DNA of 64,000 bases from Desulfobacterales bacterium. GTDB taxonomy: Bacteria; Desulfobacterota; Desulfobacteria; Desulfobacterales; SpSt-501. The first letter of the stretch is position 1, and the number at the start of each line of letters is the position of its first letter. The DNA lies in the NCBI GenBank assembly GCA_030834695.1, contig JAUQXK010000116.1, forward strand, positions 1 to 64,000. The letters run 5' to 3'. The translations under genes were made by a program, and so were the position numbers. Of the stretch, positions 1-64,000 are shown one piece after another. The notes below the pieces were generated by a model that saw nothing but the letters and a program-made list of their open reading frames with translations, had not been told where the DNA came from and did not search any database.

Positions 1-189
1 GTCCATCCACGGCACCCGAAACAATATCACCCGCTCCGGCTCCACCAGCCGCTCCGGTATCCGCGCCCGACGATAAATCGGATTCTGTTCCAGCACCGGC
101 TTGATCGACTCCATCACCTCGTTCACCGCTTGATGAAACTCTTTCTCATAAGGATCCCGACTCTTCACGTACTCCATGATCTCGGACAT
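1..189 (-). CDS. gdhA: NADP-type glutamate dehydrogenase, N-terminal part (cut by window edge)
   Basis: Only the first 63 codons are in the window. They match the N-terminus of hexameric glutamate dehydrogenase (2-oxoglutarate + ammonia + NADPH to glutamate): a helix ending in LEQNPIYRR is followed by the family's conserved ERLVEPERVILFRVPW block, as in E. coli GdhA. ATG at 189 is preceded by GGGAAAGG at good spacing. It is the last visible gene of the minus-strand amine/ABC operon, 145 bases after the iron alcohol dehydrogenase, so it may recapture ammonia released by that pathway or may have its own promoter. The catalytic part lies outside the window, so coenzyme preference is assumed from similarity. 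Confidence 0.88.
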   Translation of the reverse strand, partial: MSEIMEYVKSRDPYEKEFHQAVNEVMESIKPVLEQNPIYRRARIPERLVEPERVILFRVPWMD

Positions 190-334
190 GTGATCTACCT
201 TTCCCAATGGTGATGATTTATCGAAGCGTACAAGGACCTTCTCGAATCAACTCATTTCCAAACGTCCTTCCGCTGATCCCGCCCCATGTTCGTTTTCGAT
301 CGACCGGGCGGACCTGACCGCGGCCGGCATGGGG

Positions 335-1489
335 TCAATAGTTTGCCTCCAGAATCCCGATGACCTCCTGCTCGGTGACCGTGCGCGGGTTGTTGCTGAT
401 CAGGCGCACTGCGCCCACCGTGGTCTTGGCCAGGGCCGGGAACTCCTCCCGCGGAACGCCGTAGCTGCTGAGTCGATAGGAGATCCCCAGGTCGTCGAGC
501 AGGTTTTTGACCGCCTTGACCGCGAGCCGGGCGGCCTGAACTTCCGGCATTCGCCTGGTTTTCTCCCCGAACGCCTTAGCGATTTCGACGTATTTGTGCG
601 GGGTGGCGATCAGGTTGTATTCCATCACCCAGGGAAGGATGAAGGCTGTCAGCAATCCGTGCGGCAGGTGGAACTTGCCACCGATGGCGAGCGCCAGCGC
701 GTGGTCCAGGCCGTTCTGGGTGTTGGAGAAGGCCATGCCCGCCAGGCAGGAAGCGTGCAGCATGTTCTCGCGGGCCGCCAAGTTCTGGCCCTGGGCGAAA
801 GCCTGCCGCAGGTTGGCGGCCACCAGCCGGATGGCCTGCAGGTTGAGCGTGTCGGTGAAGACCGTGGCGCGGACGCCTACGAATGACTCGATGGCGTGCA
901 CCAGGGCGTCCATGCCGGTCATGGCCGTCACCCGCGGCGGCAAGGCGAGCGTCAGCTGCGGGTCCAGCAGGGCCGCCCGCGCGAACATGTGCTCGCTGAC
1001 GATGCCCTTCTTGACCTTGTTCTGAGTGTCGGACAGGACACAGATGGAGGTCATCTCGCTGCCGGTGCCGGCCGTGGTGGGGATGAGGATCAGCGGCACC
1101 CCCGGCCGGGGCACCAATTCCATGCCGAAGTATTTATCGATGGGGCCTTCGTTGGCCAGCAGCACCGAGCTGACCTTGGAGATGTCCAGAGCGCTGCCGC
1201 CGCCGAGACCCACAATGACGTCCGGCCCGAAGTCTTTGGCGGCCTTGGCGCCGGCCAGCGCCACTTCCACCCGGGGATCGGGCTCGACCTCGGCAAAGAC
1301 ACTGAAACCGAGGTTGGCCCGTTCGAGCACACCCGTTACCTGATCCAGGACTCCGGCCGACTTGATCCCCGGATCGGTGACGACCAGGACCCGGCTGCCC
1401 TTCACGCGCTTGACCTCATCCGGCAAGCTTTCCACGGCCCCATGCCCGAAGACCACCCGTCGGACGGTTTCGAACGATTGAACCTTCAT
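335..1489 (-). CDS. Iron-containing alcohol dehydrogenase
   Basis: A 384-residue group III (Fe-ADH) oxidoreductase. The N-terminal Rossmann-like half carries GLGGGSALDISK (about residue 95), the NAD(P)-binding motif of the family. The C-terminal helical half carries the metal ligands in GMDALVHAIE and in NGLDHALA...HLPHG. It would interconvert an aldehyde and an alcohol in the cytoplasm with NAD(P)H. A strong GGAGG precedes ATG 1489. It lies 73 bases after an ABC ATPase gene in an apparent operon for an organic nitrogen or sulfonate-like substrate, so it may reduce an aldehyde from that pathway. Sulfoacetaldehyde reductases (SarD) belong to the same family and could be an alternative, but sequence alone does not decide the substrate. 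Confidence 0.9.
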   Translation of the reverse strand: MKVQSFETVRRVVFGHGAVESLPDEVKRVKGSRVLVVTDPGIKSAGVLDQVTGVLERANLGFSVFAEVEPDPRVEVALAGAKAAKDFGPDVIVGLGGGSALDISKVSSVLLANEGPIDKYFGMELVPRPGVPLILIPTTAGTGSEMTSICVLSDTQNKVKKGIVSEHMFARAALLDPQLTLALPPRVTAMTGMDALVHAIESFVGVRATVFTDTLNLQAIRLVAANLRQAFAQGQNLAARENMLHASCLAGMAFSNTQNGLDHALALAIGGKFHLPHGLLTAFILPWVMEYNLIATPHKYVEIAKAFGEKTRRMPEVQAARLAVKAVKNLLDDLGISYRLSSYGVPREEFPALAKTTVGAVRLISNNPRTVTEQEVIGILEANY

Positions 1490-1562
1490 AATAGTGACCT
1501 CCTCTCCCGTTCAGCTGCAAGCCGTTACGGAATATCTCTTCTTCGATTGATCCCGAATGGGA

Positions 1563-2321
1563 TTAGAGCACCAGCTCGGACGCATCGGTAATCTGCTGGC
1601 GGAGCTGAAGGAATTTCATGTCCGTATGCTCCCGCGGTCTCGGCAGCTCGACATCGTAGACCTCATGCATGCGCCCGGGCAATTTCCCCTTCAGGGTGAC
1701 GATGCGATCGCCCAGATAGATCGCTTCATCGATGTTGTTGGTCACGAACAAGACGGTGCGCTTTTCGCTCTCCCAGATGCGAACAGTCTCTTTTTCCATG
1801 AAGTAGCGGGTTTGCGCATCGAGTTGACCGAACGGCTCGTCTAACAACATGACCTTTGGATTGTTGGCGTAAGCCCGGGCGATTCCCACCCGTTGCTTCA
1901 TGCCCCCGCTCAATTGGTGCGGGTAATGTTTTTCAAAACCGTTCAGGCCCACGAGGTCGATGTAGCGCTGGGCGATCCGGCGCCGCTCCGATTTGTCGAC
2001 GCCGTTCAGCATCGGCCCCAGTTCGACATTGCCCATGACCGTTTTCCAGCCGAAGAGCATGTAACTTTGGAAGACCAAGCCGCGGTCGGGCCCCGGTCCG
2101 GCAATCTGTTGACCGTCCAATTTGATCGAACCCTCGTTCGGGGTTTCCAGGCCTGCAATAATGCGCAGCAAGGTGCTTTTCCCGGATTGCCCGGGCCCCA
2201 GGATGACCAGGAATTCCTTGTCCCGGACCTCCAGGCTGATATCCTCCAAAACGTGGACACGCTGCTTGCCCTTTTGGATGAAGAACTTGGTGATGTTCCG
2301 GCATTCGATTTTCGGCGTCAT
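1563..2321 (-). CDS. ABC transporter ATPase, nitrate/sulfonate/taurine type (second of two)
   Basis: A 252-residue ATPase of the SsuB/TauB class that powers import through the membrane subunits encoded just upstream. The Walker A is GPGQSGKST (about residues 42-50), a less usual form of GPSGCGKST that still fits GxxxxGKS/T. The signature is LSGGMKQRVGIARA, followed by Walker B VMLLDEP. The C-terminus has PRPREHTDMKF, typical of the SsuB/TauB class. It starts 31 bases after the second permease stop. The same operon carries another, different ATPase at 5425-6192, so the importer may use two distinct motor subunits. Confidence 0.93.
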   Translation of the reverse strand: MTPKIECRNITKFFIQKGKQRVHVLEDISLEVRDKEFLVILGPGQSGKSTLLRIIAGLETPNEGSIKLDGQQIAGPGPDRGLVFQSYMLFGWKTVMGNVELGPMLNGVDKSERRRIAQRYIDLVGLNGFEKHYPHQLSGGMKQRVGIARAYANNPKVMLLDEPFGQLDAQTRYFMEKETVRIWESEKRTVLFVTNNIDEAIYLGDRIVTLKGKLPGRMHEVYDVELPRPREHTDMKFLQLRQQITDASELVL

Positions 2322-2352
2322 GATTTATCCTCAAGAAATCCGCTTGCCTGGC

Positions 2353-3234
2353 TTACAGGCCGGCAATGTCGCGTTTCCACGGACATAGATACTTTTCCAG
2401 TCCGGCGATCAGCAGAGACGAAAGCCAGGCTACGATGGCGATGATGATCATGCCGCCGATCACCAAGGACGTGTCGGAGATTTTCATGCCCTGCACGATG
2501 ATGAACCCCAGCCCGGAGCGCGAGGCCACCAGCTCTGCCGCCAAAACGCAGGTCCAGGCCATGGAGAGCGAAATCTGCAGCCCGGCGAAGATGGCCGGAA
2601 AGGAGGCCGGAAAGCTCACCTGGATGATTTCGTTCCAGCGTCCTCCGCCTAGTACCTTGACGACGTCGTAAAGCTCCGGTTCGATCAGGCGCATGCCGTT
2701 GTAAGAATTGAGCAGGCAGGGAACGAAAGTACCGATGACGATGATAAAGATTTTGGACGGCTCGCCGATGCCGAACCACAGGATCGAGATCGAAATCCAG
2801 GCGATCGGCGGCATGGGCTTGAAGATGTCGAAAACCGGTTTGACGATGGCGTCCACGTAAGGGTTGAGCGCCATGAACAGTCCCAGGGGGATCGCCAGCG
2901 CCGAGGCCAAGACGAAGCCGATGAAGATACGCTGGGTGCTGGCCCAGATGTGCCCCCAGATCGTGAGCCCTGCCAGGGTATCGGTCATCAGCCCTTGGAA
3001 GCGCTCGACCACCTGCCAGGGAGTGGCGAGGGCACCGGCGAAAAGCCCGCTGACGGCAGCTTGGTGCCACACGAGCAAGAAAGCGGTCATGGACAGCACA
3101 TGGAGCAGGTATTCGTTGGTGACGATGCGCCGGATGGTCAGCGGCTTCTTATCCCGGACCGTCTGCTGGATTTCGTCGGCGATGGAGCTGCCCTGCCGGC
3201 CGAGATCCTGAATGGTTTCCTGAATGTCTGCCAT
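2353..3234 (-). CDS. ABC transporter permease, SsuC/TauC type (second of two)
   Basis: A 293-residue inner-membrane permease. A cytoplasmic N-terminal tail of about 50 residues precedes about six membrane helices. The ATPase-contacting EAA-type loop is visible around VVKVLGGGRWNEIIQVSFPASFPAIFAG. I start it at ATG 3234 because an AGGAGG lies just upstream and because a longer reading (to 3492) would run into the preceding permease gene. Its RBS overlaps the end of that gene, which stops at 3240. It is clearly a different protein from that permease, so the membrane domain is probably a heterodimer. Confidence 0.92.
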   Translation of the reverse strand: MADIQETIQDLGRQGSSIADEIQQTVRDKKPLTIRRIVTNEYLLHVLSMTAFLLVWHQAAVSGLFAGALATPWQVVERFQGLMTDTLAGLTIWGHIWASTQRIFIGFVLASALAIPLGLFMALNPYVDAIVKPVFDIFKPMPPIAWISISILWFGIGEPSKIFIIVIGTFVPCLLNSYNGMRLIEPELYDVVKVLGGGRWNEIIQVSFPASFPAIFAGLQISLSMAWTCVLAAELVASRSGLGFIIVQGMKISDTSLVIGGMIIIAIVAWLSSLLIAGLEKYLCPWKRDIAGL

Positions 3235-3239
3235 GGACG

Positions 3240-4034
3240 CTACCTCCTGATCCCGGCGAGCAATCGCCGTTCCACATAATCGATCAGCACGCCGATTGCG
3301 GCCCCCGCCAGGCCGACGGAGACCATGCCCAGCACGACCAGATCCGGCAAAGCCAGCCGCCGCCCCATGGTGATCAGGTAACCCAGTCCCTGGTCGGCGG
3401 CGAGCAGTTCGGCACCCACCAGGTTGGTCCAGCAGCAGGCAAGCGCGATCTGCAGGGCGCCGAAGACCATCGGCAGAGCGGAAGGGACGCACAAGGTTTT
3501 AAAGATCTGCCAGTCCGAAGCGCCATAGGTCCGGGCCATCTGGATCAGGGTGGGGTTGGTCATGCGCACGCCCACGAAGGCGTTGATTACACAGGGGACG
3601 ACCCCGCCGAGCCAGATGATGAAAACCTTGCCCCCCAGGCCGATACCGAACCAGAAAATGGTCAGCGGGATCCAGGCGATGGGCGGGATCGGGCGGATCA
3701 ATTCAAACAACGGTCGGGCAATGCCGCGCACCACCCCGAACCAGCCCATGAAGAGACCCAGAGGCAGCCCAATCCCCAGTGCCAGCAGGTAGCCTATAAA
3801 GGCTTCCTGGGCGCTCACCCATGCATGTATAAAGATGGTGGCACCGTCCGGGTTCGGGTCGCTGAGCTTGGTGACGAACAGGCTGCCCACCTGGGTGGGG
3901 GCGGCCAGCATGGTCTTCGGCACGACGTCGAGCTGCACCATCAACTCCCACACGACGAAAAAAGTCAGCACGCTCAGGATGGGCAGCAGGATCAAGCTCA
4001 ACGGTTTCTTTACTTTTACTTCTTCGTACGCCAT
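3240..4034 (-). CDS. ABC transporter permease, SsuC/TauC type (first of two)
   Basis: A 264-residue binding-protein-dependent permease with about six hydrophobic segments. The EAA-type loop is around ARTYGASDWQIFKTLCVPSALPMVFGALQ, and PIPPIAWIPLTIFWFGIG is typical of nitrate/sulfonate/bicarbonate importers. ATG 4034 has GGGAG upstream. It follows the binding-protein gene after 140 bases that contain a long GC hairpin, and it is followed 5 bases later by the second permease, so translation of the two is probably coupled. Confidence 0.92.
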   Translation of the reverse strand: MAYEEVKVKKPLSLILLPILSVLTFFVVWELMVQLDVVPKTMLAAPTQVGSLFVTKLSDPNPDGATIFIHAWVSAQEAFIGYLLALGIGLPLGLFMGWFGVVRGIARPLFELIRPIPPIAWIPLTIFWFGIGLGGKVFIIWLGGVVPCVINAFVGVRMTNPTLIQMARTYGASDWQIFKTLCVPSALPMVFGALQIALACCWTNLVGAELLAADQGLGYLITMGRRLALPDLVVLGMVSVGLAGAAIGVLIDYVERRLLAGIRR

Positions 4035-4131
4035 CTCATATCTCCCTGCGGAGCGGTTTCAAAACCTCCCTCGGCAATCCGCGGTTTCCGATGCCGCGGC
4101 AGACGAAGCTCTACGGCGGCGGTCGGAGTCG

Positions 4132-4163
4132 CCGGCCGGGATGAGACGTTCCATCCCGGCCGG
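4132..4163 (-). terminator. Intercistronic stem-loop after binding-protein gene
   Basis: A perfect 12-bp GC-rich stem (4132-4143 with 4152-4163) and an 8-base loop lie just after the binding-protein stop on the transcribed strand. No U-run follows, so it is more likely an mRNA-protecting or partial-termination hairpin than a full terminator. Its position between a binding protein and its permease recurs in two other ABC operons in this window. Confidence 0.6.
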
Positions 4164-4174
4164 TTTGCCGATTC

Positions 4175-5260
4175 CTACAGGTCGTCTGTCGGAATGGGAG
4201 TTTTCACCATCTTGAGGAACTTGTCGGTCACGTAAGCGGAATCTTTGACCTTTGCGAATTCATCCGGCTTGAAACGGCCCTGAGCCGTGAAGAATTCGGC
4301 AATCAGGCTTTGCCACTTCGCTGCCGTGCTCATGCCCTTGGATGAATCGAATAGCTTGAGCTGCTCTTCCAGGGTCCAGACCGGGTGGGTGTCGATGTCC
4401 AGCTTGCACATCTCCGGGGTCATATCCATGCCGCCCCAGTCCTTCATGAACTTCTGGTACATCTTGACCACTTCCGGACCGCTGCCGTGCTTCTTGATGT
4501 AGTTGACGCCGCGCAGGTAGACGCGCAGAAACTTGGCCACGACTTCCGGATTCTTGTCGCAAAATTCCTTGTCGCCGATCAGGGTGATCGGAAGGGCGGC
4601 GCCGCACATTTTGAGGTCGGATATCTTCTTGAAACCCTTAGCCTCGGCGGTATAGCAGTAGGGGGCCCACAGCACCGCGATGTCGCCGACGCCTTTTTCA
4701 AAGGCCGCCATGGCCGAAGCCTGGTCCATCTGCTTGACCACCACGTCGCTGTCCTTCAGCCCCAGTACTTTCAGCCAGGTGCTCATGGCATAGTGGACGG
4801 ACGAAACGGTGGTGACCAGGATGGTCTTGCCCTTGACGGTTTCGGGCGAGCCGTAGACTTCGGGGAATTCCTTGTTGAACCCTTTCACCTTCAGAATGGG
4901 GCTGTCGGCGCGGACGTAGACGTTGTTGGTGATGGACTCGTCGTCACCCAACCCGAACTGGTAGGCGCCGTAGCGCAGGGCTCCGACCACCTGGGGAACG
5001 CCGCCGGTGGCCCCCAGCACCCACTGCTTGGCCGGCAGGGCCTCCATCTGAGCCATGCCCGAATCGAAGAAGAGCAGCTCCAGATCCAGGCCTTCCTGCT
5101 TGTCCCAGCCCTTCTGCTTGGCCAGCCAGGGGAGGAATGTTTCAAATTCCGGCATCCAGCAGGTCTTGAGCTTCATGGGTGCCTGAGCCTGGGCCGGTGT
5201 GAAGGAACACACCAAGAGAGCAGCCAGAACCAACACACTGAACAAAGCGAACTTTTTCAT
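4175..5260 (-). CDS. ABC transporter substrate-binding protein, SsuA/TauA/NMT1-like
   Basis: A 361-residue exported protein. ATG 5260 (AAGGAG upstream) begins a clear signal peptide: MKKF, a hydrophobic core, then FTPAQAQA as the likely cleavage site. The mature part starts KLKTCWMPEFETFLPWLAKQ, typical of type 2 binding proteins for nitrate, sulfonates or similar compounds. It should deliver substrate in the periplasm to the two permeases below it. It is the only binding protein of the operon. The substrate cannot be read from sequence; the surrounding amine-oxidation genes suggest an organic amine or amino-sulfonate. Confidence 0.9.
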   Translation of the reverse strand: MKKFALFSVLVLAALLVCSFTPAQAQAPMKLKTCWMPEFETFLPWLAKQKGWDKQEGLDLELLFFDSGMAQMEALPAKQWVLGATGGVPQVVGALRYGAYQFGLGDDESITNNVYVRADSPILKVKGFNKEFPEVYGSPETVKGKTILVTTVSSVHYAMSTWLKVLGLKDSDVVVKQMDQASAMAAFEKGVGDIAVLWAPYCYTAEAKGFKKISDLKMCGAALPITLIGDKEFCDKNPEVVAKFLRVYLRGVNYIKKHGSGPEVVKMYQKFMKDWGGMDMTPEMCKLDIDTHPVWTLEEQLKLFDSSKGMSTAAKWQSLIAEFFTAQGRFKPDEFAKVKDSAYVTDKFLKMVKTPIPTDDL

Positions 5261-5424
5261 CTCACAGCTCCTTTTTGACATAGGGGGGGGGTTGTCTTGT
5301 TCCGTACTGCACACCACACTGGGTCCGGACTGGGCCCGGACCCTTTCGGTATCACTTTCCGGCGAGGCACCTCCTTGGGTTGGGATTTGCTGTCGTCAGC
5401 CGCCCTCGCGGGTCGGCTCCACCT

Positions 5425-6192
5425 TTACCACCATCGAATCAGTTCCGTGACGTGTTTGCGGATGGCGACGAAATCCGGATCGATTAAGCTGCGGGGTCTG
5501 GGCAGGTCGACGTTCACCTCCGCTTTGATGTTGGTCGGCTTGTTGCTCAGCACCAGAATCCGCTCGGCCACATACACAGCCTCTTCGATGTTGTGGGTAA
5601 CGAAGATGACCGTGCTTTTTAACGTCTGCCAGAGTTTTACGAGCTCATCCTCCAGGTAATAGCGCAATTTGACATCCAGCTGTCCGTACGGTTCGTCCAT
5701 CAGCAGCAGGTCGGGGTCCACGGCAAAGGCCCGGGCGACGGTGATGCGTTGGACCATGCTGGCGGAGACCTGGTTGGGATAGAGGCTCTGAGTCTCCGTG
5801 AGCCCGACCAGGTCCAGCATGAAATCAACCCGCTCGTTGATTTTTGCGGCGGGGAAGCCCTTGATCTGCATTCCGTAGGCCACATTCTGGCGGACGGTCC
5901 GCCACGGCAGGCAGGTCGGCTCCTGGAACACGAAGGAAATGTTGTGCCGCTTGGGGTCCGCGACCTCGCCATCGATGAAAATATTGCCTTCACTGGTGGG
6001 GATGAGTTTGGAAAGGCAATTGAGAAAGGTGGTCTTGCCGCAGCCCGTCGGACCGACGATGGCCAGGAATTCGCCCTGGGCGACATGGAAATTGATGCGG
6101 TTCAGCACCAGGAGATCGCCGAATCGCTTGGTCAGGTTCTTGACTTCGATTTTGACTTGTTTCGTGTCCGGTTTCAGGGCTGCAACTTGCAA
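5425..6192 (-). CDS. ABC transporter ATPase, nitrate/sulfonate/taurine type (first of two)
   Basis: A 255-residue ATPase with Walker A GPTGCGKTT, Q-loop FVFQEP, Walker B LLLMDEP and switch FVTHNI. The signature is VSASMVQRITVARA, in which the usual LSGGM/Q is replaced by VSASM; this weakens the canonical LSGGQ motif and may make this the degenerate partner of an asymmetric ATPase pair. I chose the TTG at 6192 as start because AAGGAG lies 6 bases upstream and gives the usual family length; longer readings run into the aldehyde dehydrogenase gene. The C-terminal DLPRPRSLIDPDFV is typical of SsuB/TauB-like subunits. Confidence 0.9.
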   Translation of the reverse strand: MQVAALKPDTKQVKIEVKNLTKRFGDLLVLNRINFHVAQGEFLAIVGPTGCGKTTFLNCLSKLIPTSEGNIFIDGEVADPKRHNISFVFQEPTCLPWRTVRQNVAYGMQIKGFPAAKINERVDFMLDLVGLTETQSLYPNQVSASMVQRITVARAFAVDPDLLLMDEPYGQLDVKLRYYLEDELVKLWQTLKSTVIFVTHNIEEAVYVAERILVLSNKPTNIKAEVNVDLPRPRSLIDPDFVAIRKHVTELIRWW

Positions 6193-6265
6193 GGTGCGCT
6201 CCTTATCCTGCAGGATCAAAAGGTGCCGAATATTTTCAGCTACGACACAGCAGCTAAACTGCGTT

Positions 6266-7825
6266 TCAACTGGCCGTGCAGCTTTTGACGGCGCTGGTTT
6301 TTGGCCCTGAAGCTTCTTTCGAAGCGTCGGCCGTGAGTCGGCCGGCGGCCGGCTGTGCGAAGCGCACGGTGGCGACCTTGTTCTGGGTGAAAAAGTCGAT
6401 GCCGTCCCTGCCCTGGGCCTTGTCGGTGCCGACCAGGGACTGCTTGATGCCCCCGAAAGGCAGGTAGGGGTGCGGAGCCGGCACGCCCACGTTGACGCCC
6501 ACCATGCCAACATCGGCTTCGGCGATGAATTTTTCAGTATAGTACAGGTTCTGCGTGAAGATGCAGGCGCCGTTGCCCACCTCCTGGGCGCGGATGAGCC
6601 GCAGCGCATGGTCGAGGTTCTCAACCTTGATCACCGCCGCCACCGGCCCGAAGATTTCGGTCTGCACGATGCTCATCTCCGGGGTGGCCTCGGTGAAGAT
6701 GGTCGGGCCGACATAATATCCGCCCTTGATCTCGGGCGGCACCTCGGGGTTGCGCCCGTCCAATACCAGCTTGGCTTTATCCTGACGGACACCGACATCG
6801 ATGCAGCGCTCGATGCGGGCCCTGGCATCGGCGGAGATGACCGGTCCGATGTGGATGTTCGGGTCAAGGGCGCTGCCCACTTTCATTTTCCTGGAGGCCG
6901 CGACGATGCGCTCCACCAGCTCGTCGTGGATTTCCGGCACGGCAGCTACAATCGAGCCGGCCAGACACCGCTGACCGGCGGAACCGTAGCAGGAGTTGAG
7001 GTAGTTCTCGATGAACAGATCCCACGGCAGGTCCTCCATGGCCACCAGGTAGTTCTTGGCCCCGCCCAGCAGCATGGTGCGTTTTCCGGCGCGGCCGGCG
7101 GCCTCCGCGATCTTACGGGCCGTGGGCGAGGAGCCGACCATGCAGATGCCGCGCACCCGCGGGTCGTCGTACCAGGCCGCGGTCGGAACATGGTCGCCGT
7201 TAACCACGTTGATTACCCCTGGCGGCAGCCCGATCTGGCTGAAAATGTCGCACATTTTCTGCATGAAGTAGGGTGACTGGGGGGAAGGTTTGAAGACGAA
7301 CGTGTTGCCGACACCGATGGCAAAGGGAATGAACCAGCCGAAGACGAGCGCCGGGAAGTTGAAGGGGGCCACCCCGCAGAAGACACCCAGGGGCTGGCGC
7401 ACCACCCGGCCAACGATATTGGCGCCGATGTTTTCCAGCGTCTCGCCCTGGATCAGGGTCGGAATGCTGCAAGCGGTCTCGATGATTTCGATGACCCGCT
7501 GGACCTCCCCGCGCGCCTCGCTGATGTGCTTGGCCTGATCGATGGCGATGGAATGGGCCAGTTCCTCGCGGCGATCTTCCATGGCCCGGCGCATGTCAAA
7601 GAGATATTTCACCCGCCGGCCGATGGGTTGTCGGCGCCATTCGTCGTAGGCGCGGTGACACGAGGCGATGGCCGTTGTGGAGGCCTCCGCCGTGCTGAGC
7701 GGAACTTCGCCGATCTGCTTGCCGTCGGAAGGGTTGAAGAGCGGAATCGTCTTGGCCCCGGCTTCATCCGTCCACTTGCCGTCGATGTAGTTCCGTATGC
7801 GGATCAACTCTGGTGTCGCTGTCAT
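6266..7825 (-). CDS. mmsA: CoA-acylating (methyl)malonate-semialdehyde dehydrogenase-like enzyme
   Basis: A 519-residue aldehyde dehydrogenase of the MmsA subgroup. The nucleophile is the Cys of GSAGQRC (about residue 287). The position of the general-base Glu of hydrolytic aldehyde dehydrogenases reads LLGGAKNY, the Asn-containing form seen in MMSDH, which releases its product as acyl-CoA. PFNFPALVFGWFIPFAIG is also MmsA-like. It likely turns malonate semialdehyde, methylmalonate semialdehyde or a related aldehyde into acetyl- or propionyl-CoA with NAD+. ATG 7825 has AGAGG upstream. It is first in the minus-strand operon, facing the divergent amine-oxidase operon. The exact aldehyde is unknown; a sulfoacetaldehyde or other acylating dehydrogenase is possible. 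Confidence 0.85.
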   Translation of the reverse strand: MTATPELIRIRNYIDGKWTDEAGAKTIPLFNPSDGKQIGEVPLSTAEASTTAIASCHRAYDEWRRQPIGRRVKYLFDMRRAMEDRREELAHSIAIDQAKHISEARGEVQRVIEIIETACSIPTLIQGETLENIGANIVGRVVRQPLGVFCGVAPFNFPALVFGWFIPFAIGVGNTFVFKPSPQSPYFMQKMCDIFSQIGLPPGVINVVNGDHVPTAAWYDDPRVRGICMVGSSPTARKIAEAAGRAGKRTMLLGGAKNYLVAMEDLPWDLFIENYLNSCYGSAGQRCLAGSIVAAVPEIHDELVERIVAASRKMKVGSALDPNIHIGPVISADARARIERCIDVGVRQDKAKLVLDGRNPEVPPEIKGGYYVGPTIFTEATPEMSIVQTEIFGPVAAVIKVENLDHALRLIRAQEVGNGACIFTQNLYYTEKFIAEADVGMVGVNVGVPAPHPYLPFGGIKQSLVGTDKAQGRDGIDFFTQNKVATVRFAQPAAGRLTADASKEASGPKTSAVKSCTAS

Positions 7826-8079
7826 CAATGACCTCTCGGCTGGGTGCCCCGGGACGGTCTCTGCCCGGGCGGTTTAGGGATAGATCTTGTTTTGATCGGA
7901 AAAAATAGCGAGTGCTGGGGAGGAAATGCGGGTGCTTGACCGGCGGAATCCACCTTTTGGAAAGGCATCCCATGGCAGATATCGAAATCAAGCGCTGCCA
8001 TTCTTCGAACCATCCTGTTCAGGCTTCCGATGACAACTCGGCTCCACGACACGTTCCGGATGAGCAATCGAATCCAAAT

Positions 8080-8103
8080 TGATATGTGATATATCAGATA
8101 TCA
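8080..8103. promoter_or_regulatory. 24-bp near-perfect palindrome, candidate operator 1
   Basis: A 24-base inverted repeat in which all but one mirrored base pair match. Its core is TGATATATCA (8087-8096). The same core recurs at 8197-8206, with centres exactly 110 bp apart. It lies in the divergent control region of the amine regulon and is a good candidate site for the GntR protein encoded at 12793-13461. Confidence 0.6.
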
Positions 8104-8193
8104 GAAAGAGGGGTCAAGAAGTTTTTGGGGCCACCCGGGCCGGTTTCAACCCTTCAGCGCGATGTGAAAACGTCTTCTTGACAACCATGATGG

Positions 8194-8209
8194 ATCTGAT
8201 ATATCAGAT
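8194..8209. promoter_or_regulatory. 16-bp perfect palindrome, candidate operator 2
   Basis: ATCTGATATATCAGAT is a perfect inverted repeat and shares the 10-base core TGATATATCA with the site at 8080-8103. The spacing of 110 bp is close to a whole number of helical turns, which would let one dimer pair bridge both sites. Confidence 0.6.
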
Positions 8210-8493
8210 TCCAATAAGACCGGATACGACCGGCTCCATCGATCCACCCATTTGTTTCGGTCCGCCATGCAAGATTCCGGACGGGCAATTCATCTTCCAG
8301 ACCTTATGACCGGTTCGACCCGTCAGGATCCTTTCATTTTATCCATTGTTACTCCGGCCGTAGAATATGGCAGATTCGGGTATGTCATTCATCCCGCCGG
8401 GCCACGGCTCAAGTTGCACCGATTCACTCATCGGGGCAATAACCACATGCCCTTGCCATTCGATCAACCATCCGTGCTTAACCAGGAGGTATC

Positions 8494-10938
8494 ATGACCC
8501 AGCAGCTCCCTACCCATGCCCGAATCGTTATCATCGGCGGCGGCATCGTCGGCTGCAGCACCGCCTATCACCTGACTCAGATCGGCCATACCGATGTCGT
8601 GCTCCTGGAGCGCAAGGAGCTCGGGTGCGGGACGACCTGGGCGGCCGCCGGCTTGGTGGCCCAGCTCCGGCAGAACCGCGAGATGACCAACCTCGCCAAG
8701 TACGCGACCCAACTCTATCCGGCACTGGAGGCCGAGACCGGTGTCGCCACCGGCTACGTGACGACCGGGGCGCTGGGCGTCTGCCAGACCGAAGACCGGC
8801 GCCGCGAATGGCTGCGGGGCTCTGCCATGGCCAGCGCCTTCGGGATCGAGATGACCGAAATCAGCCTCAAAGAGGCCGAGGACATGGTCCCGGGCCTGAG
8901 CACCCAGGGGCTGGTGTCCGTTTTTTATCTGCCCAACGACGGGCAGACCAATCCCCTGGATACCACCCGCGCCTTGATAACGGGAGCGCGCATGCGCGGG
9001 ACCAAGGTATTCGAAGATACGGCGGTAACCGACATCAAGGTAAAAAAGGGGGCTGTCTGCGGCGTCTCAACCGAGCACGGGGACATCGGCTGCGAAGTCG
9101 TGATCAATTGCGCCGGCATCTGGGGCCGGGATGTCGGCAAAATGGCCAATGTCAGCGTCCCGCTCTATGCGGCCGAGCACATGCATGCCGTCACCCAGCC
9201 GATCAAGGGGCTTAAGAAGATCTTCCCCTGCGTGCGCGACTTTGACGGCCGCACCTATTTCAAGGCCGAAAACGGCGCTATCCTCTTCGGCGGGTTCGAG
9301 GCACTGGCCAAACCCTGGGGGATGAAAGGCATACCGAAGGATTTCAAATTCACCGAGCTCTCCGAGGACTGGGAACAGTTCAGCCCCTTCATGGAGTGCG
9401 GCCTGCAGCGCTTCCCGGACCTGGAGACGGCCGAGATCCGGCACCTCTCCAATGTGCCCGAAAGCTTCACCCCAGACAATGCCTTCATGGTCGGCGAAGC
9501 GCCGGGCATCAAGAATTTCTTCGTGGGCTGCGGCATGAACTCGGTCGGCATCGCCAGCGCAGCGGGTTGCGGCCGAGCGCTGGCTCAATGGGTCGATCAA
9601 GGCTATCCCGAGGAGCAGCTGTGGCCTGTCGATATCCGTCGCTATTTCCACTGGCAGATGAACACCCGCTATGTGCACGACCGCGTGAAAGAGACCGTGG
9701 GCATCCTGTACGAACACCACTATCCCAACCGCCAGCGCACGACCGCCCGTCCGGTCATCTGCTCCCCCTTCCACGACCGGCTGGCCAGGCACGGGGCCTG
9801 CTTCAGCATGCTCGCCGGCTGGGAGCGAGCCGACTGGTTCGCTCCGCCGAGCGTCGAACCGGTTCATACATACAGCTGGGGTCGAGCCAACTGGTTCCCC
9901 TGCCAGAAGGAAGAACATCTGGCCGTGCGGGATACCGTGGGCATGTACGACCTGACTTCGATGCACAACTACCTCGTCCAGGGACCCGATGCGGAGGCCG
10001 TTCTGCAGAAAATTTGTGCGAACGACGTGGCCGTGCCGGCGGGGACGGTGGTCTACACCCCGATCCTGAACGATCACGGCGGGTTTGAGTCCGACCTGAC
10101 CGTTACGCGCTTTTCGGAAGACTCTTTTTTCATCGTGACCGCGTTGGGAACGGGGGTGAGGGACTTCGATTACATCCAGCGCCGCATCCCGGAGAGTGCC
10201 CGCGCCACCATCACGGATGTCACCCATGGCTACGCCATGCTGGCGGTCATGGGGCCGAATGCCCGCAACCTGCTGGCAACGCTCACCGCTGCCGATCTTT
10301 CCAACGCGGCCTTTCCATTCCGGACCGCCCGGCAGATCGATCTGGGCTATGCCCGGCCCTGGGCGTTGCGCGTGACCTATGTCGGCGAGCTGGGCTGGGA
10401 GCTCTACATTCCGACCGGGTTTGCGGTCCCGGTTTTCGACGCCGTCATGGAAGCCGGGAAGAAATTCGGCTTGCGGCTGGTCGGCATGCAGGCGGTGAAT
10501 TCGCTGCGCATGGAAAGTGGCTACCGCCACTGGGAGACCGAAATCGGCCCGGAGGACAGCCCTTACGAAGCCGGGCTCGGTTTCTGCGTCAACCTCGACA
10601 AGGGCGATTTCATCGGCCGCGAGGCGCTGCTGCGGCAGAAGGAAAAAGGCATCACCCGCAAGCTCGCCATCTTCACGCTGGAGGACCACGAACCCCTGCT
10701 GCTGCGAAGCGAGCCGATTTTCCGCAACGGAGAGCACGTGTCCGAGGTCACTTCCGGTGCTTACGCGTTCAAGCTGGGCAGCTCCATCGGCATGGGATAC
10801 CTGCGCCAGCCCGACGGCATCACCAACGACTGGGTCCTCTCTGGTACGTATGAAATTCTGGTGGAAGGTAAGAAATACCCGGCCCGGGTCCATTTGAAAT
10901 CGCCTTATGACCCTAAAAACGAGCGTCCGAAAATGTAG
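8494..10938 (+). CDS. Dimethylglycine/sarcosine dehydrogenase-like FAD oxidoreductase with GcvT domains
   Basis: An 814-residue two-part enzyme. Residues 9-380 form a DAO-type FAD domain with dinucleotide motif IVIIGGGIVGCSTAYHL. A short FAO_M linker follows, then GcvT (about 440-690) and GcvT C-terminal barrel domains, the folate-binding half that traps formaldehyde as methylene-tetrahydrofolate in this family. The expected reaction is oxidative N-demethylation of a secondary or tertiary amine, passing electrons to ETF. ATG 8494 has AGGAGG upstream. Unusually, the position of the flavin-linking His of mammalian family members (TTWHAAGL) reads TTWAAAGL (Ala50), so FAD is probably bound non-covalently. 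etfB and etfA follow directly, supporting a dehydrogenase rather than an oxidase. The precise substrate is not known. Confidence 0.88.
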   Translation: MTQQLPTHARIVIIGGGIVGCSTAYHLTQIGHTDVVLLERKELGCGTTWAAAGLVAQLRQNREMTNLAKYATQLYPALEAETGVATGYVTTGALGVCQTEDRRREWLRGSAMASAFGIEMTEISLKEAEDMVPGLSTQGLVSVFYLPNDGQTNPLDTTRALITGARMRGTKVFEDTAVTDIKVKKGAVCGVSTEHGDIGCEVVINCAGIWGRDVGKMANVSVPLYAAEHMHAVTQPIKGLKKIFPCVRDFDGRTYFKAENGAILFGGFEALAKPWGMKGIPKDFKFTELSEDWEQFSPFMECGLQRFPDLETAEIRHLSNVPESFTPDNAFMVGEAPGIKNFFVGCGMNSVGIASAAGCGRALAQWVDQGYPEEQLWPVDIRRYFHWQMNTRYVHDRVKETVGILYEHHYPNRQRTTARPVICSPFHDRLARHGACFSMLAGWERADWFAPPSVEPVHTYSWGRANWFPCQKEEHLAVRDTVGMYDLTSMHNYLVQGPDAEAVLQKICANDVAVPAGTVVYTPILNDHGGFESDLTVTRFSEDSFFIVTALGTGVRDFDYIQRRIPESARATITDVTHGYAMLAVMGPNARNLLATLTAADLSNAAFPFRTARQIDLGYARPWALRVTYVGELGWELYIPTGFAVPVFDAVMEAGKKFGLRLVGMQAVNSLRMESGYRHWETEIGPEDSPYEAGLGFCVNLDKGDFIGREALLRQKEKGITRKLAIFTLEDHEPLLLRSEPIFRNGEHVSEVTSGAYAFKLGSSIGMGYLRQPDGITNDWVLSGTYEILVEGKKYPARVHLKSPYDPKNERPKM

Positions 10939-10988
10939 CCCGCTGACTGCAGAACCGGCCGTGATAATTCAAACCGCTGGAGGGGAAG

Positions 10989-11783
10989 ATGATGAACGTG
11001 GTTGTTTTGTTGAAGCAGGTGCCGGACACGGAATCTCTGATCGAGATCAATGCCGAGGCCAGTGACATCCAGACGGACAACCTGAAATGGATCATGAATC
11101 CCTACGACGAACTGGCCGTCGAAGAGGGGATCCGAATCCGGGAAAAGATGGGGAACGGGAAGGTCACCGTTCTCAGCCTCGGCCCGGAGCGGGCGACGGC
11201 GGCGATTCGCACGGCCCTGGCCATGGGCGCCGACGAGGGGGTGTTGATCAACGACCCGGCATTGGAAAAACCAGACCCGCTTACCACCGCCAAGGTGCTG
11301 GCGGCGGCGCTGAAAGCCGTCCCATTCGACCTGATCATCGCCGGCCAGCGCGCCGTGGATGACGACAGCTACCTGGTGCCCTCGGCCGTGGCGGAATACT
11401 TGGGCATTCCCATGCTCGGCATGGTCGTGCGCCAGGAGATCACCGGCGGCAAAATTCGATGCGAGCTGTCCCTCCAGGACGGAACCGCGGTGGTCGAGGC
11501 GGATCTTCCGGCGCTTTTAACCACCCAGCGCGGGCTGAATCAGCCCCGCTATGCGTCGCTTCCCAACATCATGAAGGCCAAGAAGAAGCCGCTTGAAACC
11601 AAGAGCCTTGCGGCTCTCGGGCTGGATGCCGCGCAGTTCGGATCCGCCGCACTGAAAACGAGGATCTTTTCGCTCGTCTTCCCGCCTAAACGCAAGGTTT
11701 GCAAAATGATCTCCGGGAAAACGGCTGAAGAAAAAGCGGCGGCGTTGGTCCAAACACTGCGCGAAGAAGCCGGCGTCCTGTGA
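10989..11783 (+). CDS. etfB: Electron transfer flavoprotein beta subunit
   Basis: A 264-residue ETF beta (FixA) protein starting NVVVLLKQVPDTE, with the AMGADEG segment, DLIIAGQRAVDDDS, and the DLPALLTTQRGLNQPRY block shared by the family. It pairs with EtfA to take electrons from the flavoprotein dehydrogenase encoded 50 bases upstream and pass them to a membrane quinone reductase or another acceptor. GGAGGGG precedes an ATGATG pair, so the start may be 10989 or 10992. No ETF:quinone oxidoreductase gene is in the window. Confidence 0.95.
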   Translation: MMNVVVLLKQVPDTESLIEINAEASDIQTDNLKWIMNPYDELAVEEGIRIREKMGNGKVTVLSLGPERATAAIRTALAMGADEGVLINDPALEKPDPLTTAKVLAAALKAVPFDLIIAGQRAVDDDSYLVPSAVAEYLGIPMLGMVVRQEITGGKIRCELSLQDGTAVVEADLPALLTTQRGLNQPRYASLPNIMKAKKKPLETKSLAALGLDAAQFGSAALKTRIFSLVFPPKRKVCKMISGKTAEEKAAALVQTLREEAGVL

Positions 11784-11808
11784 ACGGACGGGGGAAGGAG
11801 AGACGATC

Positions 11809-12780
11809 ATGTCAGATGGTATCCTCGTGGTTACCGAAACTGCCGATAAAAAGTTTCGCAAGTCTACCTATGAAGTGCTCAGCGAAGGGCGTCGCCTGGC
11901 CGATCAGTTGAACACGCCGTTGTCCGCCGTGGTGCTGGGGATTGATGTGCTGGCCGCTGCCGACGAACTCAGGCATTATGGCGCCGATCGGGTGCTGGTA
12001 TGCGATGCCCTCGAGTTGGCGGATTTCGACTCGGATCGGTTCACCTTGATTCTATACGATATCATCACGGCGCGGCAGCCGAAGATCGTTCTGTTCGGCG
12101 CCTCCATACGGGACAAGCAACTATCCACCCGCCTAGCGACCAAGCTCGACACCGGATTGGCCATGGAATGTGCGGGGCTGGCACTTGAGGGAGATAACCT
12201 CATCGCCACCCGCTTAATGTACGGCAGCAAACTGATCGCCAAAGTGGCGCTCGAAGGCACGCCCCAGATCGCTGCGTTGCGGCCCAATTTCTTTCCGGCA
12301 ACCATCGCGGAGAAGGCCGGCGAAATCGAGCGCATCGACGTCCAGCTCCCCCCAACGCGGATCCGGCTGATCGAGAAAAAGCCAGGCAGCGCCAAACTGG
12401 ATCTCACCGAAGCCGATGTGGTCGTCTCCGGCGGGCGCGGCATGGGCGGGCCGGACTTCAGTGTGCTCGAATCCTTGGCGGGGGTGTTGGGCGGCGTGGT
12501 GGGCGCAACACGCAGCGCTGTGGACGAAGGCTGGCGTCCGCACGCCGACCAGGTGGGGCAGACAGGCAAGGTCGTGTCGCCTAAGCTGTATGTGGCATGC
12601 GGGATCTCGGGAGCCATTCAGCACATCGCCGGCATGTCTTCCTCCGGCTGCATCGTGGCCGTCAATAAGGACCCGGATGCGCCCATTTTCCGTTATGCCG
12701 ACTACGGCATCGTCGGCAACCTTTACGAGGTGGTTCCGGAGATCAGCCGGGAAATCCAGAAACGGAACGAAACGCGATAA
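11809..12780 (+). CDS. etfA: Electron transfer flavoprotein alpha subunit
   Basis: A 323-residue ETF alpha (FixB). The C-terminal FAD domain has the full family series: GGRGMGGPDF, GATRSAVDEGW, QVGQTGK, GISGAIQH and NKDPDAPIF. The N-terminal half is the variable ETF domain. It starts 25 bases after etfB behind GGAAGGAG and forms the electron-carrying heterodimer with EtfB. The next gene, a GntR regulator, starts 12 bases downstream, so all four genes from 8494 look co-transcribed. Confidence 0.96.
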   Translation: MSDGILVVTETADKKFRKSTYEVLSEGRRLADQLNTPLSAVVLGIDVLAAADELRHYGADRVLVCDALELADFDSDRFTLILYDIITARQPKIVLFGASIRDKQLSTRLATKLDTGLAMECAGLALEGDNLIATRLMYGSKLIAKVALEGTPQIAALRPNFFPATIAEKAGEIERIDVQLPPTRIRLIEKKPGSAKLDLTEADVVVSGGRGMGGPDFSVLESLAGVLGGVVGATRSAVDEGWRPHADQVGQTGKVVSPKLYVACGISGAIQHIAGMSSSGCIVAVNKDPDAPIFRYADYGIVGNLYEVVPEISREIQKRNETR

Positions 12781-12792
12781 GGATAAACGGTT

Positions 12793-13461
12793 ATGATTCC
12801 GCTGGCCTCGTTGCGCGAGCAAATCTATTTATACTTGCGGGGTGAAATTCAGCAGGGGAAGATTGAAGCAGGCGCTTCGATCAACATCGATAAGATGAGC
12901 CGGGAGCTCGGCATCAGCAAGACCCCGCTCAAGGAAGCCATCATCAAGCTTGAGTGCGAGGGGTTCGTTAATTTTCTGCCGCGCCGGGGGGTGCAGGTCC
13001 GGGAACTGTCGCTTCAGGAGCTGAAAAACTACTACGAGATTATCGGCTATCTTGAATCGAGCGTGGTCTTCGCGGTCTTCGATAAATTGAGCCAAGCCGC
13101 TTGCCGGAAACGCCTGAAGCAATCCAACGCCGAACAGAGAAAAGCGCTCAAGCAAAAAGACTATAATCGGTACTATCATCTCAATTTAGAGTTTCACGAT
13201 GTTTTTTTGAACCTGTCCGGCAACCAAACGCTTCATGAGCTGGTTGCTCCGCTCAAGCAACGCTTGTACGACTTCCCGAGAAAGGCCTACTGGGAGGAGT
13301 GGGAGGAGGTCAATCTGCAGGAGCACCGCAAATTTATCGATGCGATTGAAGCCGGCGATCCGTCCGGGGCTGCCGCCGTCATTCGGGACGAACATTGGAG
13401 TTGGCAAAAACACAAACCCTACTTCATTAAGTTTTACAAATTTGATAAACACGAAGAATAA
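12793..13461 (+). CDS. GntR-family transcription regulator, FadR/FCD type
   Basis: A 222-residue regulator. Residues 1-70 form a winged helix with the GntR pattern LREQIYLYLRGEIQQGKIEAG and SRELGISKTPLKEAI. The rest is an FCD ligand domain; the His residues that usually bind a metal are visible in LEFHDVF, LQEHRKF and RDEHW. It is the last gene of the amine-oxidation operon and most likely controls it, acting on the palindromes at 8080-8103 and 8194-8209. Ligand unknown, probably a pathway acid. Start ATG 12793 lies 12 bases after the etfA stop with only a weak GGATAAACGG-type RBS. Confidence 0.9.
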   Translation: MIPLASLREQIYLYLRGEIQQGKIEAGASINIDKMSRELGISKTPLKEAIIKLECEGFVNFLPRRGVQVRELSLQELKNYYEIIGYLESSVVFAVFDKLSQAACRKRLKQSNAEQRKALKQKDYNRYYHLNLEFHDVFLNLSGNQTLHELVAPLKQRLYDFPRKAYWEEWEEVNLQEHRKFIDAIEAGDPSGAAAVIRDEHWSWQKHKPYFIKFYKFDKHEE

Positions 13462-13469
13462 AGCCTGAA

Positions 13470-13979
13470 GAAAAAACGCCATTAATCGCGATCACCTGCT
13501 CACGGGTGACCGGAGGGGCGTGGGCGCTCTATTCGCTGGGCCACTTCATAGATCACAGCTTCTCCGATTACAGCCAGGCGATCCTGAATGCGCGCGGGGC
13601 GCCCGTCATCATCCCCTCGGCTCACGACCGGGAAAGCATGGAGGCTGTTCTGAGTTCGGTGCAGGGGCTCATTCTGAGCGGCGGGGCCGATATCCACCCC
13701 TGCCGCTATGGCGAAGAGCCTCTTTCCGACAGTCCGTCAAGGACCTCGCCCCGAGCGTGGTCGCCACGGCGCGGGCAAAAGACGGGATCGTCGAAGCCGT
13801 TGAGTTGCCCGGCAAACGCTTCATTTTTGGCGTTCAGTGGCATCCCGACTTGGCGCCACGACCTGCACCCCAAGAAACTCTTCCTGGCCCTGGTGCGGGC
13901 CGCCGGCGAATTGCTCTATCAAGGGTGTCCGTCTCAGCTCCTGATCCGTGTCAACGACTGCGTTGGATTCTTGGGTTGA
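13470..13979 (+). pseudogene. Decayed class-I glutamine amidotransferase (peptidase C26, PuuD-like)
   Basis: Remains of a gamma-glutamyl hydrolase-like gene. The N-terminal part (PLIAITCSRVTGGAWALYS, then SVQGLILSGGADIHPCRYGEEP) is intact but has no start codon. At about 13730 it jumps to another frame that resumes at SVKDLAPSVVATARAKDG and GVQWHPD, which is the C-terminal part of the family. The middle, including the catalytic Cys elbow, is deleted. A second frame change near 13850 returns to the first frame (LHPKKLFLALVRAAGE). It overlaps the 3' end of dppC on the other strand. Family members hydrolyse gamma-glutamyl amine compounds, so this may be a relic of amine catabolism linked to the flanking operon. 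Confidence 0.75.
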
Positions 13980-14832
13980 GCTCTTCGCGCAGCCAGTCGG
14001 CAAACAGGTTGAGCCCCAGGACGAAAAGCACCAGGGTTGCTCCGGGGAAGACGATCAGCCACCAGCAACCCGCATAGATATAGTTCTTGCCACTGGCGAT
14101 CATCATCCCCAGCGAGGGTTTGGTGATGGGCACGCCCACCCCCAGAAAACTCAACGTCGCCTCCAGCATAATGATCGCGGCCAAGTCCACGGCCATGATG
14201 ACGAAGATAGGCGGCAGTGCGTTGGGCAGCAGATGGACGAGCAGGAGATGAACGTCGTTGGCGCCGGTGGCCTTGGCGGCGGTGATGTAGGCCTCCTCCT
14301 TCACTTCCAGCACACTGGCCCGCATGGTGCGGGCGTAGCGGACCCAATCGGCGATGCAGATGGCCAGAATGACGATGCCCACGCCGCTTTGTTTGAAAAG
14401 ACCTAGAAAAAGAATTGCCAGAAGCGTGGTGGAAAATGCGAAGACGGTATCGGCCGTGCGCATGGTGACGGCATCCAGCACGCCGCCGTAGTAGCCTGCC
14501 AGAAGCCCGACCAGCACTCCGAAGGATCCCGCCAGCAGCATGACGCTGAATCCCACGGACAACGAGGTTCGCAGCCCATAAAGGATGGTGCTGAGGATGT
14601 CTCGGCCCTGGTCGTCGGTTCCCAGCAGAAATTGAGGGTCGCCGTCTGCTTCCCAGGCCGGCGGTTTGAGGGAGTCGCCCAGCTCCAGGATTTCCAGATC
14701 ATACGGGTCTTGCGGGGCGAGCAACGGCGCCAGTACGGCGGCAGCGGTGAACACGAGCATGATCACGGCCCCGGCAATGGCCGCCGGATCGCGGAGGAAA
14801 TCATACAAGAAACGGTTCTTGCGCCGGGACAT
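13951..14832 (-). CDS. dppC: Dipeptide/oligopeptide ABC transporter permease DppC type
   Basis: A 293-residue permease of the DppC/OppC family: a cytoplasmic start, one N-terminal membrane helix (AGAVIMLVFTAAAVLAPLLAP), the LGTDDQGRDILS motif, then five helices. The EAA loop is around AYITAAKATGANDVHLLLVHLLPN, and TLSFLGVGV follows. It forms the membrane channel with DppB, whose gene ends 10 bases upstream. It is the last gene of the six-gene peptide operon. Its last bases overlap the decayed amidotransferase on the opposite strand. Confidence 0.93.
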   Translation of the reverse strand: MSRRKNRFLYDFLRDPAAIAGAVIMLVFTAAAVLAPLLAPQDPYDLEILELGDSLKPPAWEADGDPQFLLGTDDQGRDILSTILYGLRTSLSVGFSVMLLAGSFGVLVGLLAGYYGGVLDAVTMRTADTVFAFSTTLLAILFLGLFKQSGVGIVILAICIADWVRYARTMRASVLEVKEEAYITAAKATGANDVHLLLVHLLPNALPPIFVIMAVDLAAIIMLEATLSFLGVGVPITKPSLGMMIASGKNYIYAGCWWLIVFPGATLVLFVLGLNLFADWLREELNPRIQRSR

Positions 14833-14842
14833 GGATCGCCGT

Positions 14843-15811
14843 TTATCCGTACCGGATTTTAGGGTTCAGAAGCGCGTAAAGCGAGTCGACGACGATGTTG
14901 ATGGTCAGGATGAACACGGCCACCAGAGAAATATAAGTCACGATGACCGGCTGGTCGGATTCATAAAGCGAGGTGAGCAGCAGGTTGCCGAGTCCCGGCC
15001 ACTGAAAAATGGTTTCCGTCACCAGGGAGAATGCAATCAGGTCTCCGAATTGCAGTCCGGCCACGGTGATCACGGGGATCATCACGTTGCGCAGGGCATG
15101 TTTGAAGACCACCCGGGCCGGTGAAAGGCCCTTGGCCCAGGCGGTTTTGATATACTCGGTGGTCAGCACCTCGCGCATGCCCGAACGGGTGAGCCGCAAC
15201 AGTACGGCCAGCTGGTACATGCCAAGGGTGAAGGCCGGCAGGACTAAATGCTCCAGGCCGTCCAGGCTGAGAAAATTAGTGCTCCACCAATCCCCCAGTT
15301 TGACCGTTTCCCCGCGCCCGAAGGGCGGCAGGATCCCCAGTTGAACGGCGAACACCATGATGAGCAGGATGCCGATCAGAAACGTGGGGATCGAGATCCC
15401 GCCGAGCGAGCCGGCCATGATCGCCCGGCTCAGCCAGGCCTGGGGATTGACCGACACCAGGACCCCCAGTCCGACGCCGACCGTAAACGCAAAGACCATG
15501 GCCGAAACGGCCAGCTCCGCCGAGGCGGGAATCCGCTCCAGGATCAGGCCCAGCGCCGGAAGCCGGGTCTCGTAGGAGATGCCGAAGTTGCCGTGCAGCG
15601 CGTTGGTCAGGAACCGCCAGTACTGGACATAGGGCGGCTGGTCCAGGCCGAAGATCTTGCGGATCTCATCGCGCTCAGCCGCCGTGGCGTACTGCCCGGC
15701 CATGGAAATGACCGGATCGCCCATGTAGCGAAAGATGATGAAGCACACAAACGAGACCGCCAGAAGCACGATGACTCCCTGGATGAGGCGGCGTGTCAGG
15801 TACGTGAACAT
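14843..15811 (-). CDS. dppB: Dipeptide/oligopeptide ABC transporter permease DppB type
   Basis: A 322-residue permease with the DppB/OppB hallmarks: N-terminal LTRRLIQGVIVLLAVSF helix, the GLDQPPYVQYWRFL segment, and the EAA-type loop YIKTAWAKGLSPARVVFKHA followed by ALRNVMIPV. About six membrane helices. It follows the binding-protein gene after a hairpin (15840-15867) and is followed by dppC. No good Shine-Dalgarno is seen before ATG 15811, so translation may depend on RNA structure. Confidence 0.93.
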   Translation of the reverse strand: MFTYLTRRLIQGVIVLLAVSFVCFIIFRYMGDPVISMAGQYATAAERDEIRKIFGLDQPPYVQYWRFLTNALHGNFGISYETRLPALGLILERIPASAELAVSAMVFAFTVGVGLGVLVSVNPQAWLSRAIMAGSLGGISIPTFLIGILLIMVFAVQLGILPPFGRGETVKLGDWWSTNFLSLDGLEHLVLPAFTLGMYQLAVLLRLTRSGMREVLTTEYIKTAWAKGLSPARVVFKHALRNVMIPVITVAGLQFGDLIAFSLVTETIFQWPGLGNLLLTSLYESDQPVIVTYISLVAVFILTINIVVDSLYALLNPKIRYG

Positions 15812-15839
15812 GGGCTGAGCGGCTGAGTTCGGTGTTGCA

Positions 15840-15867
15840 GGGGAAACCCGCTGAAGCGGGCTTCCCC
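15840..15867 (-). terminator. Intercistronic stem-loop after dipeptide-binding-protein gene
   Basis: GGGGAA(A)CCCGC, a TGAA loop, then GCGGG(C)TTCCCC: eleven paired bases interrupted by one mismatch, 7 bases past the binding-protein stop on the transcribed strand. No U-run follows. Probably protects the upstream binding-protein message or causes partial termination. Confidence 0.6.
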
Positions 15868-15874
15868 CGTGGAT

Positions 15875-17413
15875 TTACTTTTTCGACATATCCTTGAACA
15901 CGAACCACTGGTCGGGCCGCGGTGTGAACTGCAGCCCGTTTTTCTTGGCCACCGCGTAGAGATCCATCTGGTAGTGCAGGGGGATCACGCGGACACGCTC
16001 CATGGCCATTTTGTTGGCCTCCTGGAGGGTCTTGACGTACTGGGTCTTGTCGACGATCTGGCTGGTCTTCTCGAGAACCTGGTCGATGTCCTTGTCCGAG
16101 GACCGTGAACCGTTCCAGTCACCGTAGCCCGCGTTCTTGTCGATCGTGTGCAGGTGGCGGAAGAAGGTGCGGGCGCCGGAATAGGTTCCGTCGAACCATC
16201 CCATCATGTAAAAGTCATGCTTGTTCTCCATCACCTCGGTGAAGTAGATGGACTTGGGCTTGACGTCCAGATTCACCTTTATGCCGACCTTGGCCAGGTA
16301 CTTGGCCACCGCCTCGCAGATTTGCTTGTCCATCACATAGCGGTCGTTCGGGCCCGCCAAGGTAATCTCGAAGCCTTTCTCCAAACCGGCTTCTTTCAAC
16401 AACTTCTTGGCCTCCTGCAGGTTGTAGGCCAGCCGCTTGATGTCGGGGTTGTAGCCCACGGTGGCCGGATCGACCATCTGGGATGCCGCCGTCGCCTGCC
16501 CGCGCATCAGCTTCTGGATGATTTCATCCTCATTGATGGCCATGTACATGGCCTTGCGTACGCGCGGGTCGGCGGTGGGGGTGCCCGGCCGGTTGGTGAC
16601 GACGAGGAAGATGGCCCGACGGGCCGGACGGCGCATGACATCGAGGTTTTTGTTTTCCTTGACCTTGTCGATCATCTCCACCGGCACGCCGTTGATCAAC
16701 TCTGTCTGACCCGAGGCCAAGGCGGCAAACCGGGTGGACGGCTCGATGATGAACTTCATCTCCACATTCTTGATCGACGGAGCGCCCTCCCAGTAATTGG
16801 GGTTGGCTTCCAACTTCATGTGGGACCCCTTGACGTACTCGGTCAACTTGTAAGCGCCGGTGCCGATGGGGGCAACCCCGATTTCCCCCTCAGAGCGCGA
16901 CTCGGAGGACTCCTTGTCCATGATGAAGACCTGGTGCATGTTGTCGATGAACCAGGGGATCGGGTCCTTGGTCTTGACGATGACCGTGTGATCGTCCGGC
17001 GTTTCGATGGAGGCGATCGCCTTGCCGTCGTTGACGAACTGGGAAACCTCGGGGTTGGTCAGGCGCTCAAAGGTGTACTTGACGTCGGCGGCGGTGAAGG
17101 GGTTGCCGTTGTGGAACTTGACGCCCTTGCGCAGGTAGAACTTCCAGGTCAGCGGATCCGGGTGCTCGTACTTTTCAGCCAGGGCGGGCACGATTTTGCC
17201 GTCCGTTTTCTGCCGTTGCATCAGTCCGTCGAAGATATTGGTCATGGGCCCCAGCGTGGCATCGCCGTTTTCGCTGTGGGGGTTCATCGACTTCGGCGCC
17301 GACTCGACCGCGACGACCAGGGACGGAGCGGCGCAGGCCGGCTGGATGGCGAAGAGGCCGCCTGACAATGCCAGAATCAAACCGATGCAACTGATCAACG
17401 TCTTGGTGCGCAT
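15875..17413 (-). CDS. dppE: Dipeptide/oligopeptide ABC transporter substrate-binding protein
   Basis: A 512-residue family 5 periplasmic binding protein. ATG 17413 (GGAAGG upstream) opens a signal peptide: MRTKTLIS, a hydrophobic core, then PACAAPSLVV. Mature-domain signs include AEKYEHPDPLTWKFYLRKGVKFHNG, FTAADVKYTFERL, and GTGAYKLTEY. It captures peptides or similar compounds for DppBC and DppDF. A 177-base gap precedes it after dppF, long enough for a separate promoter, and a hairpin follows it. Nickel or glutathione binding proteins share this fold, but the linked D-aminopeptidase supports peptides. Confidence 0.92.
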   Translation of the reverse strand: MRTKTLISCIGLILALSGGLFAIQPACAAPSLVVAVESAPKSMNPHSENGDATLGPMTNIFDGLMQRQKTDGKIVPALAEKYEHPDPLTWKFYLRKGVKFHNGNPFTAADVKYTFERLTNPEVSQFVNDGKAIASIETPDDHTVIVKTKDPIPWFIDNMHQVFIMDKESSESRSEGEIGVAPIGTGAYKLTEYVKGSHMKLEANPNYWEGAPSIKNVEMKFIIEPSTRFAALASGQTELINGVPVEMIDKVKENKNLDVMRRPARRAIFLVVTNRPGTPTADPRVRKAMYMAINEDEIIQKLMRGQATAASQMVDPATVGYNPDIKRLAYNLQEAKKLLKEAGLEKGFEITLAGPNDRYVMDKQICEAVAKYLAKVGIKVNLDVKPKSIYFTEVMENKHDFYMMGWFDGTYSGARTFFRHLHTIDKNAGYGDWNGSRSSDKDIDQVLEKTSQIVDKTQYVKTLQEANKMAMERVRVIPLHYQMDLYAVAKKNGLQFTPRPDQWFVFKDMSKK

Positions 17414-17590
17414 AGCTACCTTCCTTTCGTTGGAGGGGTCCGTCCGTACGCATTCACCCGCATCTGAACGGGTGCTCAAGTGTCGGATGCAAAACGCTAT
17501 ATCAAAACTCCTGCCAATACAACAGACGCGCACCCCCACGGATTGCCGGCCGGACAGCCGGCAGCAGGCCCACGCCGCACCGGCCGGCCA

Positions 17591-18553
17591 TCACAGCGCC
17601 AGGCAGGCGGCAAAGTGACCCGGGGTGACCTCCTTCATCGCCGGTTCGATGCGATTGCATTCATCCATGCGGATGGGGCAGCGAGGATGGAAGCGGCAGC
17701 CCGGCGGCGGCTGGATGGGGCTGGGCACATCCCCGGCCAGGACGGACATTTCGTATTTGGCACTGATATCAAAGGTCGGCACGGCCGAAAGCAGGGCCTG
17801 GGTATAGGGGTGCCGGGGATCGGTGTAAATGTCCCGGTAGGGGGCTGTTTCGACGATTTGACCCAGATACATCACGGCCACATGATCGCAGATGTATTCG
17901 ACGACGGCCAAGTCGTGCGAAATGAGGATATAAGAAAGCGAAAACTCCTTCTGCAGGTCGATGAGCAGGTTGATGATCTGGGCCTGGATCGAGACATCAA
18001 GGGCCGATACGGGTTCATCGCTGACAATGAGCTTGGGGCTGAGCGCCAGTGCACGGGCGATTCCGATTCGTTGCCTTTGTCCACCGGAAAACTCGTGGGG
18101 GTACCGGCTGGCCTGTTCGGGAGTGAGGCCGACTTTTTCCAGGAGGTAGGCAACCCGCTCCGCTCTCTCCCGGTAATTCCCCTGGCCGTGGATTTTCAGG
18201 GGGTCGCTGATGATGCGCTGAACGGTCATGCGGGGGTTCAGGGAAGAATAAGGGTCCTGAAAGATGATCTGCATCTCCCGGCGGAAATGGCGCAACTCAG
18301 CTCTATTCAAAGAGCTCAAGTCCTGGCCCTGAAAAATAACTTGGCCCGAAGTGAACGGGATCAGTCTCAGTACCGCTAGGCCCGTTGTGGTCTTGCCGCA
18401 GCCGGACTCACCGACCAGACCCAGGGTCTCACCCTCGGCCAGGGTGAAGGAGGCGTTGTCAACGGCGTGGACATATTGGCGCTGCCGGGCGAGCAGACTC
18501 CTGCGCACCGGAAAGTGCACCGTCAGATCCCTAACCTCCAGCAATGGCGCCAA
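17591..18553 (-). CDS. dppF: Dipeptide/oligopeptide ABC transporter ATPase DppF type
   Basis: A 320-residue ATPase with Walker [10 protein letters not shown], signature [15 protein letters not shown], and the C-terminal oligopeptide-transporter extension ending [15 protein letters not shown], whose cysteines fit the Fe-S or metal motif of this family. The TTG at 18553 is taken as start because GAGGTG lies just upstream and the preceding gene ends 8 bases before it; no better ATG is available. Works with DppD as the motor pair. Confidence 0.93.
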
Positions 18554-18561
18554 GTTTCACC

Positions 18562-19566
18562 TCAATGGCCGGCAAAGAGCCAGCAACGGACGCGGTGCCC
18601 ATCGCCCAAATCGAAAAGCGGGGGGGCTTCCTGGGAGCAGATCGGCAGGGCCTCCGAACAGCGCGGGTTGAAGCTGCAGCCCGGCGGTAAGTCGAAAATG
18701 CTGGGCACGATTCCCCTGATCTCCTGCAGCCGGTTACGCCCCAAGCGGGAGCGCTCCCCCAGCTTCGGGATGGATTTCAGCAGCCCCCGCGTGTAGGGGT
18801 GCGCCGGAGACTCGAAGAAAACAGCAGTGAGGCCCTCTTCGACGATCTTGCCGGCGTACATAACGACGATGCGCTGAGCGATACGGGCGATGACGCCGAG
18901 GTCGTGAGTGATCATCATGATGGCAGCACCGAACTCCTCCTTCAGGCGCATCATCAGGTCCAGGATCTGGGCCTGGATGGTCACGTCGAGCGCGGTGGTC
19001 GGCTCGTCGGCGACGAGGATTTCGGGATTGCAGGCGAGAGCCATGGCGATCATGGCTCGCTGGCGCATGCCGCCGGAGAGCTGGTGCGGAAATTCCCGGG
19101 CGCGTTTTTCCGGGGCCGGCATGCGGACTTTCCTCAGCACCTCCACCGCTCGGGTCCTGCTTTCGCTTGAACTCAGGCCGCGATGAGTCTGATACATCTC
19201 GGCGATCTGGGACCCCACGGTGTAAACCGGGTTGAGGGAGGTCATCGGCTCCTGGAAAATCATGGAGATTCGCCCCCCCCGGACGGCCCGCATTTGCTTC
19301 GGGGAAAGACTGAGCAGGTCCAAATCCCCCAGCCGGATCTCGTCTGCGGAGATGCGGCCGGGAGGATCCTTGATCAGCCGCATGATCGAGAGCGCCGTGA
19401 CACTCTTGCCGCAGCCGGACTCACCCACCAATCCTAAAGTTTCGCCCTGAAATAGATCCAGTGAAACGTCATCGACCGCCTTGGCGAAAGCGTCGAAGGA
19501 GCGGAATTGGGTTTTTAACCCTCTCACTCTCAGTGCGAGTTGCGGCTCACGCATCCGCTGTTCCAT
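18562..19566 (-). CDS. dppD: Dipeptide/oligopeptide ABC transporter ATPase DppD type
   Basis: Walker [10 protein letters not shown], signature [15 protein letters not shown], Walker B ILVADEP, and the C-terminal [15 protein letters not shown] cysteine motif of the oligopeptide class. With ATG 19566 the protein has 334 residues, the normal length. An in-frame ATG at 19680 would add 38 residues with no family resemblance, but it lies only 19 bases after the preceding stop and cannot be excluded; neither start has a good RBS. Motor subunit paired with DppF. Confidence 0.9.
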
Positions 19567-19701
19567 CCCTCTGAAAAGATGGGATACGATGTCCCTTGAG
19601 GATAGGCCACCCTGCGCTGGTTCTTTATCGCTGCGGGGGGCTTGGAGGCCATCAGCCCCATGCTTGCCGGCTTTTCCCATCTTCCGCCGCAGGGCGTCCG
19701 A

Positions 19702-20526
19702 TCAGATGTGGTGAACCAACTCCGCCAAGTCGGCCATGACGTTGAAGACCTGGTAGGCTTCCAAAACGTCGCGGGCCTTGTAGCGCAAGCTCGCCCCGTC
19801 CAGGAGTTCAATTCCCGGCAGCCGCAGGCAGCGATCGACTGCCGAGGCGGTCGTGAACCTGACGTCCAGACAGACTGGCGAACTGACGACAAAAGGTGCC
19901 CGAGATGACACGCGGGAGATGGCCTCGCGGGCTGATTGGCAAATCAGGTTTTGCGCCTGCTTGGGGTGCAGGCACGCGGCCGCATAAGCACCCAACCCCT
20001 TCTTTACAGGAACGGCAAAAATATGGGGCAATAGCGCCCGGGCTTCGGCGCATGCGGCTTCGTCACCGCTGATTAACACCACCGGCACACCGAAATGACC
20101 GGCCAGGGCGGCGTTGAACCCCACTTCTCCCACCTTCCGGTCATTCAGCTTGATTTCGGCCACCCGTCGGCGATAGCTGTGGGCAATTACCCCTTTTGGA
20201 GTTCCTGCCGAAGCGTGATATCCGATGAAAAAGGCAGCGTCGAAACCCTTGTCCACGCCTTCCATCATCCCCAGCCGTCGTGGGGTGCCGATAATCTGCC
20301 CGGCGCGTTCGTCGACTTCATCGCTGATCAGGTTCAGGCCGATGTGGTGCGCATCCGCCACGACCACTTCGGTTGCCCCTCCATCGAAAGCCCCTCTGAT
20401 CGCCGCGTTGACTTCAGCGGTCATCAGCTTGCGGGCGTGAGCATAATCCGAGGCATCGCGGCTGGACTGCTCACCACGCACCACGCCGCCCACGCCCTCG
20501 ATATCGGCCGAAATAAAAAGCTTCAT
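19702..20526 (-). CDS. dppA: M55 D-aminopeptidase (DppA family)
   Basis: A 274-residue zinc D-aminopeptidase-like protein. The N-terminal ISADIEGVGG carries the Asp and Glu metal ligands; the His ligands sit in DAHHIGLN and GYHASAG, and a further Glu in GEVGFNAALAGHFG. Family members are self-compartmentalising decamers that release D-amino acids, such as D-Ala, from peptides taken up by the linked transporter, as in the Bacillus dppABCDE operon. It is the first gene of the operon; ATG 20526 has GGAGG upstream. A role in recycling cell-wall peptides or in amino acid supply is an inference from this order. Confidence 0.88.
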   Translation of the reverse strand: MKLFISADIEGVGGVVRGEQSSRDASDYAHARKLMTAEVNAAIRGAFDGGATEVVVADAHHIGLNLISDEVDERAGQIIGTPRRLGMMEGVDKGFDAAFFIGYHASAGTPKGVIAHSYRRRVAEIKLNDRKVGEVGFNAALAGHFGVPVVLISGDEAACAEARALLPHIFAVPVKKGLGAYAAACLHPKQAQNLICQSAREAISRVSSRAPFVVSSPVCLDVRFTTASAVDRCLRLPGIELLDGASLRYKARDVLEAYQVFNVMADLAELVHHI

Positions 20527-20694
20527 TCATCCTCCGGAGAAGAAAATCCAACGGCTCGTGGGTGAGAGTATTAAGGGCAAAACCTACAAAATGCAAACCA
20601 AAACAGTTCTGTCCCGAACGGTGCTGAGGCCCGAGGACTTGCTTGCGGATGCCTTATGGTTCGACTTTCTGCACGTATGGCCCCAACAAAGACA

Positions 20695-20722
20695 AAGCGG
20701 CTCCTGTTTTTCGGAGCCGCTT
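20695..20722 (-). terminator. Rho-independent terminator of the HD/exported protein pair
   Basis: AAGCGGCTCC and GGAGCCGCTT form a perfect 10-bp stem with an 8-base loop, 21 bases after the stop of the 94-residue exported protein. On the transcribed strand it is followed by TGTCTTTGTT, a moderately U-rich tail. The rest of 20527-20743 shows no gene. Confidence 0.75.
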
Positions 20723-20743
20723 CATCGCTAATTGGGGCACAGG

Positions 20744-21028
20744 TTATTTCTTTTTCGGAGCCACGGGAGTCTTGGGGGCTTCCTTGACCTCGATCTTGGA
20801 GGCCTGCATATTGTAATAAACCGTCACCTTGGCTCCCACCTTGAGGTCACCGGACATGACGGTGGCTTTGTCGCGAGCGATTTCCCACTTCTCGGTGCCC
20901 TTTTGCACCACGATCGCGTCATCCCGCACCTCCAGGACCGGGCCTGTTACCTGGTATTGCGCCGGACCAGCCAGCACCGAAGTGGACAAGAAAAGAACGG
21001 CACACAGAATTAGAACACTCTTTTTCAT
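20744..21028 (-). CDS. Small exported protein, unknown function
   Basis: A 94-residue protein. ATG 21028 begins a signal peptide (MKKSVLILCAVLFLSTSVLAG). The mature 74 residues read as short alternating beta strands (YQVTGPVLEVRDDAIVVQKG, KATVMSGDLKVGAKVTVYYN), like a small OB-type or DUF5666-type barrel, and end in a Lys/Pro tail. The start ATG overlaps the TGA of the preceding HD gene (ATGA), so translation is coupled. A longer in-frame reading to 21187 is rejected because it would be antiparallel to nothing useful and run deep into the HD gene. I do not recognise a function. Confidence 0.75.
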   Translation of the reverse strand: MKKSVLILCAVLFLSTSVLAGPAQYQVTGPVLEVRDDAIVVQKGTEKWEIARDKATVMSGDLKVGAKVTVYYNMQASKIEVKEAPKTPVAPKKK

Positions 21029-21618
21029 GCGGCAAACTCCTTCTCTTGGAAAACTTTTTTGACCTCGGCCTTGAACGCCGACAGTAGCGTCAAGGCCGGC
21101 TCCCGGCTGATCCTCGTCGAGAAAGCTGCCTCCAGCCGCTCGTAGTACCACTTTTGTTTCTCTCGCGGACGGTTGAACCTTTCCCAAAACTTCTCCCCAT
21201 CGCTCTCGAGCCCATCGCGGATGGCGCGGATGTTGTCCAGTTTGTCGGCCAGGGCAACGATGAGGATGTCATCGCTCGCCCTTTTTTCCAGGTAGTCGAT
21301 GGTGTGGGCCTTGCGATCCTCCCATGAGGCCTTTTTGTCCGGTTCGGATAAGGCGGTGACAAGGTCCGCCACCTCCGGGCCGAAACGGGAAAGGATCTCT
21401 TGAATGGTAACGGGGGTATCCTCAACAACGTCGTGAAGAAGGGCCGCGATGACATCCGGTTCCGGGCTGTTGACGCGGATCAGCATGCTGGCCACGGCCA
21501 GCGGATGAACGATATAAGGAATCTCCGTGCCCTTCCGGACCTGATGATGGTGAGCGCGGGCGGCCAGTTCGATGGCGTCGTAAAGCCGAAAGCTATAGGC
21601 TTTGGCGTTCTGCGGCAT
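21025..21618 (-). CDS. HD-domain phosphohydrolase, small alarmone hydrolase (MESH1/SpoT-like)
   Basis: A 197-residue stand-alone HD protein with the SpoT hydrolase motifs in order: AARAHHHQVRKG, YIVHPLAVASML, LLHDVVEDTP and VALADKLDNIRAI. There is no synthetase, TGS or ACT domain, so it resembles small alarmone hydrolases that remove the 3' pyrophosphate of (p)ppGpp; some members act on other nucleotides. ATG 21618 is preceded by AGGAGAG, and is favoured over 21654. Its stop overlaps the start of a small exported protein. Cytoplasmic. Confidence 0.82.
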   Translation of the reverse strand: MPQNAKAYSFRLYDAIELAARAHHHQVRKGTEIPYIVHPLAVASMLIRVNSPEPDVIAALLHDVVEDTPVTIQEILSRFGPEVADLVTALSEPDKKASWEDRKAHTIDYLEKRASDDILIVALADKLDNIRAIRDGLESDGEKFWERFNRPREKQKWYYERLEAAFSTRISREPALTLLSAFKAEVKKVFQEKEFAA

Positions 21619-21796
21619 GTGACTTGGCTCTCCTGCAAAAAAACCATCCGTCACGTTTCTGCATTTGTTGGACTTCTTTTCGGTTGAATCTATAACACTC
21701 CATAGGCCTAATCAATATTAAAGCGTTACTCGCCTCAAAAATTGAAGCCAATTTATTATCTTATTGACTTTAAGTCGCATTATGGATACTGGGATT

Positions 21797-21814
21797 TGGT
21801 ATAATGTATACATT
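21797..21814 (+). promoter_or_regulatory. Extended -10 promoter overlapping a GntR-type operator
   Basis: TGGTATAAT (21797-21805) is an extended -10 box 45 bases before the GntR start. It overlaps AATGTATACATT (21803-21814), a perfect 12-bp palindrome of the type bound by FadR/FCD regulators. The overlap suggests autorepression. Confidence 0.6.
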
Positions 21815-21849
21815 TTGGAGAAACCAGAAGAAGCTCTAACGAGTTTAAA

Positions 21850-22545
21850 ATGAAGAAAATTCAAGCCGGATATCTTGGGCAAGAGGCCGCTAAGCGGATT
21901 CGAGATATGATCCGGAAAGGAACCTTGAAAAAGGGGGAAAGGGTACTTGAAGCGTCTATGTGCCAAACCATGGGCGTCAGCCGTACTCCGCTGAGAGAAG
22001 CCTTGCGGATCCTGAACTCGGAAGGTCTTATCGAGCTGATCCCGAACAAAGGCGCATATGTCGCGCAGCCATCACTGAAGGATATCGAAGAAATGTTCTA
22101 CGTGATGAGTATCCTTGAAGGAATATGTGCGAGAGTTTGCGTCGAAAAAATGAACGATACAGGAATGAAGCGGCTGGACGATCTTTACCGGAAGCTTGAA
22201 GAGCACTGCCAGGCGGAAGACCGGGAAAAATACATGGCGGTCAACCACAGCTTCCACACATTGGTCCAGGAACTCGCAGGCAACAAAGTGTTGAGCGAAG
22301 TGATCAACGGTCTGCGGCAGAAAATACTACTCTACAGGTATCGCCAGATTTATCAACCCCGCCGGCTCGAAGAATCGATGCAGGAACATAGCGATCTGCA
22401 GCAAGCCTTCCGGCAGAGAAATCCGGAAGCAGCCGAAAAATCCATGAAGCAGCATCTGGCCAGGCAGTTTTATGCGCTGAAAAGCGTTTACTCGGAGGCT
22501 TCAGGCTCATCTGACTCCGCACCCTCGCGGATCAAATGCAGATGA
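21850..22545 (+). CDS. GntR-family transcription regulator, FadR/FCD type
   Basis: A 231-residue regulator. The N-terminal winged helix has GQEAAKRIRDMIRKGTLKKG and SRTPLREALRIL; the FCD domain shows the expected His-bearing helices around VNHSFHTLVQELAGN and MQEHSDLQQAF. It stands just upstream, in the same direction, of a MatC-type carrier and MdcA, and so probably controls malonate-related uptake and activation. The palindrome over its own promoter fits autoregulation. Ligand unknown, plausibly a dicarboxylate or its CoA ester. Confidence 0.9.
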   Translation: MKKIQAGYLGQEAAKRIRDMIRKGTLKKGERVLEASMCQTMGVSRTPLREALRILNSEGLIELIPNKGAYVAQPSLKDIEEMFYVMSILEGICARVCVEKMNDTGMKRLDDLYRKLEEHCQAEDREKYMAVNHSFHTLVQELAGNKVLSEVINGLRQKILLYRYRQIYQPRRLEESMQEHSDLQQAFRQRNPEAAEKSMKQHLARQFYALKSVYSEASGSSDSAPSRIKCR

Positions 22546-22832
22546 CTGCTCAAAATGGGCTTGCCGGGGCCTCCATTGGGTCATGCTGCTGTGGGAACGG
22601 TGTTCCAAACACCATGATCACGGATGAGTCGGCAATTATTTTAGAAAGAAAGGAGGTGCCGGAATTCATTGTTTGAGAAATGATGGGACTGGCGGATGCA
22701 TGGGACCCAAACGGTATGGTCACATTTTTTGAATGTACCTTCGCGCAGCAAGCTGCGGGATATCCAAGACGTCAAGAAACGAGGCAAGTTTCGCGGAATT
22801 TACCCGAACCGAGAAATAAGGGAGGGAAAACC
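22546..22832 (+). promoter_or_regulatory. Control region before the carrier gene, with overlapping palindromes and an orphan RBS
   Basis: This 287-base stretch holds GGAACGGTGTTCC (22594-22606) overlapping GGTGTTCCAAACACC (22599-22613), both inverted repeats and possible regulator sites. A textbook Shine-Dalgarno, AAAGGAGGTG, at 22649-22658 has no obvious gene at the right distance. An in-frame extension of the carrier to 22680 exists, but the better start is 22833. Confidence 0.45.
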
Positions 22833-24095
22833 ATGGGCTTGGCAGAACTGTCTCTCATTGCGCTAGCGGTTGCGGTCGTCGTCGGCATCGTCAGGAACGT
22901 GAATGTCGGACCTCTGAGCTTGGCGATTGCACTGGTGATCGGCTATTACATTGGTGGCGTCAAAATCAAGGATTTGATAGCCGGATATCCTGTGAACGTG
23001 TTTCTCATGCTGGCCGGCATCACGTATTTGTTTGCCATAGCCAACATCAACGGCACGCTGGTGAAGCTGACGAATTATGCCGTAAAAGCCGTTCGCGGCA
23101 ACGTCGCGATGCTCCCGATTATCCTGTTCATCCTGGCGTTTGTATTGTCGTCGCTCGGCCCCGGGGCGATTACGATCTGTGCGTTGATGGCGGCGCCCTG
23201 CATGCTGTTGGCCTCGCAGACGAAAATACCGGCTTTCTTGATGGCGGTAATGGTGGCCAACGGCACGCAAGCCGGCAATATGTCGCCGATAGCGGTCGCC
23301 GGGGTCATCGTGAAAGGACTGGCGGACAAATTGAATCTGCCGGACTGGAGCTTCATCCTGTGGATGAACAGCCTGGTCTACTTTTTCGCTATCGGAATCG
23401 GAGCCTATCTTCTCTTCGGCGGCTTGAAGTTGTGGAGGCGAAGTGGTGCGATGGATGCCTCAGCCGTTATGAAAGTTGAGGTAGAGCCTTTTAACCGCCA
23501 GCAATACCTGACCTTGGCGGGAATTGCCGCTCTGGTCATCGGGGTGATCTTCTTCAAGGTAGATATCGGCTTTTTTGGATTTCTCATCGGGACGGTTTTG
23601 ATCCTGCTGGGGGCAGCAGACGAGGAAAAGGCGTTCAAGGCCATGCCCTGGGGCGCCATCATGATGGTCACCGGAGTGACGGTACTGATCAACCTCATGA
23701 GCAAGATCGGAGGCATGGCTCTGTTTGCAGACATTATGGCGAAGCAGTCCACGCCTTTTACGGTTACCTTGGTTGCTGGTTTCTGGTCCGGACTGATCTC
23801 CGCGTACGCCAGTACGATTGGCGTAATCTTGCCGGCATTCGTGCCGATGGCTCCGGACCTTCTGGCCAAAATCGGGGGTACCGACCTCCTGGGGCTGCTT
23901 TCCAGCATCATCCTCTGCGGACATGTGACCGATGTGAGCCCCTTGTCAACGCTTGGAGCTATTTTCATCGCCAACGCCACGGAAGATCAGGACCGGAAGA
24001 AGTTATTCAGGAACTTGCTCATTTGGGGCATTGCCATGACGCCGATCGGCGCCGTCGTCTGCTGGTTTTTGTTCACCGTTCTGGGAATTTTATGA
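22833..24095 (+). CDS. MatC-type dicarboxylate (malonate) carrier
   Basis: A 420-residue integral membrane protein with about ten to twelve hydrophobic helices in two halves. The N-terminal half (GLAELSLIALAVAVVVGIVRN..., FVLSSLGPGAITICALMAAP, NGTQAGNMSPIAVAGVIV) resembles the MatC N-terminal domain of the ion transporter superfamily; the second half has STIGVILPAFVPMAPDLLAKIGG. ATG 22833 has AGGGAGGG upstream. The neighbour downstream is MdcA, a malonate-specific acyl transferase, so malonate or a similar dicarboxylate is the most likely substrate. Assignment to the family is by recalled motif pattern and is not certain. Confidence 0.72.
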   Translation: MGLAELSLIALAVAVVVGIVRNVNVGPLSLAIALVIGYYIGGVKIKDLIAGYPVNVFLMLAGITYLFAIANINGTLVKLTNYAVKAVRGNVAMLPIILFILAFVLSSLGPGAITICALMAAPCMLLASQTKIPAFLMAVMVANGTQAGNMSPIAVAGVIVKGLADKLNLPDWSFILWMNSLVYFFAIGIGAYLLFGGLKLWRRSGAMDASAVMKVEVEPFNRQQYLTLAGIAALVIGVIFFKVDIGFFGFLIGTVLILLGAADEEKAFKAMPWGAIMMVTGVTVLINLMSKIGGMALFADIMAKQSTPFTVTLVAGFWSGLISAYASTIGVILPAFVPMAPDLLAKIGGTDLLGLLSSIILCGHVTDVSPLSTLGAIFIANATEDQDRKKLFRNLLIWGIAMTPIGAVVCWFLFTVLGIL

Positions 24096-24160
24096 CGCCG
24101 GAGAAGCCGCAGAGGTCGTGATGTGCTTTTGACGATTTTCATATCCTCGGAGGTAACCTT

Positions 24161-25849
24161 ATGGGAGTTACACCTGTGCATGCCAGAGAAGACTGGGAAT
24201 GCCGCAAGAGGGAGTATGGGGCGCGGATATCCAAGGCCAAACCTTTGACCGAAGGAGGCCATAGCAAGATAATCGATCCCTCCCGGGCGGTGGATCTGCT
24301 TGAGGCGATCATCCGTCCGGGAGATCGGGTGGCGCTGGAGGGTAACAACCAGAAGCAGGCCGATTTCCTGGCCGAGTGCCTTTGCAAAGTCGATCCCTCA
24401 AAGGTCAACCGCCTTCACATGGTGCAATCGGTCATCGCCCTGCCGGCCCATTGCGAAATCTTCAACCTGGGAATTGCGGAAAAAGTCGACTTCTCGTTCT
24501 CCGGCCCCCAGGCCGTCCCGGTAACCCGGCTGGTCAAGGAATCGAAAATGAAGATAGGCGAAATCCATACCTATCTCGAACTCTTCAGCCGCTATTTCCT
24601 GGACCTCACCCCCCAGGTTGCTTTGGTGGTCGGCACCTGGGCGGACCGCCAGGGCAATCTTTATACCGGTCCCAATACGGAAGACACCCCGGCTATCGTC
24701 GAGGCAACGCATTTTAAGAGTGGCATCGTGGTCGTGCAGGTGGAAAAGATCGTGGAGAAGCTGCCGCGCGTCGACATCCCGGGCGATTGGATCGACTTTA
24801 TCATTCCCACCGGGAAACCCTGCTACATTGAACCTCTTTTCACTCGAGATCCAGCCGAAATCAAAGACGTTCACGTCCTCATGGCGATGATGGTAATCAA
24901 GGGCATTTACGCCGAGTACGGCCTGCGCTCGCTGAACCATGGGATCGGCTATGCATCCGCCGCCATCGAACTGCTTCTCCCCACTTACGCCGAGCGGCTG
25001 GGCCTCAAGGGGAGAATCTGCACCCACTGGGCGCTGAATCCACATCCCACCATGATTCCGGCCATCGAATCCGGATTCGTGGATTCAATTCATTCCTTTG
25101 GGTCTGAAATCGGCATGGAAGACTACGTGGCGGCCCGACCGGATATCTTCTGCGTGGGGCCGGACGGAAACCTGCGCTCGAACCGGGCATTCTCTCAGGC
25201 AGTCGGGCACTATGCCGTAGACGCTTTCGTGGGCGCCACGCTGCAAATCGACCGATACGGGAACAGCTCAACCGCCATGGCCGATCGGATCGCCGGATTC
25301 GGCGGTGCACCCAATATGGGGTGCGACTCTCCCGGCCGACGCCACTCGAGCGAGGCATGGATCAAGGTCGGTCAAGAGTACGCCATGCAGCCGGCATTGA
25401 TCGGAAACATACCGCGAGGCCGGAAGCTGGTGGTCCAGATTCTGCAGACCCGTGGCCCCAAAGGGATTCAATGCTTCGTTGACAAACTGGATGCATGGGA
25501 GTTGATGAAGCGAGCGAACCTCAAGGTCCCGCCGGTCATGATCTATGGCGATGCCGTTACCCACATCGTTTCCGAGTTGGGGATCGCTTGTCTTCACAAG
25601 TGCGCCTCATTGCAGGAAAGAGAGGCCGCCATAAAGGCTATTGCGGGCGATACGGACCTCGGCCAAGCGGCAAAGCCCGAACAGACGACGGAGCTGAGGC
25701 AGCGCAAAGTGGTTCAGACCGTGGAAGATCTTGGAATCAATCCCGCAGAGGCGAACACATCCTTGCTTGCGGCCCAATCCATGGACGAATTAGTCAAATG
25801 GTCGGGCGGGCTTTACCAAATTCCCAAACAGTTCCTCAAAACCGGCTGA
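24161..25849 (+). CDS. mdcA: Malonate decarboxylase alpha subunit, malonate acyl-carrier/CoA transferase
   Basis: A 562-residue MdcA. Family blocks are clear: IRPGDRVALEGNNQKQADFLA, LHMVQSVIALP, HTYLELFSRYFLDLTP, TGPNTEDTPAIVEATHFK, VDIPGDWIDF, GLKGRICTHWALNPHPTMIP and GFGGAPNMG. In malonate decarboxylase, MdcA moves malonyl groups onto the acyl carrier subunit in exchange for acetate; alone it can act as a malonate CoA-transferase. The carrier (MdcC), decarboxylase (MdcD/E), and cofactor genes (MdcB/G/H) are all absent nearby. A leader-less ATG 24161 with GGAGG upstream follows the MatC carrier by 65 bases, and a strong terminator follows. Likely function here: activation of imported malonate to malonyl-CoA. 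Confidence 0.9.
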   Translation: MGVTPVHAREDWECRKREYGARISKAKPLTEGGHSKIIDPSRAVDLLEAIIRPGDRVALEGNNQKQADFLAECLCKVDPSKVNRLHMVQSVIALPAHCEIFNLGIAEKVDFSFSGPQAVPVTRLVKESKMKIGEIHTYLELFSRYFLDLTPQVALVVGTWADRQGNLYTGPNTEDTPAIVEATHFKSGIVVVQVEKIVEKLPRVDIPGDWIDFIIPTGKPCYIEPLFTRDPAEIKDVHVLMAMMVIKGIYAEYGLRSLNHGIGYASAAIELLLPTYAERLGLKGRICTHWALNPHPTMIPAIESGFVDSIHSFGSEIGMEDYVAARPDIFCVGPDGNLRSNRAFSQAVGHYAVDAFVGATLQIDRYGNSSTAMADRIAGFGGAPNMGCDSPGRRHSSEAWIKVGQEYAMQPALIGNIPRGRKLVVQILQTRGPKGIQCFVDKLDAWELMKRANLKVPPVMIYGDAVTHIVSELGIACLHKCASLQEREAAIKAIAGDTDLGQAAKPEQTTELRQRKVVQTVEDLGINPAEANTSLLAAQSMDELVKWSGGLYQIPKQFLKTG

Positions 25850-25870
25850 CCCAGGAAATCCGCAAGATTA

Positions 25871-25908
25871 AAGAAAAGTCGAGGTGATCAAACACCTCGA
25901 CTTTTCTT
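25871..25908 (+). terminator. Strong terminator after mdcA
   Basis: A perfect 16-bp stem (25871-25886 with 25893-25908) and a 6-base loop, 22 bases after the mdcA stop. The 3' arm itself ends in CTTTTCTT and is followed by GTTT, so it can terminate. The A-rich 5' arm would also allow termination of any reverse transcript. Confidence 0.85.
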
Positions 25909-25954
25909 GTTTAAAACGATACAAGAAATTCCGACCCTGTCGGGAGATGAGATC

Positions 25955-26752
25955 ATGCTGGAATGGATTATCTATCCGCTTCTCGGGATCATTGTCGGGA
26001 TTTTCGCCGGCCTGCTGGGGATCGGCGGCGGAGTGGTGATCGTGCCCATTCTGATCTTTGTTTTCACGGCGCAGGGTTTCGCCGTTCAGCACATGATGCA
26101 ACTATCGCTAGCGACGTCCCTTGGCAGCATCGTGTTCACCTCGGTCGCCAGCTTTATGACGCACCATCGACATGGAGCCGTCCGGTGGGATATCGTAAAG
26201 GGGATTACGCTGGGGATCCTGATCGGCACTTTTTCGGGAACATGGTTTGCAGCGCAGCTCTCTACCAAAGCGCTCAAAATTTTCTTTGCCATCTTTTTGT
26301 ATTATGTGGCCGCTACGATGCTCAGCAATTTCAAGCCGAAGCCGACCCGGCAGCTTCCGGGTATTTTGGGAATCAATGGCGTCGGCGTTGGGATCGGCGT
26401 GATCTCAAGCCTGGTCGGCATCGGCGGCGGCGCACTGTCCATCCCGTTCATGATGTGGTGCAACGTTCCGGTTCATCACGCGATCGGCACCTCAGCGGCG
26501 ATCGGCTTTCCCATTGCGGTTGCCGGAACGCTCGGCTACATAATAAACGGTTTATCGGTTGCAGATCTCCCGGCGCCGCACCTGGGGTACCTCTATATTC
26601 CGGCGCTCCTCGGGATAGCTCTGTTCAGTTTTTTTACGGCGCCTTTCGGAGCCCGGCTGGCCCATAAGACACCGGTTGTTACCTTGAAGCGAATCTATGC
26701 GGTTTTTTTAATTATCATTGCAACGCGAATCCTCTGGACGACCCTGCTGTAG
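25955..26752 (+). CDS. TauE/SafE-family membrane permease
   Basis: A 265-residue protein with about eight membrane helices and the family's internal repeat, seen as GLLGIGGGVVIVPILIF in the first half and SLVGIGGGALSIPFMMW in the second. Members export or import sulfite, sulfonates or organic anions. ATG 25955 is chosen because GGGAG lies 8 bases upstream; an earlier TTG start would lie inside the terminator hairpin. It follows mdcA but is separated from it by the terminator, so it probably has its own promoter or depends on read-through. A link with malonate transport is possible but unproven. Confidence 0.87.
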   Translation: MLEWIIYPLLGIIVGIFAGLLGIGGGVVIVPILIFVFTAQGFAVQHMMQLSLATSLGSIVFTSVASFMTHHRHGAVRWDIVKGITLGILIGTFSGTWFAAQLSTKALKIFFAIFLYYVAATMLSNFKPKPTRQLPGILGINGVGVGIGVISSLVGIGGGALSIPFMMWCNVPVHHAIGTSAAIGFPIAVAGTLGYIINGLSVADLPAPHLGYLYIPALLGIALFSFFTAPFGARLAHKTPVVTLKRIYAVFLIIIATRILWTTLL

Positions 26753-26841
26753 ACGCAGGAGATCGGACTGCGACGGGGGCTGCCGCTGACTTATGTTTTC
26801 AAATTGTCCACTACCGTAATTTTATCCGAATTAGCCCCAAA

Positions 26842-28167
26842 ATGGACTCCATCATCACCCAGATCGTTGTCATCCTGGCCCTGATCCTCGCCAACGGTCT
26901 TTTCGCGATGGCGGAGATCGCCGTGGTATCCGCCCGCAAGGCCCGGCTTCAGCAGCGCGCCGAGGAAGGCGACTCCGGAGCCAAGATCGCCCTGGAACTC
27001 GCCAATTCCCCCAGCCGCTTCCTCTCCACCATCCAGATCGGGATCACCCTGGTAGGGATCTTGGCCGGCGCTTTCGGCGGGGCGATCATCGCCGAACAGC
27101 TGGCCCCCCAACTGAACCGAATAGCCTGGATCGCACCCCACGGCAGCGCGGTCAGTCTTATCATCGTCGTGGTGGGAATCACCTACCTGTCGCTGATCAT
27201 CGGTGAACTGGTTCCCAAACAGATCGCCCTGAACCATGCGGAGCGCATTTCCGCGGCCGTCGCTCCGTCTATGCGAACGCTTTCATGGTTGGGCTCTCCA
27301 CTGGTTTACCTGCTCACCCTTTCGACCCAGATGGTCCTGCGGGTTTTCGGCATCAAGCCGTCAGAGGAAACCTCCGTCACCGAGGAAGAAATCAAGCTAA
27401 TGATCGAGCAGGGAACCCAGGAGGGGGTGTTCGAACCCACCGAGCAGGAGATGGTCGAACGCATCTTCCGCCTTGGAGATCGGACGGCAAGCGCTCTGAT
27501 GACACCGCGGCCGGATGTCGTTTGGCTGGACCCGAACGAGCCTCCCGAAGAAATTCAGAAAAAGATTACCGCCGACAGCCATACCCACTACCCCGTGGCT
27601 GAAGGTCAGATCGACCGCATCATCGGGCTGGTCAATTCCAAAGATCTCCTTTCTCAGAATCTGAGCTGTCGGCCGATCGACCTGCGGTCGGTGCTGCGTC
27701 CGGCTCTGTTCCTCCCCGAAAGCATGTCGGCCTTCGATGTGCTGGAGCGTTTGAAGAAGAAGCGCACGCACGTCGCTTTCGTGATCGACGAGCATGGCGG
27801 GTTTCAGGGCCTGGTCACCACCAGCGATATCCTGGAGGCCATCGTCGGCGACATCCCCTTGCCGGACGAAGTCGAGGAGGCCGACATCGTCCGGCGCGAG
27901 GACGGCTCCTGGCTGGTGGACGGGAAGGTCCTCGCGGACGAACTCAAGGAGCTGCTGCAGGTGAACGCGCTGCCTTTTGAGGATGAAAATCTTTATCAGA
28001 CCCTGGGTGGCCTGGTGATGGCCTCCTTAGGTCGGATCCCCAGAGCCGGCGACCACTTCGACTGGATCGGCTTTCGCTTTGAGGTCATGGACATGGACGG
28101 CCACCGCGTGGACAAGGTCCTGATCAGAGCCCTGATCCAGGAACCACCGCCCTTGCCCGAAGAATAG
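26842..28167 (+). CDS. CNNM/CBS/CorC-domain membrane protein (hemolysin C family)
   Basis: A 441-residue protein. Residues 1-190 form the CNNM (DUF21) membrane domain with ANGLFAMAEIAVVSARKARL and YLSLIIGELVPKQIAL. A pair of CBS domains follows (MTPRPDVVWLDPNEP..., THVAFVIDEHGGFQGLVT), then a CorC/HlyC C-terminal domain (EDGSWLVDGKVLADELKELL...). Homologues (YtfL, YfjD, CorC) act in divalent cation efflux or Mg2+/Co2+ resistance, or toxin-like processes; ion transport is the best guess. It is alone between two transport units, and no strong RBS is seen at ATG 26842. Confidence 0.9.
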   Translation: MDSIITQIVVILALILANGLFAMAEIAVVSARKARLQQRAEEGDSGAKIALELANSPSRFLSTIQIGITLVGILAGAFGGAIIAEQLAPQLNRIAWIAPHGSAVSLIIVVVGITYLSLIIGELVPKQIALNHAERISAAVAPSMRTLSWLGSPLVYLLTLSTQMVLRVFGIKPSEETSVTEEEIKLMIEQGTQEGVFEPTEQEMVERIFRLGDRTASALMTPRPDVVWLDPNEPPEEIQKKITADSHTHYPVAEGQIDRIIGLVNSKDLLSQNLSCRPIDLRSVLRPALFLPESMSAFDVLERLKKKRTHVAFVIDEHGGFQGLVTTSDILEAIVGDIPLPDEVEEADIVRREDGSWLVDGKVLADELKELLQVNALPFEDENLYQTLGGLVMASLGRIPRAGDHFDWIGFRFEVMDMDGHRVDKVLIRALIQEPPPLPEE

Positions 28168-28383
28168 ACCTCTTCACCGCCGCGCGCTTGTCAAGCCACT
28201 CCGATTGGACTATAAGGTCAGTCTGCCGTGGGAGTCCGTGCGGTCTGTGCCGATGTTTTTCATTAGAATTGCCGTGGAGTCGAACAGACGAAATTGCCGG
28301 CACCGCCGAACCTCTTGGCCTTGGCCGAGTGACGGACATCCCCCTTGCGCTAATCCAATCTTGCCTTGGAAAGGAGAGTTCGT

Positions 28384-29145
28384 ATGGCGAAAAAAATCAT
28401 GTGGCTGGGCATTACGGCAATGACCGTCGCGGTGGTTGTGGCATTGACCCCCGCTCTGGCACAGGACAAGGTCTTCATCAACGGATTTGACGCCGCCTAC
28501 CCGCCGTTCTCATTCGTGGACAAAGACGGCAAGCCGGCCGGCTTCGATATCGATGCGTTGAACTGGATTGCAGCCGAGATGAAATTCCAAGTCAAGCACC
28601 AACCCACCGACTGGGCGGCCATCGTGCCGACCCTGCAGTCCAAAAAAATCGACGTGATCGCTTCCGGTATGAGCATCACCCCGGAGCGGCAAGCCGCGGT
28701 TAATTTCACCGAACCTTACTGGACCGTGAAGCAACTGCTGGTGGTAAAAAACGACTCCAATCTCACCGATAAGCAGTGCCTGGAGCCCAACCGCAAAATC
28801 GGCCTGCTGCGGGGCAGCGCCGAGTCGAAGTGGATGACCGAAAACCTGCTGAAGAAGGGCTACAGCTTCGAGCTGAAGGCTTACGACACGACCCCGCTGG
28901 CCATTGAAGACGTGGCCAACGGCCGGGCGGATTGCGCCGCCGTTTCGAACACGGCTCTAAAAAATGCTCAGGACAAGGGCCTGAAGGTCAAGACCATCGG
29001 CAACTACGGCCAGCCCGACACGAACTACGGGTATGCCGTACGCAAGGACGACACCGAGTTCCTGAACAAACTCAACGAGGGCTGGAAGAAACTCAAGGCC
29101 TCGCCCAAGTTCCAGGAGCTGGTTAAAAAATGGGAGCTGAAATAA
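28384..29145 (+). CDS. Polar amino acid ABC transporter substrate-binding protein (family 3)
   Basis: A 253-residue periplasmic protein. ATG 28384 has AAAGGAG upstream and starts a signal peptide (MAKKIMWLG..., PALAQD). The mature domain shows the family 3 signature: DAAYPPFSFVDKDGKPAGFDIDAL and IASGMSITPERQAAVNFTEPY, then the VAVL-type hinge region. It delivers an amino acid (His/Gln/Arg/cystine class) to the two permeases downstream. First gene of a four-gene operon; a strong hairpin with U-run sits right behind it. Confidence 0.93.
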   Translation: MAKKIMWLGITAMTVAVVVALTPALAQDKVFINGFDAAYPPFSFVDKDGKPAGFDIDALNWIAAEMKFQVKHQPTDWAAIVPTLQSKKIDVIASGMSITPERQAAVNFTEPYWTVKQLLVVKNDSNLTDKQCLEPNRKIGLLRGSAESKWMTENLLKKGYSFELKAYDTTPLAIEDVANGRADCAAVSNTALKNAQDKGLKVKTIGNYGQPDTNYGYAVRKDDTEFLNKLNEGWKKLKASPKFQELVKKWELK

Positions 29146-29208
29146 ACGACGGGCTCCGCTTGGAGTCTGCCGTCTATTTCAATTTCGAAAGGACCCAGAT
29201 AATCAAAC

Positions 29209-29247
29209 AGGAAGGCTGAAGGCCCGCTTCAGCCTTCCTTGCTTTTT
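29209..29247 (+). terminator. Terminator/attenuator between binding protein and permease genes
   Basis: A perfect 13-bp stem (29209-29221 with 29227-29239) and a 5-base loop, followed by TGCTTTTTG. It lies 63 bases after the binding-protein stop and 5 bases before the permease start, so partial read-through must feed the rest of the operon and the binding protein would be made in excess. It also occupies the space where the permease RBS should be. Confidence 0.82.
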
Positions 29248-29252
29248 GCCGA

Positions 29253-29921
29253 ATGCACAACGGTCTAGCTGCCATCATCGAAGGTCTGCCTTACGTATTG
29301 CAGGGGACTGGCGTCACCCTCACGGTGGTCGGAGGGGCGCTCACCATGGGCCTCGCTTTCGGACTTCTGCTGGCGGTGGTTCAAGTCTATGGTCGTTCCT
29401 GGTTGCGGCGGGTTGCGGCCGTGTACGTCTGGTTCTTTCGCGGCATCCCCCTGCTGGTCCTGTTGTTTCTGTTCTACTTCGGCGTTCTCGCGGCTCTGGA
29501 GATTGAACTCTCGCCGTTCATGGTGGCGATTATCGTCCTTGGGCTTATCAGCTCCGCCTATCAGGCCCAGATCCTGCGAGGCGCGATCCTTTCGGTGCCG
29601 GAGGGACAGATGAAGGCCGCCCGGGCAATCGGCATGAGCGATCTGCGGGCGATCGCGTTCATCATTCTGCCCCAGGCGCTGCGGCTGGCGATCCCGGGCT
29701 GGTCCAACGAGTACACCGTCATCATGAAGGATTCCGCCGTGACCTATGCCCTTGGCGTAGCGGAGCTCATGGCCCGGACCAATCACGTCGCCTCCCGAAC
29801 CTACCAGCATCTATGGCTCTATCTCATGGTGGGATTCATCTATTTACTGCTAACCTGGCTGGGGACCCAGGCGCTGCGCCTTCTGGAGGAACGGGTGGCC
29901 ATTCCCGGCTACACCCGCTGA
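29253..29921 (+). CDS. Polar amino acid ABC transporter permease (first)
   Basis: A 222-residue HisM/GlnP-type permease with four to five membrane helices: GLPYVLQGTGVTLTVVGGAL, the FFRGIPLLVLLFLFYFG loop, and the EAA motif around GQMKAARAIGMSDLRAIAFIILPQA. It forms the channel with the second permease at 30714. No Shine-Dalgarno precedes ATG 29253; the upstream bases belong to the terminator hairpin, so translation may be weak or the true start slightly later. Confidence 0.9.
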   Translation: MHNGLAAIIEGLPYVLQGTGVTLTVVGGALTMGLAFGLLLAVVQVYGRSWLRRVAAVYVWFFRGIPLLVLLFLFYFGVLAALEIELSPFMVAIIVLGLISSAYQAQILRGAILSVPEGQMKAARAIGMSDLRAIAFIILPQALRLAIPGWSNEYTVIMKDSAVTYALGVAELMARTNHVASRTYQHLWLYLMVGFIYLLLTWLGTQALRLLEERVAIPGYTR

Positions 29922-29934
29922 GGGGATATAAAGA

Positions 29935-30708
29935 ATGACCCGATCGACCCCAATTCTCAGGCTGGCGGACATCCACAAGAGCTACGCCGGGCAGCCGGTG
30001 CTTAAAGGGGTGTCGCTCGAACTCCTGCGCGGCGACATTAAGGTGATCATCGGCCCTTCGGGCAGCGGCAAGAGCACCTTGCTGCACTGCATCAATTTTT
30101 TAGTGAGCTTTGAGAAAGGGCGGGTTTGGCTATGGGACAAGGAGATCGACCCCTCGAACAAGCCCGAGCTTTACGCCTACCGCCAAAAGGTCGGCATGAT
30201 TTTCCAGGATTTCAACCTGTTCGACCACCTGACGGCGATCGACAATGTGCAGATCGGTTTGGTGCGGGTCAAGAAAATCGCCAAGCGCGAGGCCAGGGAG
30301 CGGGCCCTGGCTGAACTGGCCCGCGTGGGACTGAGCGAACATGCGCACAAACACCCGGCCGAGCTCTCCGGCGGTCAGAAGCAGCGCGTGTCCATCGCCC
30401 GCGCCCTGGCCATGGATCCGGAAGTCATGCTGCTGGACGAGCCGACCTCGGCATTGGACCCGGAGCTGATCGGGGAAGTCCACGCCGTGATCCGCGACCT
30501 CGCGGCCGGCGGCATGACCATGCTATTGGTGACGCACGAGATCGGATTCGCGGCAGCGCTGGCGAACGAGATCCTGTTCATGGAGAACGGGGTCATCCTG
30601 GAACAGGGGCCGCCCGCGGCCATCCTCAGCCATGCGAAACTCGACCGCACTCGAGAGTTCTGCGCCAAGATCGCACGCCTGCATATTGCCGGCCAGAATA
30701 CGGTCTAA
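29935..30708 (+). CDS. Polar amino acid ABC transporter ATPase
   Basis: A 257-residue GlnQ/HisP-type ATPase: Walker A GPSGSGKST, Q-loop MIFQDFNLF, signature LSGGQKQRVSIARAL, Walker B VMLLDEPTSALDPEL, switch LVTHEIGF. GGGGATATAAAG precedes ATG 29935, 13 bases after the first permease. It drives import by the flanking permease pair and is followed 5 bases later by the second permease. Confidence 0.95.
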   Translation: MTRSTPILRLADIHKSYAGQPVLKGVSLELLRGDIKVIIGPSGSGKSTLLHCINFLVSFEKGRVWLWDKEIDPSNKPELYAYRQKVGMIFQDFNLFDHLTAIDNVQIGLVRVKKIAKREARERALAELARVGLSEHAHKHPAELSGGQKQRVSIARALAMDPEVMLLDEPTSALDPELIGEVHAVIRDLAAGGMTMLLVTHEIGFAAALANEILFMENGVILEQGPPAAILSHAKLDRTREFCAKIARLHIAGQNTV

Positions 30709-30713
30709 CGGAC

Positions 30714-31385
30714 ATGGACCTTTCTTTTTACACTCAGGAAGTCGCGCCGGCCATGTTCCGCGGGTTGTGGGTCAGCCTTGGCCTGATTCTGCCTTCGGCC
30801 GTGTTCGGCCTTGCGATCGGCGTTCTCGCGGGCACTCTCCGGATCTACGGCCGAGCTTTCTGGAGACGCGCCGCCGAAATCTACGGGCTCGTCTTCCGCG
30901 GTTTTCCCCTGCTGGTCCAGCTGTACATTTGGTACTTCGGTCTGCCCCAGCTGGGGATCTATCTTAGCCCCTATGCCGCCGCCGTGTTGGGGTTTTCGCT
31001 CTGCGGCGGAGCCTACCATGCGGAGTATGTGCGCGGAGCGTTGCGCTCGATCAAGGAGGGGCAATTGCAGGCCGCTCGCTCGCTCGGATTCAGCCGCACC
31101 CGGGCCGTCGTCTCCATCCTGCTGCCCCAGGCCATCCGCCGCGCCCTACCGGGCTGCGGCAACGAACTCATCTATCTGATCAAATATTCCTCACTGGCCT
31201 ACATGGTCACCTGCATCGAACTGACCGGCGAAGCCAAGATCCTGGCATCGATGTTCTTCAAATACCTTGAAGTCTTCTTCGTGGTCGGCGCGATCTACCT
31301 GGCATTGGTCTCACTCGCCAGCTGGGGGCTGAACCGGTTGGAAGCGTGGGCCAGCATTCCCGGATTCGAGTATGTGCGGCACTAA
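30714..31385 (+). CDS. Polar amino acid ABC transporter permease (second)
   Basis: A 223-residue permease of the same family as the one at 29253: MFRGLWVSLGLILPSAVFGL, VFRGFPLLVQLYIWYFGLPQ, and the EAA motif GQLQAARSLGFSRTRAVVSILLPQA. It ends the four-gene operon. No terminator hairpin with a U-run is apparent before the next promoter at 31455. Confidence 0.92.
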   Translation: MDLSFYTQEVAPAMFRGLWVSLGLILPSAVFGLAIGVLAGTLRIYGRAFWRRAAEIYGLVFRGFPLLVQLYIWYFGLPQLGIYLSPYAAAVLGFSLCGGAYHAEYVRGALRSIKEGQLQAARSLGFSRTRAVVSILLPQAIRRALPGCGNELIYLIKYSSLAYMVTCIELTGEAKILASMFFKYLEVFFVVGAIYLALVSLASWGLNRLEAWASIPGFEYVRH

Positions 31386-31454
31386 GCCGACCGGCCTCCG
31401 AATAACGGCAGCATCTGCCGGTCACCGGTTTCCCGTTTTTGCGCCGGAATGCTA

Positions 31455-31483
31455 TTGAATTTCGCATACGGATGGCTGATAAT
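31455..31483 (+). promoter_or_regulatory. Probable sigma-70 promoter of the RND operon
   Basis: TTGAAT (31455-31460), a 17-base spacer and GATAAT (31478-31483), 54 bases before the adaptor protein start. Confidence 0.55.
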
Positions 31484-31536
31484 AGTTAATGATACTTGGC
31501 ACTCCTGCGGGTTAGAACAGCTTGAAAGGCGCATTC

Positions 31537-32685
31537 ATGCAAGACCGAGACGCAACTGGCAGCCAGCGCAATCCGCTCAGGACTCTGGCGTTAGCCGTCA
31601 TGTTGGCGGCCGGCGCCGTCACCATGATTTTCATGACCCGCAGCGAGGGCACGCCGCAGCGCGAAAAGCGGGATCCACTCGTGCCGGTGAAGGTGGCCGT
31701 GGCCGAGCGAAAGGACGTTCCCGTGCAGTTGCAGGCCGTCGGTACGGTCGAGGCCTATGCGACGGTCTCCATCAAAGCGCGGGTCGACGGCCAACTGGTG
31801 GGGGTTCACTTCCGGGAGGGCCAGGATGTTAAGAAGGGAGACCTGCTGTTCACGATCGATCCCCGTCCGTATCAAACGGCTCTGCGGGAGGCCCGCGCCC
31901 GGCTCGACCGCGATGCCGCCCTGGCCGACAAGGCGGATCTCGACGCCAAGCGCTATGCCGAGTTGGTGGCCAAGAATTACGTCAGTAGCGATAAGTTCGA
32001 GCAGTTCCGCGCCAACGCCGAGGCGCTACGGGCAACGGCAGCGGCCGATCGGGCGGCCTTGGAGCGGGCGCAGCTGAACGTGGATTATTGCTTCATTAAA
32101 GCGCCCCTGAACGGCCGGACCGGCCGCCTGCTCGTCGACGAGGGCGCCCAGATCAAAGCCAACGACGACAAGGGCGGCATGGTGGATATCCTGCAAATCC
32201 TGCCGATCAACGTCGGCTTTGCCGTTCCCCAGAAGCATCTGGCCGAGATCAAACTTCACATGGCACATGGCTCCTTGAAGGTAGAGGTTGATATCCCTGA
32301 GAGCAGGGCGAAGCCCGAACCCGGAACCTTGAGCTTTCTGGACAACAAGGTGAATACGCAGACCGGCACCGTCTTGCTCAAGGGAACATTCACTAACAAG
32401 GACCGCCTCCTATGGCCCGGCCAATTCGTGATGGCGACGCTGACGCTGACCACCCGCAGCGATGCCGTCGTCATCCCCTCGGTTGCCATTCAGGTGGGGC
32501 AGGACGGCCAGTTCGTCTATGTCGTAAAGCCGGACATGAGCGTGGAGTCCCGATCGGTGGTGCCCGGGATGAACGTCGGCGACGATGTGGTGATCGACAA
32601 GGGACTGGCCGCCGGCGAGAAGGTCGTGACCGAAGGGCAGCTCCGATTAATTCCGGGCGCCAGGGTTCAGGTCTCCAATTCTTAG
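31537..32685 (+). CDS. RND efflux periplasmic adaptor (membrane fusion protein)
   Basis: A 382-residue MdtA/AcrA-type adaptor. The N-terminal membrane segment (RTLALAVMLAAGAVTMIF) is an uncleaved anchor or signal. Then come the lipoyl-like half (TVSIKARVDGQLVGVHFREG), a helical hairpin rich in Ala and Arg (REARARLDRDAALADKADLD), the barrel and the membrane-proximal domain. It links the RND pump to an outer-membrane channel. ATG 31537 has GAAAGG upstream; the TTG at 31522 is less likely. The pump gene follows 117 bases downstream; no outer membrane channel gene is near. Confidence 0.92.
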   Translation: MQDRDATGSQRNPLRTLALAVMLAAGAVTMIFMTRSEGTPQREKRDPLVPVKVAVAERKDVPVQLQAVGTVEAYATVSIKARVDGQLVGVHFREGQDVKKGDLLFTIDPRPYQTALREARARLDRDAALADKADLDAKRYAELVAKNYVSSDKFEQFRANAEALRATAAADRAALERAQLNVDYCFIKAPLNGRTGRLLVDEGAQIKANDDKGGMVDILQILPINVGFAVPQKHLAEIKLHMAHGSLKVEVDIPESRAKPEPGTLSFLDNKVNTQTGTVLLKGTFTNKDRLLWPGQFVMATLTLTTRSDAVVIPSVAIQVGQDGQFVYVVKPDMSVESRSVVPGMNVGDDVVIDKGLAAGEKVVTEGQLRLIPGARVQVSNS

Positions 32686-32802
32686 GGAAATCCTGTGGGA
32701 GTGGCCTTCAGCCACGATTAAGAACCAACGCCAAGCTGACTTTCTATCGCGGCAAGATGCCGATCCCACTCTGCTGCCGACACCAAATTGCGGATCACTG
32801 CC

Positions 32803-35800
32803 ATGAATTTCTCCGAGCTTTTCATCCGCCGGCCGGTCATGACGACCCTCGTGATGCTGTCCATCCTCATGTTCGGCGTCATGGCTTACACCAAGCTCCC
32901 TGTGAGCGATTTGCCCAATGTGGACTATCCCACGATCCAGGTAAGTGCCCAGCTGCCGGGTGCCAATCCGACCACCATGGCCACGGCCGTGGCCACTCCC
33001 CTGGAGCGCGAGTTTTCGACCATCGCCGGACTGGACTCCATGACCTCGGCGAGCAGCCTGGGATACACCCAGATCATTCTGCAATTCAATATCAACCGGG
33101 ACATCGACGCCGCTGCCCAGGACGTGCAGGTGGCGATCTCCCGGGTGGCGCGCAACCTGCCGAAGGACATGCCCACCCCGCCCTATTTCCGCAAGGTCAA
33201 CCCGGCCGACCAGCCGATCCTGCGGATCGCCCTCACATCGCCGACCCTGCCGCTCTACACCCTGAACGAGTACGGCGAAACCCTTCTGGCCCAGCGCATT
33301 TCCATGGTGAGCGGGGTCGCCCAGGTGCAGGTGTACGGGGCGCAAAAATACGCCGTGCGCATCCAGGTCGATCCCAAGGAGCTTGCTTCGCGCGGCATCG
33401 GGATCAACCAGGTGGCGGAGGCCGTGAGCCAGGCCAACGTCAACCTGCCCACCGGGACCCTCTACGGCACCCAGCAAGCCTTTACCGTCCAGGCGAGCGG
33501 CCAGCTCACGCAAGCCGAACCCTATCGCTCGGTCATCGTCACCTACCGCGACGGCCACCCCGTGCGGCTCGGCGATATCGGCTCAATTTATGACAGCGTC
33601 GAAAACAACAAGGTGGCTGCCTGGTACCTCGACCAGCGCTCCATCATTTTGGCCGTGCAGCGCCAACCGGGGACCAACACCGTCGAGGTGGCCCGCAACG
33701 TCCGGAAGCTATTGCCCACCTTCGAAGCCCAACTGCCGGCGTCGGTTTCCCTGCAGATTCTCTACGATGCCTCGGTGTCGATCGAGGAATCGGTCAACGA
33801 CGTGAAATTCACGCTGCTCTTCACCCTGGCCCTGGTGGTCCTGGTCATCTTTCTTTTCCTGCGGCGGCTGTCCTACACCTTGATCCCCAGCCTGGCGATG
33901 CCCATGTCGCTGGTCGGCACGTTCATCGCGATGTACCTGATGGGCTACAACATCGACAACCTGTCGCTCATGGCCCTGATCCTGGCCGTCGGTTTCGTGG
34001 TCGACGACGCCATCGTCATGCTGGAGAACATCGTACGGCACCTCGAGATGGGCGAGGCGCCCGTCAAGGCGGCCCTGAGCGGCTCGCGCGAAATCGGCTT
34101 CACCATCGTTTCCATGACGCTCTCGCTGGTGGCGGTGTTCATCCCGATTCTCTTCATGGGCGGGGTCCTCGGACGGCTCTTCCAGGAATTCGCCGTCACC
34201 ATCGGAGTGGCCATTCTCATTTCCGGGCTGATTTCCCTCACGCTCACGCCCATGCTCTGCAGCCGCTTTTTGCGGGCGCACGACGACCAGCCGTCCGGCC
34301 GACTCTACGAAGCCACGGAAAACGCTTACAACCGGACGCTCGGCCTCTACCAGCGCTGCCTGAGCTGGGTCCTCGACCACCGCCGCATCACCATGGTCTT
34401 CCTGCTGCTGGTCGTCGCGCTCACCGTGTGGATTTTCCGCATGGTGCCCAAGGGCTTCATCCCGAGCGAGGACCGGGCGATCATCTACGGCCCGACGGAA
34501 GCGGCCGAGGGCATTTCCTTCGAAGCCATGAAGCGGCTGCAGCAGAGCGTCGCCGAGATCGTGCGCCAGGACGGCAACGTCGAGGCGTTCATGTCCAACG
34601 CCGGCACGCGACCCGGAGGCATCGCCGGAGGCAACACCGGGAGCCTTTTCCTGCGCCTCAAACCACGCCATGAGCGCGAGCTTTCCGCAGACGAGATTAT
34701 CCAGAGTCTGCGGCCCAAGCTTGCCCAGGTGGCGGGGATCCGCGTCTTTCTGCAAAATCCGCCAGCCATATCGGTCGGCGGCCGGGTGACGAAGAGCCAG
34801 TACCAGTACACGCTGCAAGGGACCGATGTGGAGGAACTCTACCGTCTTGCCCCGCAGCTGGCCGCTAGAATTCAGGCTCTTCCGGACTTCCAGGATGTCA
34901 CCACCGATCTGCAGCTGCGTAACCCCCAGGTCAATATCGAGATCAACCGCGACAAGGCTTCGTCGCTGGGGGTTTCTGTCGAACACATCGAGGACGCCCT
35001 ATACAGCGCCTACGGCTCACGCCAGATTTCGACGATTTACGGTGACACCAACCAGTTCCAGGTGATCCTGGAACTCAAGCCCGAGTACCAGATGGATCCC
35101 GCCGCCCTCACGCTGCTGTACGTGCGCTCCTCCAGCGGGGCGCTGGTGCCGTTGAATGTGCTTGCCCGGATTACCCAGGGCTACGGCCCGCTTTCCATCA
35201 ACCACAGCGGCCAGCTGCCGTCCGTGACCGTTTCCTTCAATCTCCGGCCCGGCTATTCGCTGGGCGATGCAGTCGCTGAGCTGAACGCCCTATCCCGTTC
35301 GATGCTGCCGGCGACCATCACGGCCAGTTTCCAGGGCACGGCCCAGGTCTTCGAGTCGTCCATCAAGAACCTGGGGCTGCTGCTGGTAGTAGCCGTAGCG
35401 GTCATCTACATCGTGCTCGGGATCCTTTATGAAAGTTTCATCCACCCCCTTACCATCCTCTCTGCCCTGCCTCTGGCGGGGCTGGGGGCACTCTTCACGC
35501 TCCTGCTTTTTCATTCGCAGCTCGATATATACTCCTTCGTGGGTCTGATCCTGCTGGTCGGCCTTGTGAAGAAAAACGGCATCATCATGATCGACTTCGC
35601 TTTAGAAGCGCAGCGCGTCGAACGGAAATCGCCGCGAGACGCCATCTTCGAAGCCTGCGTGGTAAGGTTCCGGCCGATCATGATGACCACGTTTGCGGCC
35701 CTCGTTGGAACGGTCCCCATCGCGATCGGCTGGGGCGCCGGCGGCGAGTCTCGGCAGCCGCTGGGCCTGGCGGTGGTTGGCGGCCTGTTTTTCTCCCAGA

Positions 35801-35916
35801 TGCTGACGCTTTTCGTGACACCCGTTTTTTACATGTATATGGACTCATTGCAGAAGAAAATTCGAAGGCGGCGAATCAAATTGGAACCGGCTCCTCAAAC
35901 CGGCCAACCCGACTAA
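32803..35916 (+). CDS. RND multidrug efflux pump (MdtB/MdtC-type)
   Basis: A 1037-residue resistance-nodulation-division transporter. N-terminal NFSELFIRRPVMTTLVML is typical; the first large periplasmic loop (about 35-335) precedes helices 2-6; the proton-relay aspartates are in FVVDDAIVMLENI (D401-D402); the second loop and final helices follow (SFVGLILLVGLVKKNGIIMIDFA). It probably exports drugs, bile-acid-like or lipophilic compounds with the adaptor at 31537. Full length, no disruption. ATG 32803 lacks a clear RBS; the TTG at 32788 is an alternative. Confidence 0.94.
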   Translation: MNFSELFIRRPVMTTLVMLSILMFGVMAYTKLPVSDLPNVDYPTIQVSAQLPGANPTTMATAVATPLEREFSTIAGLDSMTSASSLGYTQIILQFNINRDIDAAAQDVQVAISRVARNLPKDMPTPPYFRKVNPADQPILRIALTSPTLPLYTLNEYGETLLAQRISMVSGVAQVQVYGAQKYAVRIQVDPKELASRGIGINQVAEAVSQANVNLPTGTLYGTQQAFTVQASGQLTQAEPYRSVIVTYRDGHPVRLGDIGSIYDSVENNKVAAWYLDQRSIILAVQRQPGTNTVEVARNVRKLLPTFEAQLPASVSLQILYDASVSIEESVNDVKFTLLFTLALVVLVIFLFLRRLSYTLIPSLAMPMSLVGTFIAMYLMGYNIDNLSLMALILAVGFVVDDAIVMLENIVRHLEMGEAPVKAALSGSREIGFTIVSMTLSLVAVFIPILFMGGVLGRLFQEFAVTIGVAILISGLISLTLTPMLCSRFLRAHDDQPSGRLYEATENAYNRTLGLYQRCLSWVLDHRRITMVFLLLVVALTVWIFRMVPKGFIPSEDRAIIYGPTEAAEGISFEAMKRLQQSVAEIVRQDGNVEAFMSNAGTRPGGIAGGNTGSLFLRLKPRHERELSADEIIQSLRPKLAQVAGIRVFLQNPPAISVGGRVTKSQYQYTLQGTDVEELYRLAPQLAARIQALPDFQDVTTDLQLRNPQVNIEINRDKASSLGVSVEHIEDALYSAYGSRQISTIYGDTNQFQVILELKPEYQMDPAALTLLYVRSSSGALVPLNVLARITQGYGPLSINHSGQLPSVTVSFNLRPGYSLGDAVAELNALSRSMLPATITASFQGTAQVFESSIKNLGLLLVVAVAVIYIVLGILYESFIHPLTILSALPLAGLGALFTLLLFHSQLDIYSFVGLILLVGLVKKNGIIMIDFALEAQRVERKSPRDAIFEACVVRFRPIMMTTFAALVGTVPIAIGWGAGGESRQPLGLAVVGGLFFSQMLTLFVTPVFYMYMDSLQKKIRRRRIKLEPAPQTGQPD

Positions 35917-35936
35917 ACGAGGGCTGTCGCATTCCA

Positions 35937-36711
35937 ATGAGCTCCATCAATTCAGATAAGCGACGGGGAGTGTTATGGGGACTTTGCATTGGCGATGCGC
36001 TCGCCATGCCGGTGCATTGGTATTACAACCGCAGCGCCCTGTCAGATGATTACGGCTGGGTGACGGAATCCCTCGCTCCCCGCAATCCCCACCCGGACAG
36101 CATCCTCTTCCGCGCAACGTACACGGCGCCGGCCCCAAAGGGGAGATCCTGCACGACCAGGCACCCTACTGGGGGCGAGAGGGGACGCGTTACCATTACC
36201 ACCAGTTCCTCAAGGCCGGTGAAAACACGCTGAATGTCAAGCTCTGCAGCGTGCTCATCGATTCGCTCAATCACCGCGGCCGGTATGACGGAGACGACTA
36301 TCTGCACCGCTACATCGCCTACATGACCACGCCGGGCAACCACCGCGACACCTGCATCGAGGAATACCACCGGAATTTCTTCAGCAACTACGCCAGGGGC
36401 ATCCCGGCCCGGCAGTGCGGCTCCATTGAAAAACACATCGGCGGCCTGGTGGGGATGGTTCCGGTGCTGGCCTTCTACCCCGGGGGTTCTTCCAAAGCCC
36501 GATCAGCTGCCCTTGAGCATCTGGCGCTGAAATACCCCAACGATCCGGAACAGGCACTCGTCGTCAACACCGACCTGGGGGTGACAATGTCTACCGCGGA
36601 GGGGGGTTGGGGGCGCTGCTGGGAGCGGAGCACGGAAAAGCCGGGCTCCCGCCGCGATGGGTGGATGGCTTGACCGATCCGCCTCCGGAGCTTTCACCGC
36701 CTGTCGAATGA
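35937..36711 (+). pseudogene. Broken ADP-ribosylglycohydrolase family gene
   Basis: Three pieces of one protein in different frames. The N-terminal piece begins with the DraG-type RGVLWGLCIGDALAMPVHWYYN. Near 36140 the frame shifts and GEILHDQAPYWGREG...YDGDDYLHRYIAYM follows. At about 36571, inside a G-run, it shifts again to GGDNVYRGGLGALLGAEHGK, the metal-binding C-terminal motif. Both shifts fit single-base losses in homopolymer runs. The joint ALEHLALKYPNDPEQA also looks like a fusion across an internal deletion of some 80-100 residues. Family members remove ADP-ribose from proteins or small molecules. Sequencing error could explain the indels but not the deletion. Confidence 0.72.
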
Positions 36712-36741
36712 GGCGGCTGAGCGGCTGCGATCATGGGCTGC

Positions 36742-36771
36742 TTGACATTCCCATGCGGGGTGCAGTAGGTT
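36742..36771 (+). promoter_or_regulatory. Possible promoter of the trp leader
   Basis: A perfect -35 TTGACA (36742-36747) lies 18 bases before TAGGTT (36766-36771), a weak -10. Transcription would start very near the leader ATG at 36778, so either the leader is leaderless or the second in-frame ATG (36790) is used. Confidence 0.4.
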
Positions 36772-36777
36772 AACGCC

Positions 36778-36843
36778 ATGCAGCGACGGATGGAACCCAG
36801 AGTCATTTCAGCAGCACGGAACTGGTGGTGGCGCGTCTCCTGA
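36778..36843 (+). CDS. trpL: Trp leader peptide (trpL-like) with three consecutive Trp codons
   Basis: A 21-codon open frame, ATG 36778 to TGA 36841, too short for routine gene calling. Codons 16-18 are TGG TGG TGG, followed by Arg-Val-Ser and the stop; the local context is RNWWWRVS. Three Trp in 21 residues is very unlikely by chance, and the peptide sits upstream of trpD with a terminator-like hairpin between them, the arrangement of ribosome-mediated trp attenuation. A second ATG at 36790 could be the true start (17 residues). No convincing RBS is seen. Confidence 0.72.
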   Translation: MQRRMEPRVISAARNWWWRVS

Positions 36844-36880
36844 GGGGAGGTGTGCCCGCCGCTTGATATCGACGATCCCG

Positions 36881-36920
36881 AAACCGCGAGGCCATCTCCC
36901 AGGGCCTCGCGGTTTTTGTT
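36881..36920 (+). terminator. trpD attenuator (terminator hairpin)
   Basis: AAACCGCGAGGCC and GGCCTCGCGGTTT form a perfect 13-bp stem (36881-36893, 36903-36915) with a 9-base loop, followed by TTGTTT. It starts 37 bases after the leader-peptide stop and 73 bases before trpD. The 5' arm can partly pair with the Trp-codon segment TGGTGGCGCG, a possible antiterminator. The fold has not been computed. Confidence 0.72.
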
Positions 36921-36926
36921 TCCCTG

Positions 36927-36950
36927 GGCCGTGGGGCACTTCCCACGGCC
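36927..36950 (+). other. Second leader hairpin before trpD
   Basis: GGCCGTGGG, a 6-base loop and CCCACGGCC form a perfect 9-bp stem directly after the attenuator hairpin. No clear U-run follows. It may help protect the processed mRNA or take part in an alternative leader fold. Confidence 0.5.
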
Positions 36951-36987
36951 TCTGTGTTTGGGGCGAACCCACAAGGAGGAAACGAAC

Positions 36988-38070
36988 ATGATCAAACAAG
37001 CAATTACAAAGGCGATCAACCGCGAAAACCTTTCCGAATCCGAAATGCAGGCGGCCATGGAGGAGATGTTGAACGGAGCGGCGCCGCCCGTGCTGGTGGG
37101 ATCTTTTCTGACCGCTCTGCGGATGAAGGGCGAAACCGAGGAGGAGATCACCGCGGCCGCCCGCGTGGCGCGCGGCCAGGCGCGCCGGATCGACGTGAGC
37201 AACCATCTGGTCAACCTGGATCGGGAGGAGATCAACATCGACGATGAAACCATCCTGGACACCTGCGGCACAGGCGGAGACGGAACCAATACCTTCAACA
37301 TCTCCACCGCAACGGCCCTGGTGGCAGCCGGCGCCGGCGTCCGCGTCGCGAAACACGGCAGCCGTTGCGTGTCGAGCGCATGCGGCAGCGCCGACGTTCT
37401 GGAGCAGCTCGGGGTCAACCTGGATGTGCCTCCCACGGCGGTCGAGACGTGCATTCGCGAGATCGGCATCGGATTTTTGTACGAGCCCCTTTTCAACACG
37501 GCCATGGCCCGCATTGCGGAGGTGCGGCGCCAGCTCGGGTTCCGCACCCTGTTCAACCTACTCGGCCCGCTGACCAACCCGGCGGGAGCCTCCATCCAGG
37601 TGCTTGGCGTGTACGATCCGGCTCTGACCGAAAAAATGGCCAGTGTACTGAAAAATCTCGGCACGCGCGAAGCCTTCGTCTTTTGCGGCGAGGGCACTCT
37701 GGATGAAATCAGCATCTGCGGGCCGACCCGCATGTCCCATCTGAGGAATAAGACGATTCATACCTTCGAGATGACGCCCGACGCTCTCGGCCTGCCGCGG
37801 GCGACGCCAGCCGACATCCGCGGCGGCAGTGCGCGGGAAAATGCGCAAATCATTCGTGACATTCTCCAAGGAGCCAAAGGGCCTCGCCGGGATGTCGTGC
37901 TGGTGAACGCGTCCGCAGCCTTTGTCGCCGCCGGGCTGAATTCCGATTTTAAAGCGGGGATTCAGCGCGCGGCTCAATCGATCGACTCCGGCCGAGCCCA
38001 GCAGAAACTGGACGCCCTCATCGACTTCAGCCGCTCGTGCATTCAGTCGGTCCGGTCCCTGGCGCAGTGA
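36988..38070 (+). CDS. trpD: Anthranilate phosphoribosyltransferase
   Basis: A 360-residue TrpD. Glycine-rich loop CGTGGDGTNTFNIST (about 93-107) binds phosphoribosyl pyrophosphate; KHGSRCVSS (122-130) contacts both substrates; RTLFNLLGPLTNPAG is also diagnostic. It transfers the phosphoribosyl group to anthranilate, the second step of tryptophan synthesis. ATG 36988 has AAGGAGG upstream; the earlier in-frame extension covers the leader hairpins and is rejected. No other trp gene is in the window, yet it has its own leader peptide and attenuator, so it is a one-gene trp unit. Flanking genes are decayed. Confidence 0.93.
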   Translation: MIKQAITKAINRENLSESEMQAAMEEMLNGAAPPVLVGSFLTALRMKGETEEEITAAARVARGQARRIDVSNHLVNLDREEINIDDETILDTCGTGGDGTNTFNISTATALVAAGAGVRVAKHGSRCVSSACGSADVLEQLGVNLDVPPTAVETCIREIGIGFLYEPLFNTAMARIAEVRRQLGFRTLFNLLGPLTNPAGASIQVLGVYDPALTEKMASVLKNLGTREAFVFCGEGTLDEISICGPTRMSHLRNKTIHTFEMTPDALGLPRATPADIRGGSARENAQIIRDILQGAKGPRRDVVLVNASAAFVAAGLNSDFKAGIQRAAQSIDSGRAQQKLDALIDFSRSCIQSVRSLAQ

Positions 38071-38337
38071 GTCACGACGAATCGGGCTGGCGCTCTAAGG
38101 ATCAATGAGCGCCGCTTTGCTGTTTTTTTCCGAACGGCTTCCTATGCGCCCGATGAAGGCGCTTTCCACCTCCGATGCGGGGTAGGCATCCTCCGGTTTG
38201 ACGCCGCTGAAAAACGGTCTAATTGTGGACCAGTCGGTCCATCCCATCGGCCTGCCGACTCTTTGGCGGCGCGCGGTGGGGCGGCGGCAGGCGGTCACCT
38301 TTTTTGGGGATGCACTCCTGGGAAGGGGGCGCTAAAA

Positions 38338-38950
38338 ATGAAAGGCGGGCCCTCGAACCATCTGAAACATTCATCGACGGCCCTCGCCGCAGGGATGCTG
38401 TGGCTCCTGATCGCCGTGGCCGCCCGTGCGGGCGAAATATCCGGTCAGGTTACCGTTCTGAACCGGGAGGGGCACCCCCTGGCGCGGTTTGATCACACCG
38501 TGGTGTTCATCGAGGGAATTGAAACACCACCCCCGATCGAGCCGGCGCTCATGGACCAGCGCAACAAGGGGTTCGTGCCGAGGCTGCTTCCGGTGGTCAA
38601 GGGTCAGGAGATCCGCTTTTCGAATTCCGACGCGATCCAGCACAACGTCTTCTCCCCCCCACGAACAGGAGCCGTTCGACCTCGGGCTCTATCCGGGAGG
38701 CGAGTCCAAGTCGGAGCGGCTCAACTCCCTACGGCGCCACAAGGTCTATTGCAACCTGCGCAAAAACATGGTGGCAGACCTTTTCGTGCTGCCTAACCGT
38801 TTCTTCAGCGTGACGGACGAAGCCAGCCTTCGATCATCCTTTGCAACCCGCCGTCACCGCGTCATGATCCCGCCGTGCGACTCCCGGCGGCGACGTCCTG
38901 GGCCCGCAGTAGCTGCGGCAGATAGCGTTGCGCCAGGAGGTCCGAACTGA
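38338..38950 (+). pseudogene. Broken exported cupredoxin-like protein
   Basis: ATG 38338 follows GGGAAGGGGG and begins a signal peptide ending AARAGEISGQ. The first frame reads VVKGQEIRFSNSDAIQHNVFS, a copper-type His motif of small cupredoxin-like proteins. At 38654-38660, a run of seven C, the frame shifts; the other frame continues EPFDLGLYPGGESKSERLNS, HKVYCNLRKNMVADLFVL and NRFFSVTDEA. The family's C-terminal end is missing and the frame runs into the 3' end of the glutamate dehydrogenase gene on the other strand. So there is one homopolymer frameshift and probably a truncation. Confidence 0.7.
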
Positions 38951-40754
38951 CCATGCCGAGCACCCGGCCCTCTGCGACGACCGGCATGGCTGAGATGCGA
39001 TTCTGCTCGAGTTCGCGCACGATGTCCGGGATGCGCGCGGCGGGCCCGGCGGAAATGACCCGCTGCGTCATGATGGCCTCCAGGCTTCCCTCGCAGGTCC
39101 CCTCCGCCACCGCACGCGTGATGTCCCAGGTGGTCACCACGCCGACGAGCCGTTCGTCGTTTCCCAGCACGGCAACGATGTTGCCGCGGCCCTGCACGAT
39201 CAGGGCTGCTACTTGAGTCAGCGGCGTGTTTACCCGCACCATGGGCATCGGCTCCATGATGTCTTTGGCCGTACGCTCGCCTTCCCTTTCGGCCAGCCGG
39301 CGCACGCTGATGCGCTCCGCCGCCTGGCAGGGCAGCAGGTCCGCATTGGACGCCAATAGGTCCACCAATTCGGTCATATTGCGGCGGATCACCTTCTCCC
39401 GGTAGACGCTGCCCGCTTCCAGCCGTTTTTCGGAAAGCCGTGCAAAATCCGCTGCATGCTCCCGCAGCCACGCATCCACGGCCGGCCGATTGCCGAGCAT
39501 CGCCTCCGGAATGTGCAACTCCGGCGGCGTCGGCAGGATCTGCTCCTGGGCCGCAAAAATGACCCCGCCCGAGTTTACGAGGTAGTCCGTGGCGATCAAT
39601 ACCCCTTTCTGTCGATAGACCACTTGCTCCATGCGGGTGCGTGCCGCTTTGCGGTTGGGGTCCGGCGAGTAGGTGTTGGCCCCTTCGACGATCAGGGACC
39701 AGGTGCCCATGCGCTCGACGCTCATCGAGCATTTTTCCGAGGACAGCACCCCCAGGTAATTGAACACGGGCGCGGCCGGCACGAAACAGAAGGCGGATTC
39801 CCGCAGGAGGTTGTCGGCGTCGGTGGAGAATTGGATGGGGTGCCGCGGCCCCGGGGATTGGATGCGCTCGTGGAAGTAGCGGCCGGTGACCATTCCATGT
39901 TGTTTCCAGAGCCCGAACAGTTCCTCCACCGGAAGCCCGGCCGGACCGAACAGGTAGCCTTCAAGATCACTGATACCGGCCACGCGTGCGGCCGGCAGGC
40001 GCTCACGCAGAAGGCGGGCGGCATGTGCGCCGACGGCTCCGAAGCCCTGGATGAGGACGGTCACCTCGTCGGGTGTCGGCATTTTCAGCTGCGCAAACTG
40101 GGGCAGCACCGTCAGGCGCGGCATGAGGTCGATCAACCGCTCCAGAGCGATGACCACACCGCCGCCGGCGGCGCCCAGTTCATCAATGCGGTTGCCGCCC
40201 ATCTCAGCCGGCTTGGATACCGCTCCGTCCAGACCGTTCTCGACGGCGATGGTCTTCATGTCGGCGTCGTTGGAACCCACATCCGGGCCCGGGACGTACA
40301 GGTGACGGTAGCGGCGGAGCAGCCGTGCAAAACCGCGTATCACCCGGGTATGCTTCTCCGGCGAAGCGGCCGGGTCGGCGAGGATGCCGGCCTTGCCGCC
40401 GCCGAAAGGCAAATGGGCGGCCGCATTCTTAAGGGTCATGCCTCGCGCCAGGTTGTGGATGTCCGCCGGCGTGATCTCATGCAGCATGCGGATGCCGCCC
40501 ATCGAAGGCGCCCCCATCGCCAGATTGTCCACCACCAAATAGCCCCCGATCTCGTCAGCGGACACTTCATCCCACATGAACGCAACCAGCTTGGGTCCGA
40601 GCACGTCGCAGACAATGCCCATTCGCGCCAGCAGGTGTTCGTCCCGATAGTCCAGGACCAGATGACAGCGGCCGTCCCGTCGCCGGGTTCGCTTCTGCAG
40701 GATGGCTTCGGGGATCACCCTCCGCAAACAGGCTTCCAGTCGTTGGGGGATCAT
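38862..40754 (-). CDS. Glutamate/leucine-type amino acid dehydrogenase fused to a CBS pair
   Basis: A 630-residue fusion. Residues 1-490 are an ELFV dehydrogenase: substrate-side GGIRMLHEITP and LPFGGGKAGIL (catalytic Lys), PGPDVGSNDADMK with the catalytic Asp, and an NAD(P) fold around VTVLIQGFGAVGAHAARLL. Residues about 510-620 form two CBS motifs (IMEPMPMVRVNTPLTQVAALI and IMTQRVISAGPAARIPDIV), which usually bind adenine nucleotides. So oxidative deamination or amination of an amino acid may be tuned by the energy state. ATG 40754 has AGGAGG upstream. It stands alone, 118 bases from motB. Substrate (Glu or a branched-chain amino acid) is not certain. Confidence 0.86.
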   Translation of the reverse strand: MIPQRLEACLRRVIPEAILQKRTRRRDGRCHLVLDYRDEHLLARMGIVCDVLGPKLVAFMWDEVSADEIGGYLVVDNLAMGAPSMGGIRMLHEITPADIHNLARGMTLKNAAAHLPFGGGKAGILADPAASPEKHTRVIRGFARLLRRYRHLYVPGPDVGSNDADMKTIAVENGLDGAVSKPAEMGGNRIDELGAAGGGVVIALERLIDLMPRLTVLPQFAQLKMPTPDEVTVLIQGFGAVGAHAARLLRERLPAARVAGISDLEGYLFGPAGLPVEELFGLWKQHGMVTGRYFHERIQSPGPRHPIQFSTDADNLLRESAFCFVPAAPVFNYLGVLSSEKCSMSVERMGTWSLIVEGANTYSPDPNRKAARTRMEQVVYRQKGVLIATDYLVNSGGVIFAAQEQILPTPPELHIPEAMLGNRPAVDAWLREHAADFARLSEKRLEAGSVYREKVIRRNMTELVDLLASNADLLPCQAAERISVRRLAEREGERTAKDIMEPMPMVRVNTPLTQVAALIVQGRGNIVAVLGNDERLVGVVTTWDITRAVAEGTCEGSLEAIMTQRVISAGPAARIPDIVRELEQNRISAMPVVAEGRVLGMVSSDLLAQRYLPQLLRAQDVAAGSRTAGS

Positions 40755-40872
40755 GGAAGGGTCCTCCTAACATGCGAGGAACATTCAAGAAGCAAGGATT
40801 CTCAAGCCGAGGCGATAAATGATGTGTCTATGGCAGTATACTTGAAAGGGTGCGACGAAGTCAAAACACGTA

Positions 40873-41757
40873 TCAGCTTTTTCCGAGCGCTACCGGTCGT
40901 GGAACGACCGGCGTGGCTGCCGGTGCGATGGACTGGGTGGTGTTCGCGCCGGTGATGGAATAGGCGACCAGAATGGTCACCCGTCGGTTGGAGAAATCCA
41001 GCGGCTTGGAAGGGTTTTTCAGCCGTCGGTCCGCGTACCCATTGACGCCGGTGATCTGTTTTTCGCGGATACCGTTTTCTTCCAAAACCCGCCGCGCCGC
41101 ATTGGCGCGGTCGGTGCTCAGGTCCCAGTTGTTGTACCCGGATCGAACATACGGGCGGCTGTCCGTGTGGCCTTCGATGGTCACATCATTGGGGAAGTTG
41201 CCGATTCGGGAGGCCATCAATTTCAGCAGTTGGGTGGCATCCGGTTTCAGCCGAGCGCTGCCGATGTCGAAAAACAGCCCTTCCGATTGCTCGATCAGCT
41301 CGATCCGCAGCCCATCTTTGGTGAGTGTGATCTGGATTTGGTCCTTGAATTTCGCCAGGTCGGGAATGGCGGCGATGGCCTTGAGCAGTTTTTCGCCCTC
41401 CTCCCGCAGCATCTCCATCTCCGCCTGCTGGGGTGCACCGGGCTTCTCATCCGACAGGGGGTTGCGATTCGGGTTCGACGGCGCCTGCAGGGGCGGAGAG
41501 TCGGAGAAGGGCCTCATCGTGTTGCTGCCGCTGAGGACGCCGGAGGAGGTTTTGTGCATGGCCCCCGGATCCCTGAAGTAGTCGGCCACCGAGGCTCGGA
41601 TGGTCACATTGTTGGCAACGATCCACAGCACGATGAAAAGCGCCATCATCGCCGTTACGAAATCGGCGTAGGCCACCTTCCAGGCACCGCCATGATGCGC
41701 CTCGTGGCCGCCCTTCTTCTTGACTCTCTTGATGACTATTTTTTCGCCGTCGCTCAC
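40873..41757 (-). CDS. motB: Flagellar motor stator protein MotB
   Basis: A 294-residue protein. A short cytoplasmic start precedes one membrane helix with the proton-carrying Asp (WKVAYADFVTAMMALFIVLWIV). A plug/linker follows, then an OmpA-type peptidoglycan-binding domain (GHTDSRPY..., NWDLSTDRANAARR). With MotA it forms the torque-generating stator. ATG 41757 overlaps the motA TGA by 4 bases. No other flagellar or chemotaxis gene is nearby. Confidence 0.94.
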   Translation of the reverse strand: MSDGEKIVIKRVKKKGGHEAHHGGAWKVAYADFVTAMMALFIVLWIVANNVTIRASVADYFRDPGAMHKTSSGVLSGSNTMRPFSDSPPLQAPSNPNRNPLSDEKPGAPQQAEMEMLREEGEKLLKAIAAIPDLAKFKDQIQITLTKDGLRIELIEQSEGLFFDIGSARLKPDATQLLKLMASRIGNFPNDVTIEGHTDSRPYVRSGYNNWDLSTDRANAARRVLEENGIREKQITGVNGYADRRLKNPSKPLDFSNRRVTILVAYSITGANTTQSIAPAATPVVPRPVALGKS

Positions 41758-42608
41758 TGCTTTTCCTTCACGTGGGCTTCCATTTCCGGGAACTCCGGGC
41801 GGGTTTCGGCTGGAATGCTGCGCCGGGCGAATTCCACGCAGACCAGCGGGCTGAAACCTCGGGCAAATGCTGCAATTGCGTTCTTAACCACTTCGAAAAC
41901 CTGAATTTCCTTTTCACCGGCGATGTCGAGGTTCGACGCCAGCGGCTGGATGAACCCGTAGCACAGCAGAATGCCCAAAAAGGTTCCCACGAGTGCGGCG
42001 GCCACTTTTTTCCCGATTTCGCCGGCCGGGCCGTCGATGGCCTGCATGGTGATGACGATACCGAGCACCGCCGCTACGATGCCGAGACCGGGCATGGTGT
42101 CGCCGATTTTCGAAAGGAGCATGCTCGGCTTTTTGATGTCGGCGTGATGCGTTTCGATGTCGCTCTCCATCAGGGTTTCGAGGTCGTGCGAAGCAATCCC
42201 GCCGATGATAACCATACGGAAGGTGTCGGTCATGAATGAAATGAGTGTGTTTTGAGCCAAAATGTCGGCATATTTCGAGAAAATAGCGCTCTCCTTCGGC
42301 GTTTCGATATGTTTTTCCAGGGCGATCAAGCCCTCTTTTTGCGCCATGTAAAGCAGCTCGTACAGGAGCCTCAGGACCGAGAGATACGTCGCCTTGGTGA
42401 CGGTTTCGCCTTTGAGGGCGCCGATCGTTTTCGCGAGCATCTGCTGCAGGACGTTTTTGGGCGCCGAGGCCAGCAGCGCCCCCAGGGCCGCGCCGCCGAT
42501 AATCAAGAACTCGGCCGGCTGTATGAGGACCATGAAGGGACCGCCCGCCTCATAGAATCCTCCGAGAACCGAAACCAGAACGACCACAAATCCAATGATG
42601 ACGAACAC
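41754..42608 (-). CDS. motA: Flagellar motor stator protein MotA
   Basis: A 284-residue protein with four membrane helices: the first pair at the N-terminus (FVIIGFVVVLVSVLGGF, PAEFLIIGGAALGALL), a large cytoplasmic domain, and the second pair including GDTMPGLGIVAAVLGIVITM with the conserved Pro. It conducts ions with MotB. The start is GTG 42608, with AGAGG at good spacing upstream. First gene of the motAB pair. Confidence 0.94.
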   Translation of the reverse strand: MFVIIGFVVVLVSVLGGFYEAGGPFMVLIQPAEFLIIGGAALGALLASAPKNVLQQMLAKTIGALKGETVTKATYLSVLRLLYELLYMAQKEGLIALEKHIETPKESAIFSKYADILAQNTLISFMTDTFRMVIIGGIASHDLETLMESDIETHHADIKKPSMLLSKIGDTMPGLGIVAAVLGIVITMQAIDGPAGEIGKKVAAALVGTFLGILLCYGFIQPLASNLDIAGEKEIQVFEVVKNAIAAFARGFSPLVCVEFARRSIPAETRPEFPEMEAHVKEKQ

Positions 42609-42707
42609 GGAATACCTCTGGGTGGATGGATTAGCCCCCGGCCCTCAGGACGCGGATCACTCTCAACAAGCCTGCAGAGGTAATATCGGTTTGGGGATGG
42701 TCTAACT

Positions 42708-43136
42708 TTAGAGGATTTCAATCGGGTCGCCGCAGCGGATGGGCCCTTCTTCAATCACCCGGGCAAACACCCCTTCGCGCGGCATGATGCAGTCGCCCGC
42801 CTTGTAGTAGATCGCGCAACGGTTAAGGCATTCCTTGCCGATCTGGGTAATTTCGAGCAGCACCTGCGTGCCCAGGCGGACGCGAGTGCCGATTGGCAGA
42901 GTTTTCCAATCGATTCCAACGGTTGCAATATTTTCGGCAAAATCGCCGAAGCCTACGTTCAACCCCTGCGCGTTGGCCTGATCGATGCTTTCGGAGGCCA
43001 AAAGGCTCACCTGCCGGTGCCAGGGCCCGGCATGGGCGTCGCCCTCAAGACCGTGCTCCTTGAAAAGATACGCTTCCTCAACCGGTGTCTTGGGAGTGCC
43101 TTTTTTCCTGCTCACGGCGATGGATACGATTTTCAT
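42708..43136 (-). CDS. MOSC-domain protein
   Basis: A 142-residue single MOSC domain: KIVSIAVSRKKGTPK, GLEGDAHAGPWHRQVSLLA, and GIGKEC-type Cys in ITQIGKECLNRCAIYY. MOSC domains handle sulfur carried on molybdenum cofactor, or similar sulfur-transfer tasks. The conserved Cys that could carry sulfide is present. It overlaps the metW stop by 4 bases and is the last gene of the methionine operon, so a sulfur-handling role with MetX/MetW is plausible. Confidence 0.88.
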   Translation of the reverse strand: MKIVSIAVSRKKGTPKTPVEEAYLFKEHGLEGDAHAGPWHRQVSLLASESIDQANAQGLNVGFGDFAENIATVGIDWKTLPIGTRVRLGTQVLLEITQIGKECLNRCAIYYKAGDCIMPREGVFARVIEEGPIRCGDPIEIL

Positions 43137-43744
43137 GCGCCCTCGCTTCCCCCGATCATGAAGATGCCGTATGTGGCCCTTAAATTAGGGAACCATTGAA
43201 CCATGCTGCCGTAGCGATCCTGGGTATGAGTGTCGATCGCCGCTTCCTTCAGCACTTTCAAGCCGACATCATGCACGAATCTACGGAAGTCTTTCAACGT
43301 GATGACTCGGATGTTGGGGGTGTCGAACCATTGATACGGAAGCTGCCGGGACACCGGTGCATACCCGCTGAAGAGCAGTTGCAGCCGGATCTGCCAATGG
43401 CTGAAATTCGGAAAACTCACGATCCCTTTCCGCCCCATGCGCAGCATGGCGCGGATGAGCTCATCCGGTTGGAAGACCTGCTGCAGCGTCTGGCTTAGGA
43501 TGACATAGTCGAAGCGCCCCTCCGGATAATCGTGCACTTCTTCGTTGATGTCTCCCTGCAGGACCGACAGCCCTTTTTCAATGCAGCGCGCAACCTTTTC
43601 CTCGTTGAGTTCGATGCCCGTTCCTTGAACGCCCTTGTTGGAAATCAGGTGCTGCAGCAGGTCGCCTTCGCCGCAGCCCAGGTCGATCACCTTCGATCCC
43701 GGCTCGATCCAGGACGCAATGATCTGTAAATCGTAGCGCATCAC
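43133..43744 (-). CDS. metW: Methionine biosynthesis protein MetW
   Basis: A 203-residue SAM-dependent methyltransferase-like protein. Motif I reads VIDLGCGEGDLLQHL, followed by GTGIELNEEKVARC and DYVILSQTLQQV. MetW is found with MetX and supports its activity in many proteobacteria. It starts 1 base after the metX stop, so the two are translated together. ATG 43744; start codon lies in the metX 3' end context TAGGGTGATG. Confidence 0.93.
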   Translation of the reverse strand: MMRYDLQIIASWIEPGSKVIDLGCGEGDLLQHLISNKGVQGTGIELNEEKVARCIEKGLSVLQGDINEEVHDYPEGRFDYVILSQTLQQVFQPDELIRAMLRMGRKGIVSFPNFSHWQIRLQLLFSGYAPVSRQLPYQWFDTPNIRVITLKDFRRFVHDVGLKVLKEAAIDTHTQDRYGSMVQWFPNLRATYGIFMIGGSEGA

Positions 43745-43745
43745 C

Positions 43746-44918
43746 CTATTCCGCCCCGCCGTGGTGGACCCGCTCCAGAAAACCGCGGATCAACATCGGC
43801 AACCGTTCGCCCGGAATCAGGAAGGCGTCATGGCCCCATTCGGCTTCGATTTCGCAGAAACTCACATCGCGGCCATTCTTTTTCAGCGCCTTGACGATCT
43901 CTTTGGCCTGATAGGTCGGGTACAGCCAGTCCGAGGTGAACGAGATCACCAGGAATCGGGCGCGGGCCTTGGACAGGGCCTTCACCGCGGACCCTCCGCC
44001 ATGCTGTTTCCCGAGATCGAAATAATCAGCGGCTTTGGTGATGTAAAGGAAGGAATTGGCGTCGAAGCGGTCGACGAACTTGCGCCCCTGGTATCGCAGG
44101 TAGCTCTCCACCTGGAAATCGGCGTCGAAGTTAAAGGAAAAATCGCTTTTGTCCTGCAGCCGACGCCCGAATTTATGCCGCATGGACTCATCCGAGAGAT
44201 AGGTGATGTGGCCGATCATGCGGGCCACCGCCAGGCCCAGAGCCGGCTTAGCGCCATCGTAGTAGTCGCCGTGGTTCCAGTTGGGATCGGCCATGATGGA
44301 CTGGCGAGCCACCTCGTTGAAGGCGATGGCAAGCGCCGAATGCCGCATGGTGGTGGCAAGGGGGATGGCGGCCGCCACCCGCTCCGGGTAGCGGACGCAC
44401 CATTCCAAGACCTGCATGCCGCCGATGGATCCGCCGACGACGCACAGCAGCCGGTCGATCCCAAGGTGGTCCACCAGCGCTCTCTGCGCCGTCACCATGT
44501 CGCCGATGGTCACGACCGGGAAATCCAGGCCGTACGTGCGACCGGTCGCCGGATTCATCGAGCTGGGCCCGGTCGAACCCATGCAGCTGCCGATGACGTT
44601 GGCGCAGATTACGAAAAATCTATCGGTGTCGATGCCCTTGCCGGGACCCACCATGCAGTCCCACCAGCCGGGCTTTTCGTCGTCGGCCGAATAATATCCG
44701 GCCACGTGCGAATCCCCCGAAAGCGCATGCAGAACCAAGACGGCATTGCGACGGTCGGGTGCAAGGGCGCCGTAGGTTTCGTAGGCGATGACCACCGGCC
44801 CGAGACGGGCCCCGCTTTCCAGAACCATCTCGCCCGGCGGTGCGGCGAAGCTGAAATACTGCTTCGCTACTACACCGACGGAGACCCGGTCTTTGTCGTG
44901 GTGTATGTATTCGCTCAT
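43746..44918 (-). CDS. metX: Homoserine O-acetyltransferase (or succinyltransferase) MetX
   Basis: A 390-residue alpha/beta-hydrolase fold enzyme. The nucleophile elbow is GGSIGGMQ (Ser about 160), the catalytic His is in EWGHDAFL near the C-terminus, and the Asp lies in the ISFTSDWLYPT loop. It acylates homoserine for methionine synthesis by direct sulfhydrylation or transsulfuration. Whether acetyl- or succinyl-CoA is used cannot be told from the general fold. It follows an Xre/two-CW regulator gene by 21 bases in a four-gene operon with metW and a MOSC protein. Confidence 0.93.
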   Translation of the reverse strand: MSEYIHHDKDRVSVGVVAKQYFSFAAPPGEMVLESGARLGPVVIAYETYGALAPDRRNAVLVLHALSGDSHVAGYYSADDEKPGWWDCMVGPGKGIDTDRFFVICANVIGSCMGSTGPSSMNPATGRTYGLDFPVVTIGDMVTAQRALVDHLGIDRLLCVVGGSIGGMQVLEWCVRYPERVAAAIPLATTMRHSALAIAFNEVARQSIMADPNWNHGDYYDGAKPALGLAVARMIGHITYLSDESMRHKFGRRLQDKSDFSFNFDADFQVESYLRYQGRKFVDRFDANSFLYITKAADYFDLGKQHGGGSAVKALSKARARFLVISFTSDWLYPTYQAKEIVKALKKNGRDVSFCEIEAEWGHDAFLIPGERLPMLIRGFLERVHHGGAE

Positions 44919-44939
44919 TCGAAGAGTGGCGAGAGATGT

Positions 44940-45317
44940 TCAAGCGGAGGTCTGCGAGATGAACAACTCGCAGCTGCGACAAAGCTTCATCTTGTCCTCC
45001 CAGGAATCCTGAACCCGACCGTGGCAGATGCTTCCATTGGTGAACCAGCAGAGGTCGCCGCTCTTGAATTCACTGGCCGGACACCCCGATCTGCGCTCCG
45101 GCGAGCAGTTGTTTTCCTCCCAGCAGGGCTTACGACCCCCATTTGAGTTGAGTCGCGAGACGAGAAAAAACAGTTGGCGCTCGACGGCTGATGGCACCGC
45201 GCGCCATCCCTGTTCATAGCTGTGAACCGCCTTTAGCGAAATTCCCAGCAGCTGCGCCAATTGTTTTTGAGTCTTGTCGAGTTTTTTCCGAAGATGCTTG
45301 AATTCAGATCGGTCCAT
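44940..45317 (-). CDS. Xre-type HTH protein with cysteine-rich two-CW domain
   Basis: A 125-residue protein. Residues 1-58 form a lambda-repressor-like HTH (KLDKTQKQLAQLLGISLKAVHSYEQGWR). The C-terminal half has eight cysteines in CWEENNC, RSGCPA, GDLCWFTNGSICHG and KLCRSCELF, the pattern of the two-CW domain common in Desulfobacterota, likely a metal or redox sensor. It is first in the operon with metX, metW and MOSC genes and has a consensus promoter with an inverted repeat (45366-45394). A redox- or sulfur-responsive control of methionine synthesis is inferred. Confidence 0.82.
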   Translation of the reverse strand: MDRSEFKHLRKKLDKTQKQLAQLLGISLKAVHSYEQGWRAVPSAVERQLFFLVSRLNSNGGRKPCWEENNCSPERRSGCPASEFKSGDLCWFTNGSICHGRVQDSWEDKMKLCRSCELFISQTSA

Positions 45318-45365
45318 CGCTTCCCCGCCGTTTCGGGTTGATCGGTCGCGAAACGTCCAAGGTGA

Positions 45366-45394
45366 ATATTCCTACAAGGTAGTAGTGCTGTCAA
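45366..45394 (-). promoter_or_regulatory. Sigma-70 promoter of the metXW operon with a spacer inverted repeat
   Basis: On the minus strand TTGACA (45389-45394), a 17-base spacer and GAATAT (45366-45371). The spacer contains CTACNNNGTAG (45372-45382), an inverted repeat a dimeric HTH repressor could bind, which suggests autoregulation by the gene it drives. Confidence 0.65.
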
Positions 45395-45430
45395 TCAAAA
45401 ATTCGGCTGCAGCGAGATGCCGGAGTACCA

Positions 45431-46594
45431 TTATCTGAGAGTTATCGCCACGATCTCAGGGGGCGCTCCCGAAGAACGCATGGGCGGCCCCCACGTGCCG
45501 ACACCGCTCGACGTGTACAAGGCAAAACCTCCCTCGCAATGCAGCCCATAGTCATAACCACTGTAAATCCAACTGGTTATGAGACCGAATGGGAATATCT
45601 GACCCTGGTGGCTGTGCCCGGACAACTGCAGCGAAACTCCCAGTTCTCTGCTGAGGGCAAAAGAGGTGTCCGGATGAAAGTAAGTAGCGGAGCGGCGGTC
45701 GCGGGTATTGTCGTGGCGGATATCGGTCGGTGTGTGGAACAGGAGGATGCAGGGTTGCAGACCGGATGCGGGCATCGGAGCATTACCGAAGCCGCGGATT
45801 TCGCTCTTGTCGTGAATGCCAGGATAAGCCACACCCATCAGATAAAGTCCGTCGATTTCCACCACCTCGTTGAACAATACCCGAATGCCCGTCCGGGCGA
45901 TAAGATCCAGGCACCGCTGGAGACCGGCGTAAGTTTCGTGGTTGCCGGTCACAAAAAAGACACCGTGACGCGCCTTCAGCCGTTTCAGCGGCGATTCGAA
46001 TTCAGACATTCCGTCGATCATCCCATCGAACAAATCGCCGGTGATGACCACCAGGTCCGGATGAAGGGAGCTGACCTTTTCCGCCAGTCGTTCCATGGAG
46101 GCGGTTCCATGGAAATGGCCGAGATGCACATCGGAGAGCTGGACGATGGTCTTGCCGCGCCATTGGTCCGGCAGGCGCTCCAGGGGAATTTCGACCCGTC
46201 TCACGACCGGATGGAATGCGGTCCAGAATCCATAAGCCGACCAGCACAGCGCCAAAATGATGCACGTCGATGCCAGGAACCGAAAGCTGGATGGCCCAAT
46301 TCCGATTATCCGAAAGACAGCGTAAAGCAACCATGCTGCCCCTACGGCGAGGGTTATTTTAATGGAAAGAGCAAACCAGACCGCCGAGAACCGGAAATAA
46401 AGGATCGTCCAGGGATTTTCGGTCCAGCGCAGGAGCAGGAATGCGGCCATGAAACTGATTCCCAACACCAAACATCCGGCCAGGAGAATCGTTTTCAGGA
46501 GCGGATGGGTTATGCCGAGCCAGCGCAGGATGAACCGGAAAATAGCAAAATGCGATAGGAGTGTCAGAGTTAAGAAAAAAGAAAGGAATATCAT
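45431..46594 (-). CDS. Membrane-anchored metallophosphoesterase
   Basis: A 387-residue protein. The first about 130 residues hold four hydrophobic helices (LTLLSHFAIFRFILRWLG...). The rest is a calcineurin-like phosphoesterase: QLSDVHLGH, VITGDLFDG, VTGNHETYAG and LSGHSHQGQ supply the two-metal ligands, as in YkuE/UDP-diacylglucosamine hydrolase-like proteins. It would act at the membrane, probably on a phospholipid or nucleotide-lipid substrate. Divergent from the gene at 46839. RBS weak (AGGTGCA). Precise function unknown. Confidence 0.88.
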   Translation of the reverse strand: MIFLSFFLTLTLLSHFAIFRFILRWLGITHPLLKTILLAGCLVLGISFMAAFLLLRWTENPWTILYFRFSAVWFALSIKITLAVGAAWLLYAVFRIIGIGPSSFRFLASTCIILALCWSAYGFWTAFHPVVRRVEIPLERLPDQWRGKTIVQLSDVHLGHFHGTASMERLAEKVSSLHPDLVVITGDLFDGMIDGMSEFESPLKRLKARHGVFFVTGNHETYAGLQRCLDLIARTGIRVLFNEVVEIDGLYLMGVAYPGIHDKSEIRGFGNAPMPASGLQPCILLFHTPTDIRHDNTRDRRSATYFHPDTSFALSRELGVSLQLSGHSHQGQIFPFGLITSWIYSGYDYGLHCEGGFALYTSSGVGTWGPPMRSSGAPPEIVAITLR

Positions 46595-46838
46595 TGCACC
46601 TAAGTCAGCGTGAGCCGGCCTCTTATCGAGTTTGGCTCTTTTTGAGGTTTTATTCTGAAGGCGAGCAAACGGATCACTCGCTCGCCGGATGGTTCATTCC
46701 CGGTAGGCCGTTTGCGGAAGTCCTTTGACGCCCGGCGTTCCAACGTGGTAACATTTAAGATTCGTTGGCTTAGAACGATTATCGCAACCCAATAGGAGGC
46801 CGGCGGCGGATGGTTCCAGGCGGCCGCAGCCGATCGAT

Positions 46839-47588
46839 ATGAATCGCCATCGCAGCCCATACCCGTTGATCCAAAACAACGGTCGCACGCGGCGCTGCCT
46901 GTCCTGCGGCACCGCCGTCGACATGAAGCGGCGCCGGTATTGTTCGATCGAATGCCGCCAGAAGCTGCGCCACAATCTCAACATCCGCACCGGTCTTCTC
47001 CAGGCGTTGCAGATCCGCTATGCCACCTTCTATTTCACCGAACACCTGGTCATCCTAGACATGCTGCCCTACGGTTCGACCGACCTGGCGAGTTTCATAT
47101 TCCCCCGCGCCAAAGGGAAAAAACCGGTGGATGACTTCTGCAAGATGTTCAACCTGCTGGGCAACGCCTGGTGGGAAGAGGTGCGCCGGACCAAGAAGCG
47201 CTACCTGGCTTCGCGCTTTATTCTCGGCAAGGCCAAGCCGACCGACGGCGACATCAACGCCGTCCGGCCGCTGGAGGTCCGCGAGCCGGCGCGCATGGCA
47301 AGGTCGCTGACCCATCTCAAGCTCCGAAACAAAGACCTGCATTCGCCCCAGCTGCAACAGATCATCAAACGCGCCTTCCGCCGGCAGGCCAAGGTGCATC
47401 ACCCCGATCAGGGCGGTGATGCCACGCTTTTCCGCAAGCTGCGCGATGCCTACGAGCAACTCATCCGCTGGGCGGAAAACCCGACCTTCACCACCCGCCG
47501 GGGCTTTCCCGACAAATGGTTTTACGAAGGCGGCCTGGACCATTGGACCCAACCCTCGCCCTTGCGGCGCCTCCGGACGGAAGATTGA
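46839..47588 (+). CDS. Zinc-ribbon protein with C-terminal J domain
   Basis: A 249-residue protein. The N-terminal CLSCGTAV...RRRYCSIEC looks like a four-cysteine zinc ribbon. The middle (VDDFCKMFNLLGNAWWEEV) is unfamiliar. The C-terminal IIKRAFRRQAKVHHPDQGGDATLFRKLRDAYEQLI is a J domain with the HPD tripeptide, so it should stimulate a DnaK-type chaperone. The J domain at the C-terminal side is the reverse of DnaJ. AGGAGG sits upstream, but is followed first by a 10-codon mini-ORF (ATG 46810) whose TGA overlaps the ATG of this gene. Specific client unknown. Confidence 0.78.
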   Translation: MNRHRSPYPLIQNNGRTRRCLSCGTAVDMKRRRYCSIECRQKLRHNLNIRTGLLQALQIRYATFYFTEHLVILDMLPYGSTDLASFIFPRAKGKKPVDDFCKMFNLLGNAWWEEVRRTKKRYLASRFILGKAKPTDGDINAVRPLEVREPARMARSLTHLKLRNKDLHSPQLQQIIKRAFRRQAKVHHPDQGGDATLFRKLRDAYEQLIRWAENPTFTTRRGFPDKWFYEGGLDHWTQPSPLRRLRTED

Positions 47589-47600
47589 AAACTTCCGATA

Positions 47601-47628
47601 CTGGATGCTGGATCCTGGATGCCCGATG
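47601..47628. repeat. Four tandem 7-bp units in a non-coding stretch
   Basis: Four units of about CTGGATG follow one another (CTGGATG, CTGGATC, CTGGATG, CCCGATG). They lie in the 183-base gap between the J-domain gene and the ilvD end. At 47730-47766 a related sequence (CAGTATCGAGTG, CACCCGGTACCGAG) runs in reverse orientation. A similar piece, GATGCCGGATACGGGATG, sits at the lutB-lutC junction (59647-59664). It looks like a dispersed short repeat. Confidence 0.5.
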
Positions 47629-47771
47629 AAAGCCCTATCTTCCGCTGTGAACTATTTTCCTCCTCGGCCTGCCATCCATAACCGCCTGAGCGGCAGATAG
47701 CCCTTCGCTATCCACAATTGGTATTCATTCAGTATCGAGTGTCCAGCACCCGGTACCGAGCATCTGTCATT

Positions 47772-49445
47772 TTACCTCGGAAACACCGCTCCCTTGTCCG
47801 CGCTGGAGACCAACTCAGCATACCGAGCCAGATAGCCGTTCTTGATTTTTGGCTCGAATTTCGGCAGGACCGCGAGCCGTTTCTTGATCTCCTTCTGGCT
47901 CAGCCGCACGCCCAGGTGTTTGCCGGGTATATCGATCTCGATGATGTCGCCTTCCTGTAAAGCGGCAATCGGTCCCCTGGCCGCCGCTTCCGGAGAAACA
48001 TGGCCAATGGCGGATCCGCGGCTGGCACCGGAAAAGCGGCCGTCGGTGACGAGCGCCACCTCCTTGTCCATGCCCATACCCGCCAGGGCCGCGGTCGGTG
48101 AAAGCATCTCCTGCATGCCGGGCCCGCCCTTGGGGCCCTCGTAGCGGACCACCACCACATCGCCCCGACGGATGCCGCCGCCAACGATGGCCTTGAAGGC
48201 CTCATCCTCCGAGTTGAAGATCCGCGCCGGCCCGCTGTGTTTCAGCATTTCTTCGGCCACGGCCGCTTGCTTGACGATCGCTCCCTGCGGAGCAAGATTT
48301 CCGTTGAGCACGGCCAGACCGCCCGTGCGGTGCACGGGGTCTTTCAGGGTGCGGATGACCGCCTGGTCCTTGATGCCGGCCTTGATGGCGTCGAGCATTT
48401 TGCCGACGGGCTTGCCGAAGACGGTCATGGCTTTTTCGTTAATGAGGCCGCCGCGGCGCAGCTCCGCCATGACGGCGGGAATGCCGCCGGCATGGAAGAA
48501 ATCCACCACGTGATGCGGCCCGGCCGGAGCCAGGGAGGTGAGATGGGGCGTTTTCTCGGTAAACTTTCCGAAATCGGCCAGGGTGACATCCACCTCGGCG
48601 TAGTAGGCGATGGCCGGAATGTGAAGGGCGCTGTTGGTCGAGCCGCCGAGGGCCATGTCGGTGGCGATGGCGTTGTAAAAGGCCTCGCGGGTCAGGATGT
48701 CGCGCGGCCGGATGTTGTTTTTCACGAGCTGCACGACCGTCAGGCCGGTCTGTTTGGCGATCCAAAGACGGTCCGCGTAAACCGCCGGGGCGCTGCCGCC
48801 GAGAGGCAGCGTCATCCCCAGGGCCTCAGAGAGGTTGCTCATGGTGTTGGCGGTAAACATGCCGGAGCAGGAGCCGACACCCGGGCAGGCGCTGCACTCG
48901 AATTGCTTAAGTTCGGCCGCCGAAATCTTGCCTCCCTTGAAACGGCCGACCGCCTCGAACACCTTGTCCACACCCGTATCCCTGCCGTGCACCCGACCCG
49001 GCAGCATGGGACCCCCGGGTAGGAAAATGGATGGGATGTTCAGCCGCGCCGCCGCGATCAGCATGCCGGGAATGATCTTGTCGCAGGAGGCCACCAGCAC
49101 CAGCCCGTCGAAAGGGTGTGCCATGGCCATGATCTCGAGCGAGTCGGCGATGAGCTCCCGGCTGGGCAACGAATATTTCATGCCGACATGGTTCATGGCG
49201 ATGCCGTCACACACGCCGATGGTGTTGAAGACCACCGGAGTGCCACCGGCGGCATATATGCCGGCCTTTACGGCGTCCACCAGTTTGTCCAGATGCGAGT
49301 GCCCCGGGATGATCTCGTTGAAAGAATTGGCGATGCCGATGATCGGCCGCTCCATTTCCCAATCCGTGAAACCCTCCGCCCTCAGCAGAGAACGGTGCGG
49401 GGCGCGTTCCGGTCCTTTCGTCATCAAGTCGCTGCGCTTGGCCAT
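47772..49445 (-). CDS. ilvD: Dihydroxy-acid dehydratase
   Basis: A 557-residue IlvD, an Fe-S dehydratase that makes 2-oxo acids for valine, isoleucine and leucine. The cluster cysteines are in [10 protein letters not shown] and [19 protein letters not shown]; ends with the [20 protein letters not shown] block. ATG 49445 has AAGGAA upstream; the earlier in-frame extension covers the tail of the previous gene. It begins 16 bases after an ABC binding-protein gene, so it appears co-transcribed with a transporter. No other ilv gene is visible. Confidence 0.95.
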
Positions 49446-49461
49446 AATTTGAATTCCTTCC

Positions 49462-50439
49462 TTATTTGAATGTGAACAGCAGAGATTCAACGTCGACGGA
49501 TCCCGGGATCAAATTCTGTGATCGCAGGATTGCTTCGGTCTGCTTCCAGGCGACGGCGTCGATTTTCCCGAATTCGATGCGGGCCGCCGGCAGCATCAGC
49601 TCACGGGTCACGGGAAGCTGCTTGCGCACGACGGCCTCGGGGGTCTCCCGGTCGGCGTCCAGCAGCACCTGGATCGCCTGATCCTGGTTGCGAGGGTCCA
49701 ATGCATCCCGCCATCCCTCCAGCAGGGCGGTGAGAAACCGCTTCACGGTTTCGGGGCGTTTTTCAACCATTTCGCGGGTGGTCACCACTGAGTTGGCAAC
49801 GAACCGCACACCCAGCCGGTCCGGGCTCAGGAAGGCATAGGTTTCGCCGGCCTTTTCAAGTTTTTCAGCGATGATGACGGCCTGCGCGTTGAGATAGAGC
49901 GGCCAGAAATCCACCCGTCCCTCGTAAAACGGCGTATAGTCATAGCGTACGCTGAATAACGTGACTTGGCTTTCGGCGATGCCGTAACGCGCCAGAAGGG
50001 CCCGCAGGATGGCCTCGTCGTTGCCGCCGAAGGTAACTCCGATGCGCTTGCCTTTCAATTCTTCGCCGCCGGAAAAAACGGTCTGGTCGGGCCGGTAGAT
50101 CCAGTGCAGGGGATTGACCTGAAACAGCTGGGCCAGGACCACGATGGGCGCCCCCTTGGCGGCCGCTCGCAGCACCTGATCGGCCGAGGCCACCCCGAAG
50201 TGGGCGTGGCCGAGTTCGAGCTCCTTCAAGGCGTCACGTTCCGGGCCGCCGGGCTTGACGTTCACCTTCAGGCCGTTACGCGTGAAATAGCCGCGGGTCT
50301 CGGCGTAGAGATCACCGACGGCGCTGACATTGTAAAGCCACTTGAGCCGGTAATTCACCTCTTCCAATTTTTCTTTTTGCGCGCAGGCAATCAGAAAAAT
50401 TGCACATGCGATGCAAATGATTTTCAGGCTCGGCTTCAT
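49462..50439 (-). CDS. ABC transporter substrate-binding lipoprotein, NMT1/THI5-like
   Basis: A 325-residue protein. The signal [19 protein letters not shown] ends in a lipobox, so Cys19 would be lipid-modified. The mature domain reads [51 protein letters not shown], typical of NMT1/THI5-like proteins that bind pyrimidine precursors of thiamine or other aromatic or nitrate-like substrates. It serves the permease and ATPase encoded just upstream and is followed by ilvD. No TPP-riboswitch motif was seen before the operon. Confidence 0.88.
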
Positions 50440-50446
50440 GGAATTT

Positions 50447-51196
50447 TCACAAGCTCTTCAAGCGCTTTTGCAGCGCATTCCCGGCCCATTCCAGGCTCAC
50501 CAGGTAAAGCGAGGTGCCGACGCCGATCAAGAACAGCGCCACCAGGATCTTCGCGAGATCGCTTTGATACAATGCAATGCGGATGCTGTAGCCGATGCCC
50601 GCCGTGGCGGCGATGAACTCGGCTACGATGGTTCCGACCATGGCCATGGTGGCGCTGCCCACGATCACCGTGGTCAGTTTCTGGATGTTCTCGAAGGCCC
50701 GAATCTTAACCTGCAGCCGCCAGGTCATCCGCCCCGTGGATTCATAAAAATGTTCGATTTCGCGGATCGGCTCCGAAAAAACGCCGATGAAGGAGAGCAG
50801 CAGCGGGAAATAGCAGATCATGGCGGCAATCAACAACCGCGACTGCAGCCCGTCGCCGAGCAAAATGAAAATGATCGGTGCCACCGCGACGATGGGATAG
50901 GCCTGGATATTGTAGGCCGCCGTGCGGATGAAGGATCCGATCCACGCCGTCAACCGGCCGATGACGGCAACGACCGTCGCCAAGCAGATGGACAGGATGT
51001 GGCCGAGAACGGCCACCGCCAATGTGTTGAGCACGGCCAGAAGGTACGGCCCGCCATAGGTGCGGCACGTCCGCACGATTTCGTCGGGGCTGGGAATGAC
51101 GTAGTCTGAAAGGTTGAGGCCGTACTTGAGCGCCAGCAGAAGGCCAAGCCCGATAGCGTAAATGATCAAAAACTGATAGATCCGCCTATGCAGCAT
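50447..51196 (-). CDS. ABC transporter permease, SsuC/ThiX type
   Basis: A 249-residue permease with six membrane helices. The EAA-type loop is around FYESTGRMTWRLQVKIRAFENIQKL, followed by IVGSATMAMVGTIVAEF. ATG 51196 is chosen because a longer in-frame reading would overlap the ATPase gene far more; with this start the genes overlap by 11 bases. Pairs with the lipoprotein at 49462. Confidence 0.9.
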   Translation of the reverse strand: MLHRRIYQFLIIYAIGLGLLLALKYGLNLSDYVIPSPDEIVRTCRTYGGPYLLAVLNTLAVAVLGHILSICLATVVAVIGRLTAWIGSFIRTAAYNIQAYPIVAVAPIIFILLGDGLQSRLLIAAMICYFPLLLSFIGVFSEPIREIEHFYESTGRMTWRLQVKIRAFENIQKLTTVIVGSATMAMVGTIVAEFIAATAGIGYSIRIALYQSDLAKILVALFLIGVGTSLYLVSLEWAGNALQKRLKSL

Positions 51197-51878
51197 GGAC
51201 GATCTCCAGCATGGCGCGCTCCAGCAGGCCGGGATCGGATTCGGCGCTTTCCCGGTGGTCGCATCCCTGCACCGCCACCAGCTGGGGAGATCGGGACCGG
51301 CTGCGCAGCACGAGAACTTGGCTGCAGAACTTGGCGACCTCCGCCACATTGTGGGAAATGTAGAGAAAGCACCGGTCCGGAAATAGAATTTTAACTTTCA
51401 GGATGATTTTCTCCCGAGTGAACTCATCCACGTTGGCCAGGCTTTCGTCCATGATGAGCAGGTCGAAATCCTGGAGGAGATAACGGATCAGGTTGGCGCG
51501 GTTCTGCTGGCCGAGTGAAAGCCGATGGAAGCGCGAGCCGACATTGGCCTCCATCCCGAAGGTCTCAATCAGCTCCTCCATCCGGCGACGGCCGGCGAGC
51601 GGGGCGATTTCCTCGAAATGCGCGCGGACGTTCGACCAGCCCGGCAGGCGTTCCAGGTTGTAAGTGTAAAGCACTCGTCGGACTCCGTCATCGGCGATGG
51701 TCCCTTCGAATCCTCTGATCGTGCCGCTCAACATTTTGGCCAGGGTGGTCTTACCCACTCCCGAAGGGCCGAAAAGGGCGTGAAATCCGGGGCCGTCCAT
51801 TCGGAAATTCAAATCGGCAAACACCTCGCCGGCGGCATTCGGATACCGGTAGGAGATATGTCGGCCCTCTATCGGCAT
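51186..51878 (-). CDS. ABC transporter ATPase
   Basis: A 230-residue ATPase with Walker A FGPSGVGKTT and a shortened signature region LSLGQQNRANLIRYL, in which LSGGQ reads LSLGQ; Walker B is LLIMDESLANVD, and the switch FLYISHNV. The Walker B Glu is present (DES). The deviation from LSGGQ suggests a diverged motor. ATG 51878 has GGAGG 11 bases upstream. It is the first gene of the operon ATPase-permease-binding protein-ilvD. Confidence 0.88.
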   Translation of the reverse strand: MPIEGRHISYRYPNAAGEVFADLNFRMDGPGFHALFGPSGVGKTTLAKMLSGTIRGFEGTIADDGVRRVLYTYNLERLPGWSNVRAHFEEIAPLAGRRRMEELIETFGMEANVGSRFHRLSLGQQNRANLIRYLLQDFDLLIMDESLANVDEFTREKIILKVKILFPDRCFLYISHNVAEVAKFCSQVLVLRSRSRSPQLVAVQGCDHRESAESDPGLLERAMLEIVHAA

Positions 51879-52132
51879 GGAGTTCTGGGCCTCCGTTTCA
51901 ATTTTTATCAGTTGATGCAAATCCGTTGAGTGTATATCAATATAATTATAGATTCTCAACCGGTGCCGGGAAACTTGCCGGCCAATGAACAGTCTGCAAA
52001 TTTTAGGATTATGGCTCCGGCACAAAATTGGTCTAACGCGTTATCTCGGCCATCGGCGGATCTCGGCTTAAGGTGAACTTGGTTGCCGACCGAAGTATAA
52101 TTGGTTTATTTCGCAACCTCATGAGGTACTGG

Positions 52133-53977
52133 ATGGCCATTATCCAGCCTGCCAGCCTGCAGGGACGTTTTACTCTGTTTTTAATTCTGCCCGTCACGGC
52201 ACTTCTGGTCGTCATGGGAGTGGCCGGTTTTTTCTACGCCCGCGACTTGCTGCTCGACCAATGGCGCGAGGCGGCGATTCTCAAGCTGCAGCGCGCCGCC
52301 CACCAAATGGACATGCACCTCGCCGGCATCAAGGAAGGCATCCGAATGTTCCATGAAACCTCCGGTGCCCAGTACGATGAATCCTTTCATGCCTGGGCCC
52401 TCGACCGGTTGAGCCGCCAGGAGGGGATCATCGATGTGAAGCTCGGTTGGAACCAGCGAAGAGACACTGCCGCTGCAGCGCCCGAAGCGGATCCTCACCT
52501 CCAAACCCCTGGACGAGGTTTCCGCAGCATGGGCAAAGCGTGGCGGCTCCGCCGGTTTCACAGCGCCAGCATCCGCGAAATCACGGCTCCGCGTTTCGAC
52601 GCCCGCGGGGAACACGGCACGGTGAGCATGATCTCGGAGCTCCTCGACGAACATGGGCAAACCATCGGGCAGCTCGAGGTCGTGGTCAATTTTGATTTTC
52701 TCTTCAAGCACGTGGTGGAGTCCGGGTGGTGGCAGAGCAACAAGGCCTTTCTCGTGGATGAACGCGGCCAGATTCTGGTCTGCACCAAGCCGGAGCGGCA
52801 GGGACGGATGGATGCCAGCGAAGACCCCCTTGAACGGGCGACCTTTGAAGCCATGTCGGCCAGCTCGCTGGGGACTGTTCGCGGCGAGGGCCATCCCCCG
52901 TCGGAGATCAGCGGCTTTTTACGGCTTGAGGAAGCCCCATGGTTTCTGGTGATGATCGCCCCCGGCCGGGACATCTTGGCCCCCATCATTCAGTTCCGAT
53001 GGATCTACTCCATCTTCGCCATCGGGTTCTTCGCTTTGATTGTGGCCCTGATCCGGTGGGTCACTGCACGATTGGCATCCGAGATCCGCGAGGTTTCGAC
53101 CGCAGCGTTGCGCCTCTCCCATGGAGAATTCGGCGCGCCCCTGCCGCAGAGACGCCGCGATGAGGTCGGCGAGCTGACCGGCAGTTTCAACTTGATGACG
53201 AGTCAGCTCCAGGAGCGGCTGCATCTGAAAGAGGCCTTGAGCCTGGCCATGGAGGTTCAGCAGAACCTGCTTCCCAGCGAGCCGCCGACGGTTCCAGGCC
53301 TTGACCTTGCCGGACGCAGTCTCTATTGCCAGGAAACCGGCGGCGATTATTTCGACTACATCCTCCGGCCCGGCCCGGCCGGCCGCCAGCAGCTGTGCGT
53401 CGCCGTGGGCGATGTGGTCGGCCATGGCATTTCGGCCGCCCTGCTGATGACCACCGTGCGCGCCCTGCTGCGCAGCCGCCTCGACCATCCGTGTTCGCTT
53501 ACCGAAGCGCTGAGCGACGTCAATCGGCTGCTGCACCGAGACACGGCCGACAGCGGCAGCTTCGTGACGCTATTCTTGCTGGAGGTGAATCCGACCGCCG
53601 GAAACCTCGAATGGGTCCGGGCCGGCCATGATCCGGCCCTGCTCTATTGCGCGGCAACCGATGCGCTTCAGGAACTGGGCGGGCCGGGTATGGCGCTTGG
53701 AGTGGACGAGGCCGGTTCGTACCGGAGCGGAAGGTTATCGGGCCTGGCCGCCGGGGATGTGGTATTGATCGGCACCGATGGCATCTGGGAAACCCAGAAC
53801 ATGGCGGCTGAGAAGTTCGGCAAGGAGCGCATTGGCGAGATTCTCCGGAACCATCACCGTCTGAGCGCCGCCGGCATCCTTCAGGCGATCCTCAGCGCCA
53901 TAGAGGGATTCCGCGGGAAGGGGCAACAGGAAGACGATATCACGCTGATGGTTATAAAAAAAGCGGTTAAGACCTAA
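52133..53977 (+). CDS. Membrane PP2C/SpoIIE-type serine phosphatase with periplasmic sensor and HAMP
   Basis: A 614-residue sensor phosphatase. A membrane helix (FTLFLILPVTALLVVMGVAGFF) precedes a periplasmic region of about 270 residues, a second helix (WIYSIFAIGFFALIVALIRW) and a HAMP linker (TAALRLSHGEFGAPLPQRRRDEVGEL). The C-terminal phosphatase has metal-site DLAGRSLYCQETGGDYFDY, AVGDVVGHGISAALLMTT and IGTDGIWETQN. It probably dephosphorylates an anti-sigma-factor antagonist in a partner-switching pathway, but no such genes are adjacent. ATG 52133 has GAGG at proper distance; GTG 52073 would give 634 residues. Its stop overlaps the converging lgt gene by 4 bases. Confidence 0.87.
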   Translation: MAIIQPASLQGRFTLFLILPVTALLVVMGVAGFFYARDLLLDQWREAAILKLQRAAHQMDMHLAGIKEGIRMFHETSGAQYDESFHAWALDRLSRQEGIIDVKLGWNQRRDTAAAAPEADPHLQTPGRGFRSMGKAWRLRRFHSASIREITAPRFDARGEHGTVSMISELLDEHGQTIGQLEVVVNFDFLFKHVVESGWWQSNKAFLVDERGQILVCTKPERQGRMDASEDPLERATFEAMSASSLGTVRGEGHPPSEISGFLRLEEAPWFLVMIAPGRDILAPIIQFRWIYSIFAIGFFALIVALIRWVTARLASEIREVSTAALRLSHGEFGAPLPQRRRDEVGELTGSFNLMTSQLQERLHLKEALSLAMEVQQNLLPSEPPTVPGLDLAGRSLYCQETGGDYFDYILRPGPAGRQQLCVAVGDVVGHGISAALLMTTVRALLRSRLDHPCSLTEALSDVNRLLHRDTADSGSFVTLFLLEVNPTAGNLEWVRAGHDPALLYCAATDALQELGGPGMALGVDEAGSYRSGRLSGLAAGDVVLIGTDGIWETQNMAAEKFGKERIGEILRNHHRLSAAGILQAILSAIEGFRGKGQQEDDITLMVIKKAVKT

Positions 53978-54846
53978 ACCCGGCGCCGGGCCGGCGATGG
54001 TTTTCCATCCGGGGCGCTGCGCCGCAAGCAGAAAAACAGAAAAGCCCCGGCGGCGATCATCGCCGCGCAGAGCAGCTGCCCCATCGAGAAGCCGCCCACC
54101 ACAAAACCGATGTGCGCATCCGGCTCCCGGTAGAACTCGATGAAAAACCTCACCACACCATATCCGATCAGATAAAAGGCCAGCATGGCACCCTGCGGCG
54201 CCCGTTGCTTGCGAATGGTCCACATCACGGCAAACAGGAAGAGCCCTTCGAGGAACGCCTCATAGAGCTGCGAGGGATGGCGCAGGGCCTTCTCCGGTGC
54301 GAGCGGGAAGTACATGCCGATCGGAGCGGCGGTGATTCGACCGTAAAGCTCGCCGTTGATAAAATTGCCCAGGCGGCCGAACGTATAGCCCAGCGGGATG
54401 CCCGGAATGTAAAGGTCGGCAATGTCGCGCAGGCAGATGCCGTTCTTGCGCGCGAAGAGCCATGCCGCGATGAGGATGCCGATGAGGCCGCCATGGTAGG
54501 ACATGCCGGAGATGCCGGTGAAGGTGATGCCGTTTGAAAACTCGAAGGGCAGAAAAATTTCAAGCGGGTGTTTTAAAAAATAGGCCAGGTTGTAGAACAC
54601 CACATACCCCAGCCGAGCCCCGACCATGAGCCCCAGAATGATGACCGTGGTCAGATCGTTGACCTGCTGGCGGGTGATGCGAAAGCGGTCCTCATGCTTC
54701 AGGCGGTAAAGCACCAGGCCATATGTTATAGCAAAGGCCACGAGGTACATCAGCCCGTAGTATTGCAGCTTGAAAGACCCGATCTGAAAAATAACCGGGC
54801 TGATGTGCTGCGGCAGATGCTGCCACCAGCTCCAAAAGCCTTCCAT
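53974..54846 (-). CDS. lgt: Prolipoprotein diacylglyceryl transferase
   Basis: A 290-residue membrane enzyme with about seven helices that attaches diacylglycerol to lipobox cysteines of prolipoproteins. The signature GRLGNFINGELYGR and the HGGLIG motif (GMSYHGGLIGILIA) are present, and REPDAHIGF near the C-terminus fits. It is convergent with the phosphatase gene, the two stops overlapping by 4 bases. ATG 54846; no strong RBS. Confidence 0.96.
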   Translation of the reverse strand: MEGFWSWWQHLPQHISPVIFQIGSFKLQYYGLMYLVAFAITYGLVLYRLKHEDRFRITRQQVNDLTTVIILGLMVGARLGYVVFYNLAYFLKHPLEIFLPFEFSNGITFTGISGMSYHGGLIGILIAAWLFARKNGICLRDIADLYIPGIPLGYTFGRLGNFINGELYGRITAAPIGMYFPLAPEKALRHPSQLYEAFLEGLFLFAVMWTIRKQRAPQGAMLAFYLIGYGVVRFFIEFYREPDAHIGFVVGGFSMGQLLCAAMIAAGAFLFFCLRRSAPDGKPSPARRRV

Positions 54847-55127
54847 CCGTTGTTACTCCGACACGTGATAGGTGCATCTTGATGCGAATACCAGGCCAGA
54901 CTCACCGGTCCGCGATCTTAGTGGCGCGGCCTGGAGATGTCAACCGGCGCTGAAACACCATCAAAGGAATCCACCTTGGAACGATTGGCGAAGTGTTTGA
55001 ATCTCGACTGAACTGACCGGGGCCGGGCGAAATCTGCCGCCGTCGGCCAGCTCCGTTACCGCCTGTCTTGCATTCCGTTTTTAAAAACGCTATGGGGTTT
55101 TAAATCCGAAAGGAACGCTGAGGCCCC

Positions 55128-56153
55128 GTGAGTTCTCCTGCAAGTAATGCTGCCCATCTGTTTCCGGTCACCGTCGAGCGTCTGAGCGAGCATTCCATTA
55201 AAATTTGTTGGAAGGAAACGACCGGAAGCACCGGTTTGTCGGTCTATCACGGCGACTCGCCCGAACGCATCCAGGCTGCTTCGCCGCTGGCGGAAGTGGC
55301 GGCGGGAAACTCGGTGACACTGTCCGGCCTGGCTGCGGACAGCCCACATTTTTTCAAGCTGGTTACCGCCGATGGCGCTGCGGCACTGGTTGGCGAGCGC
55401 CGCCCGCTCGTGGAAGGGGCTCCCAATCTTCGAGATCTCGGCGGATACGAGGCCCGCGACGGCCGACGGGTGAAGTGGGGACGCATCTTTCGATCGAGCA
55501 ATCTCGGGCGCTTGACGGACAGGGGCCTCGCTCAGATCAAGCGCCTGGGAATCCGCCTGGTCTGCGACTTCCGCACCGAGGCCGAGGCGCACAAGCAACC
55601 CAACCGGTTCCCGGACTCGCCGGCCGTCAATTATGTACGGCTTCCCATCCAGCACGGCGAATTCGAGCCCACATCTGTTTTCGAACGCATCAAGAAGGGC
55701 GATTACGACTGGATCTCTGAAGACTTCATGATTCGGGGCTATGTCGACAGTTTGGAGGGTTATCCGGAAGTGTGGGCCCGTTTTTTCCAGCTTCTGGTCG
55801 AGCCCCGCCAGCGGCCGCTACTTTTCCATTGTACTGGCGGAAAAGATCGGACCGGTGCCGCCGCCGCCCTGGTCCTGCTGGCGCTGGGCGTACCTCCGGA
55901 AACGGTGATCGCCGATTACGGCCTGTCCGACGGGTACAACTCCGATGTGCGCCGGACCATCTACGAGCATCTGCGGCCCTTCAGCGTGGACCTCGAGAAG
56001 GTGGAGCCGTATTTCACAGCCCCGGAAAGCCGCCTCCGCGCACTTCTGAAACACGTCAACGGCCGTTACGGCTCGGCCGTCAACTATTTGGTGACGCGGG
56101 CAGGGGTCAGCGCCGAAACGATTGCGCGATTGGAAGCTGATCTGCTGGAATGA
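55128..56153 (+). CDS. Tyrosine/serine protein phosphatase-like protein with N-terminal beta domain
   Basis: A 341-residue protein. Residues 1-85 form a beta-rich, fibronectin-III-like segment (VTVERLSEHSIKICWKE...). The rest is a PTP-like phosphatase of the Y_phosphatase3 family: APNLRDLGGYEARDGRRVKWGRIFRS, DFRTEAEA, and the P-loop FHCTGGKDRTGAAAALVL, with the catalytic Cys and Arg. It may act on phosphotyrosine or phosphoinositide substrates. GTG 55128 is the assigned start, with GAGG just upstream. No signal peptide is obvious. The 281 bases before it (54847-55127) hold no gene. Confidence 0.85.
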   Translation: MSSPASNAAHLFPVTVERLSEHSIKICWKETTGSTGLSVYHGDSPERIQAASPLAEVAAGNSVTLSGLAADSPHFFKLVTADGAAALVGERRPLVEGAPNLRDLGGYEARDGRRVKWGRIFRSSNLGRLTDRGLAQIKRLGIRLVCDFRTEAEAHKQPNRFPDSPAVNYVRLPIQHGEFEPTSVFERIKKGDYDWISEDFMIRGYVDSLEGYPEVWARFFQLLVEPRQRPLLFHCTGGKDRTGAAAALVLLALGVPPETVIADYGLSDGYNSDVRRTIYEHLRPFSVDLEKVEPYFTAPESRLRALLKHVNGRYGSAVNYLVTRAGVSAETIARLEADLLE

Positions 56154-56163
56154 AATGGCTTGC

Positions 56164-57267
56164 TCAGGAAGCGAAGGGGCCGCTGACGACCCGGTTGCGC
56201 CCCTTATTCTTAGCCCGATAGAGATGCTCATCCGCCCGCTTGAGCAGAGCCTCCGTCTGAAGGTTTTTAGGGAGTTGCCCGGCGCTGAACCCCACCACGC
56301 CGAAACTCGCCGTAATGCGGATGGTCTCCCCTTGCCACTCGAACGATTTGCCGGCGATATGCATCCGCAGGCGCTCCGCCAGCCGCTCGGCGTTTTCCAA
56401 CGTGGTTTCCGGCAGCACCAGCAGGAATTCCTCCCCGCCATAGCGCGCCAGCCAGTCCGAGTCGATGCGGATCAGCTCGTTCAAGGATTTGACAAACTCC
56501 TTAAGCACCCGGTCGCCGCATTGATGCCCGCAAGAGTCGTTGATGGTTTTAAAGTGGTCGAGATCGCACAAGGCGAGGGACAGCGCGCGCCGGTAGCGCA
56601 GGGCCCGACGAATTTCCCGCGGCAGCTGATCATTCATGTAGCCGCGGTTGAAACAACCGGTAAGGGCGTCGCGCTGGGACAAGTAAATGATCTTCGCGTT
56701 GGCCTGTTCGAGGGATTCCTTGTCCTTGCGCAACTTGTCGTAGAGAATCGAGTTCTCCATGACCAGGGAGCATTGCCGGCCCAGGACCGATAAGAGGCGC
56801 ATGTTCTCCTGGGTTACCAGGCTCTCCTGGAAAGGGGTGAGCACCATGACCATGCCAAGCGTCCGCTTGACGGTGGCCAGCGGCAACATCACCATCGACC
56901 GTTCGTGCCGGAATACCAGGGAAGGGGTGAACGATGGCTGGCGGCGCTTCAGGATGACGGGAAAGGTCCCGACTTCAATTTGGGCGTCGATCTCTTTTTG
57001 AAACTCCGCCTTGAGAGACTCGGGAGCGGCATGGGTCAGCACAAATTCCTGCGTGTTCTCGTCCACCGTGAACAGCGCAGAGCTTTCAATCTCGATCAGG
57101 TTCTGGGCGTCTCTCAGAAACGCCTCCCAGATCCGCGAAATGCTGGCGGGAAATTCGATGGTATCCTGGAATTGGGCCAGCTGCTCGATTTTTTCGGCCA
57201 GTTCGATGAGCGCAGTGGGATTTAGGTTCATGGCGTAGAGGTCGGTCCGATTTGAAAATTGAAGCAT
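56164..57267 (-). CDS. GAF-GGDEF diguanylate cyclase
   Basis: A 367-residue protein. Residues about 20-180 are a GAF-like sensor domain; residues 200-360 are a GGDEF domain with ARYGGEEFLLVLPE, the catalytic GGEEF form, so cyclic di-GMP synthesis is expected. The RxxD inhibitory site is absent (the place reads IDSD), so product inhibition may be weak. A long in-frame start at ATG 57267 is used; AGGAGG is about 15 bases upstream. An ATG at 57231 is possible. Divergent from lutA. Confidence 0.88.
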   Translation of the reverse strand: MLQFSNRTDLYAMNLNPTALIELAEKIEQLAQFQDTIEFPASISRIWEAFLRDAQNLIEIESSALFTVDENTQEFVLTHAAPESLKAEFQKEIDAQIEVGTFPVILKRRQPSFTPSLVFRHERSMVMLPLATVKRTLGMVMVLTPFQESLVTQENMRLLSVLGRQCSLVMENSILYDKLRKDKESLEQANAKIIYLSQRDALTGCFNRGYMNDQLPREIRRALRYRRALSLALCDLDHFKTINDSCGHQCGDRVLKEFVKSLNELIRIDSDWLARYGGEEFLLVLPETTLENAERLAERLRMHIAGKSFEWQGETIRITASFGVVGFSAGQLPKNLQTEALLKRADEHLYRAKNKGRNRVVSGPFAS

Positions 57268-57410
57268 CTTAACATAGTGCCGCCTCCTAAGAAAGACTGA
57301 GGTTCAGCTTATATCAGCAAGCCCGGTCTGCGTATAGACCTGGATTTTTCGGGTAAAACAGGATAATTGTCACTTCCTTTGTTCGCACGCGATAGAATAG
57401 CGGGACCAAG

Positions 57411-58142
57411 ATGGGAACCCAAAAAATCACGTTGTTCATTCAATGCCTGGTTGATACGGTGTGGCCCCATGTGGCCGAAGCCATGGTCCGTGTATTGGAG
57501 GATCTCGGCCTGACGCTCGACTGCCCCACGGATCAAACCTGCTGCGGCCAGCCGGCTTTCAATTCCGGTTTTCAGCGAGAGGCGCGGGTGGCCGCCCGGC
57601 GGTTCATCGAGATATTCGAAAACGCCGGAACCATCGTTTCGCCTTCAGGATCCTGCGTGCACATGGTGCGACATCATTACGCCGAGCTGTTCAAGGATGA
57701 GCCGCAATGGCGCGAGCGAGCGGAACGAATCGCCGCCCGCACTTACGAGCTCACCGAGTTTCTGGTCGATGTACTGAAGGTGGAGGAAGTGGGCGCAAGC
57801 TACCCCGGCCGGGTGACCTATCACGATTCCTGCCACCTGCTGCGCGGCATCCGGGTCAAGGAGCAGCCCCGCCGCTTGCTGCGCAGAGTAAAAGGTCTCG
57901 ACCTGGTGGAGATGAAAAATTCGGACTATTGCTGCGGGTTCGGCGGCGCCTTCGCGGTCAAATACCCGGATATCTCCGCCGCCATGGTCAACGACAAGGT
58001 CGATCATATCGTCAACTCCGGCGCGGATACCGTAGTTGGCTGCGACACGGGCTGCCTGCTCAACATTGCCGGTGCCGTCAGCCGCCGGGGGCTGTCCATA
58101 AAAACGATGCACATTGCGGAGGTTCTCGCACAGCGGCTATAG
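57411..58142 (+). CDS. lutA: Lactate utilisation protein LutA (CCG-domain Fe-S oxidoreductase)
   Basis: A 243-residue protein with two CCG domains: TDQTCCGQPAFNSGF and NSDYCCGFGGAFAVKYP, which bind unusual Fe-S clusters as in HdrB and GlpC. With LutB and LutC it oxidises L-lactate to pyruvate. ATG 57411 begins the operon; lutB follows 69 bases after the stop. Confidence 0.93.
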   Translation: MGTQKITLFIQCLVDTVWPHVAEAMVRVLEDLGLTLDCPTDQTCCGQPAFNSGFQREARVAARRFIEIFENAGTIVSPSGSCVHMVRHHYAELFKDEPQWRERAERIAARTYELTEFLVDVLKVEEVGASYPGRVTYHDSCHLLRGIRVKEQPRRLLRRVKGLDLVEMKNSDYCCGFGGAFAVKYPDISAAMVNDKVDHIVNSGADTVVGCDTGCLLNIAGAVSRRGLSIKTMHIAEVLAQRL

Positions 58143-58211
58143 CCGGTAATCAAACTGGAAGCGATCCAGCCGAACCCTTGTACCCTCGACCCCTGGGGCC
58201 TATATTCAGCC

Positions 58212-59645
58212 ATGTCCGACATCAGCACTGAAAAATATGTAGAAGAGGCCAAGCGCGGCATCGCCAACACGGTGCTGCAGAAGGCGCTCGTCGGATTGCA
58301 GGACCGCTTCGGCCGGGGGACGGCGGAGGCCTACCGGCGGCTGCCCGAAGGGCCGGATCTGCGCCTCAAGGCGCACGAGATTCGGGAGAAAGCCATCGCC
58401 CACCTCGATGTGCTCCTGGAAATACTGGCGGCCAAGATCCGCGCCAGCGGCGGTTACGTCTATTTTGCCGAAACCGCCCAAGCGGCCGTCGACTACTGCC
58501 TCGCGGTGGCCCGGCGCAACAACGTGCGCCTGGTTGTAAAAGGCAAGTCCATGGTGTCGGAGGAGATCGGTTTAAATCCGGCGCTGGAAGCGGCCGGAAT
58601 CGAGGTGGTCGAAACCGATCTGGGCGAATACATCATCCAACTCGCCGGAGAGACCCCTTCGCACATCATCGCTCCGGCCATCCATAAGAATCGCCAGGAC
58701 ATCGCCGACCTGTTCGTTCAAAAACTCGGCATCCGCCGCACCACCGATCCGCCCGCTCTGACCCAGGCCGCCCGCAAGGCCCTGCGCGAGAAATTCCTGG
58801 CGGCCGACATGGGAACCTCCGGCGTCAACATGGCCTGCGCCGAGACCGGCCATATCACCACCGTTTCCAATGAGGGCAACATTCGCATGGCCACCACCAT
58901 GCCGCGGGTCCACGTGGCCCTCATGGGGATGGAGCGCATCGTGGCGCGGCTGGACGAGTACGAGATCATCCTGAGGCTGCTGTGCCGGGGCGCGGCCGCC
59001 CAGACCATGGGCACCTACGCGAGCTATATCGGCGGGCCCCGTCGACCCGGTGAATCGGACGGCCCCGACGAATTCCATCTGGTCGTGATCGACAACGGCC
59101 GCCGCCGGATCCTGGCCGACCCGCAGTTCCGCGAGATGCTGTGCTGCATCCGCTGCGCCGCCTGCCTCAACGTCTGCCCGGTTTACGGCAAGATCGGCGG
59201 GCATTCCTACGGGTTCGCCTATTCGGGGCCGGTCGGAGCGGTGGTGACGCCGCTGCTCACGGGGATCAACCGCGCCAAGGACCTGTGCTGCGGCGAGACC
59301 CTCTGCGGCGCCTGCAAGGACGCCTGCTCGATGAACATCGATCTGCCGCGCATGCTGCTCGCCCTGCGGGAGAAGTTGGCCTACGGCGATGCAGACTGGC
59401 AGGTCGAACCGGCCAGCCGCGCCGAGGGCCTGGCCTACCGCGGCTGGTCATGGCTTATCCGCAACCGTCGGATCTACGAGCTCGGACTCAAGCTGGCGGC
59501 TGCGGGGCAGCAGCTGCTGCCGCAGAAAAAGGGCATGCTCCGCCGGCTCCCTCCGCCGGTTCAGGGTTGGACTCAGAGCCGCGACCTGCACCCGCTGGCG
59601 GAAGAGACGTTCATGGAACGGTGGCGGAGAACGAGAAAAGGATGA
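58212..59645 (+). CDS. lutB: Lactate utilisation protein LutB (Fe-S protein)
   Basis: A 477-residue protein. The N-terminal LUD domain includes YVYFAETAQAAVDYCLAVAR, KGKSMVSEEIGLN and MACAETGHITTVSNEGNIR. Ferredoxin-like cluster motifs follow: CIRCAACLNVCPVYG and CCGETLCGACKDACSMNIDLPR. It passes electrons from lactate within the LutABC complex. ATG 58212 follows lutA; lutC follows. The C-terminal tail is Arg/Pro-rich. Confidence 0.95.
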   Translation: MSDISTEKYVEEAKRGIANTVLQKALVGLQDRFGRGTAEAYRRLPEGPDLRLKAHEIREKAIAHLDVLLEILAAKIRASGGYVYFAETAQAAVDYCLAVARRNNVRLVVKGKSMVSEEIGLNPALEAAGIEVVETDLGEYIIQLAGETPSHIIAPAIHKNRQDIADLFVQKLGIRRTTDPPALTQAARKALREKFLAADMGTSGVNMACAETGHITTVSNEGNIRMATTMPRVHVALMGMERIVARLDEYEIILRLLCRGAAAQTMGTYASYIGGPRRPGESDGPDEFHLVVIDNGRRRILADPQFREMLCCIRCAACLNVCPVYGKIGGHSYGFAYSGPVGAVVTPLLTGINRAKDLCCGETLCGACKDACSMNIDLPRMLLALREKLAYGDADWQVEPASRAEGLAYRGWSWLIRNRRIYELGLKLAAAGQQLLPQKKGMLRRLPPPVQGWTQSRDLHPLAEETFMERWRRTRKG

Positions 59646-59673
59646 AGATGCCGGATACGGGATGCGTGAGAAG

Positions 59674-60453
59674 ATGAAAACCCCGGACCAGACCCAATTT
59701 ATTCGGCGCATCCGCACCGCGCTGGGCCACGCGCCGGATGTCACCCGTGAGGCCAGGCACCTGTTCGCCGAGAGCCCGTCGGATGAAGACCTGCAGCTGC
59801 AGGAGCGCATCCATCGGCGCGCGGCGGAAGACCGCCAGGCTTTGCTGGAGCGGCTGATCGAGGCCGGAAAGCCCATCAACCTTAACGTGACGGCACTTCC
59901 GGACGTGGCCTATGCCACTGCCGCCATCCTCCGGCTGGCTGCCGAAAAAAAACCGGAATGGGGGGAGGCCAAGAGCATTGCGGCCTGGCGGCATCCGCTG
60001 ATCGATCGCCTCAATCTCGTCGAGGCGCTTGACCGGTTGCAGATCCCGGTGCATCTAACGGGCCCGATCCCGGTCGATGCCGGCCGTGCATTCGACCAGG
60101 CAGAACGCGAGCGCCAGCGCGCCGAGATCATCGCGTCTTTCATCGGGGTAACGTCGGCCGATTTCTGTCTGGCCGACACCGCGACGCTGGTCATGCGCAC
60201 CCGCCCCGGCCAGCCGCGCTCCGCGGCCCTGGTGCCCTCCATCCACATCGCCGTCATCCATTGGGACCAGATCCTCGCCGACATGAAGGAGCTCTTCGCG
60301 CTGCTGCGCTGGGACGAGCGCTATCGGCCGGAGGGGCTTTCCAGCTACATGTCCTTCATCTCCGGCCCCAGCAAGACCGCCGACATCGAAGCCACCATGG
60401 TCCACGGCGCCCACGGCCCGCGGGAAGTCCACCTCTTCGTTGTCACGGAATAA
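59674..60453 (+). CDS. lutC: Lactate utilisation protein LutC
   Basis: A 259-residue LUD-domain protein. Characteristic blocks are ADFCLADTATLVMRT and LSSYMSFISGPSKTADIE, with HGAHGPREVHLFVV at the end. It is the third component of the LutABC lactate-oxidising complex. ATG 59674 is preferred; ATG 59662 (4 more residues) is possible, and RBS is weak for both. The gap after lutB contains a short dispersed repeat (59647-59664). Confidence 0.92.
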   Translation: MKTPDQTQFIRRIRTALGHAPDVTREARHLFAESPSDEDLQLQERIHRRAAEDRQALLERLIEAGKPINLNVTALPDVAYATAAILRLAAEKKPEWGEAKSIAAWRHPLIDRLNLVEALDRLQIPVHLTGPIPVDAGRAFDQAERERQRAEIIASFIGVTSADFCLADTATLVMRTRPGQPRSAALVPSIHIAVIHWDQILADMKELFALLRWDERYRPEGLSSYMSFISGPSKTADIEATMVHGAHGPREVHLFVVTE

Positions 60454-60578
60454 CCGCAGCCGCTCCCATTAGCCGCCGCCCGCAACCGACATGGAGCATT
60501 TTTCAAGCGCCTCGCTTTGCGGGCTGGAAATGGATGACAAGAGTGGCGACGAGATCAGCTGGATGCGGAGATTGTTTC

Positions 60579-61439
60579 CTACACGGCGACCAGGCTCGCC
60601 TCCCATCCCAACATCGCCTTTTTGCGCGCCGGGCCGCCGCCGTAGTTGCCGAACTCAGCGGTCTTACGGACGACCCGGTGACAGGGGATGACGAAAGAGA
60701 CCGGGTTCTTGCCGACGGCGTTCCCGACGGCCCGCACGGCCTTTGGCAAGCCGATGTAAAGTGCGATGTCCTCATAGGTCACCACAGTGCCGACCGGAAT
60801 CTTCAGCAGGGCCTCCCAGACCTTGATCTGGAAGTTGGTGCCCTTGACCAGAACGGGCAAGGGGCTTGAACGGTTCCACATGGCCGGGTCATAGATCCGC
60901 GCGATCAGCGGGCGGGTCCGGTTACCGTCCTCGACGATGCGGGCGTTCTTCCAGGCGGCCGTGAACTCGGCGATCAGCGCCTGCCGGTTGCCGTTGCGTA
61001 TGAATGAAAGCCAGCAGATCCCGCGCTCGGTCCGGGCGATCAGGCATTCGCCGAAGGGGCTGCGGTGCCACCCATAGGTGATGGTCAGTCCCTTGCCTCC
61101 GGCCTTGAACTCGCCGGGGGTCACCGCCTCGCAGCTCACAAAGAGATCGTGCAGGCGTCCGGGGCTGGACAGCCCCGCGTCATAGGCGGCATCCAGCAGG
61201 CTGGTGGGCCGTGCGAGAAGGGCCTTGACGTATTCCTTGGTGAGGAACTGCAGGAACCGTTTGGGGCTGATGCCGACCCAGCGGCTGAACAGACGCTGGA
61301 AGTGAAACTCGCTCAGACCGACGTGGTCGGCGATTTCCTTCAGTTCCGGCTGTCGGTCGAAGTGGGTTTCGATGTACTTGATGGCTTTCTCGATGCGCTC
61401 ATAATCGCGGCATGCGCTCAAATAGTCGGCCGGTTTCAT
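60579..61439 (-). CDS. AraC HTH - O6-alkylguanine-DNA alkyltransferase fusion (Ada-like)
   Basis: A 286-residue fusion. Residues 1-110 form an AraC-type helix-turn-helix (ELKEIADHVGLSEFHFQRLFSRW, LDAAYDAGLSSPGRLHDLF). The C-terminal part is an MGMT/Ogt domain with active-site IPCHRVV and the flanking motif FGNYGGG. It repairs O6-methylguanine by transferring the methyl to its own Cys. Unlike E. coli Ada it lacks the N-terminal zinc-Cys domain that repairs phosphotriesters and triggers induction. ATG 61439 has AAGGAGG upstream. Confidence 0.92.
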   Translation of the reverse strand: MKPADYLSACRDYERIEKAIKYIETHFDRQPELKEIADHVGLSEFHFQRLFSRWVGISPKRFLQFLTKEYVKALLARPTSLLDAAYDAGLSSPGRLHDLFVSCEAVTPGEFKAGGKGLTITYGWHRSPFGECLIARTERGICWLSFIRNGNRQALIAEFTAAWKNARIVEDGNRTRPLIARIYDPAMWNRSSPLPVLVKGTNFQIKVWEALLKIPVGTVVTYEDIALYIGLPKAVRAVGNAVGKNPVSFVIPCHRVVRKTAEFGNYGGGPARKKAMLGWEASLVAV

Positions 61440-61630
61440 GGTTGATGCCTCCTTGAGTGAGATCGGTGCCAGGACCGTGCTCCATTCAGGCCCGACTATA
61501 TACGCCCCGATCACATCGCGCCACCCGTTTCTTGCGATCAAACCGGCCCCGGCCATTTTGATCGTGGAGGGCCGAAATGCTATAGACTGACTGATTGAGA
61601 TTCTCGAACCCAATTCGGTGAGGTTCATGC

Positions 61631-62392
61631 ATGGGAAAGCAAACTCGGCCATTCAGAGCCATCTTATCCTCCGATTGGAGCGAGTGTCTGTCGCCGTCGG
61701 GGCCCTTCGACTTCATCGCCTTTGCCTATCCGCAGCTCGAGTCAGAACTGAAGGAGATCTTCCGCAGCTATACCGGAAACCGGATCTCGCTGGGCGAAGC
61801 CTGCAACCGGATCAAAGGAGCATTACCGGGGCCGATCTCGCCGGAGAGGATGGACGCCTATCTGGATCGCGAATTTGCGGTTTACCAAGGGGTCCCGGAG
61901 CTGATCGAGTGGTGTTCGGGCAAAGGCATCCTCTTCATGCTCAACACGACCGGAATGATCGGCTATTTTCAGCGGGTATTCGCCAAGGGTTTGCTGCCGC
62001 GCGTACCGGTACTCTCCGCCAACCCGCTGTTCCGTTTCCCGGCGGGCGACGGCGATCCGCCCTTCATCCTCGATCTGCATGAAACCCGGGATAAGGGCCG
62101 TAACACCGCTATAGTGGTCGCCCGGATGGGCATTCCGGCGGAGCGGGTCATCGTGATGGGCGACAGCGGCGGCGACGGCCCGCACTTCGAGTGGGCCCAA
62201 CTGGCGGGGGCCTTCATCATCGGCAGCATGACCAAGCACTCGCTGGCGACCTACTGCGACAACCAGGGGATCGCCATCGGCCGGCGCTTCGGCCTGGTCT
62301 ACGGCAAGGGCGAGACGCGTGACGTCGAGAGGGAGATGGCGATCGATTTCAGGGGCCTGATCCGCACGATTAAAGAAATCCTAAGGGAGTAA
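61631..62392 (+). CDS. HAD-superfamily-like phosphatase
   Basis: A 253-residue protein. The N-terminal AILSSDWSECLSPSGPFDF resembles HAD motif I with the nucleophile Asp in SSDWSE. MLNTTG may be motif II, and VIVMGDSGGDGPH fits motif IV with the metal-binding Asp residues. The order supports a HAD phosphatase of the SerB/MtnX type, but no named subfamily is clear. ATG 61631; the frame continues cleanly to 62392. Confidence 0.7.
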   Translation: MGKQTRPFRAILSSDWSECLSPSGPFDFIAFAYPQLESELKEIFRSYTGNRISLGEACNRIKGALPGPISPERMDAYLDREFAVYQGVPELIEWCSGKGILFMLNTTGMIGYFQRVFAKGLLPRVPVLSANPLFRFPAGDGDPPFILDLHETRDKGRNTAIVVARMGIPAERVIVMGDSGGDGPHFEWAQLAGAFIIGSMTKHSLATYCDNQGIAIGRRFGLVYGKGETRDVEREMAIDFRGLIRTIKEILRE

Positions 62393-62480
62393 TTCGCTCC
62401 GAGTCATTCTGCGCGAATTCAAATCCCCCCGCCCTCTTTGCCAAAGGGGGAGCAATGCCGTGATGGTCGTTCTCGCCCCG

Positions 62481-62948
62481 TCAAGCGCCAAGCTGCTGCA
62501 ACGCCTCCAGGACTTCCGCCGCGTGGCCCTTGCTGGGGGCTTTGGGCCAGGCGGCCTTCACCATTCCCTTGGGGTCGATCAGCGCCGTGCTGCGTAAAAC
62601 CCCTTCAAACTCCTTGCCGTACATTTTCTTGGTGCCCCAGGCGTCATAGGCTTTGATGACGGCCTGTTCGGCGTCGCTCAGCAGAGTGACCGCGATGTTG
62701 TTTTTCTGGGCGAATTTGCGATGGGATTCGACCGAGTCCGGGCTGACTCCCAGGACCACGGCTCCGAGCTTCTCGAACCGAGGCTTGAGCTCTGAAAACT
62801 CCAGAGCCTCCGCCGTTCAGCCGCTTGTGCTGTCCTTGGGGTAGAAATAGAGCACCACCCATCTCCCTGAGAAATCCTTGAGGCACACCCTGTCTTTTTC
62901 CGCAGCCGGCAGGCAGAATGCGGGGGCTTTGGTTCCTTCTTTGAGCAT
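62481..62948 (-). CDS. bcp: Bcp-type peroxiredoxin with predicted selenocysteine (in-frame TGA)
   Basis: One 155-residue frame when the TGA at 62817-62819 is read through. The first part begins MLKEGTKAPAF and runs to YFYPKDSTSG; the TGA stands exactly where the peroxidatic Cys of Bcp should be (YPKD.T.GCT.EA); the frame resumes TAEALEFSELKPRFEKLGAV and continues through GVSPDSVESHRKFAQKNN to the normal C-terminus. Sec44 would be the catalytic residue. No resolving Cys sits 5 residues later, so it is 1-Cys/1-Sec like. It would reduce peroxides. ATG 62948 is preceded by a weak AAGC-type site. Confidence 0.85.
62789..62819 (-). promoter_or_regulatory. SECIS-like hairpin just after the TGA codon of bcp
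   Basis: Nine bases after the TGA (62817-62819) the transcript can fold GCTCTG, loop GAGTTTT, CAGAGC: a perfect 6-bp stem (62802-62807 with 62789-62794). Position and size match the upper stem-loop of bacterial selenocysteine insertion elements, which lie close downstream of the UGA. The fold is by eye. Confidence 0.65.
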
Positions 62949-63074
62949 GGCTTCCGTCCTATCGGATCCGCCCGAATGGGCCGGATCGATCTTGCGGGTG
63001 TTGTTTCTCTGCAAAAATAGGATCGAGCGCTTAAAGATCAAGTTCCGATCGGGTCTCGCGTCCGGGGTGGGGGG

Positions 63075-64000
63075 TTAGACCGTCTTTCGTTCGAACACTC
63101 TCTTGAGTTTGAACCAGACTGTTATCAGATAGACTGCCGCTACGGCCGCCACCAGCCGCGGCACCCAGAGCCAGAACGGACTCACCCCGAGCGGCCAGAA
63201 CAGCAAGGGATCTTCGATCATGGAATGATTGATCCCGATGGATAGCTGGAGTTTTTCAACCTCCTCCGGGCTGAGCCGCAGGTTGCTGGACTCCTCCACG
63301 ATGACCGCCCCGCCATAGGCCAGCCCGAAAAGGACACCCGTGAGCCAGAGCATGCCGGCCCGCTGGTGAAGCCCCATCATTCTTAATACGGGGGCGAAGA
63401 GTCTGACGAATACATCGATCAGGCTGAACTCCTTCATCAGCTCGATCAGCGCCATCACCCCGATGACAATGATGAGAACCTTCGCGCATAAATGCAGCAT
63501 CCCTGCCAGCCAGTTCTGCAGAAAGGCCCCCATAGAGGGCCATTCCCGCAAGGGAACGGAGACGGATGCAACGGCGGCGCCGGCATCGGCCTGAAGGCAC
63601 CAGGCGACGACTGCACAGGCAGCCAGCGCCGCAGTGATGCGCACCAGCGTGGTCTTCACGAAATTGATCCCGGACCGGGCCTGGATGATGCCTTCCTGCG
63701 GCAGGTTGTGGGCAATCAGGATGAACACGGTGATGATGGTCATGTGATCGCCTGAAAGCGGCAACACGGCCATGGCCGCCAAGGACGCGTACACTCCCGC
63801 CGTCATGCCGATGAGGATCGGCAGTGCCGCCGATGGCGGCAGGCTCAGGGTTGCCATGACGGGCTTGAGAGCGACATCCATATTCTGGAGCCACCCGCTG
63901 TAGTCGAGCAGTGCGGTAGCCAGTGAAACCGGAATGAGGATCTTCAGCAGCCAGATATAACCGCTCAGAGCTCTGCGCAGCCCTTCGCCCAAAGCCTTGC
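63075..64000 (-). CDS. Nucleoside-recognition-domain membrane protein (5' end beyond window)
   Basis: At least 308 residues; the frame is still open at the window edge. Hydrophobic helices are arranged in two similar halves (ILIPVSLATALLDYSGW, ILIGMTAGVYASLAAMAVLPLSG; LIIVIGVMALIELMKEF, LTGVLFGLAYGGAVIVEES), which fits the nucleoside recognition (Gate) domain family. The transported or sensed molecule is unknown. A TTG at 63990-63992 could be a start, but the gene probably begins outside the window. The 126 bases to the peroxiredoxin start contain no gene. Confidence 0.75.
   Translation of the reverse strand, partial: KALGEGLRRALSGYIWLLKILIPVSLATALLDYSGWLQNMDVALKPVMATLSLPPSAALPILIGMTAGVYASLAAMAVLPLSGDHMTIITVFILIAHNLPQEGIIQARSGINFVKTTLVRITAALAACAVVAWCLQADAGAAVASVSVPLREWPSMGAFLQNWLAGMLHLCAKVLIIVIGVMALIELMKEFSLIDVFVRLFAPVLRMMGLHQRAGMLWLTGVLFGLAYGGAVIVEESSNLRLSPEEVEKLQLSIGINHSMIEDPLLFWPLGVSPFWLWVPRLVAAVAAVYLITVWFKLKRVFERKTV

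Follow-up and report, generated by a model that had tools for sequence, protein, structure and literature searches.

Two palindromes as probable independent operators of an FCD-type GntR regulator in the divergent region of a Desulfobacterales locus

Introduction

Two palindromes with a common core lie between a pair of divergent operons in a Desulfobacterales genome, and the question is whether they work together or separately. A sequence-only reading of the window (the whole stretch of 64,000 nucleotides that was analysed) described the region as an amine control region and proposed a looping repressor, probably the GntR protein encoded at 12793, for both operons. We consider it likely that the palindromes are instead two independent operators of this FCD-GntR (VanR-group) repressor, which would act by promoter occlusion, regulate its own gene and respond to an organosulfonate-derived ligand. 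The genes concerned are:

335..1489, minus strand: iron-containing alcohol dehydrogenase; best NCBIfam model SarD sulfoacetaldehyde reductase, 475.2 bits, below the cut-off of 700
1563..6624, minus strand: ABC transporter of the taurine/sulfonate/nitrate type, with an NMT1-like binding protein, two permeases and two ATPases
6266..7828, minus strand: aldehyde dehydrogenase (MMSDH-like; Pfam Aldedh), first gene of the leftward operon
8494..10938, plus strand: dimethylglycine/sarcosine-dehydrogenase-like flavoprotein with a folate-binding GCV_T domain (Pfam DAO, FAO_M, GCV_T, GCV_T_C)
10989..11783, plus strand: EtfB (Pfam ETF)
11809..12780, plus strand: EtfA (Pfam ETF and ETF_alpha)
12793..13461, plus strand: GntR/FCD regulator, the probable binder (Pfam GntR and FCD), last gene of the rightward operon

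The rightward genes follow each other in the order dehydrogenase, etfB, etfA, gntR, with gaps of 50, 25 and 12 bp. On the leftward side, the best NCBIfam models for the ABC transporter include taurine and aliphatic-sulfonate transporters, all below their cut-offs, and the aldehyde dehydrogenase reaches 438.7 bits with TIGR01722, just below the cut-off of 448.5.

Two palindromes with a rare common core

The two palindromes and their common core, TGATATATCA, were found in the sequence as first described:

8080..8103, no strand: operator 1 (candidate), near-perfect 24-bp palindrome TGATATGTGATATATCAGATATCA with both outer half-boxes; PWM score 35.7 bits
8194..8209, no strand: operator 2 (candidate), perfect 16-bp palindrome ATCTGATATATCAGAT; PWM score 26.4 bits

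Their centres, 8091.5 (one of 12 pairs mismatched) and 8201.5 (none of eight), are exactly 110 bp apart, which also agrees with the first description. A perfect 16-bp palindrome is unremarkable by itself, because the window holds five of them (starting at 8194, 16538, 32979, 43452 and 59506); the last four are unrelated to the operator core. Only one palindrome of 24 bp in the window has no more than a single mismatched pair. The features beyond chance are that the two sites share a core, that this core is rare and that it recurs in relatives. Two copies of the core are present in the window, compared with a mean of 0.01 in 100 shuffles, none of which contained two. The genome of 5,647,560 bp has the core in three places, two of them in the window and the third on another contig (C24), and none for the reversed control; frequent chance occurrence at unrelated loci, which the sequence-only reading had named as a ground for giving up the idea, was thus not seen. 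Allowing up to three mismatches, ATCTGATATATCAGAT is found in 14 places in the genome versus one for the reversed control. Beyond the three core places, its best match, on contig C34, has two mismatches and reaches no more than 5.4 bits when scored against the full motif. Neither the window nor contig C24 matched any Rfam family.

The C24 site stands upstream of an Amidohydro_3 protein, which we take to be of the COG1574 type. It is followed (L039, 11907-12074) by an intrinsic terminator at 12041-12074, about 180 bp before the start of the amidohydrolase, so that transcription could yield a short RNA or a leader subject to attenuation; among 58 relatives, conservation of this leader does not extend past the motif. 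The G+C content of C24 is 0.51, against 0.58-0.59 in three other measured stretches of the genome, and the listed contamination of the assembly is about 5%.

Recurrence of the motif with one clade of GntR regulators

Relatives of the GntR protein were drawn from 58 related genomes and from named public genomes, where the best 80 of 152 candidate loci were used. When upstream regions are compared, the motif recurs near these relatives. In those best 80 of 152 loci, CTGATNNATCAG has 26 copies distributed over 24 loci, and of 12 control palindromes eight gave no copy and four gave one each. The PWM, trained on 29 sites that include those of the window, the C24 site and many from the 80 scanned loci, yielded 87 hits versus one in reversed sequence and placed the extended motif in 54 of the best 80 of 152 loci; the other 26, some of them on short contigs, have no site at the PWM threshold. 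The full form of the operator in relatives is TCTGATA-TCTGATA followed by TATCAGA-TATCAGA. Around sites selected on the core only, 19 of 50 flanks have the outer half-box TGATA at a single fixed offset, and each of the 24 other offsets has it 0-1 times. Scans of the 58 relatives with a 16-mer and two mismatches were discarded, since AT-rich genomes swamped them (48 of 58 hit), and a stricter 19-mer was used instead.

The link to the regulator comes from a sample of 389 genomes of the class, in which membership of the GntR clade was set at E<=1e-40. The strict pattern TCTGATNNATCAGAYATCA is present in 19 genomes, all among the 68 with the clade, and in none of the 321 without it (Fisher p = 4e-16, a value that ignores the relatedness of the genomes). 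Both window sites fail this strict pattern, and the genome of the window is counted through its C24 site. Moreover, the gene downstream of the motif is gntR itself in 20 of 69 genes of at least 200 aa. The earlier choice of the protein at 12793 as the likely binder is well in keeping with these counts.

Sites of this FCD-GntR clade occur in records of Desulfobacterota, Acidobacteriota/Aminicenantes and Synergistota. More distant GntR relatives (37-38% identical) carry CTAATATATCAG and CTGATATATTAG palindromes after TTGACA, upstream of gntR (L050 at about 272 and L052 at about 10401), which suggests an operator type older than the clade.

The GntR regulator and its paralogue

The protein encoded at 12793 belongs to the GntR family, FCD subfamily, with scores above cut-off for both PF00392 (41.7 bits) and PF07729 (66.8 bits). 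In its AlphaFold model (pLDDT 91.5) the linker is followed by six, not seven, effector-domain helices (74-99, 102-120, 124-141, 145-158, 168-186 and 190-201) and two short C-terminal ones, the arrangement that defines the VanR group; the best Foldseek matches are also VanR-type structures (TM-score 0.53-0.64). Some members of this group have a metal site formed by three histidines and an asparagine or aspartate. H135, H178, H201 and N131 are invariant or nearly so among 41 sequences, and N131, H135 and H178 align to D, H and H of TM0439. The protein scores 105.5 bits with PhnR_burk (TIGR03338), below the cut-off of 271.5.

A second member of the clade, 47% identical, is encoded on contig C27 of the same genome (L040, 261-3797), between a class III aminotransferase (Pfam) and an ORF that reads by eye as acetate-kinase-like; a TRAP transporter, also read by eye, is in the neighbourhood, and the locus is likely a taurine locus. 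Its clade and these neighbours would allow the paralogue to be the main binder of the sites, or both proteins to bind. We regard this as unlikely. In the closest relative (G002), where a single clade member reaches E<=1e-40, the operon is retained together with two sites, a dehydrogenase 89% identical and a GntR protein 69% identical. In addition, no operator site was found in the C27 neighbourhood, where the contig begins 260 bp ahead of the first gene. The product of the rightward operon itself is the binder that we prefer.

Position of the sites over candidate promoters

With a threshold of 15 bits there are 74 sites, and at 52 of them a TTGAC starts 22.5-25.5 bp from the dyad, where about two would be expected. 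Since TTGAC precedes the sites at this distance, they cover, as far as sequence can tell, the -10 box of a sigma-70 promoter. By analogy with these 52 sites, the following elements are proposed in the window:

8112..8117, minus strand: candidate -35 box TTGACC for the leftward promoter; the dyad of operator 1 is 25.5 bp from its first base
8088..8093, minus strand: candidate -10 box TATATC, spacer 18, inside operator 1
8178..8183, plus strand: candidate -35 box TTGACA for the rightward promoter; the dyad of operator 2 is 23.5 bp from its first base
8200..8205, plus strand: candidate -10 box TATATC, spacer 16, inside operator 2

Both candidate -35 boxes fall between the two operators, and therefore the operators would mark the -10 regions of two divergent promoters. 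Each site thus has a promoter-like TTGAC of its own, as in double-site divergons with independent sites, and the proposed control of both operons fits this placement. A generic sigma-70 scan of positions 7830-8500 called no promoter, and so neither candidate; its -10 rule, with A fixed at the second position and T at the sixth, rules out TATATC. Between the window sites and the start codons lie 264 and 292 bp, compared with 52 bp for the rightward site of the closest relative, and the C24 site lies 43.5 bp from its TTGAC, compared with the usual distance of about 24.

From the rarity, conservation and promoter placement of the sites, and from their co-occurrence with the GntR clade, we infer binding and repression, not activation, by a ligand-responsive regulator of sulfonate use. 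Operator 1 would overlie the -10 box of the promoter for the aldehyde dehydrogenase and ABC transporter, and operator 2 that of the promoter for dehydrogenase-etfBA-gntR. In the unliganded state, a GntR dimer, or a larger oligomer that touches the outer half-boxes, would sit on each operator and block RNA polymerase; a ligand from the organosulfonate pathway would free it, so that both operons, and gntR itself, are switched on. The sites might alternatively be those of an activator or of another regulator that merely travels with these loci. Their location over the -10 region suits repression, however, and their co-occurrence with this GntR clade is tight, which makes such an alternative very improbable.

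Spacing of the sites and looping

According to the sequence-only reading, the 110 bp between the centres would present both palindromes on the same face of the DNA. The arithmetic gives the opposite: 110/10.5 is 10.48 turns, a half-integer number, so that the sites are 171 degrees apart and on opposite faces. Looping, with a single GntR tetramer joining the two palindromes for cooperative repression of both promoters, has some points in its favour, such as the presence of two strong sites within one divergent region. Its precedent is Atu1419 of Agrobacterium fabrum, a tetrameric regulator that also belongs to the VanR group and for which this mode has been proposed (PMC7797058), with a loop of 190 bp by electron microscopy and a second pair of sites 109 bp apart. 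Moreover, a helical repeat of 11.0 bp would make 110 bp a whole number of turns; it would also bring the 473-bp pair mentioned below into phase, and the pair of the closest relative nearly so.

Against it, at 10.5 bp per turn the sites are out of phase, each already has its own promoter, most loci carry one site only and the distances differ among relatives: 219 bp in the closest one, and 245, 250 and 473 bp at the other double-site loci (the 250-bp pair includes a site of only 12.3 bits, and the 473-bp pair one below threshold). No common helical phase of the double sites was found at 10.4, 10.5, 10.6, 11.0 or 11.2 bp per turn. Looping as originally argued does not survive these comparisons, and we hold it to be improbable in any form. 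With two independent operators, the distance of 110 bp would be the outcome of two promoters set back to back.

The likeness to Atu1419 concerns the VanR-type fold, the palindromic operators, the divergent region and a link to a folate pathway. The Atu1419 operator is ATGTATACAT, with tetramer and loop proven (PMC7797058), whereas here neither a shared helical phase nor a conserved spacing of two sites is seen. The FadR subfamily offers another comparison. In its double-site divergons, as described by Suvorova et al. (2015; PMC4494728), two sites are found per divergent region, each near its own operon, with additional, weaker half-sites at 7-12 nt from the centre of the dyad, and the distance between independent sites increases with intergenic length. 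The present locus is similar in its two sites within a divergent region and in its outer half-sites, at 10.5 nt from the dyad. It differs from the consensus TKGT..ACMA given there in its core TGAT-AT-ATCA, and the GT/AC pairs near the centre are absent, the core being TGATATATCA here and TGAT..ATCA in relatives. The scaling also goes in the wrong direction, for two clear cases only: the sites are 110 bp apart here, where the intergenic region measures 665 bp, and 219 bp apart in the closest relative, where it measures about 410 bp.

Regulon and possible substrate

Genes downstream of the motif were taken from mechanical ORFs, and the 18 of 79 sites lying inside such ORFs were excluded. Family tests covered 47 of the 69 downstream genes, leaving out the 20 gntR genes, L039:12254 and L150:6460. 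Besides gntR, the commonest gene is that of Xsc (sulfoacetaldehyde acetyltransferase), with 17 of the 47 tested; the one match given in detail scores 918 bits against a cut-off of 676. Among the best 80 of 152 loci, 23 have Xsc with at least 60% identity and 10 have the dehydrogenase with at least 50%. Because Xsc is the commonest non-gntR gene behind the motif, this is probably an organosulfonate locus. The label of amine control therefore seems too narrow for a clade tied to Xsc and taurine-type genes, and is better read as probably sulfonate.

In the class sample, 80 of 389 genomes have Xsc above cut-off, and the matches form two score groups, of which the higher-scoring one alone travels with the GntR clade: 37 of the 39 genomes with the long, high-scoring type have the clade, compared with five of the 41 with the other type (the long type was set at E < 1e-250, post hoc, after the bimodal list had been seen). 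The lower-scoring group may have a different role or regulator. The xsc gene of the genome under study is of the long type and lies on contig C89 (L214, 4297-6142), with only a degenerate site upstream (12.2 bits) that stands at the usual distance from a TTGAC, as counted by hand; this may be a weaker target, or a target of the paralogue. Xsc is not an obligate partner, because G002, G003 and G004, the closest relatives, encode the GntR protein but lack an Xsc above cut-off.

The folate-binding dehydrogenase suggests N-demethylation, and therefore N-methyltaurine is a candidate, perhaps, for the substrate of the locus. As a tentative proposal, the unnamed FCD-GntR clade could be a sulfonate regulator with a four-half-site operator, extended in this lineage to a folate-linked demethylating dehydrogenase and EtfAB for the anaerobic use of N-methylated taurines. 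The mode of regulation would be ordinary; the interest lies in a rare, strict operator that marks a regulon linked to Xsc, a desulfonating enzyme, in anaerobes. The motif can be used to find taurine and sulfonate genes, and it leads to a testable prediction of substrate (N-methyltaurine or a relative) for a dimethylglycine-dehydrogenase-like enzyme otherwise annotated as an amine enzyme. Among the papers listed by a search of the open-licence literature for the core string, a GntR regulator of Xsc and N-methyltaurine degradation, none describes such a regulon; the regulators that came up are related but distinct.

Known regulators resemble this system in part. TauR, of the MocR subfamily, also governs genes of the tau/xsc pathway of taurine use, and its regulons hold COG1574 and OppABCDF (PMC5320631). 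These are similar, respectively, to the amidohydrolase on C24 and to a peptide-type ABC transporter next to the gntR studied here. Unlike the protein at 12793, TauR is an activator with a C-terminal aminotransferase-like domain; Pfam gives GntR and FCD only for the former, and its motif is another one. NanR of E. coli is likewise a GntR-type repressor with repeated half-sites in one operator (PMC8012715); its (GGTATA)3 repeats are bound by three dimers, while the sites described here are an inverted repeat with outer copies.

The motif also stands before genes for NAD-type glutamate dehydrogenase (L103, 3091-6072, with a homologue in L126, 822-3701) and, in L114 (2141-3817), before an ETF-quinone oxidoreductase adjoining the dehydrogenase.

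Follow-up and report, generated by a model that had tools for sequence, protein, structure and literature searches.

What does a tryptophan attenuator control when the gene behind it is a solitary trpD? The question is raised by a locus in the window, the 64,000-nucleotide stretch of contig JAUQXK010000116.1 from a Desulfobacterales bacterium that was analysed here. The sequence-only reading had proposed ribosome-mediated Trp attenuation and, beyond it, a split trp operon in which trpD keeps a sensor of its own. Comparison with related genomes bears out the attenuator, and the split operon gives way to the explanation that we consider best, at a probability of about 0.6: a Trp attenuator, proposed to act as a relay, placed on a diverged and maintained TrpD paralogue (TrpD*) rather than on step 2 of a split pathway. 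The leader, its helices, their conservation, the gene absence, the altered active site and the purifying selection come from sequence comparison; from these we infer the regulation, the relay and the role of the protein. The locus comprises the following features, in which helices are named by their paired arms.

36742-36771, + strand: sigma-70-type promoter read from the sequence, with −35 TTGACA (36742-36747), −10 TAGGTT (36766-36771) and an 18-bp spacer
36778-36843, + strand: leader open reading frame (ORF) of 21 codons, MQRRMEPRVISAARNWWWRVS, starting 6 nt after the −10 box
36823-36831, + strand: regulatory codons TGG TGG TGG, read from the sequence; WW to WWWW, WYW or WCW in ten relatives
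36827-36860, + strand: pause hairpin 1:2, arms 36827-36840 and 36846-36860; 14 pairs, 4 of which vary on both sides; paired in 88% of cells over 11 sequences
36845-36900, + strand: antiterminator 2:3, GGGAGGTG (36845-36852) with CATCTCCC (36893-36900) plus an inner extension; −24.9 kcal/mol in the nascent fold with arm 1 occluded, same topology in other leaders
36881-36920, + strand: terminator 1 (3:4), 13-bp GC-rich stem and U-tract; 5 pairs changed on both sides across relatives
36904-36937, + strand: alternative helix 4:5, −19.2 kcal/mol in the nascent fold
36927-36950, + strand: second hairpin 5:6, arms GGCCGTGGG (36927-36935) and CCCACGGCC (36942-36950); paired in 97% of cells; 4 pairs vary on both sides
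36973-36979, + strand: trpD ribosome-binding site AAGGAGG, read from the sequence
36988-38070, + strand: trpD*, 360 residues, an anthranilate phosphoribosyltransferase (AnPRT) paralogue by sequence, alignment and profile, with KHGSR instead of KHGNR

The arrangement first described for the locus was recovered in full at these coordinates: promoter, 21-codon ORF, three TGG codons, a gap of 37 bases between the leader stop and the first hairpin, the 13-bp hairpin and the ribosome-binding site. The stem of terminator 1 is formed by AAACCGCGAGGCC (36881-36893) and GGCCTCGCGGTTT (36903-36915), with TTTTT at 36913-36917. Absent from the earlier description is hairpin 5:6, which lies between terminator 1 and trpD and is terminator-like, with a U-tract that is weak in the window and strong in relatives. 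The leader ORF of the window, 6 nt past the −10 box, has what is by its sequence a leaderless or nearly leaderless start, a point likewise missing from the earlier description. All 11 leader-trpD* loci have TTGAC in the corresponding position, and the −10-like element that follows it ends 6-12 nt upstream of the leader's ATG, so these leaders are probably read from a leaderless or near-leaderless message. Directly upstream of the promoter, an ADP-ribosylglycohydrolase gene (35937-36673) is present as two pieces in different frames, both with PF03747, and is frameshifted or decayed.

The same layout of promoter, Trp leader and hairpins precedes trpD* in ten other genomes. Early matches came from G002, G034 and G014, and then from L087, which is chromosome CP070694 of Desulfobacterales bin60; with five leaders as input, a covariance model (R1) extended the search to 11 loci, in G000 (the window's own genome), G002, G034, G129, G014, G022, G154, G174, G071, G120 and G160. 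A similar leader was found before trpE as well, and the Trp codons, promoter, antiterminator and terminator are kept in relatives, the reverse of the loss of Trp codons or hairpin that had been named as telling against attenuation. Across the 11 leaders, helices 1:2, 3:4 and 5:6 contain 13 pairs changed on both sides, a number reached by 2 of 500 shuffles; counted by cells, 28 have changes on both sides, which none of 500 shuffles reached. In the leader structure 92.7% of cells are paired, compared with 38-50% when the partners are slid.

Alternative folds of the leader region yielded a predicted pause hairpin, antiterminator and terminator. When arm 1 is hidden by a ribosome stalled at the Trp codons, folds of the nascent RNA give the same 2:3 antiterminator across the leaders (−16 to −30 kcal/mol), and terminator 3:4 forms when the ribosome has reached the stop codon or is absent. 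The 2:3 fold is moderately stronger than in shuffled sequences (z −0.9 to −3.8); with this modest excess, the weight of the predicted antiterminator lies in its recurrence. The locus has the short ORF and the clustered Trp codons just upstream of a terminator that characterize attenuators, and in the predicted folds 2:3 and 3:4 exclude each other, and arm 1 overlaps the Trp codons. This comparison supports an E. coli-type, ribosome-mediated Trp attenuator and also points to trpD* as the gene it would control. With sufficient Trp-tRNA, the ribosome would reach the leader stop and cover arm 2, terminator 3:4 would form and transcription would end; with Trp-tRNA scarce, the ribosome would stall on the TGG codons, 2:3 would form and trpD* would be transcribed. 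An Rfam search of the window at the gathering threshold gave no match; RF00513 (Trp_leader) matches 36820-36920 at 21.7 bits (E 0.032), below its gathering score of 41, and gave zero matches in 20 related loci.

The protein behind the leader belongs to a paralogue separate from canonical TrpD. The active-site loops for PRPP and anthranilate are changed in all 11 TrpD* proteins: nine lack the PRPP motif GTGGD, and none has KHGNR...SS unaltered. An alignment of ten of the proteins shows that the Mg/pyrophosphate residues and the anthranilate Arg are conserved (roles of motifs and residues taken from PMC9835598). Both loops are retained in the 23 canonical TrpDs aligned, save for isolated substitutions (GTGGS in L088, for example). 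The window protein is the mildest case, with GTGGD kept and KHGSR for KHGNR (N to S); it lacks the fully intact PRPP loop, and by its retained GTGGD catalysis may survive. On the tree, TrpD* needs two changes and a single clade is not rejected (p-AU 0.34); by this analysis one origin and two independent origins both fit. No conserved neighbour of trpD* was found in a comparison of operon partners. An AAA/SMC-like ATPase gene follows trpD* in G014, the Olavius algarvensis Delta 4 endosymbiont (L034 9068-9805), and in G022 (L036 6260-6976), and a TrpB2-like gene lies about 7 kb away in G014 and less than 2 kb away in G022.

If trpD were one step of a split pathway under its own sensor, the remaining trp genes would be expected elsewhere in the genome, or missed by the assembly. 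G000 has one trpD; trpE, trpC, trpF and trpA, the four other trp genes that the search of its assembly covered (rated 100% complete, in 149 contigs), were not found. The missing genes could lie in assembly gaps; the bacterium appears, by this search, to be without the rest of the Trp pathway, and none of these four genes was located to pair with the solitary trpD. The same pattern recurs in relatives. The divergent trpD is the only trpD in G129, G120, G154 and G174, where neither trpC nor a full trpF was found (the PRAI match in G120 is a 48-residue fragment just above the cut-off); G154 and G174 are single-contig chromosomes whose sole TrpD has lost GTGGD. Searches found no trpE, trpC or trpA in G034, where PRAI is matched only by a 21-bit fragment below the cut-off, and no trpC in G160, so that trpC is missing in six leader-trpD genomes besides the window's. 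G002, G014, G022 and G071 carry leader-trpD* together with a separate trp operon, and TrpD* is there an extra, divergent paralogue; in most relatives with an operon trpE stands behind its own leader. In G002, of the same genus as the window's organism, the operon trpD-C-F-B-A is cut by a contig end, its contig beginning within trpD. Sisters with ordinary trp genes and no trpD* seen occur in four families (G001 with G003-G006; G093; G148, G169 and G211; G104). An ordinary split operon can draw on the profile score of the window protein (P0001, 391 bits against a TIGR01245 cut-off of 199; other TrpD* 319-371 bits), on its intact GTGGD, Mg, pyrophosphate and anthranilate Arg residues, and on the related genome G011, where canonical trpD and trpE stand behind separate leaders. 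Against these points stand the absent genes, the single-contig chromosomes, the coexisting operons and the altered loops, and we regard a split operon as unlikely; the sequence-only reading is probably not correct on this point. G011 itself is a truly split pathway with several sensors, Trp leaders (L267, L256, L178) preceding trpE, canonical trpD, and a trpD fragment with trpC; it is the sole genuine split with separate sensors that was seen.

An absent pathway and a degenerate active site in seven genomes would also be compatible with a decaying relic, left with its leader once the pathway had gone, and the leader in G104 with no gene directly downstream shows that loss does occur. The reading frames are open in all 11 loci, though, and dN/dS values of 0.14, 0.09 and 0.09 in three TrpD* pairs resemble those of canonical TrpDs (0.06-0.16), indicating that trpD* is maintained; the kept pyrophosphate/Mg residues and anthranilate Arg and the covarying leader structure point the same way. 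A relic is very improbable and was rejected on dN/dS. A diverged paralogue under Trp attenuation is the reading we prefer, with trpD* probably kept for a non-biosynthetic or altered role. The preferred and most likely guess for that role, judged from the sequences, is a non-catalytic protein (pseudoenzyme) or one with an altered substrate, which Trp starvation would induce. The fullest version of this proposal, a pseudoenzyme effector of Trp starvation adopted after Trp synthesis was lost and driven by a six-arm, two-terminator relay used for aromatic amino-acid genes throughout the order, is itself rather doubtful. A Trp sensor in bacteria apparently unable to make Trp points to a starvation response. 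The sequences also make the enzyme name anthranilate phosphoribosyltransferase not safe for TrpD*: the proteins pass the curated AnPRT cut-off with, in most of them, the PRPP motif gone and the pathway absent, so automatic pathway reconstruction would be misled.

The leader design is widespread, with model matches in 339 of 389 genomes of the order. Most leaders retrieved precede trpE; others, rich in Trp, Phe or Tyr, precede DAHP synthases and ADTH synthase. A Tyr-rich example (...YSYDWYYYFSTDLPAVR; YSYDWYYYF) with double hairpins lies ahead of a DAHP synthase in the window's own genome (L210, G000:C15:23683-23835). In many genomes of the order, Phe/Tyr-rich leaders (L253, L257, L283) precede ADTH synthase, the archaeal-type enzyme for the first step of aromatic synthesis. 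As a check for bias of the RNA model towards double hairpins, trpE loci were found by protein instead: all eight counted have a Trp leader and six have two T-tailed hairpins, with three loci lacking a Trp leader set aside as pabB-type, along with G044, whose trpE has no Trp leader. In G104 (L234, C150, about 5663-5815, minus strand) the Trp leader without a gene directly downstream resembles the one before trpD* in its sister G160; it may be a leader RNA that stands alone or the scar of a deletion.

Since the second, terminator-like hairpin separates terminator 1 from the gene, it would need switching too, and for this reason a relay is proposed: 2:3 would trap arm 3, the freed arm 4 would pair with arm 5, and hairpin 5:6 would be disabled as well. 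The chain 1:2, 2:3, 3:4, 4:5, 5:6 is possible in all 90 leaders modelled, among them leaders of trpE and DAHP synthase from across the order. Mean duplex energies are −17.2 kcal/mol for 4:5, −20.0 for 3:4, −20.9 for 5:6 and −11.75 for the control pairing 3:6; 4:5 is stronger than the control in 83 of the 90. Pairing within a leader exceeds pairing across leaders with z −7.8 for 4:5 and −3.0 for 3:6, and 4:5 still gives z −6.5 in the 47 leaders below 75% identity.

A simpler view takes the second hairpin as a plain back-up terminator or a stabiliser of the mRNA 5′ end, and 4:5 as a by-product of two similar hairpins; it bears on the relay alone and can be combined with the other explanations. 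Arms 3 and 5 are indeed alike, so part of the 4:5 pairing is automatic. In the trpD* leaders neither 4:5 nor 3:6 pairs better over the seven core pairs; hairpin 5:6 has a weak U-tract in the window, and differences between the hairpins at the loop end favour 3:6 by 25 to 1. Against this, a plain terminator between switch and gene would mean permanent silencing, and at the seven basal positions, where the hairpins differ, the change keeps 4:5 and breaks 3:6 in 127 cases against 4 (25 against 4 without two positions that contribute 102 cases, probably shared by descent). Selection on the 4:5 pairing is suggested. The by-product view is a serious contender, a little short of an even chance, and on the modelled folds we lean slightly towards a relay attenuator that switches its two terminators jointly. 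If real, the relay would show how one stalled ribosome can govern two coupled terminators and so tighten attenuation. No description of a leader-peptide relay was found in the open literature searched, most subscription papers lying outside its scope.

Among known systems, the E. coli-type trp attenuator (RF00513) shares the short ORF with Trp codons and the mutually exclusive 1:2, 2:3 and 3:4 helices; the window differs in its sub-gathering score, second hairpin and 4:5 helix, near-leaderless start and control of trpD* alone. The rimP-leader (PMC2965389) also has two tandem terminators and inverse motifs, and differs in having no leader peptide and no amino-acid control. In Sinorhizobium meliloti, where only trpE(G) is attenuated among three trp operons, trpLE(G) resembles the window in its leaderless trpL and Trp-codon attenuation (PMC7298713), whereas the window attenuator precedes a divergent trpD, and no trpE was detected in that genome. 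The TrpD2/YbiB proteins (PMC9835598, PMC10123104) likewise have the AnPRT fold without the PRPP-binding motif; TrpD* is about 50% or more identical to canonical TrpDs, compared with less than 20% for YbiB, is acidic (pI 5.0-6.2) and falls far short of the YbiB cut-off in profile score. Membership of the window protein in TrpD2/YbiB was rejected (53 bits against a cut-off of 185; pI 5.7, not basic). In bacilli, His leader peptides before hisZ and hisS* paralogues (PMC2965389) provide the same principle, control of an enzyme paralogue by a leader for the enzyme's own amino acid, for a different amino acid and protein family and with pathway loss not described there.
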